From Thermospira aquatica (GTDB lineage: Bacteria; Spirochaetota; Brevinematia; Brevinematales; Thermospiraceae): 64,000 nucleotides of DNA. Below, in pieces: positions 1 to 64,000 of this stretch. Both the position numbers and the translations under genes were made by a program. The stretch is taken from positions 1,798,001 through 1,862,000 of the forward strand of contig NZ_CP073355.1 in the NCBI RefSeq assembly GCF_023525255.1, written 5' to 3'. The notes beneath the pieces are model-generated. The model was not told where the DNA came from and searched no databases. It saw only the letters and a program-made list of their open reading frames with translations. How positions within the stretch are numbered: position 1 is the first letter of the stretch; each line of letters starts with the position of its first letter.

Positions 1-32
1 GGAGTTTTTGTGGTTTTTCCCCTTTTCTATAA

Positions 33-511
33 GCTATTACCTTTTCGCAGCTAGAAAAAGTCTGCCATGCTATTCCCTTATCGCAGTTAAGACGAAGATG
101 CTTTTTGAAGCCGTTGCCATGTTTGGAAAAAGAGAGAAATGTTTGCTCTTACCCTGTTGCAGTTAGCTCCAGAGATTTTTAGCTATTCCCTTATCGCAGT
201 CTAAACTCAGCCATTAGGAAGGAGTAATGCGGTAAAAGCCGCCATCCCCATTTTTTGGTTAAACGTTTAACCAGGGTTTTTCTGCCTTTTTTTGAGTGTA
301 TCGGGTTTTGCTATTACCTTAATGCAGTTTAATGGGAATCAAAAGACTGTAACAAAGCAAGAGCATATCCAAAAAATTTCAGGCCAAACTTTTACACAGT
401 GTTTCAATCCGTACACTTGATTGTAAAGAGATTTGCTCTTTCTTTATTGCAGTGTAACATTCTGACTTTTCCATGTGAGCTTTTAAAACAAAACTGCAAC
501 AAGGTAAGAGC
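33..511. repeat. 18-bp interspersed repeat, cluster 1 (7 copies)
   Basis: Seven copies of an 18-bp motif with consensus GCTMTTMCCYTDTYRCAG lie at 33-50, 69-86, 145-162, 182-199, 310-327 and 435-452 on the plus strand and at 494-511 on the minus strand. The copies at 69 and 182 are identical. Start-to-start distances are 36, 76, 37, 128 and 125 bp. The base after CAG is often T, followed by an A-rich stretch. The sequences between copies are unrelated to each other. No gene is visible in 1-700, so this repeat is the only recognisable content of that interval. Function is unknown. It is not a regular CRISPR array. Confidence 0.8.
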
Positions 512-700
512 AACTTCCCACATCCTACGACAATCTTTTACTCCTGGGCTTGCTGTTTATCGTATGCTGTGATTTCACGTTTATGAGAAGATTGTTTAAA
601 TATTTTCCAGTATTTTCGTAAAAAATATTGTGATGAAAAGGAAGCTTCCAGGGGAGTTTTTAAACTTTTCCATTTTTTTATGCAAAAGAGACAATTCTAT

Positions 701-729
701 TTGACAAGAATTTATTTTCATGTTATACT
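701..729 (+). promoter_or_regulatory. Sigma-70 promoter of the hydrogenase maturation operon
   Basis: TTGACA at 701-706 and TATACT at 724-729 are separated by exactly 17 bp. The pair lies about 70 bp before the first gene of the hyd operon. No other good pair is visible between here and 800. Confidence 0.75.
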
Positions 730-799
730 GAGTAAACTCTGAGAGGTGGAAACCCCTCCTCAAGGAGACGAGCCCACATCGAGTCCAGAGGGAGGCCTG

Positions 800-1102
800 A
801 TGGATAAGAGAATCGGTATTATTGGCATCATGATTGAGGACTTCTCGCAGGTTGGCACTGTTTCCCGTATTCTGAGTGAGTATGGTGATACTATTATTGG
901 GAGACAGGGGATCAATCTCAAAACCAATCACCTTCGCGTTATTTCTCTTATTGTCGAAGCAACAACCGACGAGATCGGTGCTCTCACAGGAAAACTGGGG
1001 CGTCTCCATGGGGTCAGGGTGAAATCCATCCTCTCGCGAACCCAGGAGGAAAAAGATGCTAACCCCCCAGACCAAAACGACGTCGTTTATCCCGAGAGAT
1101 GA
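800..1102 (+). CDS. TM1266-like iron-only hydrogenase system regulator
   Basis: Small protein of about 100 residues with the ACT-like fold of the iron-only hydrogenase system putative regulator family (TM1266 type). The visible signature is the N-terminal MDKRIGIIGIMIED followed by SQVGTVSRILSEYGD and IIGRQGI. Family members accompany hydEFG genes and are presumed to be regulatory or ligand-sensing; their exact role is not established. The start at 800 is chosen because GGAGG at 791-795 sits just upstream and the upstream extension to 746 looks non-coding. The gene overlaps the start of hydG by 47 bp, which suggests translational coupling. The tail after residue 80 is probably only the overlap extension. 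Confidence 0.85.
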   Translation: MDKRIGIIGIMIEDFSQVGTVSRILSEYGDTIIGRQGINLKTNHLRVISLIVEATTDEIGALTGKLGRLHGVRVKSILSRTQEEKDANPPDQNDVVYPER

Positions 1103-2465
1103 ACTCTATAACCGACTTGATGAGGCACAAAAAAAGTTTTCTTCTCAAAAGCTTCGTGAGATCTTGCATGAGGCTCTTAAACTGAAAGGGCTCTCTCTTG
1201 ATCAGGTGGCTATCCTTCTTCAGGCAGAAGAGGAAAAGGATATCCAGGCCATTCTTGCTGCTGCAAGTCAGGTAAAAGAAGCTATTTATGGCCGACGCAT
1301 GGTGCTTTTTGCTCCTCTGTATATTGCAAACTACTGTTCTAACAATTGTGTGTACTGTGCCTTTCGAAAGGACAATACCACTCTCGCGAGAGCCAGGCTT
1401 TCTTCCAAAGAGATAGAAGAAGAAACGCTTGCACTTTTGCGAGAAGGACACAAAAGGGTGCTGATGCTTACCGGAGAAGATGAACGAACGCCTTTAGAGT
1501 ATTTTTTAGAGGCTATTCGTCGAGTCTATAGCGTGAAAGATGAACGAGGAGCTTCTATTCGTCGTATTAATGTGGAGATAGCTCCCCTTGATGTGGAGGG
1601 TTTTCGTAAGCTTAAAGCTGAGAAAATTGGTACCTACGCCTGTTTTCAGGAAACCTATGATGAGAAACTCTATACAAAATACCATCCGGTTGGTCCCAAG
1701 TCTGATTACCTCTGGCGGCTTTATGTGATGGACCGTGCCATGGAAGGTGGTATTGATGATGTGGGGATAGGGGTGCTGTTTGGGTTGGCAGACTATCGGT
1801 TTGAGGTACTTGCCCTCCTCGTCCACGCCAATCATCTGGAAGAGCGTTTTGGTTGTGGACCACACACCGTGAGTGTTCCCAGGATAGAACCAGCAGATGG
1901 GGCTCCTCTTTCCACAAGGGTTCCTTTTCCTGTCTCTGATCAAGATTTTAAAAAACTTGTCGCAATTATTCGACTTGCACTGCCGTATACGGGGATTATT
2001 CTTTCTACACGGGAGAGTGAATCTTTGCGACAGGAACTTTTTCATTACGGTGTGAGTCAGATCTCTGCTGGTTCCCGTACCAATCCCGGGGCATACTCTC
2101 ATCCCGGCGAAAAGACAGGGAGTCAGTTTTCCCTCGGTGATCACAGGAGTCTTGAGGAGGTGATCTCTGCTCTCATTGATGATGGCTTCATACCCTCATT
2201 TTGTACCGGGTGCTATCGCAAGGGGAGGGTAGGTCAGGACTTTATGGATCTTGCTAAACCCGGGCTTATCCAGAAGTTTTGTATGCCCAATGGGCTTTTT
2301 TCGTTTCGTGAGTATCTCGATGATTATGCCTCACCCCCCACAAGGGAAAAAGGGCTCAGGCTTATTGAAAAGCTGGTAAGCGAGATTCCTGATCGTGCTC
2401 TTCAGAAAAAAACGAGTATGGGACTTGCGGAAGTTGCGGAGGGTAAACGGGATGTCTATTATTGA
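1056..2465 (+). CDS. hydG: [FeFe]-hydrogenase maturase HydG (tyrosine lyase)
   Basis: Radical SAM enzyme of 469 residues that cleaves tyrosine to supply the CO and cyanide ligands of the hydrogenase H-cluster. The radical SAM cluster motif is C94-X3-C98-X2-C101 (ANYCSNNCVYCAF). The HydG-specific C-terminal auxiliary cluster motif is C383-X2-C386-X22-C409 (FCTGCYRKGRVGQDF). Length matches the family. The ATG at 1056 follows AGGAGG at 1044-1049. It lies inside the operon regulator-hydG-hydE-lyase-hydF and overlaps both neighbours (47 bp upstream, 14 bp downstream). All cluster ligands are present, so the protein should be functional. Confidence 0.96.
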   Translation: MLTPQTKTTSFIPRDELYNRLDEAQKKFSSQKLREILHEALKLKGLSLDQVAILLQAEEEKDIQAILAAASQVKEAIYGRRMVLFAPLYIANYCSNNCVYCAFRKDNTTLARARLSSKEIEEETLALLREGHKRVLMLTGEDERTPLEYFLEAIRRVYSVKDERGASIRRINVEIAPLDVEGFRKLKAEKIGTYACFQETYDEKLYTKYHPVGPKSDYLWRLYVMDRAMEGGIDDVGIGVLFGLADYRFEVLALLVHANHLEERFGCGPHTVSVPRIEPADGAPLSTRVPFPVSDQDFKKLVAIIRLALPYTGIILSTRESESLRQELFHYGVSQISAGSRTNPGAYSHPGEKTGSQFSLGDHRSLEEVISALIDDGFIPSFCTGCYRKGRVGQDFMDLAKPGLIQKFCMPNGLFSFREYLDDYASPPTREKGLRLIEKLVSEIPDRALQKKTSMGLAEVAEGKRDVYY

Positions 2466-3528
2466 GACTCTTGGGGCAAATTGGGAGGAGAAATCTTTCT
2501 TTTCTCTTCCATCTTTATCTCAGCGAGAGACTCTTTTTTCATGGTGGGAAGATCAGCCTACGGAAACCCTTACAAAAATGGCTGATGAAGTGTGTCGTAA
2601 AACCTATGGAAACAAGGTATATCTTCGTGGGCTTATTGAATTTTCTAACGAGTGTTTCTGTGATTGTCTTTACTGTGGGATCCGTCGTTCTAACGCAAAA
2701 ATTACACGCTATAGCCTTACTGATGAAGAGATTATCGAAACTGTGAAACGCGGGCTCCAAAGAGGATTTCATACCTTTGTTCTCCAGAGTGGAGAAAATA
2801 GAGCGGACCTTCCTGAGCGTATGACAAAGCTTCTTTTTACCTTGAGAAAAATTGCAAAAGAAGACGTGGCATTTACCCTCTCGTGTGGGGTGTATCCGAG
2901 AGAGGTATATCGCGAGTGGAAAAAGGCGGGGGCTCATCGGTACCTTCTTCGTTTTGAGACATCTGATCCGAGACTGTATGCCTCTCTTTGTCCAGGGAAA
3001 ACCCTCGATCGTCGGCTTCAGGCGCTTGAAGACCTCCGTCAGGAGGGGTACGCTGTTGGTTCAGGATTTATGGTAGGGCTCCCCGGTGAAGATGCCCGAA
3101 CCAGATTTGAAAACGTGCTTCTTTGTCGAGATCTTCGATTGGAGATGGTTGGCATAGGCCCCTTTATTCCCCATCCGGATACTCCTCTTGGAAAAGAGGG
3201 ACACAAGTCTCTTCCTATCGAATTTACTGTTCGGACAACGGCGCTTTTACGTCTGTTCCTTCCATGGGCAAATATTCCCGCGACAACAGCAGCAGGTTCC
3301 CTTCATCCACGAGGAAGAGAGATGATGCTTGAAGCAGGCGCCAATGTGCTTATGCCCAATATTACCCCCGTTGAAAAGAAAAAACACTACCTCCTCTACG
3401 CCAATAAGATCTGCCTCGATGAGGACGGATGGGAGTGTCTTTCCTGTCTTTCTCTGCGTGTAGCTTCGGTGGGGAAGACAATCTCTTTTGAGCGGGGGGA
3501 AAGTGTCCTGAGGGAGAAAGCCCAATGA
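2452..3528 (+). CDS. hydE: [FeFe]-hydrogenase maturase HydE
   Basis: Radical SAM maturase of 358 residues that acts with HydG and HydF to build the diiron subcluster of [FeFe] hydrogenase. The cluster motif is C68-X3-C72-X2-C75 in NECFCDCLYCGIRRSN; an additional C70 lies inside the motif. Later HydE-like blocks include YLLRFETSDPRLY and GFMVGLPGE. The start at 2452 is chosen over an in-frame upstream start because GGAGGG at 2438-2443 is ideally placed and the resulting N-terminus (MSIIETLG) is typical. It overlaps hydG by 14 bp and the following lyase gene by 4 bp (ATGA). Confidence 0.95.
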   Translation: MSIIETLGANWEEKSFFSLPSLSQRETLFSWWEDQPTETLTKMADEVCRKTYGNKVYLRGLIEFSNECFCDCLYCGIRRSNAKITRYSLTDEEIIETVKRGLQRGFHTFVLQSGENRADLPERMTKLLFTLRKIAKEDVAFTLSCGVYPREVYREWKKAGAHRYLLRFETSDPRLYASLCPGKTLDRRLQALEDLRQEGYAVGSGFMVGLPGEDARTRFENVLLCRDLRLEMVGIGPFIPHPDTPLGKEGHKSLPIEFTVRTTALLRLFLPWANIPATTAAGSLHPRGREMMLEAGANVLMPNITPVEKKKHYLLYANKICLDEDGWECLSCLSLRVASVGKTISFERGESVLREKAQ

Positions 3529-4868
3529 AATATGGGAAACAAACCGAGCTTGCTCTCCAGAACTTTGGGAGAGGAAGGGTCCCAGAAAAGCTGATTCGAG
3601 CCTATGGAGAGGTGAAGAAGGCGGCTATCCTTGCCATTCAAAAGACAGAAAGATTTTTTCCACCAGAGGTTTATGAGAGTCTTTTGGCAGCTATTGAGGA
3701 ACTCATCAGTGGAAAATGGAATGAGGAGTGTGTGATTCCCCTTCAGCAGGGAGGAGCTGGAACAAGTTTTCATATGAATATCAATGAGATCATTGCTTCC
3801 CGTGCTACCGAAATTTTGCACCAAACCTACAACATTCAGCGTAACCTTCATCCCTTAGAGGATGTCAATCGCTATCAATCGACAAATGACACCTTTCCTA
3901 CTGCGGTGACTATTGTCCTTTTTCGGGATCTTTTGCGTATCGAAGAGATGGTGATTGCTCTTCAAGCCACCCTCGTTCAAAAAGAAAAAACCTATTCGCT
4001 TATTCCTATCATGGGAAGGACAGAGCTTCAGGATGCTCTTCCTATGACGTTGGGGCAGGTTTTTGGAGGATGGGCTGGGATGATTGAACGAGACCGATGG
4101 AGGCTTCATAAGCTCAAGGATCGCGTCAGGGTTGTTGCTCTTGGTGGGACAGCTGTGGGGACTGGTTTTCCTGCTCCTCAAGAGTATGTTTTTGCAGTAG
4201 AACAGTACCTGCGGGATGTGACAGGTCTTCCCTTGGCGCGCTCTCAAAATCTTCCGGATGCGATAGCCCACCACGATGACTGGTCAGAACTGGCGAGCGG
4301 ATATCTTCTCCTTGCTCGAAACCTTGAAAAACTTTGCAATGATCTCCTTCTCTATACCTCTTCTTTTCTTCAAGAGATGACCCATCCTGAAATCCAGTAT
4401 GGTTCTACTATTATGGCTGCAAAAACCAATCCTGTGCTTCTCGAATGGGTAAAAGGGATGTGTATGCGGGCAGCGGCCCTCTGTCGATTAGTGGAAGACT
4501 ATCATGCTGCCGGTAACCTTCAACTGAATGCTTTTGTCCCATTTATAGCTGAAGCCATGCTCGAGATTGCCGATCTTCTTCAACGATCTTTAGAAGGGAT
4601 GATACGTTTTCTCGAGATTGTTGTAGTAAATACCGACACAATGGCCAGGCATATTGATCACTCTCGTGCCATGCTGAACCTCTTTTTGCCCGTCGTAGGA
4701 TATGAGAAAACGAAAGCCATAGCTCAAAAAATGCCATCTTTTTCCAATCTTGAAGATCTGAAACGCTGGCTTGCTGAGAATGGTTTCCCTGAAGATCTGC
4801 AAAATCTCTGTGATATTTCTTCTCTGACGCGCTTTATTCGAAAAATACCTAAGGAGAAAAAACCATGA
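3525..4868 (+). CDS. Aspartase/fumarase-family ammonia-lyase of the maturase operon
   Basis: Protein of 447 residues in the aspartase/fumarase superfamily. The superfamily signature appears as [11 protein letters not shown] at about residues 293-303, where canonical enzymes have GSSIMPGKVNP. The conserved Ser is kept, but SS has become ST and the PG pair is AA. Other family blocks are [13 protein letters not shown] and [13 protein letters not shown]. Aspartate ammonia-lyase homologues occur beside hydE/hydG in other bacteria, so a maturation-related role such as ammonia or amino-acid supply is plausible but inferred. Coupled by 4-bp overlaps to hydE and hydF. The altered signature means the substrate should not be assumed to be aspartate. 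Confidence 0.85.
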
Positions 4869-6078
4869 CACAAACCCCTCTCTCTGAAAGAATGAAGTTT
4901 GTCCTTTTTGGCAAGCGCAATGCTGGAAAATCCTCTCTCATTAATAACCTGGCGGAAAAGCCTGTTGCTATCGTTTCAGATGAACCGGGAACGACGACAG
5001 ATCCGGTCTCTTTTCCTATGGAGCTTGCTCAGCTTGGCCCGACCAGTTTTGTTGAGTTTCGATGAAGGAGATGAGGGACCTTCTGCGTATTCAGACCAGT
5101 CATCGCCTTAAACTTGCTGATGTGGGGATTTTTGTTACTCCTGCTCATGAACCACTTACCGAAAAAGAAAAAAGTATGCTTGAAAGTTTCGAAGCGACGG
5201 GACGACCTCTTCTGGTAGTATGTACCTTCTATAAGGGTGAAATCCATCCTTCCAAAGAGTTTCTCACCCACAAAAGATGGGTGGCTGTAGACAACGTCAC
5301 ACGGGAGGGTGTTGGAGAGGTAAAGAAAAAGCTTCTCGAACTTCGGCATTTTCTCCAGCCAGAACCGGGGATTCTTGATGGGTTGGTGAGAGAAAATGAT
5401 TTTGTTCTTCTCGTTGTTCCGATTGATCTTGCAGCTCCCAAAGGCAGACTGATCCTCCCCCAGGTAGAGACTATCCGTGAACTTCTCGATAGAGACTGTG
5501 GGGTAATGGTGGTCAAAGAGCGTGAACTCAAAATGTTTTATGATCGTCTTGGTATGAAACCTTCTCTTGTGATTACGGATAGCCAGGTCTTCCACAAGGT
5601 GGCCTCAGACATTCCCCCCGATCAACCTCTTACCTCATTTTCCATTTTGATGGCACGAAAAAAGGGTGATCTTATTCCCTTCATTCAGAGTCTTCCTCGC
5701 TTCCGAAACATGCAAAGCGGGAGTCGTATCCTCATCCTTGAGATGTGCAGTCATCATCGCCAACCCGATGATATTGGAACGGTAAAAATCCCCCGTCTTT
5801 TTGGTCAAATGATTGAACCAACTGTTACTTTTGACTGGAAAAAGCAGCTTGTACATCCCGAGGAGCTTACTTCCTATGATGGGGTTATCATGTGCGGGGG
5901 ATGTATGGTTTCCCGTCGCCAGTACGAAAACACGATGGATCTCATCCAGAGCCAGGGAAAACCTCTACTCAATTACGGGCTTTTCTTTGCCTGGGTGAAC
6001 GGTCTTCTTCCCCGGGCGATAGAGATGTTTCCCGAGGTTTATGAGGTATACCAGCAGCTTGAAACGGTCTCTTTCTAA
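4865..6078 (+). pseudogene. hydF: HydF GTPase maturase, interrupted by frameshift in switch II
   Basis: HydF is the scaffold GTPase that carries the H-cluster precursor to hydrogenase. Frame 1 (4865-5065) encodes the P-loop GKRNAGKSS (residues 17-25) and the GTTTDPV G2 segment, then stops. Frame 3 (5062-6078) resumes with LLRIQTSHRLKLADVGIFV and runs to the C-terminal Fe-S motifs EMCSHHRQPDDIG and MCGGCMVSRRQ. The expected switch-II block DTAG is missing; a third frame in between reads DEGDEG. The lesion therefore lies around 5040-5075 and includes lost bases. The two ORFs overlap as ATGA without a ribosome binding site. In the Fe-S motif, Met stands where HydF usually has His before CGGC. 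It is either a sequencing error or a truly broken or split hydF. Confidence 0.85.
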
Positions 6079-6205
6079 CAGGAGAGTGTATCTTATAATC
6101 TGTTTTTTTTAAAAATACATCTCTGTCTAAGATGGTCAGTTTTGTACATTAAATCTTTTTCTTTTGAGTTTATGGACAGAGGCTTTCTGGATTTTTCAGT
6201 TTATT

Positions 6206-6508
6206 CTGGAATAGGGTAAGAGCAACTCTTACTCCACTCATGCTTGGAGGAGAAAAAAGATGGGTTAAATATTTCACGACGGTGTTTAAAGAAGATGCTA
6301 TTACCTTTTTGCAGTGAGGGCAGATGTATCACCCTGTGATAAGGGAAGAGTTGGTGATAACTGTGACAGGGTAAGAGCTAAAGAATAGCTTCAACACAGC
6401 AAGAGGAGGGTACTGGCTGTTACAAGAGAATAGCTTTCTTCTTTGTGTTTTTTACTGTAAAAAGGCAATAGCTGGAGGCACTCCTTCCTCCTGTGATAAG
6501 GGAATAGC
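6206..6508. repeat. 18-bp interspersed repeat, cluster 2 (7 copies)
   Basis: Copies of GCTMTTMCCYTDTYRCAG lie at 6297-6314 on the plus strand and at 6206-6223, 6334-6351, 6361-6378, 6417-6434, 6455-6472 and 6491-6508 on the minus strand. The minus-strand copies at 6417, 6455 and 6491 are 38 and 36 bp apart, the same spacing as in cluster 1. The copy at 6491 differs from the 69 and 182 copies at one base. They fill the gene-free interval 6079-6645, in which I see nothing else. Confidence 0.8.
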
Positions 6509-6645
6509 CCTGCATTGTTGGTTGTATCAAACCAGTGTTCAACTTTGATAAACTTTTTAAAAGTCAACAGACGGTAACCATCTTTCCTCAATTATGATGG
6601 AATAAGAAAATCTGATGAAGATTATTTTTGAGGAACGTCGGAAAT

Positions 6646-6674
6646 TTGACAAAACAAAATCCTTTCCTTACACT
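6646..6674 (+). promoter_or_regulatory. Sigma-70 promoter before the barrel protein gene
   Basis: TTGACA at 6646-6651 and TACACT at 6669-6674 are 17 bp apart, 60 bp upstream of the ATG at 6735. Confidence 0.7.
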
Positions 6675-6734
6675 GTTTTTAGCAAAAAAAATTTTTTGTT
6701 TTTTTAAAAAACTTATAAGAAGGAGGTACAGCGT

Positions 6735-7379
6735 ATGGCTGTCAGAAAATTGGGTTGTTTGATGGTTATGGTGGTGTTGATAGTGGGAGGGATGTACGGT
6801 GCAACGGCTTCGGCGACTAAATCTTCGACAGCACAATCAACGAAAGGGTTTTTGGATTCTCATTACAAACCGGGTACCTTTGCGGTAAATGTGGGTATTG
6901 ATTTGTGGGCGTTTTCCTACGGAGGGTTGGGTGTGTATCCAGGGGCAGAATTCTCTCTTGCTCAATATGCTATTGAAAACCAGATTCCTTTTGATTTTGG
7001 GCTGGCTGTCCAGGGATTCTATTATACCTATGGAGTAAATTATTATTCTTACTCCTGGAGTTTTACCTCTCTTGGCGTGGGAGTGTTTGGAACAGTGCAT
7101 TTTGGTCCAAAAAAGAGTATGCCTGTACTCTTTGAGTTTCTGGAAAGGGTTGATTTTCATGTAGGTCTGGGATTGTCTTTTCAAAACTCGTGGTATACTA
7201 CATCAGATCCTTATAGCCAGGAGTATCTTGACTCTATTCGCAGAAGAAATCCCTTGGGGTTTGCGACCATAGGTGGAGTGACGTATTTTCTGACCGATAC
7301 GTTTGGTATTCGATTTGATGGCTCTTACTATGGTTTTGAATATGGGAGTGCTACCCTGTGCTTTGTTCTTAAATTATAA
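6735..7379 (+). CDS. Probable outer-membrane beta-barrel protein
   Basis: Hypothetical protein of 214 residues. It has an N-terminal signal peptide (basic MAVRK, hydrophobic core LMVMVVLIVGG, then small residues ATASA). The rest shows alternating aromatic and glycine-rich strands such as FAVNVGIDLWAFSYGG and FDFGLAVQGFYYTYG, and it ends in a hydrophobic strand (ATLCFVLKL), as expected for a small outer-membrane barrel. No specific family was recognised. AAGGAGGT lies 7-8 bp before the start. It is monocistronic, with its own promoter (6646) and terminator (7403). It resembles in style the frameshifted gene at 23587-24283. Confidence 0.7.
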   Translation: MAVRKLGCLMVMVVLIVGGMYGATASATKSSTAQSTKGFLDSHYKPGTFAVNVGIDLWAFSYGGLGVYPGAEFSLAQYAIENQIPFDFGLAVQGFYYTYGVNYYSYSWSFTSLGVGVFGTVHFGPKKSMPVLFEFLERVDFHVGLGLSFQNSWYTTSDPYSQEYLDSIRRRNPLGFATIGGVTYFLTDTFGIRFDGSYYGFEYGSATLCFVLKL

Positions 7380-7402
7380 AAATCAGGGCTGCTGAGTTAT
7401 AA

Positions 7403-7440
7403 AAATCAGGGCTGCTGAGGTAGCCCTGATTTTTTTATTT
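7403..7440. terminator. Bidirectional rho-independent terminator
   Basis: The stem AAATCAGGGCT (7403-7413) pairs perfectly with AGCCCTGATTT (7422-7432) around an 8-base loop and is followed by a T-run. On the opposite strand the same hairpin is followed by TTTTTATAA, so it can also end the convergent response-regulator transcript. The left arm is preceded by a second tandem copy of the same segment (from about 7378), giving a partial direct duplication. Confidence 0.85.
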
Positions 7441-7450
7441 TTACGTTTTT

Positions 7451-8179
7451 TTAGGCATCTACAAGCATATACCCGATGCCAAAAATCGTTTTAATGTAGG
7501 GTGAATTTCTGCCTATGCCACCAATTTTGTTGCGGATATTCACAATATTGGTGTCTACAACACGATCTGTGATCTTGGGTTCTTCCATAAACCATACCTC
7601 GCGGAGAAAATCTTCTCTAGTAACAACACGACCTTTGTTAAGATAGAGTAACTTCAAAACGCCGGTTTCTTTTGGATTGAGGGGTATATTTTCGCCATTT
7701 TTCCTGATTACCATCATGCGATCGAAATCTACCTCTACATCCCCAATCCTGACTCGGCCGTGGAGAGCATGGGGAGTTTTGGCATTACGAGCAGCTTTCA
7801 TTTCTTCCAGGTAGTTCATTACCCTGAGTCTTGCTTTGACACGAGAGGCAAATTCCATCACGTCGTACGGTTTTCGGATAAAATCATCAACACCCATATT
7901 GAAATAGTAAACAGCTGCTTCTGGTGAAGCATTCTCTGAAAGAACAATGATAGGGAGATAAGGATTTTGGTGACGAATCTCCTGAATAATGAAGCCCGCA
8001 CGATGATCTGTCTGGTTCACATCCACGACCACTAAATCTGCCTTTACAGGTTTATATGCGTCTTCATCTTTTTTTGAGACCACGTTCACCTTTATAGGCG
8101 GGTTACTGAGTTCAAGCTGAGCAACCAGATCTTTGAGACTTTCACCCTCTTCAAGGATCAAAAGCACCTTATTTTCCAT
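7451..8179 (-). CDS. OmpR/PhoB-family response regulator (orphan)
   Basis: Response regulator of 242 residues. The N-terminal receiver has a phosphoacceptor candidate D53 (LVVVDVNQTD) and the conserved Lys K103 (FIRKPYD). The C-terminal winged-helix DNA-binding domain begins near residue 140 (RIGDVEVDFDRMMV) and ends with the typical IKTIFGIGYML. The acidic pair near the N-terminus is replaced (LLILEEGES), so phosphorylation chemistry may differ. No histidine kinase is adjacent; two kinases of the HisKA_2 type lie elsewhere in the window. The start follows AAGGAGG. Its promoter at 8214-8242 is excellent. Confidence 0.9.
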   Translation of the reverse strand: MENKVLLILEEGESLKDLVAQLELSNPPIKVNVVSKKDEDAYKPVKADLVVVDVNQTDHRAGFIIQEIRHQNPYLPIIVLSENASPEAAVYYFNMGVDDFIRKPYDVMEFASRVKARLRVMNYLEEMKAARNAKTPHALHGRVRIGDVEVDFDRMMVIRKNGENIPLNPKETGVLKLLYLNKGRVVTREDFLREVWFMEEPKITDRVVDTNIVNIRNKIGGIGRNSPYIKTIFGIGYMLVDA

Positions 8180-8213
8180 AGGTTCCTCCTTATTTAATAG
8201 ACCTCTTTAGTAA

Positions 8214-8242
8214 ATTATACAAGGGAAAATATCAAAAGTCAA
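8214..8242 (-). promoter_or_regulatory. Sigma-70 promoter of the response regulator gene
   Basis: On the minus strand, TTGACT (8237-8242) and TATAAT (8214-8219) are 17 bp apart, just upstream of the ribosome binding site of the 7451-8179 gene. Confidence 0.75.
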
Positions 8243-8306
8243 GTCTTTTTTAGCTTTAGTTTAAAATAAGTATATTTTTTTAAAAATATTTTTACAAAGA
8301 AAAGGC

Positions 8307-8333
8307 TCAACTTTTCCATTCTCATGCCGATAT
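8307..8333 (+). promoter_or_regulatory. Sigma-28 (FliA)-type promoter before fliD
   Basis: TCAACTTT (8307-8314), an 11-bp spacer and GCCGATAT (8326-8333) match the flagellar sigma-28 consensus TAAAGTTT-N11-GCCGATAA in 13 of 16 positions. It lies 37 bp before the fliD start, and a related GCCGATA box precedes the flgB operon at 60213. Confidence 0.6.
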
Positions 8334-8369
8334 AAAGATGAGAGGGAAAAGGAAGCAAAGGAGGCCCAT

Positions 8370-10191
8370 ATGCGTCGTATCATCATGGCATGGGGCATGC
8401 TCCTCGTGGGAGCATTGTGGGGGGCATCGATTACAAATAAACCAATTCTTAATCTCCCTGGTACTGAGAACAAATTTGATACTGAAGGCACCATCAAAAA
8501 GCTTGTTGAGGTGAGGAGAATCCCTATTTTACAGAAACAGCAAGAGATTCAGAATCTCAAAATAGAGAATCAGATTATTCAAGATTTTGTGAATTATCTG
8601 CGGGAACTTGACAACAAAAGCAAAAAGCTTTATAGCTTTGAGTCTCCTTTTGGTGATAAACTTGCCGAATCTTCTGATGAATCGAGTGTTTCTGCTATTG
8701 CCCAGAGAAAAGCCAAAAAAGACACCTCTCAAGTGAAGGTAATTCAGATAGCGCAAGCAGACTCTTTTGCTAGTCGCTCGGTCTCTCGTTCAGAGAGTCT
8801 TCCGGCGGGTGATTTTTCTCTTACGATGGGAGAGACAACAGTAAAAGTCCGATTTCGTGGAGGGAATATTTATCAACTTGCCGAGCAAATCAATCAACAG
8901 GCTTCTGAAATTGTAGAGGCGAAAGTAGTGGCAGATACACCCTTTACCGGTGTACTGGTTATCTCGGGAAAAAAAACGGGTCAAAAAAACAAACTTATTT
9001 TTTCGGGAAATCTTGACCCCTTTTTCAGCGTTGGTTTGCTCAAGGTAGGAGAAGACAAAAAAGAGCGCTATACCCCATCACTTTCCAGAACCGTTGCTAA
9101 AAAGGGGAAACCGCTTATCAGTGAAAGCCAGGTAACTCTTTCTCCTGTCTCAGAGGGTGAAATTGTGCTTTCCGATAGCCCGGAAATCAAAGAAAATACC
9201 ACACTCATTTTTTCTGCCTCTATTACCCAACTTCCAGAAGAAGATTCTCCTACCAATTATCTTCTTGATTTTCCGATTGAGAAAATGGAGAGTGTCCAGA
9301 TAAGTAATGTCACCGTAGAGGGAGGGAGCCTGATTGTTTACTACGAAGAACCAAAAGCCCCACCGGTACGTGTTTCAAACTTTCAGGACTATCTTATCCT
9401 GGAGTACAGCGATGGCCAAGTTCAGCATCTCTCTCCAACGGCATCGGGGGTTTATTCCAACAAACTTATCATGCAGAAAGGGAAGCGGATTGTTCGTATT
9501 ACCTTTAAAAACGAGAATACTGACAAACAGGTGACTATCCAGAATATATCTTTAGAAACAGTTGTGAGCGAAGGAGGCATCCAGCCAGGGAATCCTGTTT
9601 CAAAAGCGCAGGATGCTATTTTTACACTTGATGGGATTGAGGTCACGAGAGATAAAAATGATATTGACGATGTGATAGATGGTGTTGTCCTTACCTTAAA
9701 AAATCCCTCATCATTTCCTGCAAGAATTAGCGTTGATCATGATTATGAAAAAATTTATCAGGCAATATTGGACTGGGTTCATGCTTACAATCAGGTGATG
9801 GAGTATCTTGCTATTGCAACTGCTCCGGATAAAGATCGAACACCTCTCAGTGAGCGAAGTCAGGAGACGCTTCGTAATGGTGTTTTTCAGGCTGACGTGA
9901 GTTTTAATTCACTACGGAGTAAACTCAGGACTATCATTCAGAATGCCTATCCTGGAACAGATATCTCAAAAGGCTTTTCTAGTGATTTGCTCTTCGAACA
10001 GATTGGCTCACCAAAAAGGGAAGTTTGCTTCTGATACAACAGGCGATATGGTGAAAAATGAAGGTATTGCTGTTCAGATAAACATTCAGCTTCGCGGGCC
10101 ATACTATGGTAGAACAACAACAAAATCCACAAAGAGAGAAAAAACAGATCGGACTATGGGATCAGGAAGACTTCCTCAACAAGTAAAGTGA
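8370..10191 (+). pseudogene. fliD: Flagellar filament cap FliD, damaged at the 3' end
   Basis: FliD caps the growing flagellar filament. The frame from 8370 reads 554 residues to 10034. It contains a FliD-like N-terminal region with heptad pattern, a VSNFQDYLILEYSDG insert domain and the C-terminal IYQAILDWVHAYNQVMEYL block, then runs out of frame at GSPKREVCF. The homologous reading continues in another frame from about 10000 (KGKFASDTTGDMVKNEG, then IAVQINIQLRG) to 10191. Between NEG and IAV the usual 30-40 residues are absent, and the C-terminal coiled coil is missing. The N-terminus MRRIIMAWGMLLVGALWGA looks signal-like, which is unusual for a flagellar-exported protein. The start follows GGAGG. 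The lesion is either an assembly error or decay next to the IS cluster. Confidence 0.75.
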
Positions 10192-10235
10192 AAGAAAAGG
10201 GCTTTTTCAAGTTTAAGAAAAGGGCTTTTCGTTTA

Positions 10236-10323
10236 AGCCGGCTTTGCAGGACAGGAGAACCTGCACGAGTTTGCACCCGCTACCACCTCAAAGTAGTGCG
10301 TCTACCAGTTCCGCCACCCCGGC
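10236..10323 (-). tRNA. tRNA-Leu (GAG), abnormal 3' half
   Basis: Read on the minus strand from 10323, the 5' half is normal: acceptor arm GCCGGGG, D-arm GGCGGAACTGGTAGACGC, anticodon arm with loop TTGAGGT giving anticodon GAG, and a long type-II variable arm (GCGGGTGCAAACTCGTGC). The 3' half departs from any tRNA. The T-loop is TTCTCCTGT (nine bases instead of seven, without GA), and the acceptor strand reads AAAGCCGGC, so only five acceptor pairs form. It is a decayed tRNA-Leu gene or a locally mis-assembled one. It lies between the damaged fliD end and the IS cluster. Confidence 0.6.
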
Positions 10324-10369
10324 GTTGGTAAATATATTATAGCATATTTTTTTGGTTTTGTCAAGAGGA

Positions 10370-11755
10370 CGAATTGCTTCATAATAAAAGTACTCGAAAA
10401 GGGAACGTTGCTTCAAAATAAAAAAGTACTTTTTAAATTTAGAAATAATCCAGTTCAAAGAACTGGAGGTACAAGGTGGAGTTAGCGATGTTTGAAAGGA
10501 GACCATTTACAGGAAACGGCGAAAGAGTATCAAAAAGCCAGCAAAAAAAAGGAGAAAAGGAGATACTGGATTATTTTTGTGAGATAACAGGTTTAAAACC
10601 GAAACTATGCCGCCAGGCTCTTGAGGCAGCACGGAAAACCATATATGTAGGCAAAAAATTACCTTAAAGCCGACATAGCCAAGAAGGGCAAAAGACCTGG
10701 CAGAAAGAAAAATTCGGCGAAGAGGAACTAAAACTTAAAAAGGTCTGGGAAATTGAAAACTACATGTGTGGCAAACGCTTAAAGCCGATTCTCAATGAAG
10801 TTTTGATAATTCTTAGCAAACGGACATCTCCACGGTTCTCCACAGGCTATAGAAAACTTGCGCCATATAAGTGCTTCAAGTATTGACCGACTTTTGAAGC
10901 ATGAGCGTAAAAAGCTTGAGATAAAAGGACGAAAAGGTACAAAGCCTGGAACGCTATTAAAGCAACAAATAGCTATACGCACGTGGGCAGAGTGGGATGA
11001 AAATTGCCCTGGTTTTATGGAGATTGATCTGGTTGCCCATGAGGGAGGAAATAGCCGGGGAGATTTTGCTCAAACATTAAATATGGTGGATGTTTGGAGC
11101 GGTTGGACAGAACTTGTGGCAATCAAAAACAAAGCTTCAAAATGGGTAAGAGAAGCCATAGAAAAGTCAAAGGAAGACTTTTGATTTACGGGGAATTGAT
11201 TCTGATACCGGTGCTGAATTTATTAATCATCCTCTACGCGATTGGTGTGAGAAGCACCAGATAAAATTTACAAGGGGGAGAAGCTCCCGTTCCAATGATA
11301 ACTGCTACGTTGAGCAGAAAAACTATTCCATAGTCCGCCAGAATGTTGGATACTTCCGCTACGATACCGAGGAAGAAGTCTACTACTTGAACCGACTCTA
11401 TGCGTATCTCAGGCTTTATGCCAACTTTTTCAACCGTTATGAAAATGACAGAGAAAAAGAGAATCGGAAGCAAGGTAAAAGAAGCATGATGATATTAAAA
11501 CTCCCTACCAACGGCTTTTAGAAAGCTCTTATGTAAGTGTGGCACAAAAGGAACGCCTAACAAGGCTTTATAAGGCTCTCGATTTGTTTCACCTAAGACA
11601 AAAAATTACAGCTTGCCAGAGAAAACTTTTCAGCCTTCAAAAGAAAAAGAATGTAAAAAACAAAAATTTGGAGGAAACTGTATGGAATTTTTGAGTACTT
11701 TTTTTTATGAGGCAATGATTCGAATTTCGAGTACTTTTTTATTTGACGCAACGGG
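10370..11755 (+). mobile_element. Insertion sequence ISa, copy A, with 5-bp target duplication
   Basis: Element of 1386 bp. The left end is CGAATTGCTTCATAATAAAA and the right end, reverse complemented, is CCCGTTGCGTCAAATAAAAA, giving imperfect inverted ends. Each end holds a second internal copy of the AAAGTACT box. The element is flanked by a perfect 5-bp direct repeat, GAGGA, at 10365-10369 and 11756-11760. Its right-hand duplication abuts the left end of copy B, so copy A appears to have landed at the end of an existing copy. The sequence is nearly the same as copy C (18715-20105). The family is a DDE/rve transposase element; the exact IS family was not determined. Confidence 0.85.
10488..11694 (+). 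pseudogene. DDE transposase of ISa copy A (multiple frameshifts)
   Basis: Reading starts at MFERRPF (10488) but loses frame repeatedly; the longest intact piece is 10858-11184. The assembled reading contains an N-terminal HTH-like region, then an rve-type core with the candidate acidic triad MEIDLVAHEGG (D), GIDSDTGAEFI (D) and NCYVEQKNYS (E), and a C-terminal basic tail ending EETVWNF. At least three small indels separate the pieces relative to copies B and C. The product is inactive. Confidence 0.85.
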
Positions 11756-11760
11756 GAGGA

Positions 11761-12311
11761 TGCTTCATAATAAAAGTACTCGAAAAGGGAACGTTGCTTC
11801 AAAATAAAAAAGTACTTTAAATTTGTGTAAAATAATCCAGTTCAAAGAACTGGAGGTAAAAGGTGGAGCTTGATGTTTGAAAGGAGACCTATTTACAGGG
11901 AAACGGCGAAAGAGTATCAAAAAGCCAGCAAAAAGGAGAAAAAGGAGATACTGGATTACTTTGTGAGGATAACAGGTTTAAAAAACCGAAACTATGCCGC
12001 CAGGCTCTTGAGGCAGCACGGAAAAACCATCTATGTAGGCAAGAAAAATTACCTTAAAGCCGACATAGCCAAGAAGGGCAAAAGACCTGGCAGAAAGAAA
12101 AAATTCGGCGAAGAGGAACTAAAACTTCTAAAAAAGGTCTGGGAAATTGAAAACTACATGTGTGGCAAACGCTTAAAGCCGATTCTCAATGAAGTTTTAG
12201 ATAATCTCTTAGCAAACGGGCATTTCCAGGGTTTTCAACAGGCTATAGAAAACTTGCGCCATATAAGTGCTTCAAGTATTGACCGACTTTTGAAACATGA
12301 GCGTAAAAAGC
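11761..12311 (+). mobile_element. ISa copy B, truncated remnant
   Basis: Left part of the same element as copies A and C. It begins at TGCTTCATAATAAAAGTACT, with the first few terminal bases missing, and extends to about 12311, where the sequence passes abruptly into the end of another element. Everything to the right of transposase residue 147 is absent from the window. The missing right half means that a deletion accompanied or followed the later insertions. Confidence 0.85.
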
Positions 12312-12328
12312 TGTCGAAAACAATTTAA
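11873..12328 (+). pseudogene. DDE transposase of ISa copy B, 3' truncated
   Basis: This copy keeps the best N-terminal reading of the family: MFERRPIYRETAKEYQKA, then a predicted HTH (EILDYFVRITGLKNRNYAARLL), a lysine-rich linker (KKGKRPGRKKKFG) and HISASSIDRLLKHERKK. It ends after HERKKL, where the neighbouring element supplies four foreign codons and a stop. The catalytic core is lacking, so it cannot be active. Confidence 0.85.
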
Positions 12329-13622
12329 AATGTCACACTTTGTGCAAATAGAAATGTCACCTTTTAAAATACTGCAACTAAAAAAACGAGAGGTTGCAGA
12401 TGAGAGAGGTGATAACGATGACACTTAAAGCACAGAAGAGGGCAAAAATACTGGAGATGGTAAAGAACAAGAAAATCAAGCAGAAAGATGCTGCAATAAT
12501 ACTGGGGATTTGCAGAAGGCAACTTATTCGAATTTTTAAAGAATATTTATCAAAGGGTGATGAAGCCCTCAATCACAAATTAATAGGCAAACCGGGGAAT
12601 CACAGAATTAGCAGTGATATCAAAGAGAAAATTATGCAGATAGTACGGAATAATTATAAAGGTTTTAAGCCGACATTTATAGCTGAAAAGCTTTATGAGG
12701 AACATCATATAAAAATAGAGCATCAACGCTTCGTTTATGGATGATGGAAACAGGATTGTGGAAGAAAATAAGAAAACTGCGAAACACCGTACCAGAAGGC
12801 CGAGAAAAGAGCATTTTGGAGAAATGATTCAAATGGACGGCAGCATTCACGACTGGTTTGGGACAGGCAAAGAAGTCTGTCTGATGAATATGGTGGATGA
12901 TGCTACAGGCATCTTACGGTCTTTTCGACACAGGAGAAACGACACAAGTAGCGCTGCAATGTTTGTTTGACTGGATAATGAAATACGGTATTCCTTATTC
13001 GATCTATTGTGATTATAAAAGCCTGTTCTATACGAAACGGGAAGCGACCATAGAAGAACAGCTTGCAGGGAATTGCCTCTAACAAAGTTTGGAGAGGTCT
13101 GCCATAGGCTGGGGATAGAAATGATATATGCCCATAGTCCCCAGGCAAAAGGATCATAGAGAGATGGAATGGGATCCATCAGGACAGGTTAATAGCAGAA
13201 ATGAAACTAAAAACATAAAGGATATTGACAGTGCCAATCGTTTTTGAAAGAATATTACTGGGAAAAGAATAACCGAAAATTTAGTAAAAAACCTCTGTCG
13301 GATGAAGATTTTCATATTGCATTAATGCCTGATCAGGACTTAAGGAACTATGTTTGTTATACGGCCGAGTGCAAAGTCTATAGAGATTATACAATAAAGT
13401 TTTCTAAAAGAATATACCAGATTGAAAAGAAACAACCTATAGCCATAAAACCCGGGGACAATGTTATCTTAAAAACCTGGCTTGATGGAAGTATACATAT
13501 TTTTAAGAAAAATATCGAATTGAACTTTTTTGAAATAGATGATTATGGTCGTAGAGTTTCGGCATAAAAAAGTGACATTTCTATTTCAATAAAAAGGTGA
13601 CATTTTAATTTATTTGAGGCAG
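12311..13622 (+). mobile_element. Degenerate ISNCY/IS1202-like insertion sequence
   Basis: The left end is CTGTCGAAAACAATTTAAAA followed by TGTCAC, and the right end, reverse complemented, is CTGCCTCAAATAAATTAAAA followed by TGTCAC. Each end carries a second inner box AAATAGAAATGTCAC. These imperfect inverted ends frame a broken transposase gene. No target duplication is recognisable, in line with loss of the right part of the ISa copy it interrupts. The base composition is more AT-rich than in the surrounding genes. Confidence 0.75.
12400..13567 (+). pseudogene. ISNCY-like transposase (four or more fragments)
   Basis: Fragments in order: an N-terminal HTH (KQKDAAIILGICRRQLIRIF), then the core start HFGEMIQMDGSIHDWFGTG with VDDATG (first Asp region), then DWIMKYGIPYSIYCDYKS and EEQLAG (second Asp), then IEMIYAHSPQAKG (third catalytic region), and a C-terminal piece (13244-13567) with PGDNVILKTWLDGSIHIF. 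These blocks are those of the ISNCY/IS1202-type transposases. At least three frame changes and one stop separate them. Confidence 0.8.
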
Positions 13623-13631
13623 TGTATACTT

Positions 13632-14874
13632 AATTGTGTCTGGTAGGAAAAAGATAACCTCCTGTGATAATATAAATAAAACTATCACAGGAGGCCAGAT
13701 ATGATTGAGACGAAGAATATTTTAGAGCTATTCAAACCAATTGTCAAGGAAGTATTAGAGAGTATGTTAAAAGAGGAAAGAGAGATTTACCTGGAAAACA
13801 ATCCTCCCACAAAAGGCAATGGCTTTTACGAAAGGGATTTAAAGACAGCTTTTGGCGAGCTTACAGCCATACGTGTTCCAAGAACAAGGGATAATGGATT
13901 TAAAAGTGCCCTTCTTCCCTATCGCAAACGCATCACAGAAGACTTAGATGCATTAATCAGGGCTATGTTGATATCAGGAATGTCAACAAGGAAGATAGCA
14001 GAAGTTTTAAAAGAGCTTTATGAAATAAAGATTTCTTATGCTAACATCTCAAGGATAAGCCAGGTAGGCATAGAAGAGATTCAGAAGTGGCGTAGTCGCC
14101 CTCTCATGGAAGAATATGCCGTGGTATTTCTGGATGCTATGGTGTTTCCTATCAAGAGAGACAGGGTAGAAAATGAATCAATATATGTAGCTATAGGCAT
14201 TACACCTGAGGGAAGACGGGAGATTTTAGGATACTACCTGCCAGGAGGCATGGAAAGTGCTTATAACTGGCGGGAAATTTTGCTGATATAAGAGAAAGAG
14301 GTGTCAAACAGATTCATTTTATTGTCTCTGATGGCTTAAGTGGTATGAAAACGTCATAACAGAGATATATCCCCACGCAAAGTATCAGCCCTGTGTAGTC
14401 CATGTCATGAGAAACATACTGGCTAAAGTGAGAGTTCAACACAGAAATATCATTGCCACTGAAATAAAAGAGGTATTTCATGCCAAAGACAAACAGGAGG
14501 CAGAACAATTGTTTATGAAATTTACACAAAAATGGAAAAATATCTATCCCAACTTAATGAATAACCTCTTGACAATAAGAGAGAATATATTCACTTACAT
14601 GGAATTACCTGAAGGAATACGAAGCATGGTGTATACAAACAATGCCCTGGAAAGACTCTTTAAAGAACTTAAAAGGAGATTAAAAACAATGGAAATGTGT
14701 CAAAGCGAGGCTTCAGCTGAGAAATATCTTTACCTGTTATTAAGATACCAAAATGAGAAGTTCTTAAAAAGAAAGTTAAAAAATTGGGAGTATTACTTTC
14801 AACTCTATCGTGAGCAACACTCATACACCAAAGAAAATATTCACAGCGAGGTTATCCTATGACTAGACACAATT
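13632..14874 (+). mobile_element. IS256-family insertion sequence (degenerate)
   Basis: The left end is AATTGTGTCTGGTAGGAAAA and the right end, reverse complemented, is AATTGTGTCTAGTCATAGGA, each followed by TAACCTC. This gives inverted repeats of about 30 bp with mismatches. The element starts 9 bp after the end of the preceding ISNCY-like element and ends 18 bp before the TspO-like gene. No 8-9-bp target duplication is seen. A CTCCTGTGATA / TATCACAGGAG hairpin precedes the transposase start. Confidence 0.8.
13701..14862 (+). pseudogene. IS256-family (Mutator-type) transposase, frameshifted
   Basis: The first ORF (13701-14291, 196 residues) carries the family N-terminus, RAMLISGMSTRKIAEVLKEL and the first catalytic Asp in VVFLDAMVFPI. 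The next segment, IRERGVKQIHFIVSDGLSG, is in another frame and holds the second Asp. A third frame holds YPHAKYQPCVVHVMRNIL, and then 14407-14862 carries the C-terminal part with YTNNALERLFKELKRR (catalytic Glu). Two frameshifts near 14285 and 14345 inactivate it. Confidence 0.85.
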
Positions 14875-14892
14875 TTCTTGACACAATGGTTT

Positions 14893-15684
14893 ATGAAACA
14901 AAAAAGTTTTTGGGTAAGTATTTTGAATGCGGTGCTCGTTGTAGCAACAATTGCAGTGAATGCTCTCGCCGTGTTGTTACCACTCAATGGAAAAGATACA
15001 GGAGCGCTTTCTGACCAGTATCCCAATCTGTTTGTTCCTGCAGGGATTACTTTTTCTATCTGGAGTGTAATCTTTGTTCTTTGGGTGGTGTATGTGATTT
15101 ATCATATTATTGTGGCGTTGAATGACCAGAGAAGAGCTGAGAAGTATATACCTTCTCAAGTGGCTTTTGCACTTTCCTGTCTTTTGAATATGGGTTGGCT
15201 TTTTACGTGGCATTATGAACTTTTAGGGCTTTCCGTTATTGTGATGCTTGCTCTTCTTGTGACGCTTTTGTTTATTTTTGTTTTTCAGCGTAAGCAAGAG
15301 GTTTATGGTCAAATTGGGTTAGCAGCTGTCTTACCCATTGATGTTTATGCAGGCTGGATTACTGTAGCCACGATAGCGAATATAACAGCTTTGTTGGTTT
15401 CCCTGGGATGGAATGGATGGGGAATTAGTCAGGATGTGTGGGCAATGTTTATGATAGCTGTTGGCGCTGTTGTGGGAATTATTGTTCTTCTTCGGTATCA
15501 GGCGATAGCTTATGCAGCCGTGATTGTATGGGCGTATCTTGGGATTATTATCAAGCGCTCGGCGAGTGAACCAGTTTACCATAATATTATCTGGACGAGT
15601 TGGATTGCTATAGGTATTCTTGTCATTTTTATGATTCAATCAGTGTTTGTTATGGTGCTGGGCAGGAAGATGAGAAAAGGCTGA
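14893..15684 (+). CDS. TspO/MBR-related tryptophan-rich membrane protein
   Basis: Integral membrane protein of 263 residues with about seven to eight hydrophobic segments. PAGITFSIWSVIFVLWVVY near residue 45 is the hallmark block of the tryptophan-rich sensory protein (TspO/MBR-like) family. NMGWLFTWHYELLGLS and WNGWGISQDVWA add further Trp-rich loops. The function of such bacterial homologues (tetrapyrrole binding or transport, stress sensing) is not settled. The IS256 end lies 18 bp upstream, there is no good ribosome binding site, and any native promoter has been displaced. Expression is therefore doubtful. An alternative start is at 14878. Confidence 0.75.
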   Translation: MKQKSFWVSILNAVLVVATIAVNALAVLLPLNGKDTGALSDQYPNLFVPAGITFSIWSVIFVLWVVYVIYHIIVALNDQRRAEKYIPSQVAFALSCLLNMGWLFTWHYELLGLSVIVMLALLVTLLFIFVFQRKQEVYGQIGLAAVLPIDVYAGWITVATIANITALLVSLGWNGWGISQDVWAMFMIAVGAVVGIIVLLRYQAIAYAAVIVWAYLGIIIKRSASEPVYHNIIWTSWIAIGILVIFMIQSVFVMVLGRKMRKG

Positions 15685-15829
15685 AATAGCTAAAGGGACA
15701 ACCTTACTTCTCCTACGATTGTCGCGAGAAAACTCTCTATGATAATGGGCTTCTCGTAAAAAGAGGAGTTGCTTATAAAAGCGTTTCGGATTGTCTGTAG
15801 CTTGTAAGGTTATTTTTTATGTTCCTTGG

Positions 15830-15874
15830 GGTAGTGTTTATTTTTTCTCCCAGAAACATGACGTATACACTACC
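15830..15874. other. Inverted repeat in the gap between TspO-like gene and tRNA-Gly
   Basis: GGTAGTGTTTA (15830-15840) is complementary to TATACACTACC (15864-15874) with one mismatch around a 23-base loop, and TTTTATTT follows. It may be a weak terminator. The rest of 15685-15898 shows no coding potential. Confidence 0.35.
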
Positions 15875-15898
15875 TTTTATTTAAAACAATTCGAAAAC

Positions 15899-15927
15899 TT
15901 GATTTTTTGATAATTTTATGTTATAAT
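15899..15927 (+). promoter_or_regulatory. Promoter of tRNA-Gly
   Basis: TTGATT (15899-15904) and TATAAT (15922-15927) are 17 bp apart. The -10 box ends 12 bp before the tRNA. Confidence 0.7.
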
Positions 15928-15939
15928 AAACTTGCTTTT

Positions 15940-16011
<72 letters not shown>

Positions 16012-16017
16012 CATGGG

Positions 16018-16047
16018 AGCCTGGAAGAGATACTTCCAGGCTTTTTT
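16018..16047. terminator. Rho-independent terminator between tRNA-Gly and recF
   Basis: AGCCTGGAAG (16018-16027) pairs perfectly with CTTCCAGGCT (16033-16042) around a five-base loop, followed by a run of Ts on the plus strand. It separates the convergent tRNA and recF transcripts. Confidence 0.9.
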
Positions 16048-16086
16048 TGTCCCTATCAAAGAACGTTGTTGTAGAGGGATGGTTTT

Positions 16087-17118
16087 TTACTTAAGAGGAA
16101 GTTCAATAACCTCGTAGGTTCTTGGACCTGGCACCATGTCCCTGGTGTACACTGTCCACATCCATGGAAAACTATCCCAAAAACGGCTTAAAAGCATCTT
16201 TTGTCTTTCATGATCCATTTCGAGCATAACATCATCAAAGAGCAGCAGAGGAATCCTTGCCTGATCACGTAGGATGGTTGCGACGGTGATTTTGAGCAGA
16301 AGAGCCAAAGCTCGTTTTTGTCCCTGCGAGGCAAAATGTCGGAAAATCTTCTCTCCTTCGCGTATCTCAAAAGTGTCACGATGAGGACCAACGAGGGTGA
16401 GTTTTTTCTGGGATTCGAGTTCTCGTGTGTGGAAAAGAGCCTGCCCAAAACTCTCACGGATCTCTTTTTCTATACGGAAGGTATTGAGCATACGAAGTTC
16501 GAGTTTTGTGCCATAGAGTTCGTAGTAATATTCCTGCAGACGAGCGGAAATCTTCCGTAAATAAAAAAGTCTTTTTTCGATAATCTGACTCCCAAAATCT
16601 ATGAGCTGTCTATCCCAGATGCGAGCATCTGATGGAGAAATACGAAGTTGGGCATTGCGTTGTTTGAGTACCCGATAGTAGCTAAGCCAGAGAGAGCGAT
16701 ATTCACTGTCCAGGGTGGTTAGTATCTGGTCAAGGATCCTTCTTCTCCCTTCAGAGCCTCCGTAGAGGAGGATGGTATCATCCGGGAGAAAGACCAAAAC
16801 AGGATGGTGCTGACGGTATTCTTTCGCTGTGACGGTTTTGCCATTTTTTCTATAGAGGCGTGTTGTTGAGGTATAGCCAAAGTGATACTCATTATGATCG
16901 AGAATCCCCCGAAGGGAAAATCCCTGTCCTCCCCAGGATATAGCTTCCTGAAGATTGTTCGTACGAAAAGAATCTCCTGTTAACCAGATGGAGATTGCCT
17001 CAAGGAGATTGGTTTTTCCACTTCCGTTGGGACCAATGATGACCGTTTTTTCAGAGAGTGTGGGAAAACGCGTCTCACTATAATTGCGGAAGCCAACGAT
17101 CTCAAATCTCTCGATCAT
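16087..17118 (-). CDS. recF: DNA repair/recombination protein RecF
   Basis: SMC-like ATPase of 343 residues that, with RecO and RecR, loads RecA at single-stranded gaps. The Walker A motif is GPNGSGKT (residues 29-36). The signature-like segment is FASQGQKRALALLLKI, and the Walker B motif is PLLLFDDVMLEMD. The N-terminal MIERFEIVGFRNYSE is typical of RecF. It starts within a 4-bp overlap (ATGA) with the upstream thrC on the same strand, so it is the distal gene of a thrC-recF unit. The usual recF neighbours dnaA, dnaN and gyrB are absent here. Confidence 0.93.
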   Translation of the reverse strand: MIERFEIVGFRNYSETRFPTLSEKTVIIGPNGSGKTNLLEAISIWLTGDSFRTNNLQEAISWGGQGFSLRGILDHNEYHFGYTSTTRLYRKNGKTVTAKEYRQHHPVLVFLPDDTILLYGGSEGRRRILDQILTTLDSEYRSLWLSYYRVLKQRNAQLRISPSDARIWDRQLIDFGSQIIEKRLFYLRKISARLQEYYYELYGTKLELRMLNTFRIEKEIRESFGQALFHTRELESQKKLTLVGPHRDTFEIREGEKIFRHFASQGQKRALALLLKITVATILRDQARIPLLLFDDVMLEMDHERQKMLLSRFWDSFPWMWTVYTRDMVPGPRTYEVIELPLK

Positions 17119-18650
17119 GAATGAGAAGGTTTCTTGAGTCGAATGTGTTTTTTGGAGAAGAGTTTTTTCTCCAGGTAACTAAGTCCTTCACTCGGCTGGA
17201 TATGATCTCGATGAAGCACGACTTTCCCCTGAAGTGTTTTTACTGCACGATGGGGTTCAAGGTGGGTATACTCTACGATCCTTTCTATAGCAGCAAACTC
17301 ATCGGCAGGTGGTTCACTCTCAAAAAGAGCCTGGTATATAGCCCCGTTAAACTTAAAGGGAGAAGCCGTGCTACAGATGAGCGTAGGGACTTTTTTCTCT
17401 TCGTCTTCCCAGTATTGTTTGAGTCCATGGTAAGCTACGGCAGTATGAGGATCAAGGAGATAGTTTTCTTTGTGGTAAACCTCACGGATCGTTTCAAGGG
17501 TTTGAACCTCGGAGGTCCAGTAGCCAGACATCACTTCTCTTATCGCAGCAAGTGTGGTACTATCTACCTTGAAACGTCCCTGTTGCTGGAGTTCCATATA
17601 CCAGTTTTGAATTTTAAGAAAGTTGTGTTTGGTGACTTCCGCCAGGAAGCGCTCCAGATTCGAAGATATGAGGATATCCATCGAAGGACTGTAGGTCTTA
17701 TAAAACGGACGTTGTCGGTCATAGACGCCGGTACGGAGAAAATCGGTAAGAACATTATTCTGATTCGAAGCACAGATAAGCCTGCGTATAGGCAGTCCCA
17801 TGCGTTTTGCGTAGTAGGCGGCAAGGATATTCCCAAAATTTCCGGTAGGAACAACAACATCGATTTCATGCCCAATACCAAGTCCGAGCTTACGGATGAG
17901 CTGGACATATCCCCACACGTAGTACACGATCTGTGGGGCGAGTCTTCCCCAGTTGATAGAATTGGCCGAGGAGAGCTTATACTGTCTTGTTGCAAGTTTT
18001 GACTTGAAATCCTGATTTGCAAAGATTTCTTTCACCATCGTTTGACAGTCATCAAAATTCCCTTCGACAGCGATAACCCTGGTGTTTACGCCTTCGGTGG
18101 TGAGCATCTGGAGTTTCTGGACGAGACTTACCCCCTCATCGGGGAAAAACACATAGATTTCTGTTCCGGGAATGTTTTTAAACCCTTCGAGAGCAGCTTT
18201 TCCCGTGTCTCCTGAGGTGGCTACGAGAATGATAGTGACGGTTTTTTGATTGAGCTTTTTCTTGGCAATAACAAGCCAGTGAGGCAAAATTTGAAGCGCC
18301 ATATCCTTAAAGGCAGCTGTAGGGCCATGCCAGAGCTCAAGGATACCTATATTGTTTGAAAGTACAGTAACAGGGGCTATTTCTGGCGTATCAAAGTTGG
18401 TACTCCTGTAAGCAACCTCAAGGGAAGATCGGAGTTCTTCTTCAGTAAAATGCTTCTCTCCATGGCAAAAATAGGGTTCAAGAACCCGATACCCTATCTC
18501 ACGGTAATCGTTTGTATGGAGGAGAAAAGAAAAATTCATTTCTGGAATATTTTCCGGAAGGAAAAGTCCACCACGTGGGACCATGCCTGTAGTGATCGCT
18601 TCGCTTATACCAATTTCCGGGTAATTGCCTCTCGAACTGATATATCTCAT
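17115..18650 (-). CDS. thrC: Threonine synthase
   Basis: PLP enzyme of 511 residues converting O-phosphohomoserine to threonine. The pyridoxal lysine is K115 in WHGPTAAFKDMALQ. The phosphate-binding region reads ATSGDTGKAALEGF, and the N-terminal block SEAITTGMVPRGGLFLPE is characteristic. The start at 18650 (MRYISSRGNYPE) is preferred over 18692 because GAGG lies a few bases upstream and the protein then begins as ThrC normally does. A possible -10 box TATACT is at 18681-18686 (minus). ISa copy C begins only 65 bp upstream, so part of the original promoter region may have been displaced. Confidence 0.94.
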   Translation of the reverse strand: MRYISSRGNYPEIGISEAITTGMVPRGGLFLPENIPEMNFSFLLHTNDYREIGYRVLEPYFCHGEKHFTEEELRSSLEVAYRSTNFDTPEIAPVTVLSNNIGILELWHGPTAAFKDMALQILPHWLVIAKKKLNQKTVTIILVATSGDTGKAALEGFKNIPGTEIYVFFPDEGVSLVQKLQMLTTEGVNTRVIAVEGNFDDCQTMVKEIFANQDFKSKLATRQYKLSSANSINWGRLAPQIVYYVWGYVQLIRKLGLGIGHEIDVVVPTGNFGNILAAYYAKRMGLPIRRLICASNQNNVLTDFLRTGVYDRQRPFYKTYSPSMDILISSNLERFLAEVTKHNFLKIQNWYMELQQQGRFKVDSTTLAAIREVMSGYWTSEVQTLETIREVYHKENYLLDPHTAVAYHGLKQYWEDEEKKVPTLICSTASPFKFNGAIYQALFESEPPADEFAAIERIVEYTHLEPHRAVKTLQGKVVLHRDHIQPSEGLSYLEKKLFSKKHIRLKKPSHS

Positions 18651-18714
18651 GGATAACCTCAATGCTTTCTCTAAGTAATAAGTATAAGCCAAAAAACAAA
18701 AAAACGCAAATTCC

Positions 18715-20105
18715 CGAATTGCTTCATAATAAAAGTACTCGAAAAGGGAACGCTATTGCAAAATAAAAAAGTACTCCAAATCTGTGTATAAAATAATCCA
18801 GTTCAAAGAACTGGAGGTACAAGGTGGAGTTAGCGATGTTTGAAAGGAGACCTATTTACAGGGAAACGGCGAAAGAGTATCAAAAAGCCAGCAAAAAGGA
18901 GAAAAAGGATACTGGATTACTTTGTGAGATAACAGGTTTAAAACCAAGAAACTATGCCACCAGGCTCTTGGGCAACACGGAAAAACCATATATGTAGGCA
19001 AGAAAAATTACCTTAAAACCGACATAGCCAAAAGAACAAAAGATTGAAAGAAAAAATTCAGCGAAGAGGAACTAAAACTTCTAAAAAAGGTCTGGGAGAA
19101 TTGAAAAACTACATGTGTGCAAACGCTTAAAGCCGATTCTCAATGAAGTTTTAGATAATCTCTTAGCAAACGGACATCTCCACGGTTCTCCACAGGCTAT
19201 AGAAAACTTGCGCCATATAAGTGCTTCAAGTATTGACCGACTTTTGAAGCATGAGCGTAAAAAGCTTGAGATAAAAGGACGAAAAGGTACAAAGCCTGGA
19301 ACGCTATTAAAGCAACAAATAGCTATACGCACGTGGGCAGAGTGGGATGAAAATTGCCCTGGGTTCATGGAGATTGATCTGGTTGCCCATGAGGGAAAAT
19401 AGCTGGGAGACTTTGCTCAAACATTAAATATGGTGGATGTTTGGAGCGGTTGGACAGAGCTTGTGGCAATCAAAAACAAGGCTTCAAAATGGGTAAGAGA
19501 AGCCATAGAAAAAGTCAAAGGAAGACTTCCTTTTGATTTACGGGGAATTGATTCTGATACCGGTGCTGAATTTATTAATCATCCTCTGCGTGATTGGTGA
19601 GAAGCACCAGATAAAATTTACAAGGGAAGAAGCTCCTGTTCCAATGATAACTGCTACGTTGAGCAGAAAAACTATTCCATAGTCCGCCAGAATGTTGGAT
19701 ACTTCCGCTACGATACCGAGGAAGAAGTCTACTACTTGAACCGACTCTATGCGTATCTCAGGCTTTATGCCAACTTTTTCAACCGCTATGAAAATGACAG
19801 AGAAAAAGAGAATCGGAAGCAAGGTGCAAAGAAGCATGATGATATTAAAACTCCCTACCAACGGCTTTTAGAAAGCTCTTATGTAAGTGAGGCACAAAAG
19901 GAACGCCTAACAAGGCTTTATAAGGCTCTCGATTTGTTTCACCTAAGACAAAAAATTACGGCTTGCCAGAGAAAACTTTTCAGCCTTCAAAAGAAAAAGA
20001 ATGTAAAAAACAAAAATTTGGAGGAAACTGTATGGAATTTTTGAGTACTTTTTTTTATGAGGCAATGATTCGAATTTCGAGTACTTTTTTATTTGACGCA
20101 ACGGG
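18715..20105 (+). mobile_element. Insertion sequence ISa, copy C, with 5-bp target duplication
   Basis: Element of 1391 bp with the same ends as copy A. It is flanked by the direct repeat ATTCC at 18710-18714 and 20106-20110, which independently confirms the 5-bp target duplication seen for copy A (GAGGA) and fixes the boundaries. It lies between the thrC start and repeat cluster 3. Its transposase is decayed. Confidence 0.88.
18836..20044 (+). pseudogene. DDE transposase of ISa copy C (frameshifted)
   Basis: Same gene as in copies A and B: it starts MFERRPIYRE and loses frame early. The readable fragments are 19115-19402 (HTH end to MEIDLVAHEGK) and 19736-20044 (C-terminal tail). The catalytic regions IDSDTGAEF and CYVEQKNY are present between them but out of frame. 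Some indels are unique to this copy and others differ from copy A, so the copies decayed or were mis-sequenced independently. Confidence 0.85.
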
Positions 20106-20298
20106 ATTCCGACATTCCTCAAAAATAGGCTACGAGCAAATCTCTTGTTTTCTCATAATTGACAGAAAAGGCTATTCTCCTTTCAACCTCTTGTAGTTCA
20201 GAATCGGAAAACTGTTTTGATAAGCCAAAGAGACCAAATGAATCAAGAAGGTGAGCTTACTTCTTTTCCCATGTGGCATTGTAGAAATTTTTTCCCTT

Positions 20299-20597
20299 GC
20301 TATTACTTTGTTTCAGTTTAAAAAAGGTATAGCTCTTACCTTATCACAGTTTTGAAACCTGAGCTAAAACTGCAACAAGGGAAGAGCATTTCCTGCAAGT
20401 TTTAGACTTCCTATTTACCCCCTGGTTTTTATGTCTCTCTCGTGGATATATCAAAATTGCTCTTACCATGTTGCAGTGAAAAAGTCAATAGCTTCTTCCC
20501 TGCAAAAAGCGAAAAGTTTTTAAAGTTTTGTTAAAGAGATGTGCTCTTCCCATATCACAGCTAAAACTTGAGGTCAGACACTCTTACCCTGTTTTAT
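20299..20597. repeat. 18-bp interspersed repeat, cluster 3 (5 clear copies and 1 weak copy)
   Basis: Copies of GCTMTTMCCYTDTYRCAG lie at 20299-20316, 20332-20349, 20459-20476 and 20543-20560 on the plus strand and at 20370-20387 on the minus strand. A weak copy is at 20580-20597. The 20332 and 20370 copies face each other and form an imperfect hairpin with 22-base arms (20332-20353 and 20366-20387). The interval 20111-20809 contains no gene; apart from the repeats I see nothing in it. Confidence 0.8.
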
Positions 20598-20809
20598 GTT
20601 ATAAGATTAAATAAAAAGACAAAGATTAATCTGAGAGAAAGAATTTTATACACATCGTTAAACTTTCAGAAAAAAGAGAATCGTTTGCGAAGAACTCTCC
20701 AGGGTTTATCATCATACATTTAAAAGGGGAGATTTTATAGATGAAGCTTCTCATCTTGTAACGGAATTTATTTTTGAAAAAAGACGATACCTCTCGAGCT
20801 CAAAAGGAT

Positions 20810-21694
20810 TTATTTTTTCACAAAGAAGCTTTTTTCCTGACAGCGGTCTGTTTCATATTGAAGAGTTACATGCGCAATACCAAATTCGAAGAGTTCTTGT
20901 TCTACTCTTTTCCCGATTTCACATGCCTCCGAAAGGTTTCTATCGTCCATTTCAATGTGGGCTTCGAGATAGATAGTATGTTCGTCAGATCGCCAGGTGT
21001 GAACATGATGGATATTTTTTACGCCGGGGACTTTCTCAATGGCCTGTCTCATTTTTTCATAATCCAGAGGAGCTGCTGCTTGCATGAGTATTTCCACCGT
21101 CTGTTTTACTACTTTCCAGGACTCTCGCATCATCCATAGGGCTATGAACGTGGAAAGAAGCGGATCTATCCACGTCGCCGAAGGTAGAAGCCACATAACT
21201 ATGCCTCCCGTAGCAACAGCAAGAGAGAAAAACGCATCCGATAACAGATGGAGGTAAGAAGAACGCATGTTAAGACTTTCTTTTGCATCCTGATGGAGAA
21301 GGAAACTTGAAAGACCATTCGCTACGAAGGTAACCAGCCCTACGAGAGTCATCCCTAGGGCACTTGTTTCTGTTGGTGAGAAAAAACGTTCTATGGCCTC
21401 TCGAATAACGAGTACAGAAATCCCTATAAGCACAAGAGCATTCACAAGAGCCGCGAGAATCTCGGCTCGTTTATAGCCGTAGGTGTGTTTCTCGTCCGAA
21501 GAGCGTTTTCCAAGGTTTTTTGTCCAGAAACTCAAGCCCAAAGCGCCTACATCGCTTAGATTATGGAGAGCATCTGCTACCAGGGCCAGGCTCCCCGCGA
21601 CAAATCCTACCACTACTTCAAAAAGGGTAATACCCCCGTTGAGGAAAATAAGAATCCAGAATTTTTTGCTTTCCGCATGATCATGATTATGCAT
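20810..21694 (-). CDS. Cation diffusion facilitator (zinc-type efflux)
   Basis: CDF transporter of 294 residues, a proton-coupled exporter of divalent metal from the cytoplasm. The N-terminus is His-rich (MHNHDHAESKK), and six membrane segments follow. The metal-site pairs are seen in ADALHNLSDVGALG (TM2) and HLLSDAFFSLAVA (TM5), a zinc-like HxxxD pattern. The C-terminal cytoplasmic domain has IHHVHTWRSDEHTIYLEAHIEM. The start at 21694 is preferred over 21751 because the promoter 21723-21751 overlaps the longer reading and AAGAGG precedes this ATG. It is downstream of the dipeptidase gene but has its own promoter. Confidence 0.9.
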   Translation of the reverse strand: MHNHDHAESKKFWILIFLNGGITLFEVVVGFVAGSLALVADALHNLSDVGALGLSFWTKNLGKRSSDEKHTYGYKRAEILAALVNALVLIGISVLVIREAIERFFSPTETSALGMTLVGLVTFVANGLSSFLLHQDAKESLNMRSSYLHLLSDAFFSLAVATGGIVMWLLPSATWIDPLLSTFIALWMMRESWKVVKQTVEILMQAAAPLDYEKMRQAIEKVPGVKNIHHVHTWRSDEHTIYLEAHIEMDDRNLSEACEIGKRVEQELFEFGIAHVTLQYETDRCQEKSFFVKK

Positions 21695-21722
21695 ACAGCC
21701 TCTTGAATGCGAGAATGGTGAT

Positions 21723-21751
21723 ATTATAGGGGAAAACGCTTTTTCTGTCAA
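21723..21751 (-). promoter_or_regulatory. Sigma-70 promoter of the CDF gene
   Basis: On the minus strand, TTGACA (21746-21751) and TATAAT (21723-21728) are separated by 17 bp. Both boxes are perfect consensus. Confidence 0.8.
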
Positions 21752-21765
21752 TTGTTATGCTATTT

Positions 21766-22431
21766 TCAGGGAATAATGGGGTATCTTTTTCTTGCTTCTT
21801 CACGGCCATACATCTGAAAATGCCACCATTCTGTTTCGATAGGAGAAAAACCAGCCTGGATCATGATTTCACGGAGAAGAAGGCGATTGCTTAGTTGCGT
21901 TTGGGAGAGTCTTCCATCCTGGAGAAATCGCTTCTCATACTTTGGTGAGGCAAGTTCACCAAAAAAATCTACCGGAGTTCCCATGTCAAGCTCCTGACCT
22001 GTTTCGTCGACAAGAGACACATCAACTGCCACACCATAGTTATGAAGGGAGCCTCTTTCTGGGGAAGCTACATATATACTTTGTGGTGTATTTTTGACCT
22101 TTTCCCACATTTTTCTCTGAACGGAGAGAGGGCGAGCAGCATCGTAAACAACAATTCTATATCCCGGTCTTTTTTGTTCAAGAAGGTTTTGTGCAGCGAC
22201 GAGTCTCTGAGCGGCTTCTAAAACAAGATACGCTTTTTCGAGATCACCATACACATCCTCTCCGAGAAAGTTGTTGGTGGTAGAGTAAATAAGACGAACA
22301 AGAATACGTCCTTCACTAAGCTCACTCACATCAACGAGTCCCTGGTACGGAAAGATGGGAGAGGTTTTGGTCCACGATATCGAGAAAACCAGCCAACCAG
22401 CCAGGATAAGAGTTTTTGTTATTTCTCTCAT
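21766..22431 (-). CDS. D-alanyl-D-alanine dipeptidase, VanX/DdpX family, exported
   Basis: M15-family zinc peptidase of 221 residues that hydrolyses D-Ala-D-Ala. The metal ligands are H130 and D137 in GSLHNYGVAVDVSL and H204 in TEWWHF, with E201 as catalytic base. R100 (YDAARPLS) matches the substrate-binding Arg. The N-terminal hydrophobic stretch (TLILAGWLVFSISW) suggests export, so peptidoglycan-derived dipeptide recycling or scavenging is more likely than cytoplasmic vancomycin resistance. There are no vanH or vanA genes nearby. Its promoter overlaps the divergent channel promoter. Confidence 0.9.
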   Translation of the reverse strand: MREITKTLILAGWLVFSISWTKTSPIFPYQGLVDVSELSEGRILVRLIYSTTNNFLGEDVYGDLEKAYLVLEAAQRLVAAQNLLEQKRPGYRIVVYDAARPLSVQRKMWEKVKNTPQSIYVASPERGSLHNYGVAVDVSLVDETGQELDMGTPVDFFGELASPKYEKRFLQDGRLSQTQLSNRLLLREIMIQAGFSPIETEWWHFQMYGREEARKRYPIIP

Positions 22432-22437
22432 GAGGTT

Positions 22438-22489
22438 ATGATAATGTCTTTTTGGCTTTTTTGCAAAAAAACTTTTTATTCTCTATGAT
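22438..22489. promoter_or_regulatory. Face-to-face divergent promoters sharing one -35 box
   Basis: The palindrome TTGCAA at 22461-22466 can serve as -35 in both directions. To the right, TATGAT (22484-22489) lies 17 bp away and drives the K+ channel gene. To the left on the minus strand, TATCAT (22438-22443) lies 17 bp away and drives the dipeptidase gene. Confidence 0.55.
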
Positions 22490-22515
22490 ATATCGGCGAA
22501 GGAGAAAAACCACCT

Positions 22516-23532
22516 ATGCAGACGGCTTTCTTTCGAAGAATATTCTTTTTTGTTTTTGTACTTTTTCTTCTCCTTTTGGTAGGTACAGTGGGGTACATGA
22601 GTCTTGAAGGCTGGCATTGGTTTGACGCTCTTTATATGAGTGTGATTGTTGTTACTACCCTTGGCTTTCAGGAGATTCATCCTCTTTCTGCAGGGGGAAG
22701 ATTTTTTACTATTCTCTATTCCCTCGGTGGTATTATTGTTTTTGTCGGGATTTTGAGTTTACTGGGAGTTCAGATCATCGAGAGCTATCTCTCCATAGAC
22801 AACAGGAGGAAACGTATGCTTCGAGAGCTTTTTATGATTCGTCAGCATTATATCGTCTGCGGGTGTGGCAAGGTAGGCAAACATGTTATAGAGACGCTTT
22901 TGCGAAACAAGAAACGTTTTGTGGGAATTGATATTGACCCCAAAAACTTCGAGCGTTTAAAACAGGAATACACGCTTGAGAACAACTGGCTTCTCGAGGG
23001 AGATGCCACTGATGAGGATGTGCTTTTACAGGCGGGCATTGATCGGGCAACGGCCATCTTTTGCTGTGTTCGTGATGATATCAAAAACCTTTTTATTGCC
23101 ATGTCGGCAAAACAGCTCAATCCTCATATTAAAATCGCAACGTATGTGATTGATGAGAAAAATATCCGTAAGTTTCAGCAGATTGGTGTGGATGAGATTA
23201 TCTCTGGGGATTTTCTCATTGGGCGCCATCTTGCCTCAACCATGCTCAATGAGCATTTTCTCTCCTTTGTCGGAGAGCTGGAATCATCCCCTGAAGAAAG
23301 TGTTTTTGTCGGAGAGGTGGTTATCGAACCAGACTCTTTTCTGATCGGCAAAAGTCTTCGTGATGCTGATATCTACCAAAACGTAGGGCTCCTTGTTTTT
23401 GCTATTCGGCGGGGAAGTACAACCTTCTACAATCCACATCCTGGAAATACCATTCTTGAGAGCGGAGATAAGCTTGTGGTTTTTGGGGAGAGGGAGAAAA
23501 TCCAGGCTTTGGATAAATATGTGAATGGATAA
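22516..23532 (+). CDS. Two-TM potassium channel with RCK (TrkA-N/TrkA-C) domains
   Basis: Ion channel of 338 residues. TM1 spans about residues 10-29, the pore helix with selectivity filter TTLGFQE lies at 47-53, and TM2 spans 68-90. A Rossmann RCK domain follows from residue 112 (YIVCGCGKVGKHV, with FVGIDIDP as second-strand acidic end), then a TrkA-C domain from about 250. The filter departs from the classical TVGYGD, with Leu, Phe and Gln-Glu; related RCK channels have variants such as TTVGFGE. Conductance for K+ is probable but not certain. It is monocistronic, with the divergent promoter at 22461-22489. Confidence 0.88.
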   Translation: MQTAFFRRIFFFVFVLFLLLLVGTVGYMSLEGWHWFDALYMSVIVVTTLGFQEIHPLSAGGRFFTILYSLGGIIVFVGILSLLGVQIIESYLSIDNRRKRMLRELFMIRQHYIVCGCGKVGKHVIETLLRNKKRFVGIDIDPKNFERLKQEYTLENNWLLEGDATDEDVLLQAGIDRATAIFCCVRDDIKNLFIAMSAKQLNPHIKIATYVIDEKNIRKFQQIGVDEIISGDFLIGRHLASTMLNEHFLSFVGELESSPEESVFVGEVVIEPDSFLIGKSLRDADIYQNVGLLVFAIRRGSTTFYNPHPGNTILESGDKLVVFGEREKIQALDKYVNG

Positions 23533-23535
23533 AAA

Positions 23536-23559
23536 CAGGCTGGCAAAAGCCAGCCTGCT
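23536..23559 (-). terminator. Hairpin terminator between channel and barrel genes
   Basis: CAGGCTGGC (from 23537) pairs with GCCAGCCTG around AAAA. On the minus strand it is followed by TTTTT and so ends the transcript of the 23587-24283 gene. On the plus strand the T-run lies further away. Confidence 0.75.
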
Positions 23560-23586
23560 TCCTGGAGAGTTCGGTTTTTTATTTTG

Positions 23587-24283
23587 TTAGAAGGTGAAGT
23601 TAACGTCGAGTCCTACTTTGAAACCACTAAAATTGAAAGGAACCGCATTACCATTTTCTTCTATCACTTCACCTTCCTTCAAAATAGTTATTCCCATTAT
23701 AGAAACGTCTTTTGTTGCCTTCATCTCGCTTACATTTGCCAGTCTATAACCAGCAACAATTCCAATTCCTATCTGCGGAGTTATCTGGTAACCCAAACCA
23801 CCATCGACATTCCACACAAGGGTTTGTCCTGCGAAGGGGGCTGCTATTTCTCCAGAAAGATATATAGTTTGCTGGCCGGAGGCCCATCCCCATCCTGCCG
23901 AAGTACCGACAGTCCAGTAGATTTCGCGGGTAATCATCCCTTTGTATGAGAGATATCCCATAAGAGAAAGGAGAGAAAAGTCAAGACTTAAGAGTTTTGT
24001 GCCGTTTTCCACAAGATTTCCTTGAAAGGCGGAAAGATATTCAATGAAAGGCGGAAAGATATTCAATTTTTCCACCAAGAGAGAGACCCTTTATCACTTC
24101 TATTCCAACACTTCCGCCTACTATCCAGCCAGAATCAACTTTTTTTGATTCTGCGTTGGTGATATCTTCATTGACCTTTTCCATAGCTAGTGTTGTCCAA
24201 TCACCGTACACCTGAAACACCACACCACCGAACACCCAGGAAGAAACCAACAAAAGTACCAGAGAGAGATAAATTTTTCGCAT
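23587..24283 (-). pseudogene. Outer-membrane barrel-like protein, frameshifted by a 22-bp duplication
   Basis: The start at 24283 (MRKIYLSLVLLLVSSWVFGG, a clear signal peptide) follows AAGGAGGT. The reading proceeds through DSGWIVGGSVGIEVIKGLSL to KIEYLSAF and then shifts frame because a 22-bp segment is present twice in tandem (24024-24067). Removing one copy joins it to GNLVENGTKLL and continues to a terminal strand, GFKVGLDVNFTF, about 224 residues in total. Short amphipathic strands and a terminal Phe suggest an outer-membrane barrel; no named family was recognised. It may be an on/off surface-protein gene or a sequencing artefact. Confidence 0.7.
24024..24067. repeat. Perfect 22-bp tandem duplication inside the barrel gene
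   Basis: The 22 bases at 24024-24045 are repeated exactly at 24046-24067. As 22 is not a multiple of three, the second copy shifts the frame; deletion of one copy restores the full-length protein. Confidence 0.95.
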
Positions 24284-24324
24284 GCTTACCTCCTTAAAAT
24301 TTTTTAGAGTATTTTCCTGTAAAA

Positions 24325-24355
24325 ATAATAGCATCATTTCTTTTTTTTTTTTCAA
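24325..24355 (-). promoter_or_regulatory. Putative promoter with T12/A12 tract in the spacer
   Basis: On the minus strand, TTGAAA (24350-24355) and TATTAT (24325-24330) flank a 19-bp spacer that includes most of a 12-base homopolymer (24341-24352). Two fewer bases would give the 17-bp optimum. The promoter would serve the 23587-24283 gene. Confidence 0.45.
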
Positions 24356-24407
24356 GTATTTTTTAGAGAAAATTTTATCCCTTTGTCTTCTTCAATTTTT
24401 TCAATTG

Positions 24408-24436
24408 TTGCTTTTCCGCTCTTTTTTCTTTACAAT
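24408..24436 (+). promoter_or_regulatory. Promoter of the gltX-dxr-rsmG operon
   Basis: TTGCTT (24408-24413) and TACAAT (24431-24436) are 17 bp apart, 45 bp upstream of the gltX start. Confidence 0.6.
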
Positions 24437-24480
24437 ATATCTTATTATATATTATAAAGAATCAGAGACAAGGAGTATTC

Positions 24481-25947
24481 ATGGTTCGAACTCGTTTTGC
24501 CCCGTCGCCTACAGGACAGATTCATGTAGGCAATGTTCGTACCGCGCTTTTTGCCTATCTTTATGCGAAAAAGCACGGTGGTCAGTTTGTTTTGCGTATT
24601 GAAGACACAGATCTCGAACGTTCTGAGGAGATCTATACTCAAAAACTCATGGAGGATCTTCATTGGCTTGGTTTGTCGTGGGACGAAGGACCAGATGTAG
24701 GGGGGCCATATGGTCCTTATACCCAAAGCGAACGTCTCTCCATCTATCAAGAGTATGCTCAGAAACTCATTGATGAGGGAAGAGCCTACTACTGCTATTG
24801 TACCCCCGAAGAGATCGAGGCATCGAAACAGAAGCTTCTTGCCGAGGGAAAACCTCCTCACTATGATGGACGGTGTAGGTATCTTACCGCTTCTCAGCGT
24901 AGGGCGTTTGAGGCGGAAGGGAGAAAACCGGTTATCCGTTTTGTGGCGTATGACCAGGAGTATATTCTTCAGGATGTGGTCAAAGGAGAGGTGCATTTTC
25001 CACGGGGGATGGTAGGGGATTTTGTGATTATTCGTTCAAATGGTCTGCCTGTCTATAACTATGCTGTTGTGATCGATGACTATCTCATGAAGATTACGCA
25101 CGTCCTGAGAGGCGATGATCACCTTTCGAATACGGTGAGACAACTCATGATTTATCAAGCCCTTGGTGCTACACCACCGGTGTTTGGTCATATGGCACTG
25201 GTTCTTGGGCCGGATAAGCAGAAGCTTTCCAAACGTCATGGTGTTACCAGTGTTGACGAGTTCAGGCGATTGGGGTATCTTCCCGAGGCTTTGCTGAATT
25301 ATCTTGCGCTTTTGGGCTGGTCGAGCCCGGATGGAAGAGAGCTTCTCTCAAAGGATGAACTTGTTGAGCTTTTTGATCTTGATAGGCTTTCTTCGAGTCC
25401 GGCTGTGTTTGACTACGATAAACTTCACTGGATTTCCAAACACTATATTATTCAGATGCCTCTTGAGAAACTTTACAGGGAGGCTATTCCTTTTTTTGTA
25501 GAGACGGGCTGGGTTACCGAAGAGGAGCTTCAGGATCCGGCGAAGCAAAACTTCTTTATGGGGGTACTGGATCTGATTCGGGGATATTGTAGCCGTCTCT
25601 CTGACATCAAAAATCATCTTGTCTACTTTTTGCGGGAGGATTTTCCTATTGAAGCAGAAGCCGAGCCTTTTTTGAAGCTTGAGACCACTCCAAAAGTGTT
25701 GCAGGCGTTTTATGAGAAGCTTCAGGCGGAAACAAGGGATGTGGATGAGCTTGTTTTTCGTGAGATGGCGATGGAGATGATGAAGGAACTCGGTGTGAAA
25801 GGGAAAAACTTCTTTCTCCCGTTGAGGATTGCTATTACGGGCCGTGTATCAGGACCTGAGATATATTTTATCCTTCCTCTTATTGGCAAGCAAAAGGCGC
25901 TTGCGAGAGTTGAGAATCTTTTGCAGCGTCTTCAAGCGGGGCATTGA
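24481..25947 (+). CDS. gltX: Glutamyl-tRNA synthetase
   Basis: Class I aminoacyl-tRNA synthetase of 488 residues charging tRNA-Glu (and tRNA-Gln, if the Gln-amidation route is used). The HIGH-type motif is APSPTGQIHVGNVRT (residues 7-21) and the KMSKS-type motif is KLSKR (248-252). ADTDLERS-type ATP-site residues appear as IEDTDLERSEE. Length is normal. AAGGAG precedes the start. It is first in an operon with dxr and rsmG. Confidence 0.96.
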   Translation: MVRTRFAPSPTGQIHVGNVRTALFAYLYAKKHGGQFVLRIEDTDLERSEEIYTQKLMEDLHWLGLSWDEGPDVGGPYGPYTQSERLSIYQEYAQKLIDEGRAYYCYCTPEEIEASKQKLLAEGKPPHYDGRCRYLTASQRRAFEAEGRKPVIRFVAYDQEYILQDVVKGEVHFPRGMVGDFVIIRSNGLPVYNYAVVIDDYLMKITHVLRGDDHLSNTVRQLMIYQALGATPPVFGHMALVLGPDKQKLSKRHGVTSVDEFRRLGYLPEALLNYLALLGWSSPDGRELLSKDELVELFDLDRLSSSPAVFDYDKLHWISKHYIIQMPLEKLYREAIPFFVETGWVTEEELQDPAKQNFFMGVLDLIRGYCSRLSDIKNHLVYFLREDFPIEAEAEPFLKLETTPKVLQAFYEKLQAETRDVDELVFREMAMEMMKELGVKGKNFFLPLRIAITGRVSGPEIYFILPLIGKQKALARVENLLQRLQAGH

Positions 25948-25949
25948 CC

Positions 25950-27107
25950 ATGCCAAAAAAGGTTGTTCTTCTCGGGGGCACAGGTTCGATAGGTTCCTCG
26001 GTGCTGAGTATTATTCGCTCTTATCCCGAGGAATTTCAACTTCTTGGTCTTAGTGGTCATAGTCAGAAGGAGAAGATACGAGCCCTGGTAGAAGAGTTTC
26101 ATCCAGCGTATGTTTGTCTACCTGAACTTCCGGAGTGGAGAGAGAACTACAGGGGTATAAACTTCCTCTCAGGTGAAGAGGGCTTGAATATTCTTGCTTC
26201 TCTTCCTGAGGCGGATATGGTTGTTATTGCCATTGCTGGTCTTGCGGGGCTTGGTCCCACGATGGCGGCTATTCAACATCAGAAACATCTGCTTTCTGCA
26301 AATAAAGAGTCTATTGTGGCGGCAGGTCCACTTATCAATGCCTCACTGGATGCAACCAATCGTCAGATTATTCCTCTGGATAGTGAACACAATGCTATTT
26401 TCACCCTCTTAACCCGTTTTGAAAGGGAATCGGTAAAAAACATTATCCTTACTGCTTCTGGTGGCCCATTTTTTAAAAAACCTGCCGATAGTCGCACCTC
26501 TCTTCAGGATGTTCTCAAGCACCCCACATGGAGTATGGGAAGCTACATTACCGTGAATAGTGCCACCATGCTCAATAAAGGGTTTGAGGTTCTCGAGGCA
26601 CATTATCTGTTTCGTATCCCTTTTGAGAGTATTCGTGTTCTTATCCATCCTCAATCGCTGGTGCATGGGATTGTCGAACTGACAGATGGGACACAGGTTA
26701 TGGTCGCCTCTCCCAGTGACATGCGCTATCCGATAGGGATGGCAATGTTCTATCCCCGTATACCCCCGCGTTCAGAATCTTCTTTCTCTCTTGTCGTAAA
26801 GCCGTTAGAGTTTTTTGATATCCCGGAAGGGAGGTTCCCTCTTTTAAAGCTTGCCTATGAAATGGGCAAAAAGGGAGGACTTTTTCCTCTGGCATTGAAT
26901 GCCCTTAACGAGGAGATTGTGGGAGCATGTCTTGAGCATAGGATACGATTTATTGATATAGAGATACTTATTGAAAAAGGACTTGAAAGGTTTAGTGCTA
27001 GTGAGGAAGCAAGACTTTCTCTTTCATGGGAATCGCTTTTTCCTGCGGAGAAAAAAGCCCGTGCTATCGCTCAAGAGCTTATTGAGGAGCGGCAACGTGC
27101 TAACTAA
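25950..27107 (+). CDS. dxr: 1-deoxy-D-xylulose 5-phosphate reductoisomerase
   Basis: NADPH-dependent enzyme of 385 residues that makes 2-C-methyl-D-erythritol 4-phosphate in the non-mevalonate isoprenoid pathway. The nucleotide-binding motif is LLGGTGSIGSS near residue 8. Metal and substrate motifs are SANKES, PLDSEHNAIF and ASGGPFF, and the late block is IHPQSLVHGIVE. The ATG at 25950 is used; a TTG two codons earlier overlaps the gltX stop. No strong ribosome binding site is seen, so coupling to gltX is likely. The last 11 bp overlap rsmG. Confidence 0.95.
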   Translation: MPKKVVLLGGTGSIGSSVLSIIRSYPEEFQLLGLSGHSQKEKIRALVEEFHPAYVCLPELPEWRENYRGINFLSGEEGLNILASLPEADMVVIAIAGLAGLGPTMAAIQHQKHLLSANKESIVAAGPLINASLDATNRQIIPLDSEHNAIFTLLTRFERESVKNIILTASGGPFFKKPADSRTSLQDVLKHPTWSMGSYITVNSATMLNKGFEVLEAHYLFRIPFESIRVLIHPQSLVHGIVELTDGTQVMVASPSDMRYPIGMAMFYPRIPPRSESSFSLVVKPLEFFDIPEGRFPLLKLAYEMGKKGGLFPLALNALNEEIVGACLEHRIRFIDIEILIEKGLERFSASEEARLSLSWESLFPAEKKARAIAQELIEERQRAN

Positions 27108-27666
27108 GCTCTCCTCGGAGCAACAGAATCTTCTTGATGTGTATAAAAAGGAGCTTCTTCATTGGAACAAAACCACCAATCTTATAGGCAGATCGACGGA
27201 AGCAAGTTTTGACGAAGAACATCTCCAAAACAGTCTGGAGATTATCCCTTTTTTAAAGCCTGATCTCCCCATTATTGATGTGGGAACAGGAGGGGGACTT
27301 CCTGGTATTCCGCTGGCGATTGCTCTTCCTGATCGGGAGATTGTGCTGGCCGAAGTGGACAGGAAAAAACTTGCCTTTCTCTATTATATTACTGCGAAGT
27401 TGCATCTTGCAAACACCCGTGTGGTGGAGGTTCTGCCTTCTTTTGTATTTTTAGAACCATGTGAGATAGTTTCCAGAGCGTATGGGCCAATTGAAAGGAT
27501 TCTTCTCTGGACTAGAAGTCATGCTCCGGCGGCAAAGCACTATGTGATTCTCAAGGGTGCGCAGGTGGAAAAGGAGCTTTCCTCTCTTCACCTCAGGGAT
27601 CTGAGTGTGCATACCCTTTCCCGCGGATGTGTTGTGTGTTTTTCTCTCAATGATAGAAGTGATTGA
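27097..27666 (+). CDS. rsmG: 16S rRNA (guanine-527-N7) methyltransferase RsmG
   Basis: SAM-dependent methyltransferase of 189 residues modifying G527 of 16S rRNA. The SAM-binding motif is IIDVGTGGGLPGIPLAI (about residues 59-75), and the N-terminal block YKKELLHWNKTTNLIG is family-typical. A GTG start at 27097 is chosen because GAGGAG at 27084-27089 is correctly spaced and the protein then begins at the normal family position. Earlier starts lie wholly within dxr. rsmG usually sits with mnmG or parAB; here it ends a gltX-dxr unit. Confidence 0.92.
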   Translation: MLTKLSSEQQNLLDVYKKELLHWNKTTNLIGRSTEASFDEEHLQNSLEIIPFLKPDLPIIDVGTGGGLPGIPLAIALPDREIVLAEVDRKKLAFLYYITAKLHLANTRVVEVLPSFVFLEPCEIVSRAYGPIERILLWTRSHAPAAKHYVILKGAQVEKELSSLHLRDLSVHTLSRGCVVCFSLNDRSD

Positions 27667-27691
27667 CTTTTTCTTTTCTTTTTCCTATACT
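27663..27691 (+). promoter_or_regulatory. Sigma-70 promoter of galU
   Basis: TTGACT (27663-27668) and TATACT (27686-27691) are 17 bp apart. The -35 box overlaps the rsmG stop codon. Confidence 0.75.
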
Positions 27692-27717
27692 AAAATTGAG
27701 TATTCAAGGAGGAACCA

Positions 27718-28572
27718 ATGAAAGGTGTCATTGTCGCAGCCGGGTATGGGAGTCGTTTTCTTCCTTTGACGAAGACGTTACCCAAGGAGCTTCTCCCTCT
27801 CTATGATAAGACCCTTCTCGATATGATTCTGGATGAGTTTGAAGAGGCAGGGATCAGGGATATCATCATCATTACCAGTCGGAGAAAAAAAGTTCTGGAA
27901 GATTATCTTGATAGAGAGATAGAACTTGAAACGGTATTTACGCGGGAAAAGAAAACAAAACACCTTGATGCTATTAAACCAAGAGATGTGAACATTACTT
28001 TTATCCGGCAACAGGAGATGAAAGGGACAGGACATGCGTTGCTTCTTCTTAAGCCCTGGATAAAGGATGAACCTTTTGTGGTGGCGTATCCTGATGATAT
28101 CGTGCTTCACACCCCTGGTCTTTCCTCGCAGCTGCTCACAATGTATGCGAAACATCCTTCGAACTATCTCGTCGTTCGCGAAGAGCATGAGAATATCAGC
28201 CGCTATGGGGTAGTAGCCGGAAAGCTTGAGGGGGAAACGGTTTCTGTTTCTCGTATTGTGGAGAAACCTGCTCCTCAGGATGCTCCCAGTAACTGGGTAT
28301 CCATAGGGCGGTATCTCTTTGAGCCTGAGCTTCTCTCTCTTCTGGAGGAGGGCTGGAGGCATCATACGACAGGAGAATTTTATCATATCGATGCGATAAA
28401 TACCCTTGCTTCCCGGGGGAAGATGCGTGCTCTTCCCATGCAGGGGATGATGCTTGATACGGGCGAACCAGAGAGTTATCTCTATTCGCTTTTGCTTTAT
28501 TGCCAGCACCATCCAAAGGCATCACAGGTAGTGAAACGTTTTTTTGAAAAGGACTACCAAAAGGAAATATAG
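27718..28572 (+). CDS. galU: UTP-glucose-1-phosphate uridylyltransferase
   Basis: Nucleotidyltransferase of 284 residues forming UDP-glucose. The N-terminal signature is AAGYGSRFLPLTKTLPKELL (residues 7-26). The nucleotide and metal site appears as VVAYPDDIV, and the sugar region as VEKPAPQDAPSNWVSIGRYLF. AAGGAGG precedes the ATG. It has its own promoter and is followed at short distance by the ABC importer genes, which appear to have a separate weak promoter. Confidence 0.94.
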   Translation: MKGVIVAAGYGSRFLPLTKTLPKELLPLYDKTLLDMILDEFEEAGIRDIIIITSRRKKVLEDYLDREIELETVFTREKKTKHLDAIKPRDVNITFIRQQEMKGTGHALLLLKPWIKDEPFVVAYPDDIVLHTPGLSSQLLTMYAKHPSNYLVVREEHENISRYGVVAGKLEGETVSVSRIVEKPAPQDAPSNWVSIGRYLFEPELLSLLEEGWRHHTTGEFYHIDAINTLASRGKMRALPMQGMMLDTGEPESYLYSLLLYCQHHPKASQVVKRFFEKDYQKEI

Positions 28573-28583
28573 AGTTTTGTTTG

Positions 28584-28612
28584 TTGTTTGAGTGGAGAGA
28601 TGAAAGTATAAG
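28584..28612 (+). promoter_or_regulatory. Possible promoter of the ABC importer operon
   Basis: TTGTTT (28584-28589) and TATAAG (28607-28612) are 17 bp apart, immediately before the ribosome binding site of the 28622 gene, so the leader would be very short. Confidence 0.35.
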
Positions 28613-28621
28613 GAGGAGAGT

Positions 28622-29506
28622 ATGCGATATCTCTTTTTGGTTCTTCCTTCTCTTGTTTTTGGGCTTACGATTTACAGCCCCAAGGCAGCACCAGCTTTGC
28701 CCCTTGTAAGACTTACCAATGAGGTCAATGTGGTTTTTTATCAGGATGTTACCACAGAGGTTTTGCCCCTTTTAGTCAAAAGGGAAGAGGCACTTTTTAT
28801 CATTCCTGCTAATGTAGCATCCAAGCTTTACGCTAAAATGTCTGATCTTCGTTTGGTTGGGATCACCTCAGTGGGGATGCTGGCTCTTCTGACTACCAAT
28901 GAGTTATATACAAACTGGCGGGATCTCAGTGGAAAGCAGGTCCATATTGGGGCTCCTGGCTCTTCGCCTGACGTGGTCAGTCGGGTACTTTTTAGACAGG
29001 CAGGAGTTCGGCCGGAGATTCTTTACGGGGATTCCCCGCAGATAGCTCAGCTGATGATGGCAGATAAGATTGAAAATGCTGTGCTTCCCGAACCCCTTGT
29101 CTCTCTTGTTCTTGCTAAAAACCCCAAGGTTCGTATTTTCAAAGTCTATCGTGCCGAATGGGAAACGTTTTTTAAAACAAAAAATGGGATTCCTCAGACA
29201 GCCATTGTGGGGTTTAGTGGCTATCTTTCCAGAAATCAGGCAGAGGTAACAAAGTTTTTTCAATCCTATCAACAGGAAGTTGCCTGGGTAAACACGCACC
29301 CTGCCGAAGCCAGTCAGGTAGGGGTTGTGGGACTGGGACTTCAGGTGCCCCCGGCTGTGATTGAAAAGGCTATCCCTCACATGGGGCTTACGTATCTTCC
29401 TGCTCGTATGATGAGGAAAGAGATTTTGCTTTATTTTCATGAACTTAGGGCTGTAGATGAAAAGACAGTAGGAAACATTCCTGATGATAACTTCTTTGCG
29501 TGGTAA
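28622..29506 (+). CDS. ABC transporter substrate-binding protein, NitT/TauT-like
   Basis: Periplasmic binding protein of 294 residues with an N-terminal hydrophobic signal (MRYLFLVLPSLVFGLT). The fold is that of the SsuA/TauA/NMT1-like group: GKQVHIGAPGSSPDVVSRVLFRQAG in the first lobe and VLPEPLVSLVLAKN in the hinge. The ligand cannot be deduced; family ligands include sulfonates, nitrate, and thiamine or flavin precursors. No riboswitch is visible upstream. It is first in an operon with permease and ATPase. Confidence 0.85.
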   Translation: MRYLFLVLPSLVFGLTIYSPKAAPALPLVRLTNEVNVVFYQDVTTEVLPLLVKREEALFIIPANVASKLYAKMSDLRLVGITSVGMLALLTTNELYTNWRDLSGKQVHIGAPGSSPDVVSRVLFRQAGVRPEILYGDSPQIAQLMMADKIENAVLPEPLVSLVLAKNPKVRIFKVYRAEWETFFKTKNGIPQTAIVGFSGYLSRNQAEVTKFFQSYQQEVAWVNTHPAEASQVGVVGLGLQVPPAVIEKAIPHMGLTYLPARMMRKEILLYFHELRAVDEKTVGNIPDDNFFAW

Positions 29507-30248
29507 GATTTTTTTTGCTTTAGGGGTGGTAATTTTTGTCCTTCTATGGGAGGTGGCGTCTTTTGGGATGGCTTCCTCCCTTTTGCTTCCCTCGCCCTAC
29601 GAAGTGGCGAAAGAACTACTTCATCTTCTCTGGCAAAGAGAAACCTATGAGCATCTCAGCACAACGCTTATAAGAATAGGGTTGGGGATTGTTTTGAGTG
29701 CCTTTCCTGGTATTATTCTTGGTATACTTTCAGGAAGATGGAATGATCTTTATTTTCTTTTTCAACCATGGCTTTTGGTTTTTCAAAGTATTCCAGCGAT
29801 CGTTTGGGTCCTTCTTTCTCTTTTGTGGTTTCCCCGGGACGTTACACCGGTCGTATTAGCTTTTCTGACCACCTTTCCGCTGTGGGTGCTGGGCATACGG
29901 CAGGCAATCCTGAGTGTTCCGGGAGAGCTTCTGGAAATGGTCGATGTTTTTGGGGTTCGGGGAGTGAGGCGGTATTTTGCTCTTTATTTTCCCTATGTGC
30001 TTTTTTCTCTTTCAACGACATTGCGGGGGACCATCACTCTCTCTATTAAGATTGTTGTAATGGCTGAGGTGTTGGCTTTTCCTGCTCAGGGGATTGGAGC
30101 CCGTCTCTTTTGGGCAAAAACGTATGTTGATATTGTGCAACTCTTTGGCTGGGCGATGCTTCTTCTTCTTTTGAGCTGGGGGATTGATGCTTTGTTTTCT
30201 CGACTGATAATTGTTTTGAAACGGTATTTTCATCTGGAGGTGGAATGA
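29484..30248 (+). CDS. ABC transporter permease, NitT/TauT family
   Basis: Membrane permease of 254 residues with about six transmembrane helices. The family EAA-like loop is seen around ELLEMVDVFGVRGVRRYFALYFP, which contacts the ATPase. It overlaps the end of the binding-protein gene by 23 bp; AGGA lies nine bases before the ATG. A TTG at 29496 is an alternative start. The last four bases overlap the ATPase gene. Confidence 0.87.
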   Translation: MITSLRGKIFFALGVVIFVLLWEVASFGMASSLLLPSPYEVAKELLHLLWQRETYEHLSTTLIRIGLGIVLSAFPGIILGILSGRWNDLYFLFQPWLLVFQSIPAIVWVLLSLLWFPRDVTPVVLAFLTTFPLWVLGIRQAILSVPGELLEMVDVFGVRGVRRYFALYFPYVLFSLSTTLRGTITLSIKIVVMAEVLAFPAQGIGARLFWAKTYVDIVQLFGWAMLLLLLSWGIDALFSRLIIVLKRYFHLEVE

Positions 30249-30961
30249 GGTTTTGTGAGGATCTTTTTCTCTCTTTTGGGGAGAAACAGATTTTTGAAGG
30301 GTTTTCTTTAGATATTTTGCCCGGGATAACGGCTATCCTGGGGCCCTCTGGTTGTGGAAAGACAACCTTTCTTCGGATGGTCCTTGGTCTTGTCAAACCT
30401 ACCAGGGGGCAGATAGTAACGGTGAGACCGGCGGGAGTGGTATTTCCGGAGCTTCGGCTTATTGACTGGCTCTCAAGTGTTGATAATATACGGCTTATAA
30501 ATCCAAAATTGGATCTTAAAAAGATTTCTACTACCTTTGATGAGCTTGAGATCGAAAATCCATTTCTTCCTGTTGGAAAGCTCAGTACAGGTCAAAAACA
30601 GCGTGTTGCTCTTGCGCGCGCCTGGCTTTTTGGGGGTGAGTGGCTTTTCCTGGATGAGGCTTTTCGGGCTTGGGATGTGGGCTTAAAACAGCGTCTTTTC
30701 CCTCGTTTACGATTACAGTGGAAACAAGAAAAAAAACACGTTTTGTTGGTGACGCATGATCTGAGTGAAGCCTTGATGCTTGCAGATAGGGTGATTATCT
30801 TTTCCTTTCCGCCGGTAAAGGTGTTAGAGGCGTTTTCTGTGGAAATCTCTGAGAAGGAGCGACAAAACCTCACCCCTGAACATCCGCTTTTCCTGAGACT
30901 TGCTCAGAGCCTCAAAACTTATTTTGATCCTATCACCCTCATGAACCAGTTCCATGCATGA
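30245..30961 (+). CDS. ABC transporter ATP-binding protein, NitT/TauT family
   Basis: ATPase of 238 residues. The Walker A motif is GPSGCGKT (about residues 33-40), the Q-loop region is GVVFPELRLIDWL, the ABC signature is LSTGQKQR, and the Walker B motif is WLFLDEAF. The D-loop is followed by the switch His in LLVTHDLSEAL. The N-terminal strand is shorter than usual. The ATG overlaps the permease stop (ATGA). The 3' end overlaps the convergent dgkA gene by 43 bp, so both stop codons lie inside the partner's coding region. Confidence 0.9.
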   Translation: MRFCEDLFLSFGEKQIFEGFSLDILPGITAILGPSGCGKTTFLRMVLGLVKPTRGQIVTVRPAGVVFPELRLIDWLSSVDNIRLINPKLDLKKISTTFDELEIENPFLPVGKLSTGQKQRVALARAWLFGGEWLFLDEAFRAWDVGLKQRLFPRLRLQWKQEKKHVLLVTHDLSEALMLADRVIIFSFPPVKVLEAFSVEISEKERQNLTPEHPLFLRLAQSLKTYFDPITLMNQFHA

Positions 30962-31311
30962 GGACCAAGGATAACAACACCTACCATAGCACTGGTAAGA
31001 CTCGCAATCATCACAGCACCCGCTGCCATATCTTTGATCCGACGAACTGACCCATGTTTTTCTGGTTTGATCACATCACAGATTGCCTCAACAGAGGTAT
31101 TCACGGTTTCCAGCCCTAAAACAAGTCCAATCGCAAGAAAAATGATAGCCCATTCGATGAAAGTGAGACGAAACAATATTCCTGCAACTATTACCATGGT
31201 GGCAACCACAAGATGAAAACGGAAATTTCTTTCGCGAAGGAACACTCTCCTCAGACCTGCGTAGGCGTATATAAAACTTTTCCACCATGGGTGAGAATGA
31301 CGGCGAAACAT
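30919..31311 (-). CDS. dgkA: Diacylglycerol/undecaprenol kinase
   Basis: Small trimeric membrane kinase of 130 residues. It has three membrane segments and the conserved motifs ERNFRFHLV, GLETVNTSVEAICD and VRRIKDMAAGAVM. In bacteria other than enterics such proteins often phosphorylate undecaprenol, so the lipid substrate is open. It starts 2 bp after the stop of the upstream TPR/NHL gene and is probably cotranscribed with it. It overlaps the convergent ABC ATPase gene by 43 bp. Confidence 0.92.
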   Translation of the reverse strand: MFRRHSHPWWKSFIYAYAGLRRVFLRERNFRFHLVVATMVIVAGILFRLTFIEWAIIFLAIGLVLGLETVNTSVEAICDVIKPEKHGSVRRIKDMAAGAVMIASLTSAMVGVVILGPHAWNWFMRVIGSK

Positions 31312-31313
31312 GT

Positions 31314-33395
31314 CTACTCTTCCCTGGGTTGGGACTGGCGGAGCTTGAACTGTTCACGATTGAGGTCGATCAGTTTTGGACCGAAGGGGGAGGAAAAGAG
31401 TTCAGGAACAAAATATCCGCCATCTACTACTCCCATAAAGTCTTTGTATTGGACTTTGAGTTTTACATTCACCCAGAAATTGGGAAGGCCGCGCAGGTTG
31501 AGGCCCGTGTAGGAGACAACATACTCAAGAGGGGGAGCCTGTCGGATGGTTTGATAGATCTGGACAATATCTTTCATGTTCTCAAGGGTATAATACTTGC
31601 CAAAGGTTTTTTCAGCCATCTCCTGGTAAAGGGGTTGACGCCGATTTCCCATGTGAATCACATAGATAGGAACGGCGTTCTGTCTTGCGTAGGTTGTAAT
31701 GACATCAGGTTCGTACGTGGTAAAAGAATCAAATGATGTCTTGCCTGAGGTAAAGTAAATAATCGCTTTATTGAGATTGACGTTGAGTGTAGAAGTCACT
31801 GCGTTGTAGAGGGCTTTGTCGACATCTTTAAGTGGTCCTACGGGATGATTTTTTACCTTTTCAAGAGTGGACAAAAGTGCGGCAGCGTAGGGACCAGTAT
31901 CCTCTGTGGTGGCTCCAATAAGCGTGAGATCAAGTTTATCCGTTCCTTGCATGGGTTCGATAATTGATTTTAAAAACTCCTGAAGTTCTTCACGGTAGGT
32001 GTTCATGGTAGGATCCATTTCGATCACTATTTTGAGGTAAAGTCTATCCCGGTAGTTGTAAGTTTGACCAAGTCTAATAAAGGGCACAAGGGTATTTTCT
32101 TCGTAGATGGCGATGTTTTCCTGTCTCAGGTTATAGATGGGATTACCCTCTCGATCCAGAACACGGAAATGAATGAGGTTTTTGGGATACTTGTCAACCC
32201 ATATTTGGGAGATAAAAACTCCGAGGTTAACGTATTTCATCTGAAGGGGGGTGTAGATAGCCATTTTTGTACTGTTAATGTCTGAAAGATTGAGACGGTA
32301 TTGTTTATCAATAGCCACGTCGAATGGCCTTTGAAGTGGCTTTTCTTCTGTAGTTAAAGTCTCCATGTCTTCTGTTTGGAGGTTATAGAGATAGATGCCT
32401 TTTTTGCTATCTACGATATAGAGAAAATCCCCCTTGAGAGAAAGTCCTCGTGGTTCCTCAATCCCGTTTAAGACGATTTCTCGTATGAAGTTTCCAAAAA
32501 AATCATAAACAACAATACGCTTGTTGGCCGTGTCACTTACATAGAGATAACTTCCATCGGAGACTATATCCGTGGGACGGTTGAGTTCCCCTTCTCCTAT
32601 AGTTTGCACCCATTCTCCTTCGGGAGTAAACTTTTGGATGCGATCGTTGCCGTTGTCTACCACATAAAGATAACCATTCACAATAACAATACCCATGGGC
32701 CCGGCGAGATTTGAGGACTGATAGCCATGAGAGCCAAAAGAACCAAGAAGCTTGCCGGTGCGGTTGAAGACAAAGATTTTGTCCTGGGTATAATCAGCCA
32801 CATAGATTTTTTTGTCATGGAGGAAGATCCCCATAGGAGTAGCAAATACACTTTGTTCCCACCATTTTCGGCCTATAGTGCGGATGACTCTCCCTGTGTT
32901 ATCTATCTCCGAGATATAACGGTTACCAAGAGAGGAAACGAGGAGAGTATCCTCCTCTTCATCATAAAAGAGGAAAGCCGGTCGGATGACTTTGTGAGCC
33001 CCGTCCTTGAGTCCATCATAGAGTTGACTGAGAACGTAGTTCTCATAAAGGGTGTAGTTTTTATCCATGGAGAGCTGGTAATAAAGGTCGTTGAGACGTT
33101 GTTTTACCTGATAAGTAGCTCCTCCGAGTTGGATAAGATTTTCCCACTCTTCGATAGCTTGGCGTGTGTAGCCTGCCTGAAGATACGCTTCACCGAGGTA
33201 GTAGCGAGCCCGATAGTTGAGAGGATCGAGGTCCAGAGATCTCTGAAAAACCTGAATAGCTGCCTGGTATTGTCGGTTGTAAAAACGCAGCATTCCGACA
33301 CGAAATTCTCTCTCAGAGAGGATCTGGTTTACGGTTTGTGCTAAAGCTATGCTTGAGACGAGCATGAATATAAGGGTAAGCCAGGCTTTTTTCAT
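31314..33395 (-). CDS. Exported TPR, NHL-repeat and vWA-like protein
   Basis: Protein of 693 residues. A signal peptide (MKKAWLTLIFMLVSSIALA) is followed by TPR repeats (YRARYYLGEAYLQAGYTRQA). An NHL-type beta-propeller follows with repeated blades such as GIFLHDKKIYVADYTQDKI, YLYVVDNGNDRI and SYLYVSDTANKRI. A C-terminal half resembles a von Willebrand A-like domain (KAIIYFTSGKTSFDSF). Such architecture suits a periplasmic scaffold or protein-interaction hub. The start at 33395 follows GGGAGGT, and the longer reading to 33452 overlaps the promoter. It is cotranscribed with dgkA. The precise function is unknown. Confidence 0.8.
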   Translation of the reverse strand: MKKAWLTLIFMLVSSIALAQTVNQILSEREFRVGMLRFYNRQYQAAIQVFQRSLDLDPLNYRARYYLGEAYLQAGYTRQAIEEWENLIQLGGATYQVKQRLNDLYYQLSMDKNYTLYENYVLSQLYDGLKDGAHKVIRPAFLFYDEEEDTLLVSSLGNRYISEIDNTGRVIRTIGRKWWEQSVFATPMGIFLHDKKIYVADYTQDKIFVFNRTGKLLGSFGSHGYQSSNLAGPMGIVIVNGYLYVVDNGNDRIQKFTPEGEWVQTIGEGELNRPTDIVSDGSYLYVSDTANKRIVVYDFFGNFIREIVLNGIEEPRGLSLKGDFLYIVDSKKGIYLYNLQTEDMETLTTEEKPLQRPFDVAIDKQYRLNLSDINSTKMAIYTPLQMKYVNLGVFISQIWVDKYPKNLIHFRVLDREGNPIYNLRQENIAIYEENTLVPFIRLGQTYNYRDRLYLKIVIEMDPTMNTYREELQEFLKSIIEPMQGTDKLDLTLIGATTEDTGPYAAALLSTLEKVKNHPVGPLKDVDKALYNAVTSTLNVNLNKAIIYFTSGKTSFDSFTTYEPDVITTYARQNAVPIYVIHMGNRRQPLYQEMAEKTFGKYYTLENMKDIVQIYQTIRQAPPLEYVVSYTGLNLRGLPNFWVNVKLKVQYKDFMGVVDGGYFVPELFSSPFGPKLIDLNREQFKLRQSQPREE

Positions 33396-33423
33396 GGAAG
33401 ACCTCCCTCTCTTTTGTTCTTTC

Positions 33424-33452
33424 ATTATAGCATAAAGTGGAAGAAAATTCAA
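33424..33452 (-). promoter_or_regulatory. Promoter of the TPR/NHL-dgkA operon
   Basis: On the minus strand, TTGAAT (33447-33452) and TATAAT (33424-33429) are 17 bp apart, 29 bp before the start codon. Confidence 0.7.
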
Positions 33453-33633
33453 AATACGGCGTAACTTGTAGCATGAGATGTGAAAAAACAGGTATCCGGC
33501 GTATGTTTTCTTACTGTTAGGGAGTGAGTTTACTCAGTCCAGTGAGCTTGTGGTACTAAAAGAAGACTTTCGATAAGGAGAGAGCCTTTTCTCCTATTTG
33601 GATTTGTGTTTTATTGAGAGCTTTTGTTTTTAT

Positions 33634-33662
33634 TTTACTTTTTTTTCTTTTTGTCTTACAAT
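33634..33662 (+). promoter_or_regulatory. Possible promoter of the transketolase operon
   Basis: TTTACT (33634-33639) and TACAAT (33657-33662) are 17 bp apart. The -35 box is weak. The rest of the gap 33453-33633 shows only a small AGGAGA/TCTCCT hairpin near 33582 and nothing coding. Confidence 0.45.
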
Positions 33663-33693
33663 ATATTCTCTATTTTTTCTAAAGAGGTAAGGG

Positions 33694-34557
33694 ATGGAAC
33701 AGACAGAGAAAAAGCGGCTCGAAGAGGTTTCCAAAAAACTTCGAGCAAATATTCTTATGATGCTCACAGAAGCTGGAAGTGGACACCCTGGTGGTTCTCT
33801 TTCGTGTATTGATATTCTTACCTATTTGTTTTTAAAGCAGATGCGTTATGATCCGGCGAATCCTCACTGGCCTGAGAGAGATAGGTTTGTCCTTTCGAAA
33901 GGTCATGCAGCACCAGCTCTCTATGCCGTTCTTTCTCATGTGGGTTACTATTCTTCGAATCTCTTAAAAACCCTTCGCAAGCTGGGGAGTCCTCTCCAGG
34001 GGCATCCTGATAGCCGTAAGCTTCCCGGGGTAGAGAGTTCCACAGGATCACTGGGACAGGGGATCTCTGTTGCGGGTGGGATGGCACTTGCTGCAAAGAT
34101 GGATAAACGTCCGTCGCGTGTGTATTGTTTGGTGGGAGACGGAGAAATTCAAGAGGGTCTTGTCTGGGAAGCAGCGATGGCAATAGCGCATTTCAAGCTG
34201 GATAATTTCTGTCTTTTTGTGGATAATAATGGGCTTCAGATTGATGGTCTTGTGGATGATGTTATGAATGTTTATCCTATTGGGGAGAAGTTTCTTTCCT
34301 TTGGATGGCAGGTATTGAATATTGATGGGCATGATTTTGATGAGATAGAAAAAGCTCTCGAGTTTTTTGAATCTAATCAAGGGAGCGGAAAGCCTACGGC
34401 TATTGTAGCTAAAACAGTGAAAGGAAAGTGTGTGAGTTTTATGGAGAATAAGGCTCAATGGCATGGGGTTGCACCATCCAGAGATGATCTCATGAAGGCT
34501 CTTGATGAGCTTGGATGTCTTGAGAGTATGGAAGAATGGAATGCGGAGGAAAACTGA
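33694..34557 (+). CDS. Transketolase, N-terminal subunit
   Basis: Thiamine-diphosphate-binding half of a split transketolase, 287 residues. The N-terminal block is SGHPGGSLSCIDILTYLF. The ThDP-binding motif GDGEIQEG (within CLVGDGEIQEGLVWEA) is followed by the NNGLQIDG end. It transfers two-carbon ketol units in the pentose phosphate pathway. The split N/C arrangement is common in archaea and many bacteria and is not a frameshift here. The stop overlaps the next start by one base. Confidence 0.94.
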   Translation: MEQTEKKRLEEVSKKLRANILMMLTEAGSGHPGGSLSCIDILTYLFLKQMRYDPANPHWPERDRFVLSKGHAAPALYAVLSHVGYYSSNLLKTLRKLGSPLQGHPDSRKLPGVESSTGSLGQGISVAGGMALAAKMDKRPSRVYCLVGDGEIQEGLVWEAAMAIAHFKLDNFCLFVDNNGLQIDGLVDDVMNVYPIGEKFLSFGWQVLNIDGHDFDEIEKALEFFESNQGSGKPTAIVAKTVKGKCVSFMENKAQWHGVAPSRDDLMKALDELGCLESMEEWNAEEN

Positions 34558-35498
34558 TGGGAGAGGTTTTAGTTGCTACCCGTGATGTTTATGGGAAAAC
34601 GCTGGTTGAGATAGGAAGAGAAAATAAAAATCTTGTAGTACTTGATGCTGATCTTTCCGAATCCACCAAGACCGCCATGTTTGCAAAAGAATTTCCTGAT
34701 AGGTTTTTTAATTTTGGGATAGCTGAGGCAAATATGATGTGTTTTGCGGCCGGACTGGCACTCAGCGGCAAGGTAGTTTTTGCGAGTAGTTTTGCCATGT
34801 TTGCAACGTTACGTCCTTATGAACAGATCCGTAACTCTATTGCTTCTCAAAACCTCAATGTCAAAATTGCTGCTACCCATTCAGGTGTAAGTGTGGGAGA
34901 GGACGGGCTTTCTCACCAGACAGTGGAAGATCTGGCGATCATGCGCGTGATGCCTAACATGCAGATTTTTGTGCCTGCAGACGGGATAGCGACCGCGAAG
35001 ATTGTTAAACAGGCGGCTCTCTGTCCTGGACCGGTGTACATTCGTCTCACCCGTCCCAAGACGGAAGTGATCTACGACGAGAGTTATGATTTTGTTATTG
35101 GTAAGATGCATGTTATAAAGGATGCGCCCCGGGCAGATGTAGGAATCATTGCTATCGGGACCATGGTACCTAACGCCCTCAAGGCTGCTCGTATGCTGGA
35201 AGAGGAGGGATACTCGGTGATAGTGGCCGATGCAGCTTCTCTTAAGCCTCTCGATAGGGAAACGGTTGTTCGGATTGCCAAGAGTAGCCGTCTGGTAGTT
35301 ACTGTAGAGGAGCACAGTATCATTGGTGGACTTGGTGGGGCTGTGGCAGAGGTACTGGCAGAAGATTTTCCTGCTAAATTGCTTCGTATTGGTGTTATGG
35401 ATGTGTTTGGTGAGTCCGGGTCACCCTCAGCCCTTTACAAGCATTTTGGACTGACACCCGAAGACATCTTTCGTAAGATTTTTAAACAAATACGCTGA
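34557..35498 (+). CDS. Transketolase, C-terminal subunit
   Basis: Pyrimidine-binding and C-terminal half of transketolase, 313 residues. Motifs: DADLSESTKT, FNFGIAEANMMCFAAGLAL (with the catalytic Glu), ATHSGVSVGEDGLSHQ and VYIRLTRPK. The start at 34557 (MGEVLVATRD) is chosen because GGAGGA precedes it and TGATG links it to the N-terminal subunit gene; the upstream start at 34536 would extend into that gene. The stop overlaps the radical SAM gene start by one base. Confidence 0.94.
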   Translation: MGEVLVATRDVYGKTLVEIGRENKNLVVLDADLSESTKTAMFAKEFPDRFFNFGIAEANMMCFAAGLALSGKVVFASSFAMFATLRPYEQIRNSIASQNLNVKIAATHSGVSVGEDGLSHQTVEDLAIMRVMPNMQIFVPADGIATAKIVKQAALCPGPVYIRLTRPKTEVIYDESYDFVIGKMHVIKDAPRADVGIIAIGTMVPNALKAARMLEEEGYSVIVADAASLKPLDRETVVRIAKSSRLVVTVEEHSIIGGLGGAVAEVLAEDFPAKLLRIGVMDVFGESGSPSALYKHFGLTPEDIFRKIFKQIR

Positions 35499-36457
35499 TG
35501 GGTTACAAACATATTTATGGTCCCGTTCCCTCACGAAGGCTTGGGATCTCACTCGGAGTCGATCTCTTTGAAACCAAAACCTGCAATTTTAACTGTGTCT
35601 ATTGTGAATGTGGAAGAAATGCCCGTTATGTGTACGAGCGGGGGCATTTTGTCCCACCTGAAGAGATTCTCAAGGAGATAGAGGATTTTCTGGCATCAAA
35701 TCCTGCCCCACAATCGATAACCTTTTCAGGCACGGGGGAACCAACCCTTTCCCTCGATATTGGTTTTCTCCTTGAGACACTTTCCAGACGCTATCCCTCT
35801 ATCCGTTTAACGGTGCTTACGAACGGAAGTCTCCTCTGGGATCCTGAGGTGCAACACGATCTTTTACCCGCTTCGCTCGTGGTTCCTTCACTTGATGCCG
35901 TAACCGAGGAAGCCTACCAGAAGATTGACCGTCCGCATAAAATTTTTGAGCTTGAAAAAGTGATTCAGGGAATCATAGAATTTTCCCAGAAGTTTCATAC
36001 AGAAGAGAAAAAAGAGATCTGGCTTGAGGTATTTATTGTTCCTGGTGTGAATGATGACCCCTCACATACCCGGCGGCTTGCTACGTTGATCCAGCAGATG
36101 AAATGTGATCGGGTTCAGCTCAATAGCCTCGATCGACCACCGGCTGAAGCCTGGGTAAAGCCTGCTCCGGAGTCGGTACTTCATGGGATACGAGAAGCCC
36201 TGAGAGAGAAGGGAGTGATTGTTCCTATTGATATTGTCAAGCGCTATACGGTACGTTCTGAACTCTCTCGCTATCACCAGGATGTGGAAGTAGCGATTCT
36301 CGAAGCAGTGGCCCGTCGTCCCATGCGTTTGGACGATCTCTCGGTAATGCTGGGGAGGAACTCAGAAGAGATTATGGCTTACCTGGACATTCTCCAGCGT
36401 GAAGGCAAGATCCAGCCTGTTATTCAAGATCACGAGATCTTTTACCGGAGAAGGTAA
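35498..36457 (+). CDS. Radical SAM protein, COG0731-like
   Basis: Radical SAM protein of 319 residues. The N-terminal block HIYGPVPSRRLGISLGVDL leads into the cluster motif CNFNCVYC (CX3CX2C). SFSGTGEPT-type SAM-binding residues appear as TFSGTGEPTLS. The C-terminal 80 residues resemble a winged helix (RRPMRLDDLSVMLGRNSEE). Members of this group are generally annotated as Fe-S oxidoreductases of unknown substrate. It overlaps the transketolase stop by one base (TGATG), so cotranslation is likely, but no functional link is obvious. Confidence 0.82.
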   Translation: MGYKHIYGPVPSRRLGISLGVDLFETKTCNFNCVYCECGRNARYVYERGHFVPPEEILKEIEDFLASNPAPQSITFSGTGEPTLSLDIGFLLETLSRRYPSIRLTVLTNGSLLWDPEVQHDLLPASLVVPSLDAVTEEAYQKIDRPHKIFELEKVIQGIIEFSQKFHTEEKKEIWLEVFIVPGVNDDPSHTRRLATLIQQMKCDRVQLNSLDRPPAEAWVKPAPESVLHGIREALREKGVIVPIDIVKRYTVRSELSRYHQDVEVAILEAVARRPMRLDDLSVMLGRNSEEIMAYLDILQREGKIQPVIQDHEIFYRRR

Positions 36458-36478
36458 GAGTTTTTTCTTTGGAAAATA

Positions 36479-36506
36479 TTGACTTTTCTGCTTCTTTCTT
36501 TACACT
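36479..36506 (+). promoter_or_regulatory. Promoter of the kinase-P83-glycosidase operon
   Basis: TTGACT (36479-36484) and TACACT (36501-36506) are 16 bp apart, 26 bp before the start codon. Confidence 0.65.
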
Positions 36507-36531
36507 AAAATAGGTGGGAAAGGAGGATTCC

Positions 36532-37968
36532 ATGGTTTTTGATGGGAGTGGAAGTGTTTCTCTCTCTTTTCTTCAGACTATGATTGATACTTTGCCTTTC
36601 CAGATGGCCGTTTTGGATGAAAAGGGAGTGATACGTATGGTAAACGAGGCCTGGAGGGTATTTGCACGAGAAAACGGGCTACAAGGTGATGAAATCGGCG
36701 TAAATTATCTTGAGGTTACCAAATGGGGGGCTCAAACTGAGGAGACGGCTCGGCAGGTTCTTGAACTCCTTGAAAGGGTACTGAAGGGAGAGGATGGGGG
36801 TGGTGTTGTCGAGTATCCCTGTCATTCGCCTACGCAGAGAAGGTATTTTCACGTTCATATCAACGGATTTACCTATGATGGTCGGCGCTGGGTACTTGTA
36901 GCCCACGAGAATGTTACTGCCGAAGTACTTAACCGCGAAAAAGAAGAGCTTGCCTTACGTCGTTTTCAAAAGCTTTTTACTCACATGCAGGAAGGAGTAG
37001 TCCTCCATGAGTGGATCCGCGATGAAAAAGGTGAAATTGTGGATTATAGGATTGTGGCTGCAAATGAGGCGTTTGCCAAGTATACCGATCTTGATGTTGT
37101 TTCAAGCATAGGTGTGCCAGCCACAAGACTCTATGGGATGAATCCACCACCCTATTTTGATGTGTATCGTCGGGTATTTGAAACAGGGCAGGCAGAGACG
37201 TTTGAAACCTATTATCCCCCTATGAATCGATACTATTTCATATCGGCTATTCCCTGGGAGGATGGATTTGCCACGATTTTTCTTGATATTTCGGTGCTTA
37301 AACAACAGCAAAAGATGCTTGAAGAGGCACTGAAACAGAAACAGTTTTTCTTCCGGGAGTTACAGCACCGGGCAAAAAATACCTTTTCCTCGATTGCGGG
37401 GCTTATTGGATTGATGGCAATGGATTATAGCGGAGAGATTCAGGAGGCACTTTTCAGGCTCCGTCAGGATGTGGTGGCGATGGCCAAGGTGTACGAGATT
37501 CTCTACCATAAAGGGAAAGAAAAGGTCCTTGATCTGGGAGAGTATCTCAAGAGTATCCTGGATGGGTTTCGCGAGAGTTTTTCTCGTGTGTTTGAGCATG
37601 TCGAGGTAGAGATTCGCCTTGAGCGAGTGTCGATATCTTCCAATCGGGCAAACCTGGTGGGGCTGTGGCTCACCGAGCTTCTCACGAATGCGATCAAGTA
37701 TGCCTTTGGACAAAGGCAGCAAGGATGGTTATTTCTCTCTTTAAAAGAGGAAGGGGGACAAATCGAGATAGAATACTCGGATGGGGGGAGAGAAAAAGGG
37801 GAAAAGGCACCTATCGAGATAACAGCGAAAAGTAGTAGTTATGGATCCCAGGTGATGATGATGGTGGTTGAAGAGCTTGGGGGGTATCAGGCAATGTGGC
37901 GGGGAAATGGAATACGGGTTCTTTTCCGTTTTCCTAAAAAGCCTGAAGATGAGGAGGCGACGGTATGA
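36532..37968 (+). CDS. PAS-domain sensor histidine kinase, HisKA_2/HWE type
   Basis: Cytoplasmic kinase of 478 residues without membrane segments. A PAS domain lies at about 10-130 (DTLPFQMAVLDEKGVIRMVN), a second PAS at about 145-250 and a short coiled coil before the dimerisation motif. The phosphoacceptor H279 is in FRELQHRAKNTFSSIAGLI. In the ATPase domain, the N-box is LTELLTNAIKYAFG and the DGG-type G1 box is EYSDGGRE. AAAGGAGG supports the start at 36532 over an upstream GTG. It is first in an operon with P83 and the glycosidase. No partner regulator is adjacent. Confidence 0.88.
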   Translation: MVFDGSGSVSLSFLQTMIDTLPFQMAVLDEKGVIRMVNEAWRVFARENGLQGDEIGVNYLEVTKWGAQTEETARQVLELLERVLKGEDGGGVVEYPCHSPTQRRYFHVHINGFTYDGRRWVLVAHENVTAEVLNREKEELALRRFQKLFTHMQEGVVLHEWIRDEKGEIVDYRIVAANEAFAKYTDLDVVSSIGVPATRLYGMNPPPYFDVYRRVFETGQAETFETYYPPMNRYYFISAIPWEDGFATIFLDISVLKQQQKMLEEALKQKQFFFRELQHRAKNTFSSIAGLIGLMAMDYSGEIQEALFRLRQDVVAMAKVYEILYHKGKEKVLDLGEYLKSILDGFRESFSRVFEHVEVEIRLERVSISSNRANLVGLWLTELLTNAIKYAFGQRQQGWLFLSLKEEGGQIEIEYSDGGREKGEKAPIEITAKSSSYGSQVMMMVVEELGGYQAMWRGNGIRVLFRFPKKPEDEEATV

Positions 37969-39728
37969 AAAAAATAATTTTTGGGGTAGGAATGGTTTTT
38001 TTTCTTATAGATAGTGACCTGGCTCTGGATGTGGATAAAGAAGAGCTCTCCAAAAACGCACGGCGAGTAGAGTTTGTGAATTATACGGGGCCCTACCGAA
38101 GTCCCCAGGGTATGGAGGATCTTCGGGCGATTGGGGAGACTCTTGCCCTTATCCGTGAAACCAATAAGCAGATATTTTATCCAGATATGAGGTATAGTGT
38201 GATTCGGGCTGTGGATACCGTAGAAACAGAAAAACTGGATGCCGATATTGTAGAACTCCATCGTGATTCTCGTATCTTTCATGTGAAGTATATTCAGGCG
38301 CTTTTGTCTTTTTATCTGGGGAAAACTTTTCGTTACGATCCAAAGGAAAATGACACCATTGCCTGGTTTATCGTGTATTACAATGCTACCCACCGGGGAG
38401 ATATGGGATTTTTTTCCTCCCGGTATAAAGGGGTTGTCCTGCGTTTTCTCAGTTCTTCGAAGGTAGGACTTGCCAGAAGATATACCGATTGGCCAGGGAA
38501 AACGCAGATTGTCATCCCGCTGTCTCAGAATCCTCTCAACCAGGCCCTGAGACTGGATACCCTTGCCCTGGGAGATGAGAAGACCATTGAAACCCTGAGA
38601 AAAGAACCTGATAAAGGAATTGAAGAGCGAAAAGAGCTTCTTGAGATGCAAAAGGAGCAAATAGCCTCTGATGAAAAGGTCATCCAGCAGGCAAAGGAAG
38701 AGATTTCTCAGGAGAAAAAAGAGATAGCAAAACAAAAAGAAGAAACTACCCAAAAAGAAACTACTCTTCAGCAAAAAGAAAAAGAAGTAGCTCAGAAAAA
38801 ACAAGAGGAGGCTACTCTCCCCCCTGGTCCTGAGAAGGAAAAGGCTAAACAAGAGATAGCCCAGAAAGAAACAGCTGTTGCCCAGGAGAAAAAAGCCCTT
38901 GAACAGCAAAAACAAGAGGTTGCCCAGAAAGAGGCTCAGGTGGTAACCCAGGAGAAAAAAGTTGCCGAGGCAGAGAAAAAGCTTGAACAGGAGAAGCAAC
39001 AGGTAGCAAAACAAGAAGAGCAATTGAAACAAGACGAAACAGAAACTTCCCGGACAACCCCTGAAGCACTGGCGAAGAAGGAACAGGAACTTGCCCAGCG
39101 AGAAACCAATATCATCAAACAAGAAGAAACCTTACGCGAGGGATTTGTCCCTGATATCAAGGGAGGAAAGCTTTACTACCTCAAGATCAACGGGTACTAT
39201 ACGGATGGGCATTATTCCAACGAGATGCTTATCATTGACCCGGTGAAACGAAGTGTGTTGACGAGTTCACCATACAAAAGTATCGGAGGGCACAAGTTTG
39301 ATTTTTCTTCTGAAGGGATTGTGGTGATTGGATTTGAACCTCTGGCAGGAAGTGGGACAAAAGCAACTCGATCAGATGGCAGGGACGTACTGGTAGGATA
39401 CGAGGGGCCACGTCCGGAAAACTATGTTCTTGTGATGCTGAATGAGACCAATCTGGGGGTACGTTATAAGGGAAGCGATACGATTTTCTGGCGGAGTTTT
39501 GTTGAAGTGAGAGGGGAAAGTATTTATGTGATTATACCAGAAAAGGACAAATACTACCTCTCTCGTTTTGATCTTCTTTTCAAAAAACAGGCCCAGACAA
39601 AGGAACCAGTCGATCCCAATACTTTTATTAGCTTTTTTGGAGATGAGGTGTTTGTAAATAGCACTACGAAGGAGGTTCTAGTTCTCGATAAAGAGAGTCT
39701 TGAGGTAAAAGAAAGGATAAAACCATGA
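37965..39728 (+). CDS. P83/100-family spirochaete coiled-coil protein
   Basis: Protein of 587 residues with a signal-like N-terminus (MKKIIFGVGMVFFLI). The N-terminal domain (about 25-195) has TGPYRSPQGMEDLRAIGETL. A long charged coiled coil at about 205-395 is rich in Gln, Lys and Glu with recurrent QKE heptads. The C-terminal domain (about 395-587) holds FVPDIKGGKLYYLKINGYY. This is the arrangement of the P83/100 antigen family of Borrelia and other spirochaetes, a strong taxonomic marker. It overlaps the kinase and glycosidase genes by four bases each. The molecular function is unknown. Confidence 0.88.
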   Translation: MKKIIFGVGMVFFLIDSDLALDVDKEELSKNARRVEFVNYTGPYRSPQGMEDLRAIGETLALIRETNKQIFYPDMRYSVIRAVDTVETEKLDADIVELHRDSRIFHVKYIQALLSFYLGKTFRYDPKENDTIAWFIVYYNATHRGDMGFFSSRYKGVVLRFLSSSKVGLARRYTDWPGKTQIVIPLSQNPLNQALRLDTLALGDEKTIETLRKEPDKGIEERKELLEMQKEQIASDEKVIQQAKEEISQEKKEIAKQKEETTQKETTLQQKEKEVAQKKQEEATLPPGPEKEKAKQEIAQKETAVAQEKKALEQQKQEVAQKEAQVVTQEKKVAEAEKKLEQEKQQVAKQEEQLKQDETETSRTTPEALAKKEQELAQRETNIIKQEETLREGFVPDIKGGKLYYLKINGYYTDGHYSNEMLIIDPVKRSVLTSSPYKSIGGHKFDFSSEGIVVIGFEPLAGSGTKATRSDGRDVLVGYEGPRPENYVLVMLNETNLGVRYKGSDTIFWRSFVEVRGESIYVIIPEKDKYYLSRFDLLFKKQAQTKEPVDPNTFISFFGDEVFVNSTTKEVLVLDKESLEVKERIKP

Positions 39729-42184
39729 AGAAAAAATGGCTTTTTTTCTGGTTTTTTTGGGGGATAACGTGGATCTATGGGCAAGGTGTGCCGTGGTTTG
39801 TGGATTTTTTGCATCTTGAGAAGCCTGAGTGGGGGATGCCTCGCAAAAAGCTTTCGCCGGTTGTGGTTTCCAATGGGCATTTTTTTTGTGATGGGGAGAG
39901 GGTGCGCTTCTGGGGGTTAAACATCACAGGTCCCGGGAATTTTCCAGACAAAAAGGATGCGCCGGCTATCGCTCGAAGTCTTCGGTTGTTGGGAGTGAAT
40001 ATTGTGCGACTGCACTTTCTGGACCATTCGTGGGGAGGATTACTTCTTGCCTCGCCAGAGAGTGAAGAGCTTGACAGGGAGAGATTGGATAAATTGGATT
40101 TTTTTATTGCCGCGCTTAAGAATGAAGGGATATATGTCAATATCAATCTTCATGTAGGGCGAGTGTTTCCGGAGATTCCTTTTGCCTATCGGGATGTTTT
40201 TGCCCTGGGAAAGGTCGTAAGCTATCTTGATGATGCCCTGGTAGCGTCTCAGAAAAGATATGCTTCGCGTCTTCTTGGACATACCAATCCGTACACGGGG
40301 CTCCCTTATACGGTTGATCCTGTGGTGGCAGTCATCGAGGTAAATAATGAAAATGCCCTTACCACAGCCTCACCAGAAGAACTTAAAAGACTCATGCCTT
40401 ACTATGAGAGGATTCTCCAGAGGCTCTGGACGAAATTTCTTCGCAGGCGTTATACGAACTACGCTGCATGGGAAGCAGCCAATCGTTTTGAGAAGCATGA
40501 TGTCTTGTTTATTGCTCAGACAAATCAAAGGGAACGCGTCTACTGGCGATGGGAAAATCATGGAGAAGCTCTCTCAGGGGCAAGGTGGCGAGGGGATGAA
40601 TTGGTCTGGACGGTGAAAAAGCCGGGGAAAGAGTTGTGGCATAACCAGTTTATGGTTGCAGGTTTTCCGGTTTTTGGTGGTTTGTCATATGAGATACGTT
40701 TCGAGGCACGGAGTAAAGAGTCTCTTATCCTGACTGTGTATGCAATGGAAAACCATGAACCATGGATGGGGCTTGGGCTTTTTACGAATATTTCTCTTAC
40801 GCCAGTGTGGAAAGAGTACACGATCCATTTTATCCCTGAAAGGGATGATGGGCAGGCCAGGATCAATTTTTCTCTCTCAAGAGCAGACGTAGGAAATGTG
40901 GAGATGCGAGGTTTTGTGTTGAGGGAAGTGTCTCATGCTTCGTTGTCTGAAAAGGATTGGGAAAAGGAGGTGCTTCCTCTCCCATGGCAGGGTTGTGTGG
41001 GAAAACGCGTGAGTGCAGATTTTCGTGGGATGCTTCATGAGCGGGAGATGGAAGTAGTAGAAGCCCTACGCAGGCATATACGTTCTCTTGGTTGTACCAA
41101 GCCCATCACTCATACCCAGGTGAACTATGGAGGTCTTGCCGGACTGGTGCGAGAAGGAACTTTTTCTGATTTTGTGGACATGCATGCCTACTGGCAGCAT
41201 CCCGAGTTTCCCGGGGAGTTATGGTCTTCTACGGATTGGCATATTGGGAATACGAGTCAGCTTACAGAGGGAAATCTTGGACCATTGGGGTACGTGGCGT
41301 ATTGGAGAATTGCTGGCAAGCCCTTTACGGTGAGTGAGTACAATGTGCCTGATCCGAGTTGGTATGCTTCGGAAGCTCCGGTCTGGCTTGCTTTGTGGGG
41401 GGCTTTTCAGGATTGGGATGGGGTGTATCTGTACACTCTTTTTGATTTTGGTGGGGACTATAACCAAAAACACATGAGAGGTTTTTTCCACTTTTTGGGA
41501 AGTGGGGCGAAGATGAGTTTACTTCCCTGGGCAGCGAAAGTGTTTTCACGGGGGATGGTGTGTACAAATGAGGCAGTGAAGTCTGTGGATTTTTCTCTGC
41601 TAAGGAAGATGTATGAGGAACAGGGTCCATCCTATGATATTGCTGATATCAGGTATTTTTGTTCGTGGAAGGATGAGAGCCTCTATGCCAGGGTGGCTCT
41701 TCATCCTCAGGGTAAGGAGAAAACTTCTCTTTCTCGTCAGATGCCATGGATCTGGGAGAGGCAGAGGCCTTCTCTTTTGTGGAGGGATGAACATGCTTTT
41801 TTGGTGACGGGTGAGATACAGGGCATGGTATTCACCAATGCTTCGATGATTGTTGAGATAGCCAAAGCTTCGCCGTGGGGAACGATAGCTATGACGACAT
41901 TGGATGAAAAACCCTGGCAAAAAACAGACAAAGTATTTCTGGTACTTGTTGGTCGTGGGGAAAACACGGGTATGAAATGGACTACAACAAAAACCTCTGT
42001 CGGTGACCAATGGGGAAGGGAACCCTATGTTCTTTTTCAACCCAAGGTAAGAGTGTACCTTCCTGACTTTAGGGCATACCTTCTGAACGAACGGGGAGAG
42101 AAATCAAAAGAAATCAAAGCTGTTGGAGGGTGGTTTGATCTTTCGGGGGTAACCCCATGGATAATGTTCGAAAAGAACAGGTAA
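39725..42184 (+). CDS. Secreted glycoside hydrolase, GH-A (GH5-like) with inserted CBM-like domain
   Basis: Protein of 819 residues with a signal peptide (KKKWLFFWFFWGITWIYG). The TIM-barrel start is RVRFWGLNITGPGNFPDK. Candidate acid/base is E209 in IEVNNEN and candidate nucleophile is E538 in FTVSEYN, the spacing and motifs of clan GH-A. Residues about 270-410 form a separate jelly-roll-like region (FEARSKESLILTVYAMENHE), resembling a carbohydrate-binding module inserted in the barrel. The C-terminus contains a beta-rich domain. Substrate unknown; a beta-glycan is likely. It is last in the kinase-P83 operon. Confidence 0.78.
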   Translation: MKKKWLFFWFFWGITWIYGQGVPWFVDFLHLEKPEWGMPRKKLSPVVVSNGHFFCDGERVRFWGLNITGPGNFPDKKDAPAIARSLRLLGVNIVRLHFLDHSWGGLLLASPESEELDRERLDKLDFFIAALKNEGIYVNINLHVGRVFPEIPFAYRDVFALGKVVSYLDDALVASQKRYASRLLGHTNPYTGLPYTVDPVVAVIEVNNENALTTASPEELKRLMPYYERILQRLWTKFLRRRYTNYAAWEAANRFEKHDVLFIAQTNQRERVYWRWENHGEALSGARWRGDELVWTVKKPGKELWHNQFMVAGFPVFGGLSYEIRFEARSKESLILTVYAMENHEPWMGLGLFTNISLTPVWKEYTIHFIPERDDGQARINFSLSRADVGNVEMRGFVLREVSHASLSEKDWEKEVLPLPWQGCVGKRVSADFRGMLHEREMEVVEALRRHIRSLGCTKPITHTQVNYGGLAGLVREGTFSDFVDMHAYWQHPEFPGELWSSTDWHIGNTSQLTEGNLGPLGYVAYWRIAGKPFTVSEYNVPDPSWYASEAPVWLALWGAFQDWDGVYLYTLFDFGGDYNQKHMRGFFHFLGSGAKMSLLPWAAKVFSRGMVCTNEAVKSVDFSLLRKMYEEQGPSYDIADIRYFCSWKDESLYARVALHPQGKEKTSLSRQMPWIWERQRPSLLWRDEHAFLVTGEIQGMVFTNASMIVEIAKASPWGTIAMTTLDEKPWQKTDKVFLVLVGRGENTGMKWTTTKTSVGDQWGREPYVLFQPKVRVYLPDFRAYLLNERGEKSKEIKAVGGWFDLSGVTPWIMFEKNR

Positions 42185-42188
42185 AATG

Positions 42189-42217
42189 TTGACTTTTTTC
42201 TTCTTTGGTTGTAGGAT
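42189..42217 (+). promoter_or_regulatory. Promoter of the queC-DUF366-ribE-sensor operon
   Basis: TTGACT (42189-42194) and TAGGAT (42212-42217) are 17 bp apart, directly after the glycosidase stop codon. Confidence 0.6.
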
Positions 42218-42251
42218 AAAGAGACAAAAAGAAAAAGGAGGCCATTGTTTC

Positions 42252-42941
42252 ATGGGCTCTTCGGTCGTTCTTCTTTCAGGAGGACTGGATTCCGTGGTGA
42301 ATTTTAAAAAAGCTCTGGATGAGAAGGGGGTCCGTTTGGTACTCTTTTTTGACTATGGACAAAAAGCGTACAAACGAGAAAAGGAGGCTATTACAAAGAT
42401 AGCGAGGCGGTATGATGTGCCCTTTCAGATTATTCGGCTCGATTTTATGCGAGATTTTTCGACGGGACTTACAAGGGGAAGGATCCCCCTTCTTTCACAG
42501 AAGGATCTGGAGGACAGTTTGACGACGGAAAAATCTGCCTCCGCCGTTTGGGTTCCTAACCGAAATGGCGTTTTTATCGAAATTGCTGCTGCCATAGCAG
42601 AGAATGTCGGGGCTTCCTCAGTGGTGGTTGGTTTTAACCGTGAGGAGGCCACAACCTTTCCTGATAACTCTTCTGATTATCTTGATGCCTTAAACATAGC
42701 CCTGCATTATTCTACTCGTGGCAAGGTAAAGCTCTCCTGTTATACCCTCACAATGTCCAAAAAAGAGATATATGCCTTCGGAAAAGATATTGTGGCTCCC
42801 CTCGATCTTGTGTGGAGCTGTTACCAAGGGGGGAGGAAGATGTGTGGTAAGTGTGAGTCCTGCCAGCGTTTGAAACGGGCGATGGGAACAGATCGCAGCT
42901 GGTTTGAGACCGAACACTTTTGGGGAGGGTTTGCACAATGA
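42252..42941 (+). CDS. queC: 7-cyano-7-deazaguanine synthase QueC
   Basis: ATP-dependent enzyme of 229 residues converting 7-carboxy-7-deazaguanine to preQ0 in queuosine biosynthesis. The PP-loop is LLSGGLDSVV (residues 7-16). The C-terminal zinc-binding cysteines are in WSCYQGGRKMCGKCESC, and the NREEATTFPDNS block is family-typical. The ATG at 42252 follows GGAGG at a slightly long distance; the upstream ATG at 42186 would place the promoter inside the gene. Other queuosine genes (queD, queE, queF) are not in the window. It overlaps DUF366 by four bases. Confidence 0.93.
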   Translation: MGSSVVLLSGGLDSVVNFKKALDEKGVRLVLFFDYGQKAYKREKEAITKIARRYDVPFQIIRLDFMRDFSTGLTRGRIPLLSQKDLEDSLTTEKSASAVWVPNRNGVFIEIAAAIAENVGASSVVVGFNREEATTFPDNSSDYLDALNIALHYSTRGKVKLSCYTLTMSKKEIYAFGKDIVAPLDLVWSCYQGGRKMCGKCESCQRLKRAMGTDRSWFETEHFWGGFAQ

Positions 42942-43495
42942 CTCCTTTGTGGATAGATGAGCGTATAACCTATGATGGACGTCAGCTTGTATCCCATTTT
43001 GCGTACCGGCGGTACGGCGTGATGGGAGATGTGATCGTGGGTTTTCGTGGTCCGGCGGATGTACGTATTTCAGAGATGGTAGATCTTGAAGATGTCCGTC
43101 AGGTGGCTCCTATTTCGTCAGACGAGATGTTGCATTTTCTTATCGAGATGTTTGAAGTACGATTGGGACAGATGGTTTGGGTGCAGAGATTTTTTATTCT
43201 GATCCTCTTTGAGCATCTGACGAGGTATATTTCCAGGGAGAAACTCTCTCGAGACGGGGATGACATTTTCTATGATGGTCGAAAACTTTCGGTTTCTATT
43301 GCGACAGTAAGCCCTCTCTCGGGATTGGTGCATACGGCGCTCAATATCAAACCAACGGGAGCACCTATTCCTATCTCCTGTCTTGAAGAGATGGGAATTG
43401 ATCCCACAGAGTTCGGACGGACGGTGATGGAAGCCTTTTGTGTTGAGGTAGAAGGGATGGACAAAGCAAGAACGAAGGTAAGGTGGGTAGAGTAA
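42938..43495 (+). CDS. DUF366 family protein
   Basis: Protein of 185 residues with the N-terminal block LWIDERITYDGRQLVSHFAYRR and a later DIFYDGRKLSVSIATVSPLSG, which place it in the DUF366 family. The function is not known. It is translationally coupled to queC (ATGA) and to ribE (TAATG), and GGAGGG precedes its start. The neighbourhood suggests a role in deazapurine or pterin/flavin-type metabolism, but this is inference only. Confidence 0.8.
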   Translation: MTPLWIDERITYDGRQLVSHFAYRRYGVMGDVIVGFRGPADVRISEMVDLEDVRQVAPISSDEMLHFLIEMFEVRLGQMVWVQRFFILILFEHLTRYISREKLSRDGDDIFYDGRKLSVSIATVSPLSGLVHTALNIKPTGAPIPISCLEEMGIDPTEFGRTVMEAFCVEVEGMDKARTKVRWVE

Positions 43496-44130
43496 TGTTT
43501 ACGGGTATTATACGGTATCAGGGCAAGATTGTTCAACTCAAACCTGCCTCAGGAGGGAAACGTTTTGTTGTGGAGACAGTTTCAGAGGTGGTAGACGCTC
43601 TCGAGGAAGGTATCACAAGTATTGCCCTGGATGGAAGTTGCCATACAGTTGAACGCAAGGATCGGAATTGTTTTGAGGTGTATTCGAGTTTTGAAACATT
43701 GGAGAGAACAACGTTGGGTGAGGCCACGGTAGGAAGAAAGCTCAATCTTGAACTTCCGGTAACACCATCGAGTTTTCTTGATGGGCATATTGTGATGGGA
43801 CATGTTGATGGTATAGGCCGAATAGTCTCTCTTCGTTCGAAAGGTGAAGCTGCTCTCTATCGATTTTCTCTTTCTCCCGAACTTGCAAGATATCTGGTGG
43901 AAAAGGATTCGATAGCCATTGATGGAATAAGCCTTACGATTTTTGATATTGAGGGTGAGGTTTTCTCGGTAGCGGTGATTCCCCAAACCCTCTCCCATAC
44001 GACGCTTGCTTCTAAACGGGAGGGAGACGAGGTGAATATCGAGGTACATCTTTTAGCTAAGTATGGGATAGAGTTTGCGATCCGTCAAAAGAAACGGGAG
44101 ATTGCCTTAAAGGAGTGGTTGTCCTCGTAG
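43495..44130 (+). CDS. ribE: Riboflavin synthase, alpha subunit
   Basis: Enzyme of 211 residues dismuting two lumazines to riboflavin. The classical N-terminus MFTGIIRYQGKI and the duplicated lumazine-binding domains are visible: EGITSIALDGSCHTV with SSFLDGHIVMGHVDG in the first, and VEKDSIAIDGISLTI in the second. The first domain has GSCHTV where many homologues have GVCLTV. The start at 43495 shares one base with the DUF366 stop. No ribD, ribBA or ribH gene is nearby, so the pathway is dispersed. Confidence 0.94.
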   Translation: MFTGIIRYQGKIVQLKPASGGKRFVVETVSEVVDALEEGITSIALDGSCHTVERKDRNCFEVYSSFETLERTTLGEATVGRKLNLELPVTPSSFLDGHIVMGHVDGIGRIVSLRSKGEAALYRFSLSPELARYLVEKDSIAIDGISLTIFDIEGEVFSVAVIPQTLSHTTLASKREGDEVNIEVHLLAKYGIEFAIRQKKREIALKEWLSS

Positions 44131-44147
44131 ATCCCTGAGGAGGGGCT

Positions 44148-46055
44148 ATGAAAAAAAGGATTTGGTGGTTCTTACTGCTAGGGGTGTGGCTTTTTTCTTG
44201 TCAAAGGGTCTCACTTACCGATGAGGAACGGGTGTGGATCAAAACCCATCCTGTGATTCGCCTCGCGCCAGATCCGGATTTTCCTCCTTTTGAGTTTTTT
44301 GACGAGTGGGGTGAGTACCAGGGAATAGGGGCAGATTATGTGAGAGCGTTTTCTCGGTGGTCGGGTGTCAGGGTGGAAATCTATCACTATAGTAATTGGT
44401 CGGAGGTGCTCCAGGCTCTAAGTAACCGTGAGATTGATATGATCAACTGTGCCATTGATACCCCTTCTCGAAGGGTTTATGCGACCTTTCCCACACCTTA
44501 TCTTAGGCTTCCCAATGTGGTGGTGACAAGGAGAACCATGACAGTTCCTCGTTCTTTTGAGGAAGTGCTTCAGGGGAGAGTAGGAATGGTTCGAAGCTAT
44601 GGCATGGTGGATATTCTTAGAGAAAAGTATCCATGGTTTACTCCTCGATTGTATCCTACGCTTTTAGAGGGGTTAGAGGCTCTTGTTAGTGAAGAGATTG
44701 ATTATTTTCTCTCAGATCTTGGAACAGCGAGCTATTATATAACAGAGGGAGGGTTTTATACTCTGAAAATTGTTCTTGCTTTTAAACCTGATAACGTCAG
44801 TGGTTTTGGGGTACGCTCTGATTGGCCGATACTCGTGAGTATTCTTGAAAAGTTTGAGCGATCTTTGTCTGAAGCAGAGAAAAACCGTATTATTAAGCGT
44901 TGGGTTATAGTCGGGCATGAGTATATCGGAACAAATCGATGGTGGTGGCTTGTTGGGCTTTTGGGATTGGGATTGATTGGTCTTTTTGGGGTGCTTCTCT
45001 GGTGGTTACGGGTTTTTCGATCTCGGGAGATGGAACATGAGCGGCGCGAGGGGGAGCTTTTTCGAGAACTTTCTGAAATGGCAGAGATGCTTCCGGTGGT
45101 CCTTGATCGTTTGCCTCTTGCCGCGATGATGGTAAATCAAAATGGAGTGGTGTCGTATGTCAATCAAGAGTTTGTTATTCTTTTTGGCTGGAAAAAAGAA
45201 GAGATTTCTTCCTTCTACCAGTTTTATAGAATGGCAGCAGCTCAGGAGAGTGATAGAAAACTCTTGTGGGAGAAGTGGGAAACGATTGTAACGGGTGGAA
45301 AGCCTAATCCTTATATCCTTCTTGATCATTTTTTGCTTTTGGATAAGGAGGAAAAAGAACACCCCTGTCGGGTAGATATCCACCGGTTGGGGAGTACTTT
45401 TCTTTTTACTTTTGTGGATTATTCAACTCAGGAGGCCTCAGAAAAGCTTTTCCAGCATAAACAAAATCAGATGCTACTTGCTATGAAAGAAAAGGATCTC
45501 CTCTTTATGGAATTGGAACATCGGGTGCGTAATACCTTGCAGCTTATGCGTTCCTTTATGCGGCTTCATGATTCTCTTAAAACCAGATATACGACGGAGG
45601 ATTTATTGCTTAAACTTACGTGTGGGGTTGATCTCCTTACCATTATTAAAAACTATACGATGCAGGATTTGAAGCTAAGGTTGTATAATCTCAAGGTTCC
45701 TCTTTTGGAATTTGTGCAACATGTGAGACTTGATATGGGGTTAGACGTAGAGGCGGATGTAGATCCTGTTGAGATGAATGAGCAGTCTCTTTTAGCGTGT
45801 ATGTTTGCTATAGAGGAGGTCTTCTTTGTTGTGTGGCGTTGTTGTCGTGGAAAGGGAAAGATTTTTTTACAGGTGAGAAACGGTGAAAAAATTGTGATAG
45901 AGATTCGCTATGAAGGGTTCCTCGAGATGACTGAGGAAGAGCTTGTGGTTTCGAGGGATTTTGTATACCAACTGGGAGGCAAAGTGCACTATCAATTTTC
46001 TCCTGTGTTTCTTTTTGGTATTGCATTAGATCAAGAGAAAATCGCAATTTTATAA
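44148..46055 (+). CDS. Membrane sensor with SBP_bac_3, PAS and HisKA_2-like domains, degenerate ATPase
   Basis: Protein of 635 residues. A lipoprotein-like N-terminus (LGVWLFSC) precedes a periplasmic solute-binding domain of the SBP_bac_3 type (HPVIRLAPDPDFPPFEFF to about residue 260). A membrane helix (about 268-288) and a cytoplasmic PAS domain (about 320-420) follow, then a dimerisation segment with candidate H458 in MELEHRVRNTLQ. The C-terminal region has the size of an HATPase domain but shows no recognisable N-box Asn or DxGxG glycine box. It may be a pseudokinase or phosphotransfer protein rather than an active kinase. It is last in the queC operon, 17 bp after ribE. Confidence 0.8.
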   Translation: MKKRIWWFLLLGVWLFSCQRVSLTDEERVWIKTHPVIRLAPDPDFPPFEFFDEWGEYQGIGADYVRAFSRWSGVRVEIYHYSNWSEVLQALSNREIDMINCAIDTPSRRVYATFPTPYLRLPNVVVTRRTMTVPRSFEEVLQGRVGMVRSYGMVDILREKYPWFTPRLYPTLLEGLEALVSEEIDYFLSDLGTASYYITEGGFYTLKIVLAFKPDNVSGFGVRSDWPILVSILEKFERSLSEAEKNRIIKRWVIVGHEYIGTNRWWWLVGLLGLGLIGLFGVLLWWLRVFRSREMEHERREGELFRELSEMAEMLPVVLDRLPLAAMMVNQNGVVSYVNQEFVILFGWKKEEISSFYQFYRMAAAQESDRKLLWEKWETIVTGGKPNPYILLDHFLLLDKEEKEHPCRVDIHRLGSTFLFTFVDYSTQEASEKLFQHKQNQMLLAMKEKDLLFMELEHRVRNTLQLMRSFMRLHDSLKTRYTTEDLLLKLTCGVDLLTIIKNYTMQDLKLRLYNLKVPLLEFVQHVRLDMGLDVEADVDPVEMNEQSLLACMFAIEEVFFVVWRCCRGKGKIFLQVRNGEKIVIEIRYEGFLEMTEEELVVSRDFVYQLGGKVHYQFSPVFLFGIALDQEKIAIL

Positions 46056-46068
46056 TCGAGTTTCTCAA

Positions 46069-46097
46069 TTGACTTTTTTCAAGAGAGTCTTTATCAT
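46069..46097 (+). promoter_or_regulatory. Promoter of the mraY-AMMECR1-EamA operon
   Basis: TTGACT (46069-46074) and TATCAT (46092-46097) are 17 bp apart; TATACT lies a few bases further on as an alternative -10. Confidence 0.65.
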
Positions 46098-46127
46098 TAT
46101 ACTATCTTTTTTAGTAAGGTAGGTTCT

Positions 46128-47085
46128 ATGTTGTTTTCGCTTTTGTATCCTCTAAGGGATTGGTTTTTCGGGTTTAATCTTTTGAAGTATATTACCTTTC
46201 GCTCGCTGATGGCCTTTTTTACGGCGTTTTTATTGGGAATGGTTATAGCTCCGTATTTTATTCGTCGTTTTAGTCAGGTTGGGGTGAAACAGAGTATCCG
46301 TGAGGATGGTCCGGAGACCCATCATGTGAAGGCAGGTACACCTACTATGGGTGGTATTTTTGTCATGGTGGCAGCCCTTCTTTCGATTTTGCTTTGGGGT
46401 ATGCCTGTCTACTATGTTTGGGTAACGACGCTGGCTTTGGTTTTGTTTGGTCTTATTGGCTTTTTTGACGATTATCTCAAGGTGAGGTTTAAAAACTCAA
46501 AAGGGATTGCTGAAGGGGTGAAATTTTCTCTTCAGGTTGGAGTGGGACTTCTTCTTTCGGTTCTTGTGGTGCTGAATCCTGATCCTTCACAGGTACTTTT
46601 GTTTTATGTTCCTATCTATGATAAGCCTCTGTTTGTCTGGCCGATGTGGCTGGGGATAGCGTTTTATGTTTTTACCATGGTCGCGTTTTCGAATGCAACC
46701 AACCTTTCGGATGGGCTCGATGGACTTGCCTCAGGGATGGGCATTATTCTCTATATTCCTTTTGGGATTTTTGCCTATGTGATTGGAAATGCTATTGCAG
46801 CCCAGTATTTGAAGTTCCCTTATCTTCCAGGGGCTGGAGAACTGGCAGTCGTGATTGCTTCCTGGTCCAGTCGGTTTGCTGGAGACGGTGTCGGTTCTGT
46901 TGCAGCGTTCGTATTTCAAATGGACGAAGCATACTTCGGGAACGGGAAAAAGGATTTTTCTGATGGCACCTATTCATCACCATTTTGAAAAGAAGGGATG
47001 GAAAGAAACACAGGTGGTGATTCGTTTCTGGATTCTGGCGGCTCTGTGTGCGCTTTTTTCGCTTGCATTTCTTAAGATTCGTTAG
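46128..47085 (+). pseudogene. mraY: MraY phospho-MurNAc-pentapeptide transferase with internal deletion and frameshift
   Basis: MraY attaches UDP-MurNAc-pentapeptide to undecaprenyl phosphate, the first membrane step of peptidoglycan synthesis. The first frame (46128-46988) has the conserved blocks HHVKAGTPTMGGIF, GFFDDYLKVRFK and NLSDGLDGLASG up to [12 protein letters not shown] second frame then gives [34 protein letters not shown] and the C-terminal helix to 47085. About 50 residues between them are missing, including the helix with the catalytic Asp block normally read as FMGDVGSLA. The lesion is near 46855-46880. As mraY is normally essential, an assembly error or a second copy elsewhere is probable. 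Confidence 0.85.
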
Positions 47086-47094
47086 GAGGAGAGA

Positions 47095-47652
47095 ATGAAT
47101 TTTTCGTTAACCAGTGAAAATAAAAAGGCTCTTCTCAAAACAGCAAGGCTTGCGATTGAAGAGAAGCTCTTTGGAAAATCCTCTGAAGCGTATCCGGATT
47201 TATCTGACAGGGTATTTGGTGAGAAGTGTGGATTGTTTGTTACGCTGACGATTGATGGAAATTTGCGTGGTTGTATAGGATATGTTGAGGGAATAAAGCC
47301 AATTCGCGAAGCGGTGAGAGAGATGGCCTGTGAGGCGGCTTTTCATGATCCTCGTTTTCATCCTCTCCGAAAGGAGGAGTTTCCTTTTATTGAAATAGAG
47401 ATCTCTACTTTAACCCCTCTTCAAGAGGTAAGAGATATTCATCAGATTGAGGTAGGACGCCATGGTCTCGTGATGGAGCGGGGGTATCATCGAGGACTTT
47501 TGTTGCCGCAGGTTGCGACGGAATACGGATGGGGGAGGGAAGAATTTCTCAACCAGACCTGTCGTAAAGCTGGTATGGAGCCTTACTGCTGGGAAAATGG
47601 GGCAACGGTTTTCTCCTTTGAGGCGCTTGTTTTTAGTGAAAGGGATGTATGA
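47095..47652 (+). CDS. AMMECR1-domain protein (AmmeMemoRadiSam system protein A type)
   Basis: Protein of 185 residues with the AMMECR1 core LRGCIGYVEG, AAFHDPRFHPLRKEE and the C-terminal LPQVATEYGWGREEFLNQTCRKAG. In many genomes this protein is encoded with a Memo-like dioxygenase and a radical SAM protein; neither is adjacent here. The biochemical role is unknown. GGAGGAG precedes the start, 9 bp after mraY. It overlaps the EamA gene by four bases. Confidence 0.88.
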   Translation: MNFSLTSENKKALLKTARLAIEEKLFGKSSEAYPDLSDRVFGEKCGLFVTLTIDGNLRGCIGYVEGIKPIREAVREMACEAAFHDPRFHPLRKEEFPFIEIEISTLTPLQEVRDIHQIEVGRHGLVMERGYHRGLLLPQVATEYGWGREEFLNQTCRKAGMEPYCWENGATVFSFEALVFSERDV

Positions 47653-48529
47653 GGTATCTTGGTGAGGCTGCTTCGCTTTTGGCTTCCGTGGGTTGGGCAG
47701 GGAGTGCGCTTTTCTTTGAGTTTAGCTCAAGAAAAATTGGAAGTCTTTATGTGAATCTCTGGCGTCTTCTCTGGGCTTTTTTTCTCGTACTTGCGGTTAA
47801 CCTTATTTTTTATCCTGAATTCTTACGTCATGTTACTCCTATCGATGCGGTATGGCTTCTTCTCTCCGGATTGGTGGGTTTTTTGTGGGGGATATTCTTC
47901 TTTTTTGGTCGTTTGTGGTGATTGGAAGCCGGATGAGCCTTCTCATTATGCTGTTGTATCCGTTTGTGAGTGCTCTTGGGGCAAGTGTGGTTTTTGGAGA
48001 GAGACTTTCTGGCTTACAGTGGTTGGCGATGGTAGGCACACTTCTCTGTGTGGGGGGTGTGGTATTCTTTCATCATCAGCGAGAAGCTATCGGGGAAAAA
48101 AGGCTAAGGGGATTTTTGGCGGCTGTTGGGGGGATGTTGGGACAGGCTGGGGGAGCGCTTCTGGCAAAGCCTGCCCTTGGGGCAAATACGTTTGTTTTTG
48201 AGGCGACATGGATTCGTATTGTGGGTGGTCTTGTGGCATTTGCTCTGGTGGTGTTTTTGTCTGGTCGAACAAGGGTTTGGCTTGCAAGTGCACGACAAAA
48301 GGATGCGATTCTTGCTACAGTTGGGGGGAGCATTTTTGGACCGTTTCTGGGTGTGTCGCTTTTTTTGCTTGGCATGCGATACGCTCCTGGGGGAGTAGCG
48401 ACAACTCTTTCTTCTCTTTCGCCTGTGATCCTGATAGGGCGTGATGTTGTGAAGGGAAAACATGTGCATATCCTGGAGATTCTCTTAACATGTGGTGCCG
48501 TGATTTTCCTGTACCTTTTTTTCGCATAA
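47649..48529 (+). pseudogene. EamA/DMT-superfamily transporter with one-base frameshift
   Basis: Ten-helix drug/metabolite transporter. The first frame gives MRYLGEAASLLASVGWAGSA to SGLVGFLWG and then goes out of frame at the G-run 47887-47891. The other frame continues GDILLFWSFVVIGSRMSLL through to 48529. Adding one G to the run joins the two exactly (LWGDILLFW). The repaired protein is about 293 residues with two EamA repeats. A homopolymer miscount in sequencing is the simplest explanation; slippage-based regulation is possible. Confidence 0.85.
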
Positions 48530-48539
48530 AAAAGAAAAT

Positions 48540-48568
48540 TTGCATTTTTCCACGCTTTAGCCTAAAAT
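48540..48568 (+). promoter_or_regulatory. Promoter of the nucleotidyltransferase-pyrE-pyrF-glyS operon
   Basis: TTGCAT (48540-48545) and TAAAAT (48563-48568) are 17 bp apart, 45 bp before the start codon. Confidence 0.55.
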
Positions 48569-48613
48569 ATTCACTTGTAAAGTTTTTTCTAAGTTTTGTT
48601 TAAGGAGTACATG

Positions 48614-49333
48614 ATGCAAGCGGTGGTTCTCGCGGGGGGGATGGGGCGCCAGATCAAAAGTGAGCTGGGGCAGGCGCCGAAGCCGATGGCGATAGTCAAT
48701 GGGTATCCTTTTCTTGAGTATGTGCTGCTCTATCTGCGTAAAAATGGGATTGATGAGATTATTCTTTCCTGTGGATATATGCGTTCTGTGATAGAGAGCT
48801 ATTTTGGGAATGGAAAACGTTGGGGGCTTTCGATTTCGTATACGGATGAGGATTTTTTGAGAGGAACGGCAGGCAGTGTGAAGTTGGCTGAACCACTTAT
48901 CAAAAACAATCAATTTGTTGTGGTGAATGGGGATACCTTTCATGATGTTCCAATCTATGAATTGATAGAGTTTCATCTCACCCATGAGGCATGGATCACT
49001 CTTGCCTTGAAGGAAAGCGAGCATCCCGAACGCTACGGTGTGGTAGAATTGGGAGAAAACAATCAGATTGTACGCTTTATTGGACGGGGTCACAAGGATC
49101 TCTTTAAGCTCGTGAATACAGGGATTTATGTGTTTAGTAAAGAGGCGCTTCAATTTATCCAGCCGAACGAGAATATTTCTCTGGAGAAGGATATCTTTCC
49201 CCTTTTGACCAAGCTGGGGAAACTGTACGGATATGTTTGTGATGGAGCCTTTTTAGATATCGAGGTCCCCGAGAATTTCCATCAGGTGAAGGAAAAACTC
49301 AAAGAGCTTATCGCGCACAAGGAGGATCGTTAG
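48614..49333 (+). CDS. Sugar-1-phosphate nucleotidyltransferase (HddC/RfbA-like)
   Basis: Protein of 239 residues with the nucleotidyltransferase fold. The N-terminal signature is VVLAGGMGRQIKSELGQAPKPMA. The metal site is VVNGDTFHDV, and the late blocks are LVNTGIYVFSKEAL and DGAFLDIEVPENF, the last resembling the GIDVGTPEDY-type end of heptose-1-phosphate guanylyltransferases. It probably supplies an NDP-sugar or NDP-heptose for surface glycans. AAGGAG precedes two consecutive ATG codons (48611, 48614); the second is better spaced. It is directly followed by pyrE. Confidence 0.8.
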   Translation: MQAVVLAGGMGRQIKSELGQAPKPMAIVNGYPFLEYVLLYLRKNGIDEIILSCGYMRSVIESYFGNGKRWGLSISYTDEDFLRGTAGSVKLAEPLIKNNQFVVVNGDTFHDVPIYELIEFHLTHEAWITLALKESEHPERYGVVELGENNQIVRFIGRGHKDLFKLVNTGIYVFSKEALQFIQPNENISLEKDIFPLLTKLGKLYGYVCDGAFLDIEVPENFHQVKEKLKELIAHKEDR

Positions 49334-49927
49334 ATGCTTACTCTTCGTGAGGATCATGAGATCGAATCCCTTCTCATGAAATCAGAAGCCCTTTTGAAGG
49401 GGCATTTTATTCTTTCTTCTGGGCTGCACAGCAATCGCTATGTGCAGTGTGCAAAGTTTTTTCAGTATCCGGCTTACGCTGAACTGGCGGCTAAAAAACT
49501 TGCAAAACTTTATGAGGATCCGCCTATTGATGTGGTGATTGGTGGTGCTTTTGGAGGGATTACCATAGCGTATGAGTTGGCCCGTGTTTTGGGGGTGCGT
49601 GGGATCTTTTGTGAGCGGGTAGAGGGAGTTTTCCAACTTCGTCGTGGTTTTGAGATACGCCAGGGGGAAAAGGTTCTCATCGCAGAGGATGTGGTGACAA
49701 CGGGAAAATCGATTGATGAAGTGGCACAGCTTGTCAAACAGCATGGGGGAGAGGTTGTTGGTGTGGCAAGTCTTGTGGATCGTCATATGCCAGATCCAGA
49801 GAAACTGCCCTATCGGTTTGAATGGCTCCATTCGGTGCAGGCGGAAGCGTACGATCCAGCTGATTGTTTGCTCTGTAAGGAGGGTAAACTGCCGGCTGTC
49901 AAACCAGGGAGTCGGGGGATGAAATGA
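49334..49927 (+). CDS. pyrE: Orotate phosphoribosyltransferase
   Basis: PRPP-dependent enzyme of 197 residues making orotidine 5'-phosphate. The PRPP-binding motif is VLIAEDVVTTGKSIDEV, and the N-terminal block is GHFILSSGLHSNRYVQCAKFF. The start follows the previous stop without a gap and is preceded by AAGGAGG. It overlaps pyrF by four bases. Confidence 0.95.
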   Translation: MLTLREDHEIESLLMKSEALLKGHFILSSGLHSNRYVQCAKFFQYPAYAELAAKKLAKLYEDPPIDVVIGGAFGGITIAYELARVLGVRGIFCERVEGVFQLRRGFEIRQGEKVLIAEDVVTTGKSIDEVAQLVKQHGGEVVGVASLVDRHMPDPEKLPYRFEWLHSVQAEAYDPADCLLCKEGKLPAVKPGSRGMK

Positions 49928-50619
49928 AAACGGAACTGATTGTTGCTCTCGATGTCTTTTCACGAGAGGAGGCTTTCGGTATTGTTCAAAAACTTTTTCC
50001 TCGAGTGCAATGGTTCAAAGTAGGAAGTATTCTTTTTACTCGAGAGGGTCAGGATCTTGTCAAGGCCCTCAAGGATAAAGGCTGTCGTGTGTTTCTTGAT
50101 TTAAAGTTTTTTGATATCCCGAATACGGTAAAAGGTGTCTGTGAGGTTGTGGCTGGTATGGGAGTGGATATGTTTACCATCCATATGCTTGGCGGGCAGG
50201 ATATGGCAAAGGCTGCCCTGGCCGGGGCATCAAAAGTCTCTCCTTCTCCCCTTGCTCTCGGGGTGACAGTGCTTACCAGTATGGACGAGAGGATTCTTAA
50301 GGAGGAACTTTGTCTTCAACAGGGTGTTGAGGATACGGTGAGCCATCTGGTCAGGATGGGCCTTGAAAGTGGGATGAAGGGATTTGTTTGTTCTCCGCAT
50401 GAACTTCTCTTGCTTCGTGGATGGGTGCCTCAGGATACGGTTTTGGTAACACCGGGTGTGAGGCTGGCAGGGGATGCGGTTGGAGATCAGAAACGTGTGA
50501 TGACCCCCCATGAGGCTCACATCAATGGGGCGAACTATATTGTTATGGGACGTTCGGTGTATGGTTCTTTAGATCCCGTGGCTACGGTGGAAAAGATTTT
50601 ACAAGAAATAGAAGCCTGA
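49924..50619 (+). CDS. pyrF: Orotidine 5'-phosphate decarboxylase
   Basis: Enzyme of 231 residues that decarboxylates OMP to UMP. The active-site signature is FLDLKFFDIPNTV, the N-terminal strand is LIVALDVFSREEA, and the phosphate-binding end is VMGRSVYGS. The start shares ATGA with pyrE. The two last steps of UMP synthesis are thus coupled. Confidence 0.95.
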   Translation: MKTELIVALDVFSREEAFGIVQKLFPRVQWFKVGSILFTREGQDLVKALKDKGCRVFLDLKFFDIPNTVKGVCEVVAGMGVDMFTIHMLGGQDMAKAALAGASKVSPSPLALGVTVLTSMDERILKEELCLQQGVEDTVSHLVRMGLESGMKGFVCSPHELLLLRGWVPQDTVLVTPGVRLAGDAVGDQKRVMTPHEAHINGANYIVMGRSVYGSLDPVATVEKILQEIEA

Positions 50620-50643
50620 TAGAGAAAACAAAAAGGAGTATGT

Positions 50644-52710
50644 ATGGCTCGGCTTGTTTTTGAGATTGGTTTGGAAGAGGTTCCACACGAGATTCTTTTT
50701 GATTGTTTTACCCAGCTTCAAACAGAAGGTAACAAACTTTTTCAAGAGTCAGGGATTATTGCAGAAAAGATAGAGGCGACAGGAACACCCAGAAGGCTTG
50801 TTCTTATTGCTGAGGGTGTCCAGCCGGTGACACTGACTCGTGTGGTGGAGAAAAAGGGTCCGGCACTCAAGGCAGCCTACGATGCAGATGGGAAACCGAC
50901 AAAAGCCCTCGAGGGTTTTCTTCGTGCGAATGGGATTACAGAAAAGGAAGTTACCCAAAAAGAGATCAACGGTGGGCTGTATATCTTTTATGAAAAAAAA
51001 GAAGGGGGAGAACCTGTTGTTCAGGTCCTCAAGCGTATTCTTCCTAACCTCGTATCCAGTCTTAAGTTCCCAAAAGCTATGCGTTGGGCAACCTATGAGA
51101 TGACATTTGTACGCCCTGTAAGATGGCTCTGTGCCCTTCTGGACAAAGAGGTGATACCGGTGAAATGGGGTCATCTGGAGGCGGGCAACAAGAGCTATGG
51201 TCATCGGACACTTTTTGGACTTGAGGCTTTTGAAATTTCTTCAGCTCAAACGTATGAGGAAGAACTTCAAAAGCATTTTGTGATTGTCCACCACCAGAAT
51301 CGCAGGGAGATTATCTCAAAAGAGATAGAGGCAGCCTCTCAAACACTGGGTGTTCAGGCAGTTTGTGATGAAACACTTCTTGATACCCTGGTCAGTCTCA
51401 CAGAATACCCTGAGATGGCGGTAGGAAGCTTTGAAGAAGAGTTTTTAAAGCTTCCAAAAGAGGTGTTAATCTCTGAGATGATAGAGCATCAGAAGTTTAT
51501 TCCCCTTCAGAAAAGTGATAAAACGCTCGTGAATCGTTTTCTTATTGTAACCAATACCCATCCTAATGAAACCATTGTAGCGGGCAATGAACGGGTGATA
51601 CGTGCCCGTTTCAACGATGGGAAGTTTTTCTTTGATGAGGATAGAAAACGTTCCCTTGAGAGTCGTTTGGAGGAGCTGGCACGGGTTGCTTTTGCACGTA
51701 ATCTTGGAAGTCTTAAAGATAAGACAGAACGCCTTGAGAAGATTGTGGGTATTCTGGCGCGTTATCTTGGGATGGAGAAAGATCTCCCTCTTGCTCAGAT
51801 GACGGCGAGACTCTGTAAAACAGACCTTGTTACTCACATGGTGTATGAATTTCCCGAACTTCAGGGGATTGTAGGGTATTACTACGCCCTTCATGATGGT
51901 CTTCCCATCAATGTTGCTATTTCCATTAAGGAGCACTATTGGCCAAAGTTTAGCGGGGACAGTCTTCCTTCACTTCCGGAGGGGATACTGGTTTCTCTGG
52001 CCGATCGTTTCGATAATCTTTTTGCCCTTTATGCTCAGGGATACGAAGTCACTGGTTCTCGAGATCCCCTTGCCCTTCGTCGTCAAACCTTGGGGATCAT
52101 TCGCATTCTTATCGAAAAGAAGCTTCATCTTCCCTTGCGTGAGGTATATAGAGAGGTATTTGCACTCTATCAGCCCTATTTGACGCTTGAGGTCCAAGAA
52201 TATGAAAATCGTGTCTTTGATTTCATCACTACCCGTGTGAAAACCGTATTTAGAGAATACGGCTTTGCTCATGATGAGATTGAGGCTGGTATTGCTATGG
52301 CAGTCGAGGATATCTATGATGTTTTTTGTCGAGTGAGCGCCATTCATACTGCACGGCAGGGTGAAAACTTTCAGAATCTTGCTATTGCCTTTCGTCGGGT
52401 GAAAAATATCCTCAAGGGATTTGAGATTTTACCCTTAGCTTCCGATAAACTCCAAGAACCTGCGGAAAAGGCTTTATACGAGATGTACCAGAAGAGTTTG
52501 CCAGATTATGAGAAAGCGTTGAGTGCTCGAGATTATGGGCTGGCTATCGGTATCCTGACCAGTTTTCGGCCGGTGGTGGATGCGTTTTTTGATCAGGTTC
52601 TCGTCATGGACCAGGATGAGAATAAGAAAAATGCTCGTGTGGCTCTTTTGCAACATGTGGACGCGATGTTTATGAAGCTTGTGGATATGGAGAAGATCGT
52701 CATAGAATGA
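50644..52710 (+). CDS. glyS: Glycyl-tRNA synthetase, beta subunit
   Basis: Protein of 688 residues beginning ARLVFEIGLEEVPHEILFDC, the classic beta-subunit start, with KFPKAMRWATYEMTFVRPVRWL and an HD-like central region (YYYALHDGLPINVAISIKEHYWP). The beta subunit of the heterotetrameric enzyme binds tRNA-Gly; the alpha subunit (glyQ) is not in this window. AAGGAG precedes the start. It is encoded between pyrF and an HD-GYP gene. Confidence 0.95.
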   Translation: MARLVFEIGLEEVPHEILFDCFTQLQTEGNKLFQESGIIAEKIEATGTPRRLVLIAEGVQPVTLTRVVEKKGPALKAAYDADGKPTKALEGFLRANGITEKEVTQKEINGGLYIFYEKKEGGEPVVQVLKRILPNLVSSLKFPKAMRWATYEMTFVRPVRWLCALLDKEVIPVKWGHLEAGNKSYGHRTLFGLEAFEISSAQTYEEELQKHFVIVHHQNRREIISKEIEAASQTLGVQAVCDETLLDTLVSLTEYPEMAVGSFEEEFLKLPKEVLISEMIEHQKFIPLQKSDKTLVNRFLIVTNTHPNETIVAGNERVIRARFNDGKFFFDEDRKRSLESRLEELARVAFARNLGSLKDKTERLEKIVGILARYLGMEKDLPLAQMTARLCKTDLVTHMVYEFPELQGIVGYYYALHDGLPINVAISIKEHYWPKFSGDSLPSLPEGILVSLADRFDNLFALYAQGYEVTGSRDPLALRRQTLGIIRILIEKKLHLPLREVYREVFALYQPYLTLEVQEYENRVFDFITTRVKTVFREYGFAHDEIEAGIAMAVEDIYDVFCRVSAIHTARQGENFQNLAIAFRRVKNILKGFEILPLASDKLQEPAEKALYEMYQKSLPDYEKALSARDYGLAIGILTSFRPVVDAFFDQVLVMDQDENKKNARVALLQHVDAMFMKLVDMEKIVIE

Positions 52711-52749
52711 GGGCCCTTGACGGGAAAAGAGAGTGAAGGAGAACAGACA

Positions 52750-54486
52750 TTGTTCTCAAAAAAACTTATTCTTTGTCTGGCGGTGATGGCAGGCCTCGAG
52801 GTTGGTTGGTCAGAGGTAACGGTATTTCATCTCGAGGAGGTGTTCCTTGGCGAGGTAGGAGATGAAGCTTTTCCCAAAGTATGGTCAGGGGCGTCTCGTC
52901 TTCATTGGGCGGGGGTCAAGTATCACGAGGTCTGGTTTCGTACTCGTGCTTTTATCAAGCCAGGAGATTTTTTCTATATCCCTTCGGTTGATCATGAGAT
53001 CACTCTCTATGTAGATAGAGAGAAGTGCTTCTCTTCTGGTGATCCAGAACTTTTTTCTTCTTCTTTTTCGCCTGTTCTTGTGGATTTTAAAGAAGTGAGT
53101 GGAGAGAAAGAGATTTTGTTACGTGTTCGATCTCGGACCTATTTTCTTGGAATACCGCGAATACCGCTACTTCTTGGTCAGAAGGAAGCAATTATTCGTG
53201 TTCTGGTGCAAAGGGATGTGTTTCTCTGGTTTATAGTGGCTCTTATATTTTTCTCTGCGTTAGCGGAACTGGCAGTTTTTTTCTGGTTAAATAGATTTTT
53301 TGTCAGCTGGCTATTCGGATTTGCAGTTACTATAGCGGTTTACCTTTCAATGCGATCACTGGCTAAATGGTGGATCCTTGGGAATTATCCTTTTCTCTAT
53401 GGCTATCTTGAATTGTGGAGCCTTTTTCTGATTCCCTTTTTTGTCTGGAGGATGGTGATAGCCCTTTTAAGGCTTGATCGGCCGTGGCATAGGTGGTTTT
53501 CTTATACCCTCTTTGGCTTCTGGGTGACGAGTGTGATGTGGTCTCTTTTTGATTTTCAGGTTTTAGTGAAAATTCTTTATCCTTTTGAGTTTTTTTTGCT
53601 TGTGTTTTTGCCTTTTTTACTTGGTTTTATGGTCTATCATGGAAGGAAAAACCGCTGGGCTTTAGAGGTTCTTCCTGGTTTTTGTGTGCTTGGGATAACT
53701 GCGGTACTGGATGTTTTGAGGGAACAAGGGTTTCTTGTGAGTGAGCATATTTACATTGCCTATGGATGGGTGGCGGTTTTTGTGAATTTTCTTGTTGTAG
53801 CAACAAGGCAGATGATAGCTGTGATACAGGAAAATAGAACCATGCTCAAGGAGATTCAGGGTCTTAATATTGAAATAGTGGATACCCAGAGGGAGATTGT
53901 GCTGCGTCTCAGTGAGATAGCCGAGGCACGTTCAAGAGAAACGGGGAACCATGTGCGCAGGGTGAGTGAATATGCGGCTCTTATTGCGAGGATGTGTGGA
54001 CTTTCTGAGGAAGAGATATCATTGATTCGTCTTACAGCCCCCATGCATGATATTGGGAAGCTTGCTATACCGGATGCTGTTCTTCACAAATCAGGAAAAC
54101 TTACCTCAAAAGAATTTGAGCTTATCAAAAAGCATACGTTATATGGCTATGAAATGCTCAAGAAGTCTTCGCGACCTATTTTCAAGGCAGCGGCGATTAT
54201 TGCCCTTGAACACCATGAGCGCATGGATGGGAAAGGATATCCTCATGGCAAGAAAGGAGAGGATATCCATCTGTATGCCAGGATTACGGCGGTTGCGGAT
54301 GTGTTTGATTCTTTGTCCTCGGATCGCTGTTACAAGAAGGCGTGGCCGTGGGATGAAGTGGTAGCGTATATGAAAGCAAATAGCGGCACTCAACTTGATG
54401 CTCGTCTTGTGGAATATCTTTTTTCTCAGGAAGAAAAGGTAAAACAAATTCAAAAGGAATATATGGATTTCTTTGAAGGGGCTTAG
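52750..54486 (+). CDS. Membrane HD-GYP cyclic-di-GMP phosphodiesterase with 7TM sensor region
   Basis: Protein of 578 residues. An N-terminal signal or membrane segment is followed by an extracytoplasmic beta-rich domain (to about 165) and about seven membrane helices (about 165-365), the 7TMR-DISM arrangement. A C-terminal HD-GYP domain has H433-D434 in PMHDIGKLAIP and HHERMDGKGYP with GYP at 496-498. All hallmark residues are present, so hydrolysis of c-di-GMP is expected. A TTG at 52750 is chosen as start because AAGGAG (52737-52742) is correctly spaced; a TTG at 52717 is an alternative. Confidence 0.87.
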   Translation: MFSKKLILCLAVMAGLEVGWSEVTVFHLEEVFLGEVGDEAFPKVWSGASRLHWAGVKYHEVWFRTRAFIKPGDFFYIPSVDHEITLYVDREKCFSSGDPELFSSSFSPVLVDFKEVSGEKEILLRVRSRTYFLGIPRIPLLLGQKEAIIRVLVQRDVFLWFIVALIFFSALAELAVFFWLNRFFVSWLFGFAVTIAVYLSMRSLAKWWILGNYPFLYGYLELWSLFLIPFFVWRMVIALLRLDRPWHRWFSYTLFGFWVTSVMWSLFDFQVLVKILYPFEFFLLVFLPFLLGFMVYHGRKNRWALEVLPGFCVLGITAVLDVLREQGFLVSEHIYIAYGWVAVFVNFLVVATRQMIAVIQENRTMLKEIQGLNIEIVDTQREIVLRLSEIAEARSRETGNHVRRVSEYAALIARMCGLSEEEISLIRLTAPMHDIGKLAIPDAVLHKSGKLTSKEFELIKKHTLYGYEMLKKSSRPIFKAAAIIALEHHERMDGKGYPHGKKGEDIHLYARITAVADVFDSLSSDRCYKKAWPWDEVVAYMKANSGTQLDARLVEYLFSQEEKVKQIQKEYMDFFEGA

Positions 54487-54487
54487 C

Positions 54488-55291
54488 ATGGAGTTGTTTC
54501 GTTTGGAGAATGTGTATTTAAAGTTAGAAGAAACAGAGATTCTTTCCGGAATTTCATGGGTTATCTCTCAAGGTGAGAAATGGGTGCTTTTCGGGAGAAA
54601 TGGGTCAGGGAAAAGCAGTCTTCTTCAGGTGATGTCGGGTTACCAGATGGCAACGAGAGGCAAAATCTGGCGTTTTGGACAGGAGGATGGAAAATCAGAC
54701 CTTAGAGAGCTTCGTTCTCGAATAGGCCTTGTCAATACGTGGTTGAAAGAGTCAATGCATCCCGGGGAAAAGGTTCTGGATGCGGTGATAAGCGGAAAGC
54801 ATGGATGGGTTGGGATGTATGCAGTGCCAGAGCCTGAGGAAAAAAAGGAGGCCTCGTATTGGCTTGAGCTGGTTCAGATGGAAGACAGAGCTGAAAGGCT
54901 TTTTGGTTCTCTCTCGGATGGGGAAAAGATGCGGGTTCTTATTGCCCGTGCTATGATGGCTCGTCCTGAGGTTCTGATCCTTGATGAGCCGTGCAGTCAT
55001 CTGGATATCCTTTCGAGAGAGTTTTTTCTTCTGAGTCTTGAAACGATAGCTAATCGTCATCCAGAGGTAGGTATGCTTATGGTCACGCATCATACCGAGG
55101 ATATTTTGCCTTTTTTTCAGTATATCCATATGCTCAAAGGAGGAAAAACCTTTTATCAAGGAGACGTTGAAAAAGGGATTACCTCTGAAGTTCTCTCTGA
55201 GGTGCTGGGGGTTGGAGTAGAGGTGATCCGCCCCTATGGAAGGTACGTATGTTTGGTAAAACCGGGTGGAGTCTCATTTATTTCTTATTAA
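54488..55291 (+). CDS. ABC transporter ATP-binding protein (solitary)
   Basis: ATPase of 267 residues. The Walker A motif is GRNGSGKS (residues 36-43), the signature is LSDGEKMRVLIARAM, the Walker B motif is VLILDEPCSHLD, and the switch His is in MLMVTHHTEDI. It resembles the ModF/YlmA-type duplicated or solitary ATPases. No permease is encoded nearby, so the partner and substrate are unknown. The start at 54488 follows AAGGGG, two bases after the HD-GYP stop codon. The 3' end overlaps the nuclease gene by 43 bp. Confidence 0.85.
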   Translation: MELFRLENVYLKLEETEILSGISWVISQGEKWVLFGRNGSGKSSLLQVMSGYQMATRGKIWRFGQEDGKSDLRELRSRIGLVNTWLKESMHPGEKVLDAVISGKHGWVGMYAVPEPEEKKEASYWLELVQMEDRAERLFGSLSDGEKMRVLIARAMMARPEVLILDEPCSHLDILSREFFLLSLETIANRHPEVGMLMVTHHTEDILPFFQYIHMLKGGKTFYQGDVEKGITSEVLSEVLGVGVEVIRPYGRYVCLVKPGGVSFISY

Positions 55292-55788
55292 TATTTGTGG
55301 CTTGTTCTTCGGGGATAAAAAACGCTCAACCAGTGGTGGCCGTTGAGGTTCAGGATGGTGACACCTGTGTGGTGGAAAGAGATGGCAAACAATGGGTGGT
55401 GCGACTTATCGGTATAGATGCCTGGGAAATTCACGCGAATCAGAGGCTGATACGGCAGGTTTTAAGTTGGAAAAAGAGGGGAATAGGAGTCACGTATGAG
55501 CAGGGGCTTCAATGGGGAAGTAACGGCTATATTTTTCTCAAGCAGCTTTTGCCTCCAGGATCTGAGGTACTCCTTGTGTCGTACGGGAAGGATCAGTATG
55601 GAAGGATTTTGGGAAGTCTGTATCTTTCTCATCGCTGGATAAACGAGGAGATGGTTCAGAGCGGTTGGGCAGTGGTTTATCTTCTTTTTTCGGAATTACC
55701 GCCAGAGGAACGAAAAAAACTAAGGGAAGCAGAAAAAAAGGCTCAAAGGCAAAAGCAAGGAATGTGGAAAAGTATTGATTTACCTTAA
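55249..55788 (+). CDS. Thermonuclease-family (SNase-like) lipoprotein
   Basis: Protein of 179 residues with a lipoprotein signal (YFLLIFVACSSG, Cys near residue 19). The staphylococcal nuclease fold is seen in VVAVEVQDGDTCVVERDG and VRLIGIDAWE, with a Glu in place of the catalytic region that follows. The later block is YGKDQYGRILGSLYL and the end is QGMWK. The typical catalytic Arg of RLIGIDAPE is present, but APE is AWE. It probably cleaves extracellular nucleic acids. It overlaps the ABC ATPase end by 43 bp and the convergent smpB end by four bases. Confidence 0.85.
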   Translation: MFGKTGWSLIYFLLIFVACSSGIKNAQPVVAVEVQDGDTCVVERDGKQWVVRLIGIDAWEIHANQRLIRQVLSWKKRGIGVTYEQGLQWGSNGYIFLKQLLPPGSEVLLVSYGKDQYGRILGSLYLSHRWINEEMVQSGWAVVYLLFSELPPEERKKLREAEKKAQRQKQGMWKSIDLP

Positions 55789-56255
55789 GGTCGGAAATCT
55801 TTTATCTCCTTATCCATTTCGCGTTTAATGTCACGTTCCTTCAGGGCTGCTTTTTTGTCGTGGAGTTTTTTCCCGCGGGCGACAGCGATTTCAAGCTTGG
55901 CGTATTTTCCTTTGATATAAAGCTTGGTGGGGACTATCGTGAGGCCTTTTTGCTGGATAGCCTGGCTGAGCTTGAGGATTTCTCGCTTGTGAAGGAGAAG
56001 ACGACGTTTACGGGTAGGATCATGATTAAAGATGTTACCGTGTCCGTAGGGACTGATATGCATATTGTGCACCCATGCCTCACCATCGCGGATGAGTACA
56101 AAACTATCCTTGAGATTGACAGCATGTTCACGCACAGACTTAATCTCTGTTCCTGTAAGTTCCAGGCCTGCCTCATAGGTCGAAAGGATCTCGTAGTCAT
56201 GAAATGCTTTGCGATTGACGGTTATTTCGGTGATGGGCTTGGGTTTCTGGCTCAT
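55785..56255 (-). CDS. smpB: SsrA-binding protein SmpB
   Basis: Protein of 156 residues required for trans-translation with tmRNA. Family blocks are NRKAFHDYEILSTYEAGLEL, GTEIKSVREHAVNLKDSF and the C-terminal RGKKLHDKKAALKERD. AAAGGAGC supports the start at 56255; the longer reading to 56321 overlaps the DUF3467 gene. The tmRNA gene itself was not found in the window. It is downstream of and probably cotranscribed with the DUF3467 gene (10-bp gap). Confidence 0.95.
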   Translation of the reverse strand: MSQKPKPITEITVNRKAFHDYEILSTYEAGLELTGTEIKSVREHAVNLKDSFVLIRDGEAWVHNMHISPYGHGNIFNHDPTRKRRLLLHKREILKLSQAIQQKGLTIVPTKLYIKGKYAKLEIAVARGKKLHDKKAALKERDIKREMDKEIKDFRP

Positions 56256-56265
56256 GGAAGCTCCT

Positions 56266-56550
56266 TTAGTGGATATTGTCCTTTTCCTGAGGAAGCATGA
56301 GAGGGCCAAAATTTTCCTCATAGGTTTGAATGTTGTTTTCCAGAGCCTTGAGAAGCATTTTGGCGTTTCGTGGTGTCATGATAATGCGGGATACAATGTG
56401 AGCTTCTTCTTTTCCCGGAAGTGTCTGAGCAAAGTCTAAGACGACCTCCTCAGGAGAATGAGAAATAATAGCGATATTAGAATAGTGAACGATATCCTCT
56501 CCTTCTGGGAGATGAATTTTGAGGTTCTTGACGTTTTTTTCTGTACTCAT
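56266..56550 (-). CDS. DUF3467 family protein
   Basis: Small protein of 94 residues with YSNIAIISHSPEEVVLDFAQ and SRIIMTPRNAKMLLKALENN, followed by TYEENFGPL, the pattern of DUF3467. The function is unknown. AAGGAG precedes the ATG at 56550. It has a promoter at 56590-56618 and is followed by smpB. Confidence 0.85.
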   Translation of the reverse strand: MSTEKNVKNLKIHLPEGEDIVHYSNIAIISHSPEEVVLDFAQTLPGKEEAHIVSRIIMTPRNAKMLLKALENNIQTYEENFGPLMLPQEKDNIH

Positions 56551-56589
56551 GTTTCTCTCCTTCATGATCTTCTTGTTTTAGAAAGTTAC

Positions 56590-56618
56590 ATTATAACATA
56601 CCAAAAGATAAAAAACAA
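56590..56618 (-). promoter_or_regulatory. Promoter of the DUF3467-smpB operon
   Basis: On the minus strand, TTGTTT (56613-56618) and TATAAT (56590-56595) are 17 bp apart. Confidence 0.6.
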
Positions 56619-56724
56619 ATTTCTTGGAAGAGCAACACACTATCTTTTTTTCACGATAAAATTCAAATGCTTGTATTTTTATGAAGCTTGTAGAGAAGAT
56701 ATTAAACAAGGCCTTGAAAGCGCT

Positions 56725-57060
56725 TTACCGAAAAGAGAGAAATGCCTCATCCAGAGTGGCATAGACATGACAGAGAGGCAGAAGAGAGGTGTCTTCGAGA
56801 AGTGAAATTATTTGTGGAGATGGTCCTACCAGGCGAACTCTTGTATTGTGAACAAGGGCCTCTCGAATAACGGAAGCAAGCAGTCCCAGAGCCATAGAGC
56901 CCATCCAGCTTACTTCAGAGAGATCAAAAATAAAAAGAAACCGCCCTTCTGACAATTTTTTTTCTACGAATTTCACAGCTGGTGAAAGATTTTCAGCGGA
57001 GAGATGCCCTTTGAGTCGAACCACAACAACTCCATCTTTTTCAAAAAACTGTTCTAACAT
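56725..57060 (-). CDS. STAS-domain anti-sigma-factor antagonist-like protein
   Basis: Single-domain STAS protein of 111 residues. The motif around the usual phospho-Ser reads FDLSEVSWMGSMALGLLASV, with Ser at the expected DSSG-like position (MGS), and the N-terminal strands GVVVVRLKGHLSAEN are typical. Such proteins act in partner-switching with an anti-sigma kinase; none is in the window. GAGG precedes the start. It lies downstream of the CBM48 gene, beyond a terminator; no separate promoter is evident. Confidence 0.85.
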   Translation of the reverse strand: MLEQFFEKDGVVVVRLKGHLSAENLSPAVKFVEKKLSEGRFLFIFDLSEVSWMGSMALGLLASVIREALVHNTRVRLVGPSPQIISLLEDTSLLPLCHVYATLDEAFLSFR

Positions 57061-57079
57061 GACCGCCTCTTTTTTTGAA

Positions 57080-57125
57080 AAATTAAAAATAAACCCCCTT
57101 CTTTCAAAAAAAGAAAGAAGGGGGG
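57080..57125 (-). terminator. Rho-independent terminator after the CBM48 gene
   Basis: CCCCCTTCTTTC (57094-57105) pairs perfectly with GAAAGAAGGGGG (57113-57124) around seven As. On the minus strand it is followed by ATTTTTAATTTTT. Confidence 0.85.
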
Positions 57126-57131
57126 AATACT

Positions 57132-57722
57132 TTAGTTACCTTCGTAAACAAAGTAAGAGTTGTAACCGTCGAAGCCATCGAGATCCTTGTTGGGATTGAT
57201 GGGATCTTCGAGGTAGAGATAATCCTGGGGCTTTCCGTCTTTTGCTTTGTACTGGACACCAACATCGATAACAAACTTGTAGCGAAGCTGCATCTTTTCA
57301 CCGGGCTTGATGACGAAAGGTACAAGGATTTTGGTGTACCAGGTATCAGGATTTTTGGAAGTAGGTTCGAGCTTGTTGGGGATTTCACTGGCGAAGGTTG
57401 CCCATCCATTGAAATCACCAAATACACAGATAGCCTTTACTTTGTTCTTAGAAAGAAGATCATAGTGCTGTTCATAGTGAGCCAAGATCTCTTCCAATTT
57501 AGCCTTTTTGCGAGGATTTTTTTCCTTCGCAATCTGATTCTTTGTCACCTGGATCTGATCCTTTGCAAACTGGATCAAGTAAGGGACATTCACACGAAAG
57601 CGCACGTAAATGGTGTTGCCCTTTTTCTCCATGATTTCGTAGCTCACATAATCTTTGGTAAGAGCTGCGAAAAGAGAGCTACTGATCAACGAGAGGGCAA
57701 GAAATAACCAGAGTCTTTTCAT
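57132..57722 (-). CDS. Exported CBM48/glycogen-binding-like protein
   Basis: Protein of 196 residues with a signal peptide (MKRLWLFLALSLISSSLFA). Its C-terminal half reads VKAICVFGDFNGWATFASEI, PFVIKPGEKMQLRYKFVID and LYLEDPINPNKD, which is the E-set/CBM48 pattern of starch-active enzymes and AMPK-like proteins. No catalytic domain is present. It probably binds maltodextrin or starch and may assist the divergently encoded amylase. AAAAGGAGGA precedes the ATG at 57722. Its promoter shares an 11-bp core with the amylase promoter. Confidence 0.82.
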   Translation of the reverse strand: MKRLWLFLALSLISSSLFAALTKDYVSYEIMEKKGNTIYVRFRVNVPYLIQFAKDQIQVTKNQIAKEKNPRKKAKLEEILAHYEQHYDLLSKNKVKAICVFGDFNGWATFASEIPNKLEPTSKNPDTWYTKILVPFVIKPGEKMQLRYKFVIDVGVQYKAKDGKPQDYLYLEDPINPNKDLDGFDGYNSYFVYEGN

Positions 57723-57758
57723 AGTTTCCTCCTTTTGGATATAATTTTTCCTATATAT

Positions 57759-57786
57759 ACTATACCACAAAATTGGAAAAAGTCAA
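57759..57786 (-). promoter_or_regulatory. Promoter of the CBM48 gene
   Basis: On the minus strand, TTGACT (57781-57786) and TATAGT (57759-57764) are 16 bp apart, within the core GGTATAGTATA. Confidence 0.65.
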
Positions 57787-57953
57787 GTAGAAAAAGAGAG
57801 ATTTTTTGGATAAATGTTATGAGAGTGATGAGTTCTTCATTCTGTTTACGAATGAATGAGAGGAATCTTCTCAAGGGGGAAAATATGTTTTGAGGGACAA
57901 GATATCTTTTGTTTGAGATGAATTTTCTATAAAATCTTTTGCTGAGAAAAGAT

Positions 57954-57982
57954 TTGACTTTTTTTTTTATCTATGGTATAGT
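57954..57982 (+). promoter_or_regulatory. Promoter of the amylase gene
   Basis: TTGACT (57954-57959) and TATAGT (57977-57982) are 17 bp apart. The core GGTATAGTATA is identical to that of the divergent CBM48 promoter. The interval 57790-57950 between the two shows nothing else recognisable. Confidence 0.7.
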
Positions 57983-58016
57983 ATAGCCGAAAAGATAAAT
58001 TTTTAAGGAGGCACAA

Positions 58017-59687
58017 ATGAAGCGTATTCTTGTGGGGCTGCTTTTTCCTGTTTTGATGTTTGGGGCAAGCTGGGTGAATGGGGCTACGTTTTATCAGATC
58101 TTTCCTCTGAGTTTCTATGATGCCGATGGAGATGGGAAAGGCGATCTCAAGGGCATAACAGAAAAGCTGGACTACCTTACCAATCTCGGTGTGACAGCTA
58201 TCTGGCTTAATCCGATTTTTTTGGCCAAGGACTATCATGGGTATAACACGATTGATTATTACCAGATTGATCCTCGTCTCGGCAATATGGAAGATTTTGA
58301 CAGAATGGTAGCTGAAGCCCACAAACGAGGGATAAAGGTTATTCTCGATTTGGTGATTAACCATACAGCTATCCAGCATCCCTGGTTTGTAGATGGTGTC
58401 ACCAATCAAAAGTCGCCTTATACGAACTACTACGTATGGTCGAAGACAAAACTTTCCTGGCCTAATCCAACAGGGAGTACGACCCAGCCGGCGTGGAATC
58501 TTTACAGCGGGACAAACTCCTGGAGAAATGGTCAGTATTACTATGCAGCATTTAACCTTAATGTGCCAGATTTAAATCTTAAAAATCCCCAGGTTGTGGA
58601 GGAAGTGAAAAAGATAGTAAAGTTCTGGCTGGATAAGGGAGTGGATGGATTCCGCCTGGATGCAGCTCGTTACTACATCGAAAAAGGCGAGGGAGAACAG
58701 ACAGATACTCCTGAAACCATTGAGTTTATTGACAAACTTGTTCGCTATATCAAGAGTGTGAATCCCGAGGCTTATGTTGTAGCCGAGGTTTTTGCCCCCA
58801 TGGAAATCTGTGCACAGTACTACAAAGGAGAAGGGGGTTTGGATGCCGTGTTTAACTTTGATTTTGGAGGGACTGGAGATAAAGCAGTGTATCCTTTCCT
58901 CTTAACAGGAAGAACAGCAACGCTACGGACGGCTTTAGAAAAGTATGCTACGGTAGCCAAGAAGGGAGTTCCTTCCCAGTTTTTTGCGATGTTTCTCTCT
59001 AACCATGATACGGGGAGACTCTCTGAAAAGGTAAAACAGGTTGCCAAGCAAAAATTGGCGGCGGTGCTCCAGTTTACGCTTCCCGGCGGTGCGCCCTACG
59101 TGTATTATGGGGATGAGATAGGGCAGCTTCACGGAAGCAAGAAGAGTAGGGGTGGCGGAGACTCAGAAAAACGTTATCCCCTCTGGTGGAGTGATGAAGA
59201 AAAGACGGGAGGATTTAGTTCTGGTGGCAAGTCCTGGGTGGTGATAATGCAGCCCGAGTACTATCTGACAAACAAGATAAATATCAAAGCCTATCAGCAG
59301 GATAAACAATCCCTCTGGTATACCTACCAGAAGCTTATCACTATGCGAAAAAAGTATCCCGCTCTCCAGAGTGGAGCGTTTGTCGATTTGCCTTTTGAAC
59401 AGGCAAAGGAAAAGGGGCTCGACTCTGTTCTGACCTATGCTCGGGTGACAGATAACCAGGTGGTTGTGGTCATTATCAACGGAAGTTCATCCAAGGCCTC
59501 TCTCAAAGAGATTGTGAATCTCCCGGTGATGAAAACCGGTCAGTGGAAATACGTTGATGGAATCTCCTCCCAGGATCAAACCAAGCCTGTTCCCAAGAAT
59601 TTACAGGAATCAGTTGTAAAGGGGGAGTGGAATGTGACCTTGAAGGGTAATGAGTTTGCCATAATGGTGTTTGAAAAGACAAAGTAG
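58017..59687 (+). CDS. Secreted GH13 alpha-amylase
   Basis: Protein of 556 residues with a signal peptide (MKRILVGLLFPVLMFGASW). The GH13 barrel starts at YQIFPLSFYDADGDGKGDLK. Conserved regions are VILDLVINHT (region I), GFRLDAARYY with nucleophile D215 (II), VVAEVF with acid/base E257 (III) and FLSNHD with D331 (IV). A C-terminal beta domain ends the protein. It should hydrolyse alpha-1,4-glucans outside the cytoplasm. It has its own promoter; a small membrane protein gene follows 10 bp downstream. Confidence 0.94.
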   Translation: MKRILVGLLFPVLMFGASWVNGATFYQIFPLSFYDADGDGKGDLKGITEKLDYLTNLGVTAIWLNPIFLAKDYHGYNTIDYYQIDPRLGNMEDFDRMVAEAHKRGIKVILDLVINHTAIQHPWFVDGVTNQKSPYTNYYVWSKTKLSWPNPTGSTTQPAWNLYSGTNSWRNGQYYYAAFNLNVPDLNLKNPQVVEEVKKIVKFWLDKGVDGFRLDAARYYIEKGEGEQTDTPETIEFIDKLVRYIKSVNPEAYVVAEVFAPMEICAQYYKGEGGLDAVFNFDFGGTGDKAVYPFLLTGRTATLRTALEKYATVAKKGVPSQFFAMFLSNHDTGRLSEKVKQVAKQKLAAVLQFTLPGGAPYVYYGDEIGQLHGSKKSRGGGDSEKRYPLWWSDEEKTGGFSSGGKSWVVIMQPEYYLTNKINIKAYQQDKQSLWYTYQKLITMRKKYPALQSGAFVDLPFEQAKEKGLDSVLTYARVTDNQVVVVIINGSSSKASLKEIVNLPVMKTGQWKYVDGISSQDQTKPVPKNLQESVVKGEWNVTLKGNEFAIMVFEKTK

Positions 59688-59697
59688 GAGGAAGACG

Positions 59698-60141
59698 ATG
59701 ATAGCAGTATTTTTGGTTTTTGTTATTTTGTTGTGGTATAGTTTTTTTATGACATTGGGTCAGCAAAAGACGATTCTCAATGTTGAAACAAATCCTTCGC
59801 TAAAAAATTTTTACGATAAATGTGATGCTATAGCCGAGAAGGGAAGTTTCCGTTTTATAATGGGACTGGCAGGTCTTGTGTTTGGTGTGTGGAATCTTTT
59901 TGCCCCTGATTTTGGGCATCCTGAGTATGGTCCGACGCTATTTGGAGCCTTGATTCCTTCTGCTATTCTTCTTTTGAATGGTCTGGTATGGTATGAAAAT
60001 GTTGTAGATCTTTTTAATATTACTGATGAACAAAAACAGTCGTATCACCGTTTTATCGAGGCTTACAAGCCGTGGGGAGGCCTTATCACTTTTATTGTGG
60101 CATGGCTTCATCTTGCCCTCGCCAAGGTGGTTTTCTTCTGA
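59698..60141 (+). CDS. Hypothetical membrane protein
   Basis: Protein of 147 residues with four predicted membrane segments: IAVFLVFVILLWYSFFM near the N-terminus, MGLAGLVFGVWNLF, TLFGALIPSAILLL and the C-terminal WGGLITFIVAWLHLALA. No known family was recognised. GGAGGAAGACG precedes the ATG, 10 bp after the amylase stop, so it is cotranscribed with the amylase and ended by the terminator at 60168. Confidence 0.75.
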   Translation: MIAVFLVFVILLWYSFFMTLGQQKTILNVETNPSLKNFYDKCDAIAEKGSFRFIMGLAGLVFGVWNLFAPDFGHPEYGPTLFGALIPSAILLLNGLVWYENVVDLFNITDEQKQSYHRFIEAYKPWGGLITFIVAWLHLALAKVVFF

Positions 60142-60167
60142 CATGAGAGTGTGATGAATGGTTTTCA

Positions 60168-60195
60168 GGGCGGAGAATATCCGCCCTTTTTTTTT
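60168..60195 (+). terminator. Rho-independent terminator of the amylase operon
   Basis: GGGCGGA (60168-60174) pairs with TCCGCCC (60180-60186) around a five-base loop and is followed by nine Ts. Confidence 0.9.
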
Positions 60196-60220
60196 AAGGT
60201 TTTTTGTTTTTTGCCGATAG
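60195..60220 (+). promoter_or_regulatory. Sigma-28 (FliA)-type promoter of the flgB operon
   Basis: TAAGGTTT (60195-60202) and GCCGATAG (60213-60220) lie 10 bp apart, one base shorter than the usual N11 of TAAAGTTT-N11-GCCGATAA. It lies 37 bp before flgB, directly after a terminator, and no sigma-70 pair is obvious here. Confidence 0.55.
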
Positions 60221-60257
60221 ACAAAACAAGAGAAAAAGAATTGGAGGGAGGAAAGCC

Positions 60258-60680
60258 ATGCTTTTTGGGACAAACAGTGATTTTGGCAAGAAGATGGAGA
60301 TCTTCCGGATGAGTTTACAGGCGACATCGCTTAGGCGACAGGTTATAGCAGACAACATCGCCAACGCCGATACCCCATTTTTCAAACGGGCTGAGGTGAC
60401 ATTTGAGTCCCAGCTCAAGCGTGCTCTTGATTCGGAGAGAAAAGAATCTTTTCCAGCTCTTCTTACTGACAAACGGCACATGGCTTTTGAGGAATATATT
60501 GATTATCGTGGTGTCAAACCCCAGATACGTATCGAATACGACTCCAACTATCGTAATGATAAAAACAATGTTGATATTGACAAAGAGATGACCGATGCAA
60601 CAAAAAATGCCATGCAATACAACGCTCTTCTAGAGGCGTATTCAAGAAATATTCGGATCCTTGATACGGTGATGAGGTAG
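60258..60680 (+). CDS. flgB: Flagellar basal-body rod protein FlgB
   Basis: Proximal rod subunit of the periplasmic flagellum, 140 residues. The flagellar rod/hook N-terminal motif is RRQVIADNIANADTPFFKR and the C-terminal heptad region ends in YNALLEAYSRNIRILDTVM. The start at 60258 is chosen because GGAGGGAGG lies just upstream. It is the first gene of the flgB-flgC-fliE-fliF-fliG operon. Confidence 0.95.
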   Translation: MLFGTNSDFGKKMEIFRMSLQATSLRRQVIADNIANADTPFFKRAEVTFESQLKRALDSERKESFPALLTDKRHMAFEEYIDYRGVKPQIRIEYDSNYRNDKNNVDIDKEMTDATKNAMQYNALLEAYSRNIRILDTVMR

Positions 60681-60692
60681 TAAGGAGGCTGT

Positions 60693-61148
60693 ATGGGAAT
60701 GTTTAGCGTTTTAAATATCAGTGGCAGCGGATTAACCGCTCAGAGACTCAGGCTTGATGTGATAGCCAACAATATTGCCAACGCCACCTCAACCCGCACG
60801 ACAGAGGGCGGGCCTTTTCAGCGATCAAGGGTGGTTCTTCGACCGATAAACGATCGCCTCACCTTTAAGTCTCATCTTTTACCGGATGCTCTCGAGCCCG
60901 GTGTTGGTGAGGGAGTTCGGGTACTCAAGATTGAAAAAGATGAAAAACCCCCAAGAATGGTTTACGATCCGACCCACCCTGATGCGATCAAATCAGGAAA
61001 ATGGAAAGGCTATGTCATGTACCCGAATGTCAACATTGTAGAAGAGATGGTGGATATGATTTCCGCCAACCGAAGTTACGAAGCCAATGTAACCATGATT
61101 AATTCAGCTCGACAGATGTTTGAAAAGGCACTTTCCCTGGGTAAGTAA
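60693..61148 (+). CDS. flgC: Flagellar basal-body rod protein FlgC
   Basis: Rod subunit of 151 residues. The N-terminal motif is RLDVIANNIANATSTRTTEG, and the C-terminal motif is YVMYPNVNIVEEMVDMISA with NRSYEANVTMINSARQMF. AAGGAGG precedes the start, 12 bp after flgB. Confidence 0.96.
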   Translation: MGMFSVLNISGSGLTAQRLRLDVIANNIANATSTRTTEGGPFQRSRVVLRPINDRLTFKSHLLPDALEPGVGEGVRVLKIEKDEKPPRMVYDPTHPDAIKSGKWKGYVMYPNVNIVEEMVDMISANRSYEANVTMINSARQMFEKALSLGK

Positions 61149-61179
61149 AAAATTTTTTTATAAAAAAGCGCTAAAATAC

Positions 61180-61207
61180 TTGCAAAATTTAAAATTTGTG
61201 TCATAAT
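61180..61207 (+). promoter_or_regulatory. Possible internal promoter before fliE
   Basis: TTGCAA (61180-61185) and CATAAT (61202-61207) are 16 bp apart in the 101-bp AT-rich gap between flgC and fliE. Confidence 0.4.
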
Positions 61208-61249
61208 AGAATAGTAGTAATTTTTTGTCTACTAGAGGAGGGAGTTTGT

Positions 61250-61582
61250 ATGCAGATATATTCGCGTTTGGAAGTGGCTGGCAATCAGGTGGGCATGGTG
61301 CGGACGAGCAAGCAACACTTTGATGATAGAGGTCGTATCACCCAGGCTTCCGATGATCCGGTGGCACCTTTTGCCCAGGTTCTCTTCAGTGCTGTAGAGA
61401 ATGTGAACCAACTCCAGCAGAATGCCGATGAACTTGAGGAGAAGATGGCTGTTTCACCTGAGGAGGTGGATGTGCATGAGGTAATGATTGCCTCTGAGAA
61501 GGCACGTTTGGGTATCACTTTTATGAAGACGATTGTAGAAAAAGCTATTCGTGCGTATAATGATCTGGTAACCATGAGATAG
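61250..61582 (+). CDS. fliE: Flagellar hook-basal body protein FliE
   Basis: Protein of 110 residues linking the MS ring to the rod. Family features are PFAQVLFSAVENVNQLQQNAD and EVDVHEVMIASEKARLGITF with the C-terminal VRNKAIRAYNDLV-like end (VEKAIRAYNDLVTMR). The start at 61250 follows GAGGAGGGAG; an upstream start would include the possible promoter. Confidence 0.93.
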   Translation: MQIYSRLEVAGNQVGMVRTSKQHFDDRGRITQASDDPVAPFAQVLFSAVENVNQLQQNADELEEKMAVSPEEVDVHEVMIASEKARLGITFMKTIVEKAIRAYNDLVTMR

Positions 61583-61624
61583 ATTTAAGAACCAAAAGAA
61601 GCCCGTCTGGGCAGGGAGGGGAAG

Positions 61625-63328
61625 ATGCCAAATTTTGGAGAACTGTGGAAAAAGTTTCTTGAGATTTTTCAGAAACTTACCATGGTACAGAAAATTATCG
61701 TTGGAGCAGTGATTCTTGGTCTTGTAGGTGGACTCATCGCTATTTCTTCATTTTCTACTCAATCGACGTACTCTCTTCTGTACAAATCACCCTTATCACC
61801 TGAAGAGTATGCTCGTGTTACGAAAAAACTTGCGGAATGGAATGTCAAGTTTGAGACAAAGGACGATAAGTATATCCTTGTGACGGATGAAAAGGAGAGT
61901 CGTACCCTTCGGATGCGATTGGGACAGGAGGGTATTATTCCGCAGAACATCAAGGGATGGGAGCTTTTTGATGTTCAGAACTTTACAACCACTGATTTTG
62001 AAAGGAATGTCAATCTCCAGCGCGCGCTCATAGGAGAGATGGTGAAGCATCTCAAAACCCTCTCTGATATTGAAGATGTAAGCATCCAGATTTCTTTTCC
62101 AAAAGAAACCTTATACACGGAAAATGATGTTCCTGTTACCGCTTCGGTCACAATTACCCCCTCCGCGTATTCCGATATTGCTGAGAATAAGGCAAAAGTG
62201 AATGGTATTGTCCAACTTATTGCCAAGGGTATTCCTGGACTTAAACCTGAAAATATTGTTGTGGTAGACAACCGTGGAAATGTTCTTTCAGATCTTTTGG
62301 TACCGAATGATCTCTCTGACAGTGTTCGTCTGGCCCGTGAGCAAATGAAGATTAAAGAAAGGGAGCGTGCTCTTCTTGTTTCTCGAGTTTTGAATGCTTT
62401 GAAGCGTTCTATTCCCGAGGAGAGACTTCTTATCAACGCGGATATAGAGTTTGATTGGACCAAGATGAAAAAACAGGCTGAGAAGATTATCCCTATTGAG
62501 GTGAGGCCAGACAATCCTGAGACCCCGTACGATGAATCCGAGGTGATGGTGAATGTTCCCATAAGTGAGAAAAAGACGACAGAGGATTTTCAAGGGCCTG
62601 CCTATATTCCAGAAGGACCGGCAGGTGTGGAAAACAATGTTCCTCCCGGCCTCAAGGACAAGATTGACAGGTTTACCCATTACCAGAAAAACGAAAACAT
62701 TGTCAACTATCAGAATAGTAAAGAGAATGTTCAGGAAGAAAAGGCTCCCTACGAGATTAAACGAATCTCTGTGGCTGTGGCTATTGATGGTGTCTGGAGA
62801 ATTATCCGTAATGACACAGGAGATGAAGTAATCACCAACGGAGGTCGGATTGCTCGGGAATATATCGCGGTCAGTGATGAAGAAATTCGTAGTTATGAAG
62901 CGTGGGTAAAGGCCGCCGTGGGTTATGATGCTCGACGACGAGATGAGGTTGTGGTACGACATATTCCTTTTGATCATACCAAGGAGTTTGAGGCCGAAGA
63001 CGCCAAGATTCGTAACAGAATTAGACTGCGCCGAACACTGATAGCTTCTATCATTATTTTGTTTGTATTGTTTATAGGAACGTTGATCTATCGTGCCATT
63101 GCAAGAGAACTCGAGCGACGTCGAAGACTCCGCGAGGAGGAGCTCGCACGGCAACAGCAGGCTATGCGTGAAGCAGCTCTGCGTGCCGCAGAAGAAGAGG
63201 CTGCTACGGTGGAGCTTTCTATTGAAGAAAAAGCCCGTATGGAACTCCTTGAGAATGCGATTAATGTGGCCCGTGAACGACCGGATGATGTGGCACGTCT
63301 GATTCGAACCTGGCTGGCAGAAGAATAA
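61625..63328 (+). CDS. fliF: Flagellar MS-ring protein FliF
   Basis: Protein of 567 residues forming the membrane/supramembrane ring. TM1 is IIVGAVILGLVGGLIAISSF (about 21-40). Ring-building domains follow with LRMRLGQEGIIPQNIKGWEL and FERNVNLQRALIGEM, the FliF hallmark. TM2 is TLIASIIILFVLFIGTLIY (about 475-493). The cytoplasmic tail, rich in Arg and Glu, ends VARLIRTWLAEE and binds FliG. GGGAGGGGAAG precedes the start. Confidence 0.96.
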   Translation: MPNFGELWKKFLEIFQKLTMVQKIIVGAVILGLVGGLIAISSFSTQSTYSLLYKSPLSPEEYARVTKKLAEWNVKFETKDDKYILVTDEKESRTLRMRLGQEGIIPQNIKGWELFDVQNFTTTDFERNVNLQRALIGEMVKHLKTLSDIEDVSIQISFPKETLYTENDVPVTASVTITPSAYSDIAENKAKVNGIVQLIAKGIPGLKPENIVVVDNRGNVLSDLLVPNDLSDSVRLAREQMKIKERERALLVSRVLNALKRSIPEERLLINADIEFDWTKMKKQAEKIIPIEVRPDNPETPYDESEVMVNVPISEKKTTEDFQGPAYIPEGPAGVENNVPPGLKDKIDRFTHYQKNENIVNYQNSKENVQEEKAPYEIKRISVAVAIDGVWRIIRNDTGDEVITNGGRIAREYIAVSDEEIRSYEAWVKAAVGYDARRRDEVVVRHIPFDHTKEFEAEDAKIRNRIRLRRTLIASIIILFVLFIGTLIYRAIARELERRRRLREEELARQQQAMREAALRAAEEEAATVELSIEEKARMELLENAINVARERPDDVARLIRTWLAEE

Positions 63329-63347
63329 GAGATGGTGGGAGGGGATT

Positions 63348-64000
63348 ATGGCAGTAGATAAGGCTCTCGCGAGCAAAAAAGACGAATGGAAAAAACAAGC
63401 CACAGCGGGAAAAGTAACTGCAGGGAAGCGAGATAAAAAGAAACCCTTAACAGGGAGAGAAAAAGCCGCCATCTTTCTTGTTTCCATTGGTCCGGAGGTC
63501 TCAGCAGAAATTTTTAAGCACCTCAAGGAAGACGAAGTTGAAGAACTTACCTTTGAGATAGCGCGTATCGACAAAGTTGATCCCGAGGATAGAGATGCCG
63601 TCCTGATGGAGTTTCAAGAGCTGATGATGGCTCAAGATTTTATCATCAATGGTGGTGTGGACTATGCACGAGAGGTTTTGGAGAGGGCTCTTGGAACGCA
63701 AAAGGCTGTCGATATTATCAACCGTCTCACCTCATCTCTCCAGACCAAGCCATTTGACTTTGTGAGAAGGGCTGATCCAGCACACCTCATCAACTTTATT
63801 CAGAACGAGCACCCCCAAACGATAGCCTTGATTCTTTCTTATCTTGATGCTCAAAAGGCAGCAAGCATCTTGAGTGCCCTTCCCCATGAGATCCAGGCCG
63901 ATGTGGCAAAGCGTATTGCTACGATGGACCGTACTTCACCGGAAATCTTACGAGAAGTTGAGCGAGTGCTGGAAAGGCGCCTTTCAACGCTTGCCAGCGA
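63348..64000 (+). CDS. fliG: Flagellar motor switch protein FliG (5' part, cut by window edge)
   Basis: The reading is open from ATG 63348 to the window end (217 codons), preceded by GGGAGGGG. After a basic N-terminal extension (KKDEWKKQATAGK) the FliG N-terminal domain begins: GREKAAIFLVSIGPEVSAEI, EVEELTFEIARID and EVLERALG. The middle-domain EHPQTIALILSYLDAQKAAS follows with LPHEIQADVAKRIATMD. The C-terminal torque domain lies beyond the window. It couples the MS ring to the rotor switch. Confidence 0.95.
   Translation, partial: MAVDKALASKKDEWKKQATAGKVTAGKRDKKKPLTGREKAAIFLVSIGPEVSAEIFKHLKEDEVEELTFEIARIDKVDPEDRDAVLMEFQELMMAQDFIINGGVDYAREVLERALGTQKAVDIINRLTSSLQTKPFDFVRRADPAHLINFIQNEHPQTIALILSYLDAQKAASILSALPHEIQADVAKRIATMDRTSPEILREVERVLERRLSTLAS

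What the first reader, a model, noticed from the sequence alone, without database searches (positions are those of the whole stretch)
24024..24067. Perfect 22-bp tandem duplication switches a surface-protein gene out of frame
The duplication is exact and its length shifts the frame; loss of one copy restores a 224-residue signal-peptide-bearing barrel protein. Recombination or slippage between such repeats could turn the protein on and off.
Basis: partly seen in the sequence, partly recalled or inferred. Interest (0 to 1): 0.55.

Follow-up and report, generated by a model that had tools for sequence, protein, structure and literature searches.

The report
Gene broken by 22-base tandem duplication
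A spirochaete genome carries a small predicted surface-protein gene broken by an exact 22-base repeat; this looks like an ordinary recent mutation or a slip in the genome assembly rather than an evolved on/off switch.

Summary
Window 24024-24067 holds two exact 22-bp copies in a minus-strand gene with a good ribosome-binding site and a signal-peptide-like start. The two-copy form stops after 80 codons; the remaining 163-residue frame has no signal sequence. A congener's intact protein aligns to both halves, with the stop inside the front match, so two copies is the derived state.

The switch interpretation has no positive evidence. There are only two copies and the unit occurs nowhere else in the genome. 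In 1.164 Mb of this genome, perfect tandem duplications split 3 genes: this one, a copper-type P-ATPase and a RimK-like enzyme; in 1.2 Mb from six other spirochaetes they split none. The other two are not surface proteins. The genome's only recognisable NAD kinase gene lacks 50 bp with its catalytic motif; such a loss should be lethal, so assembly errors are a live alternative.

Best reading: a recent, possibly revertible loss-of-function duplication, of a kind described for pneumococcal capsule genes, or an assembly artefact. Reads across the site would decide.

The parts
24024..24067 (.). two exact head-to-tail 22-bp copies (24024-24045 and 24046-24067; 24023-24067 with the one-base slack)
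   Evidence: copies unique in the genome at up to 3 mismatches
23587..24283 (-). whole interrupted gene of a small predicted outer-membrane-type protein, between a TrkA-type channel gene and gltX (neighbour names by eye)
   Evidence: two-piece match to the intact 255-residue congener protein
24041..24283 (-). front piece: 80 codons and stop, with a signal-peptide-like start
   Evidence: congener residues 1-94 match here with one TGA inside
23587..24078 (-). rear piece: 163-residue open frame (TTG start), no signal sequence by eye, conserved C-terminal part
24288..24295 (-). AAGGAGGT, Shine-Dalgarno-like, ahead of the ATG at 24283
   Evidence: read from the sequence

Best explanation
A recent, exact 22-bp tandem duplication arose inside a small, dispensable outer-membrane-type protein gene of the sequenced clone and knocked it out by shifting the frame. 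Translation starts normally but ends at a TGA at the junction of the two copies, giving an 80-residue fragment and no full-length protein. Precise loss of one copy by slippage or recombination could restore the gene at low frequency, as for any short perfect tandem repeat, but nothing shows that this serves as a switch. Shown: the repeat, the frame change, the ancestral one-copy state. Inferred: that the repeat is real in the cells, the outer-membrane location, dispensability, and any reversion.
For: Exact repeat and frame change. Intact relatives in G001 (255 aa) and G004 (257 aa) carry one copy of the YLSxF stretch that the repeat doubles. No other stop or frame lesion in the rear piece, so the lesion is single and young. 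Homologue truncated by another route in G002. Two further genes of the same genome are split by perfect short duplications and have intact congener orthologues or homologues; one of them has an intact relative elsewhere in the genome. Tandem duplications are a listed class in spontaneous mutation spectra of another organism (PMC7785828, passages).
Against: The broken NAD kinase gene shows that the assembly is probably wrong somewhere, so the repeat may not exist in the cells. The ends of the duplicated segments share only 0-1 bp, which is less than I expect from replication slippage, although blunt duplication routes exist. Dispensability is inferred.
Confidence: 0.52

Rival explanations
1. 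Assembly or polishing artefact: a short stretch was written twice in the consensus, for example an unmerged overlap at a join, and the real gene is intact.
For: The genome's only recognisable NAD kinase gene lacks 50 nt including the GGDGT motif and is out of frame, an essential function by general knowledge. Three gene-splitting perfect duplications in 1.164 Mb here against 0 true ones in 1.2 Mb of other spirochaetes. Junctions have 0-1 bp of microhomology, as expected of an arbitrary join.
Against: Single contig, completeness 99.81%, contamination 0.03%. Scan with proteins of four other spirochaetes: 102 of 594 matched the own sample, 0 breaks, so errors are not widespread. The three split genes are all plausibly dispensable, as real mutations should be. 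The 3-to-0 contrast is not significant alone (about 0.12).
Confidence: 0.36
2. Phase-variation switch: slippage or recombination gains and loses a 22-bp copy and turns the protein off and on, and this feature is kept by selection.
For: Exact repeat with a length not divisible by three in a putative surface-protein gene whose remaining reading frame is intact. Reversible duplications of this kind are on record for pneumococcal capsule genes (titles in the reference list and one discussion passage of PMC4022640).
Against: Two copies only; unit unique in the genome. The other two split genes code for a metal pump and an ATP-grasp enzyme. No homologue examined carries a repeat at this place (two intact relatives cover it). 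No alternate allele could be searched for.
Confidence: 0.09
3. Both pieces are used as they are: frameshifting or re-initiation at the repeat still yields the protein or a second product.
For: The two frames overlap for about 40 nt around the repeat.
Against: I see no known frameshift signal there (by eye), and the rear piece has no signal sequence, so it would not be exported alone.
Confidence: 0.03

Closest known systems
Spontaneous sequence duplications in pneumococcal capsule genes (type 3 locus; cap8E and tts; Waite et al. 2001, 2003; only titles and a discussion passage in PMC4022640 seen)
   Same: A short tandem duplication inside a reading frame inactivates a gene for a surface feature; loss of the extra copy can restore it.
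   Different: There both states were observed in culture and called phase variation in the titles; here only one state is known, in one assembly, in a spirochaete.
Simple-sequence-repeat contingency loci (slipped-strand mispairing in homopolymer or short-unit tracts; general knowledge)
   Same: A repeat whose change in copy number shifts the frame of a surface gene.
   Different: Those are tracts of many short units; here there are two long units, and the relatives have no tract at this place.
Tandem duplications as a class of spontaneous inactivating mutation (e.g. in spectra of Sulfolobus acidocaldarius, PMC7785828, passages only)
   Same: Random short duplications that break a gene.
   Different: Other organism; no rate or reversion data exist here.

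Membership tests
Phase-variable (contingency) gene | repeat whose unit length shifts the frame | tested here: met
   22 bp, two exact copies
Phase-variable (contingency) gene | both ON and OFF forms in a population, with reversible change | not testable with these tools
   one genome of the species, no reads available
Phase-variable (contingency) gene | repeat tract kept at the locus in related strains or species | tested here: not met
   intact relatives in G001 and G004 have a single copy of the corresponding stretch; G002 lacks that part
Phase-variable (contingency) gene | repeats concentrated in surface or host-interaction genes | tested here: inconclusive
   3 split genes in 1.164 Mb: one predicted surface protein, one P-ATPase, one RimK-like enzyme
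Ordinary short tandem duplication mutation | single young lesion in an otherwise open gene, ancestral single copy | tested here: met
Ordinary short tandem duplication mutation | present in the DNA of the cells, not only in the assembly | not testable with these tools
   no reads; broken nadK in the assembly raises doubt
Outer-membrane beta-barrel protein | known barrel family or confident barrel model | tested here: inconclusive
   no family above cut-off; model pLDDT 31.8; signal peptide and final Phe by eye

The most novel reading that the evidence does not exclude
This spirochaete makes or keeps short perfect tandem duplications at an unusual rate and uses them as a genome-wide set of reversible gene knock-outs, of which this gene, the copper-type ATPase and the RimK-like gene are three members now OFF; even the NAD kinase lesion would then reflect a mixed culture rather than an error.
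Probability: 0.05. Interest if true: 0.55.

Novelty: already known. Interest (0 to 1): 0.17.

Why it matters
If the repeat is real, it is one more case of a short tandem duplication silencing a gene with a built-in route back. If it is an error, it warns that frame-breaking repeats in single-contig genomes need a check against reads before a phase-variation claim. The broken NAD kinase gene in the same assembly makes that check worth doing.

Tried and rejected
Families: both halves against Pfam and NCBIfam gave nothing above cut-off. The first genome-contig scan, with the rear half, found no relative. The mixed alignment was too divergent for the search for related loci. Single-sequence structure of the rear half: mean pLDDT 31.8, not used. 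The DNA fold of the repeat was unremarkable (z -1.94; 7 of 200 shuffles as good). The promoter and terminator scan found 1 of each against shuffle means of 1.9 and 0.9.

Rows dropped before a count: in the break scan 10 rows were flagged for congener proteins; 6 concern nadK (3), the P-ATPase (2) and the RimK-like gene (1). I dropped 4 by inspection: 2 rows (one ORF, on the strand opposite a real gene, against L122), 1 row for an ORF opposite a fliE-like gene (window 61743), and 1 ORF that overlaps what looks like a tRNA (not run through the tRNA tool). In the reverse scan 1 break was flagged, in the congener G002 (L077). The window gene itself is not flagged by that scan because its front match is too weak (34%, 21 bits). 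In the control tandem scan I dropped 1 flagged case, L065:9343-9365, because it lies between two ORFs. The low-complexity filter and the 23-bp array family were left out of the split-gene count by design.

The contrast of 3 against 0 splitting duplications is not significant alone: if three events fell at random on 2.364 Mb, all three would lie in the own 1.164 Mb with probability about 0.12 (my arithmetic).

A transposon-footprint origin was considered in thought only; four different unit lengths (14, 19, 22, 23) argue against one element. Not tested.

Paper searches. One search found 0 papers in that library holding both 'Brevinematales' and 'phase variation'. Passages read: PMC4022640, PMC11868660 (duplication not mentioned), PMC7785828, PMC11272040. 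The rest were seen as search listings only.

Full report
Check. The 22-bp tandem duplication is present and exact. Random sequence of matched composition gave 0 perfect tandem units of 14-60 bp in 3.49 Mb. It lies in a minus-strand gene that starts with ATG at 24283 behind AAGGAGGT at 24295-24288. The front part reads 80 codons and stops at the copy junction. The rear part is a 163-residue open frame with a TTG start.

Organism. The window lies in a single-contig genome of 2,515,453 bp, completeness 99.81%. Thermospira aquatica is my guess from memory for the window's species; its place in Brevinematales is in the taxonomy, but no call names the window's genome.

Relatives of the gene. The rear half has a match in 6 of 60 genomes searched, the window's own included. 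G001 has an intact 255-residue protein and G004 a 257-residue one. Searched with the G001 protein, the window's genome answers in two pieces, residues 165-254 and residues 1-94, the latter with one TGA inside. The alignment puts YLSAF of the repeat on YLSCF and YLYCF of the relatives. Hence one copy is ancestral. In G002 the homologue begins only at about residue 98, and its upstream DNA looks unrelated. In G001 and G002 the gene sits beside a gamma-glutamylcyclotransferase-like gene and not beside gltX (gene names by eye).

Is it special? I scanned 1.164 Mb of this genome (window plus 55 stretches of 20 kb at set positions, 46% of the genome) and 1.2 Mb from six other spirochaete genomes (60 stretches of 20 kb, two of the genomes congeners) for perfect tandem duplications of 11-400 bp, leaving out low-complexity units. 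In the own sample 3 split a gene: this one; 14 bp at L029:10321-10349 inside a copper-type P-ATPase; and 19 bp at L123:8625-8662 inside a RimK-like ATP-grasp gene. In the controls 1 was flagged, but it lies between two ORFs, so there were 0 true splits. Unbroken congener proteins span both other breaks. Neither is a surface protein, and the P-ATPase has an intact relative in the genome. A further duplication, 23 bp at 7374-7419, copies the stop codon and first arm of a terminator-like hairpin behind another small barrel-like gene; it is absent behind the G001 orthologue. The junctions of the four share 1, 0, 1 and 0 bp.

Doubt about the assembly. A scan of congener proteins against the own sample (330 queries, 156 with a match) showed one more real break: nadK lacks 50 nt, including the GGDGT motif, and is shifted in frame. 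The NAD kinase family is found in 14 of 14 control genomes, yet the only scored match in this genome is a 474-residue phosphofructokinase-like protein, under the family's cut-off (that name by eye). NAD kinase is essential by general knowledge, so the culture was mixed, or another enzyme stands in, or the consensus is wrong there. This raises the chance that the tandem duplications are errors too. Against this, of 594 proteins of four further spirochaetes 102 matched the own sample and showed 0 breaks, so errors cannot be common.

Mechanism and verdict. The sequence supports a recent loss-of-function duplication. Precise loss of a copy could restore the gene, and sequence duplications that control capsule phase variation are on record in pneumococci (titles and one passage in PMC4022640). 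A switch in use would need both forms in a population, which cannot be tested here. I rate a real but ordinary mutation at 0.52, an assembly artefact at 0.36, a true switch at 0.09 and use of the pieces as they are at 0.03.

Noticed in passing
L038:15708-15713 (own genome, about position 75.7 kb): The NAD kinase gene lacks 50 nt including the GGDGT motif and is frameshifted relative to both congeners; no other NAD kinase was found.
   Followed up: partly
L029:10321-10349: A perfect 14-bp tandem duplication splits a copper-type P-ATPase gene into 226- and 507-residue ORFs.
   Followed up: yes
L123:8625-8662: A perfect 19-bp tandem duplication splits a RimK-like ATP-grasp gene; the G002 orthologue is an unbroken 503-residue protein.
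   Followed up: yes
window 7374-7419: A perfect 23-bp duplication covers the stop codon and first terminator arm behind another small barrel-like gene (6735-7379); absent in the G001 orthologue.
   Followed up: partly
L023, L028, L033, L038, L039, L040, L042, L048, L055: Arrays of a 23-bp unit (GCTCGCCAACCGTGGCTCGACAR), up to 8.4 copies: 17 array matches in 1.164 Mb of the own genome, 0 in 1.2 Mb of controls, two congeners included. The one looked at closely (L033) lies outside long ORFs by eye.
   Followed up: partly
L114:16592-16665 and L115:14631-14703: Tandem units of 35 and 31 bp that share CTCGATACGC and CTACTCGGT stretches; perhaps another dispersed repeat family.
   Followed up: no
window 11689-11751 and 20039-20101: A pair of 27-bp repeats 36 bp apart occurs identically at two places 8.3 kb apart.
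   Followed up: no
L003:924-1373: In congener G002 the front of the homologous gene is missing, and the DNA there holds an unrelated 149-residue minus-strand ORF.
   Followed up: no
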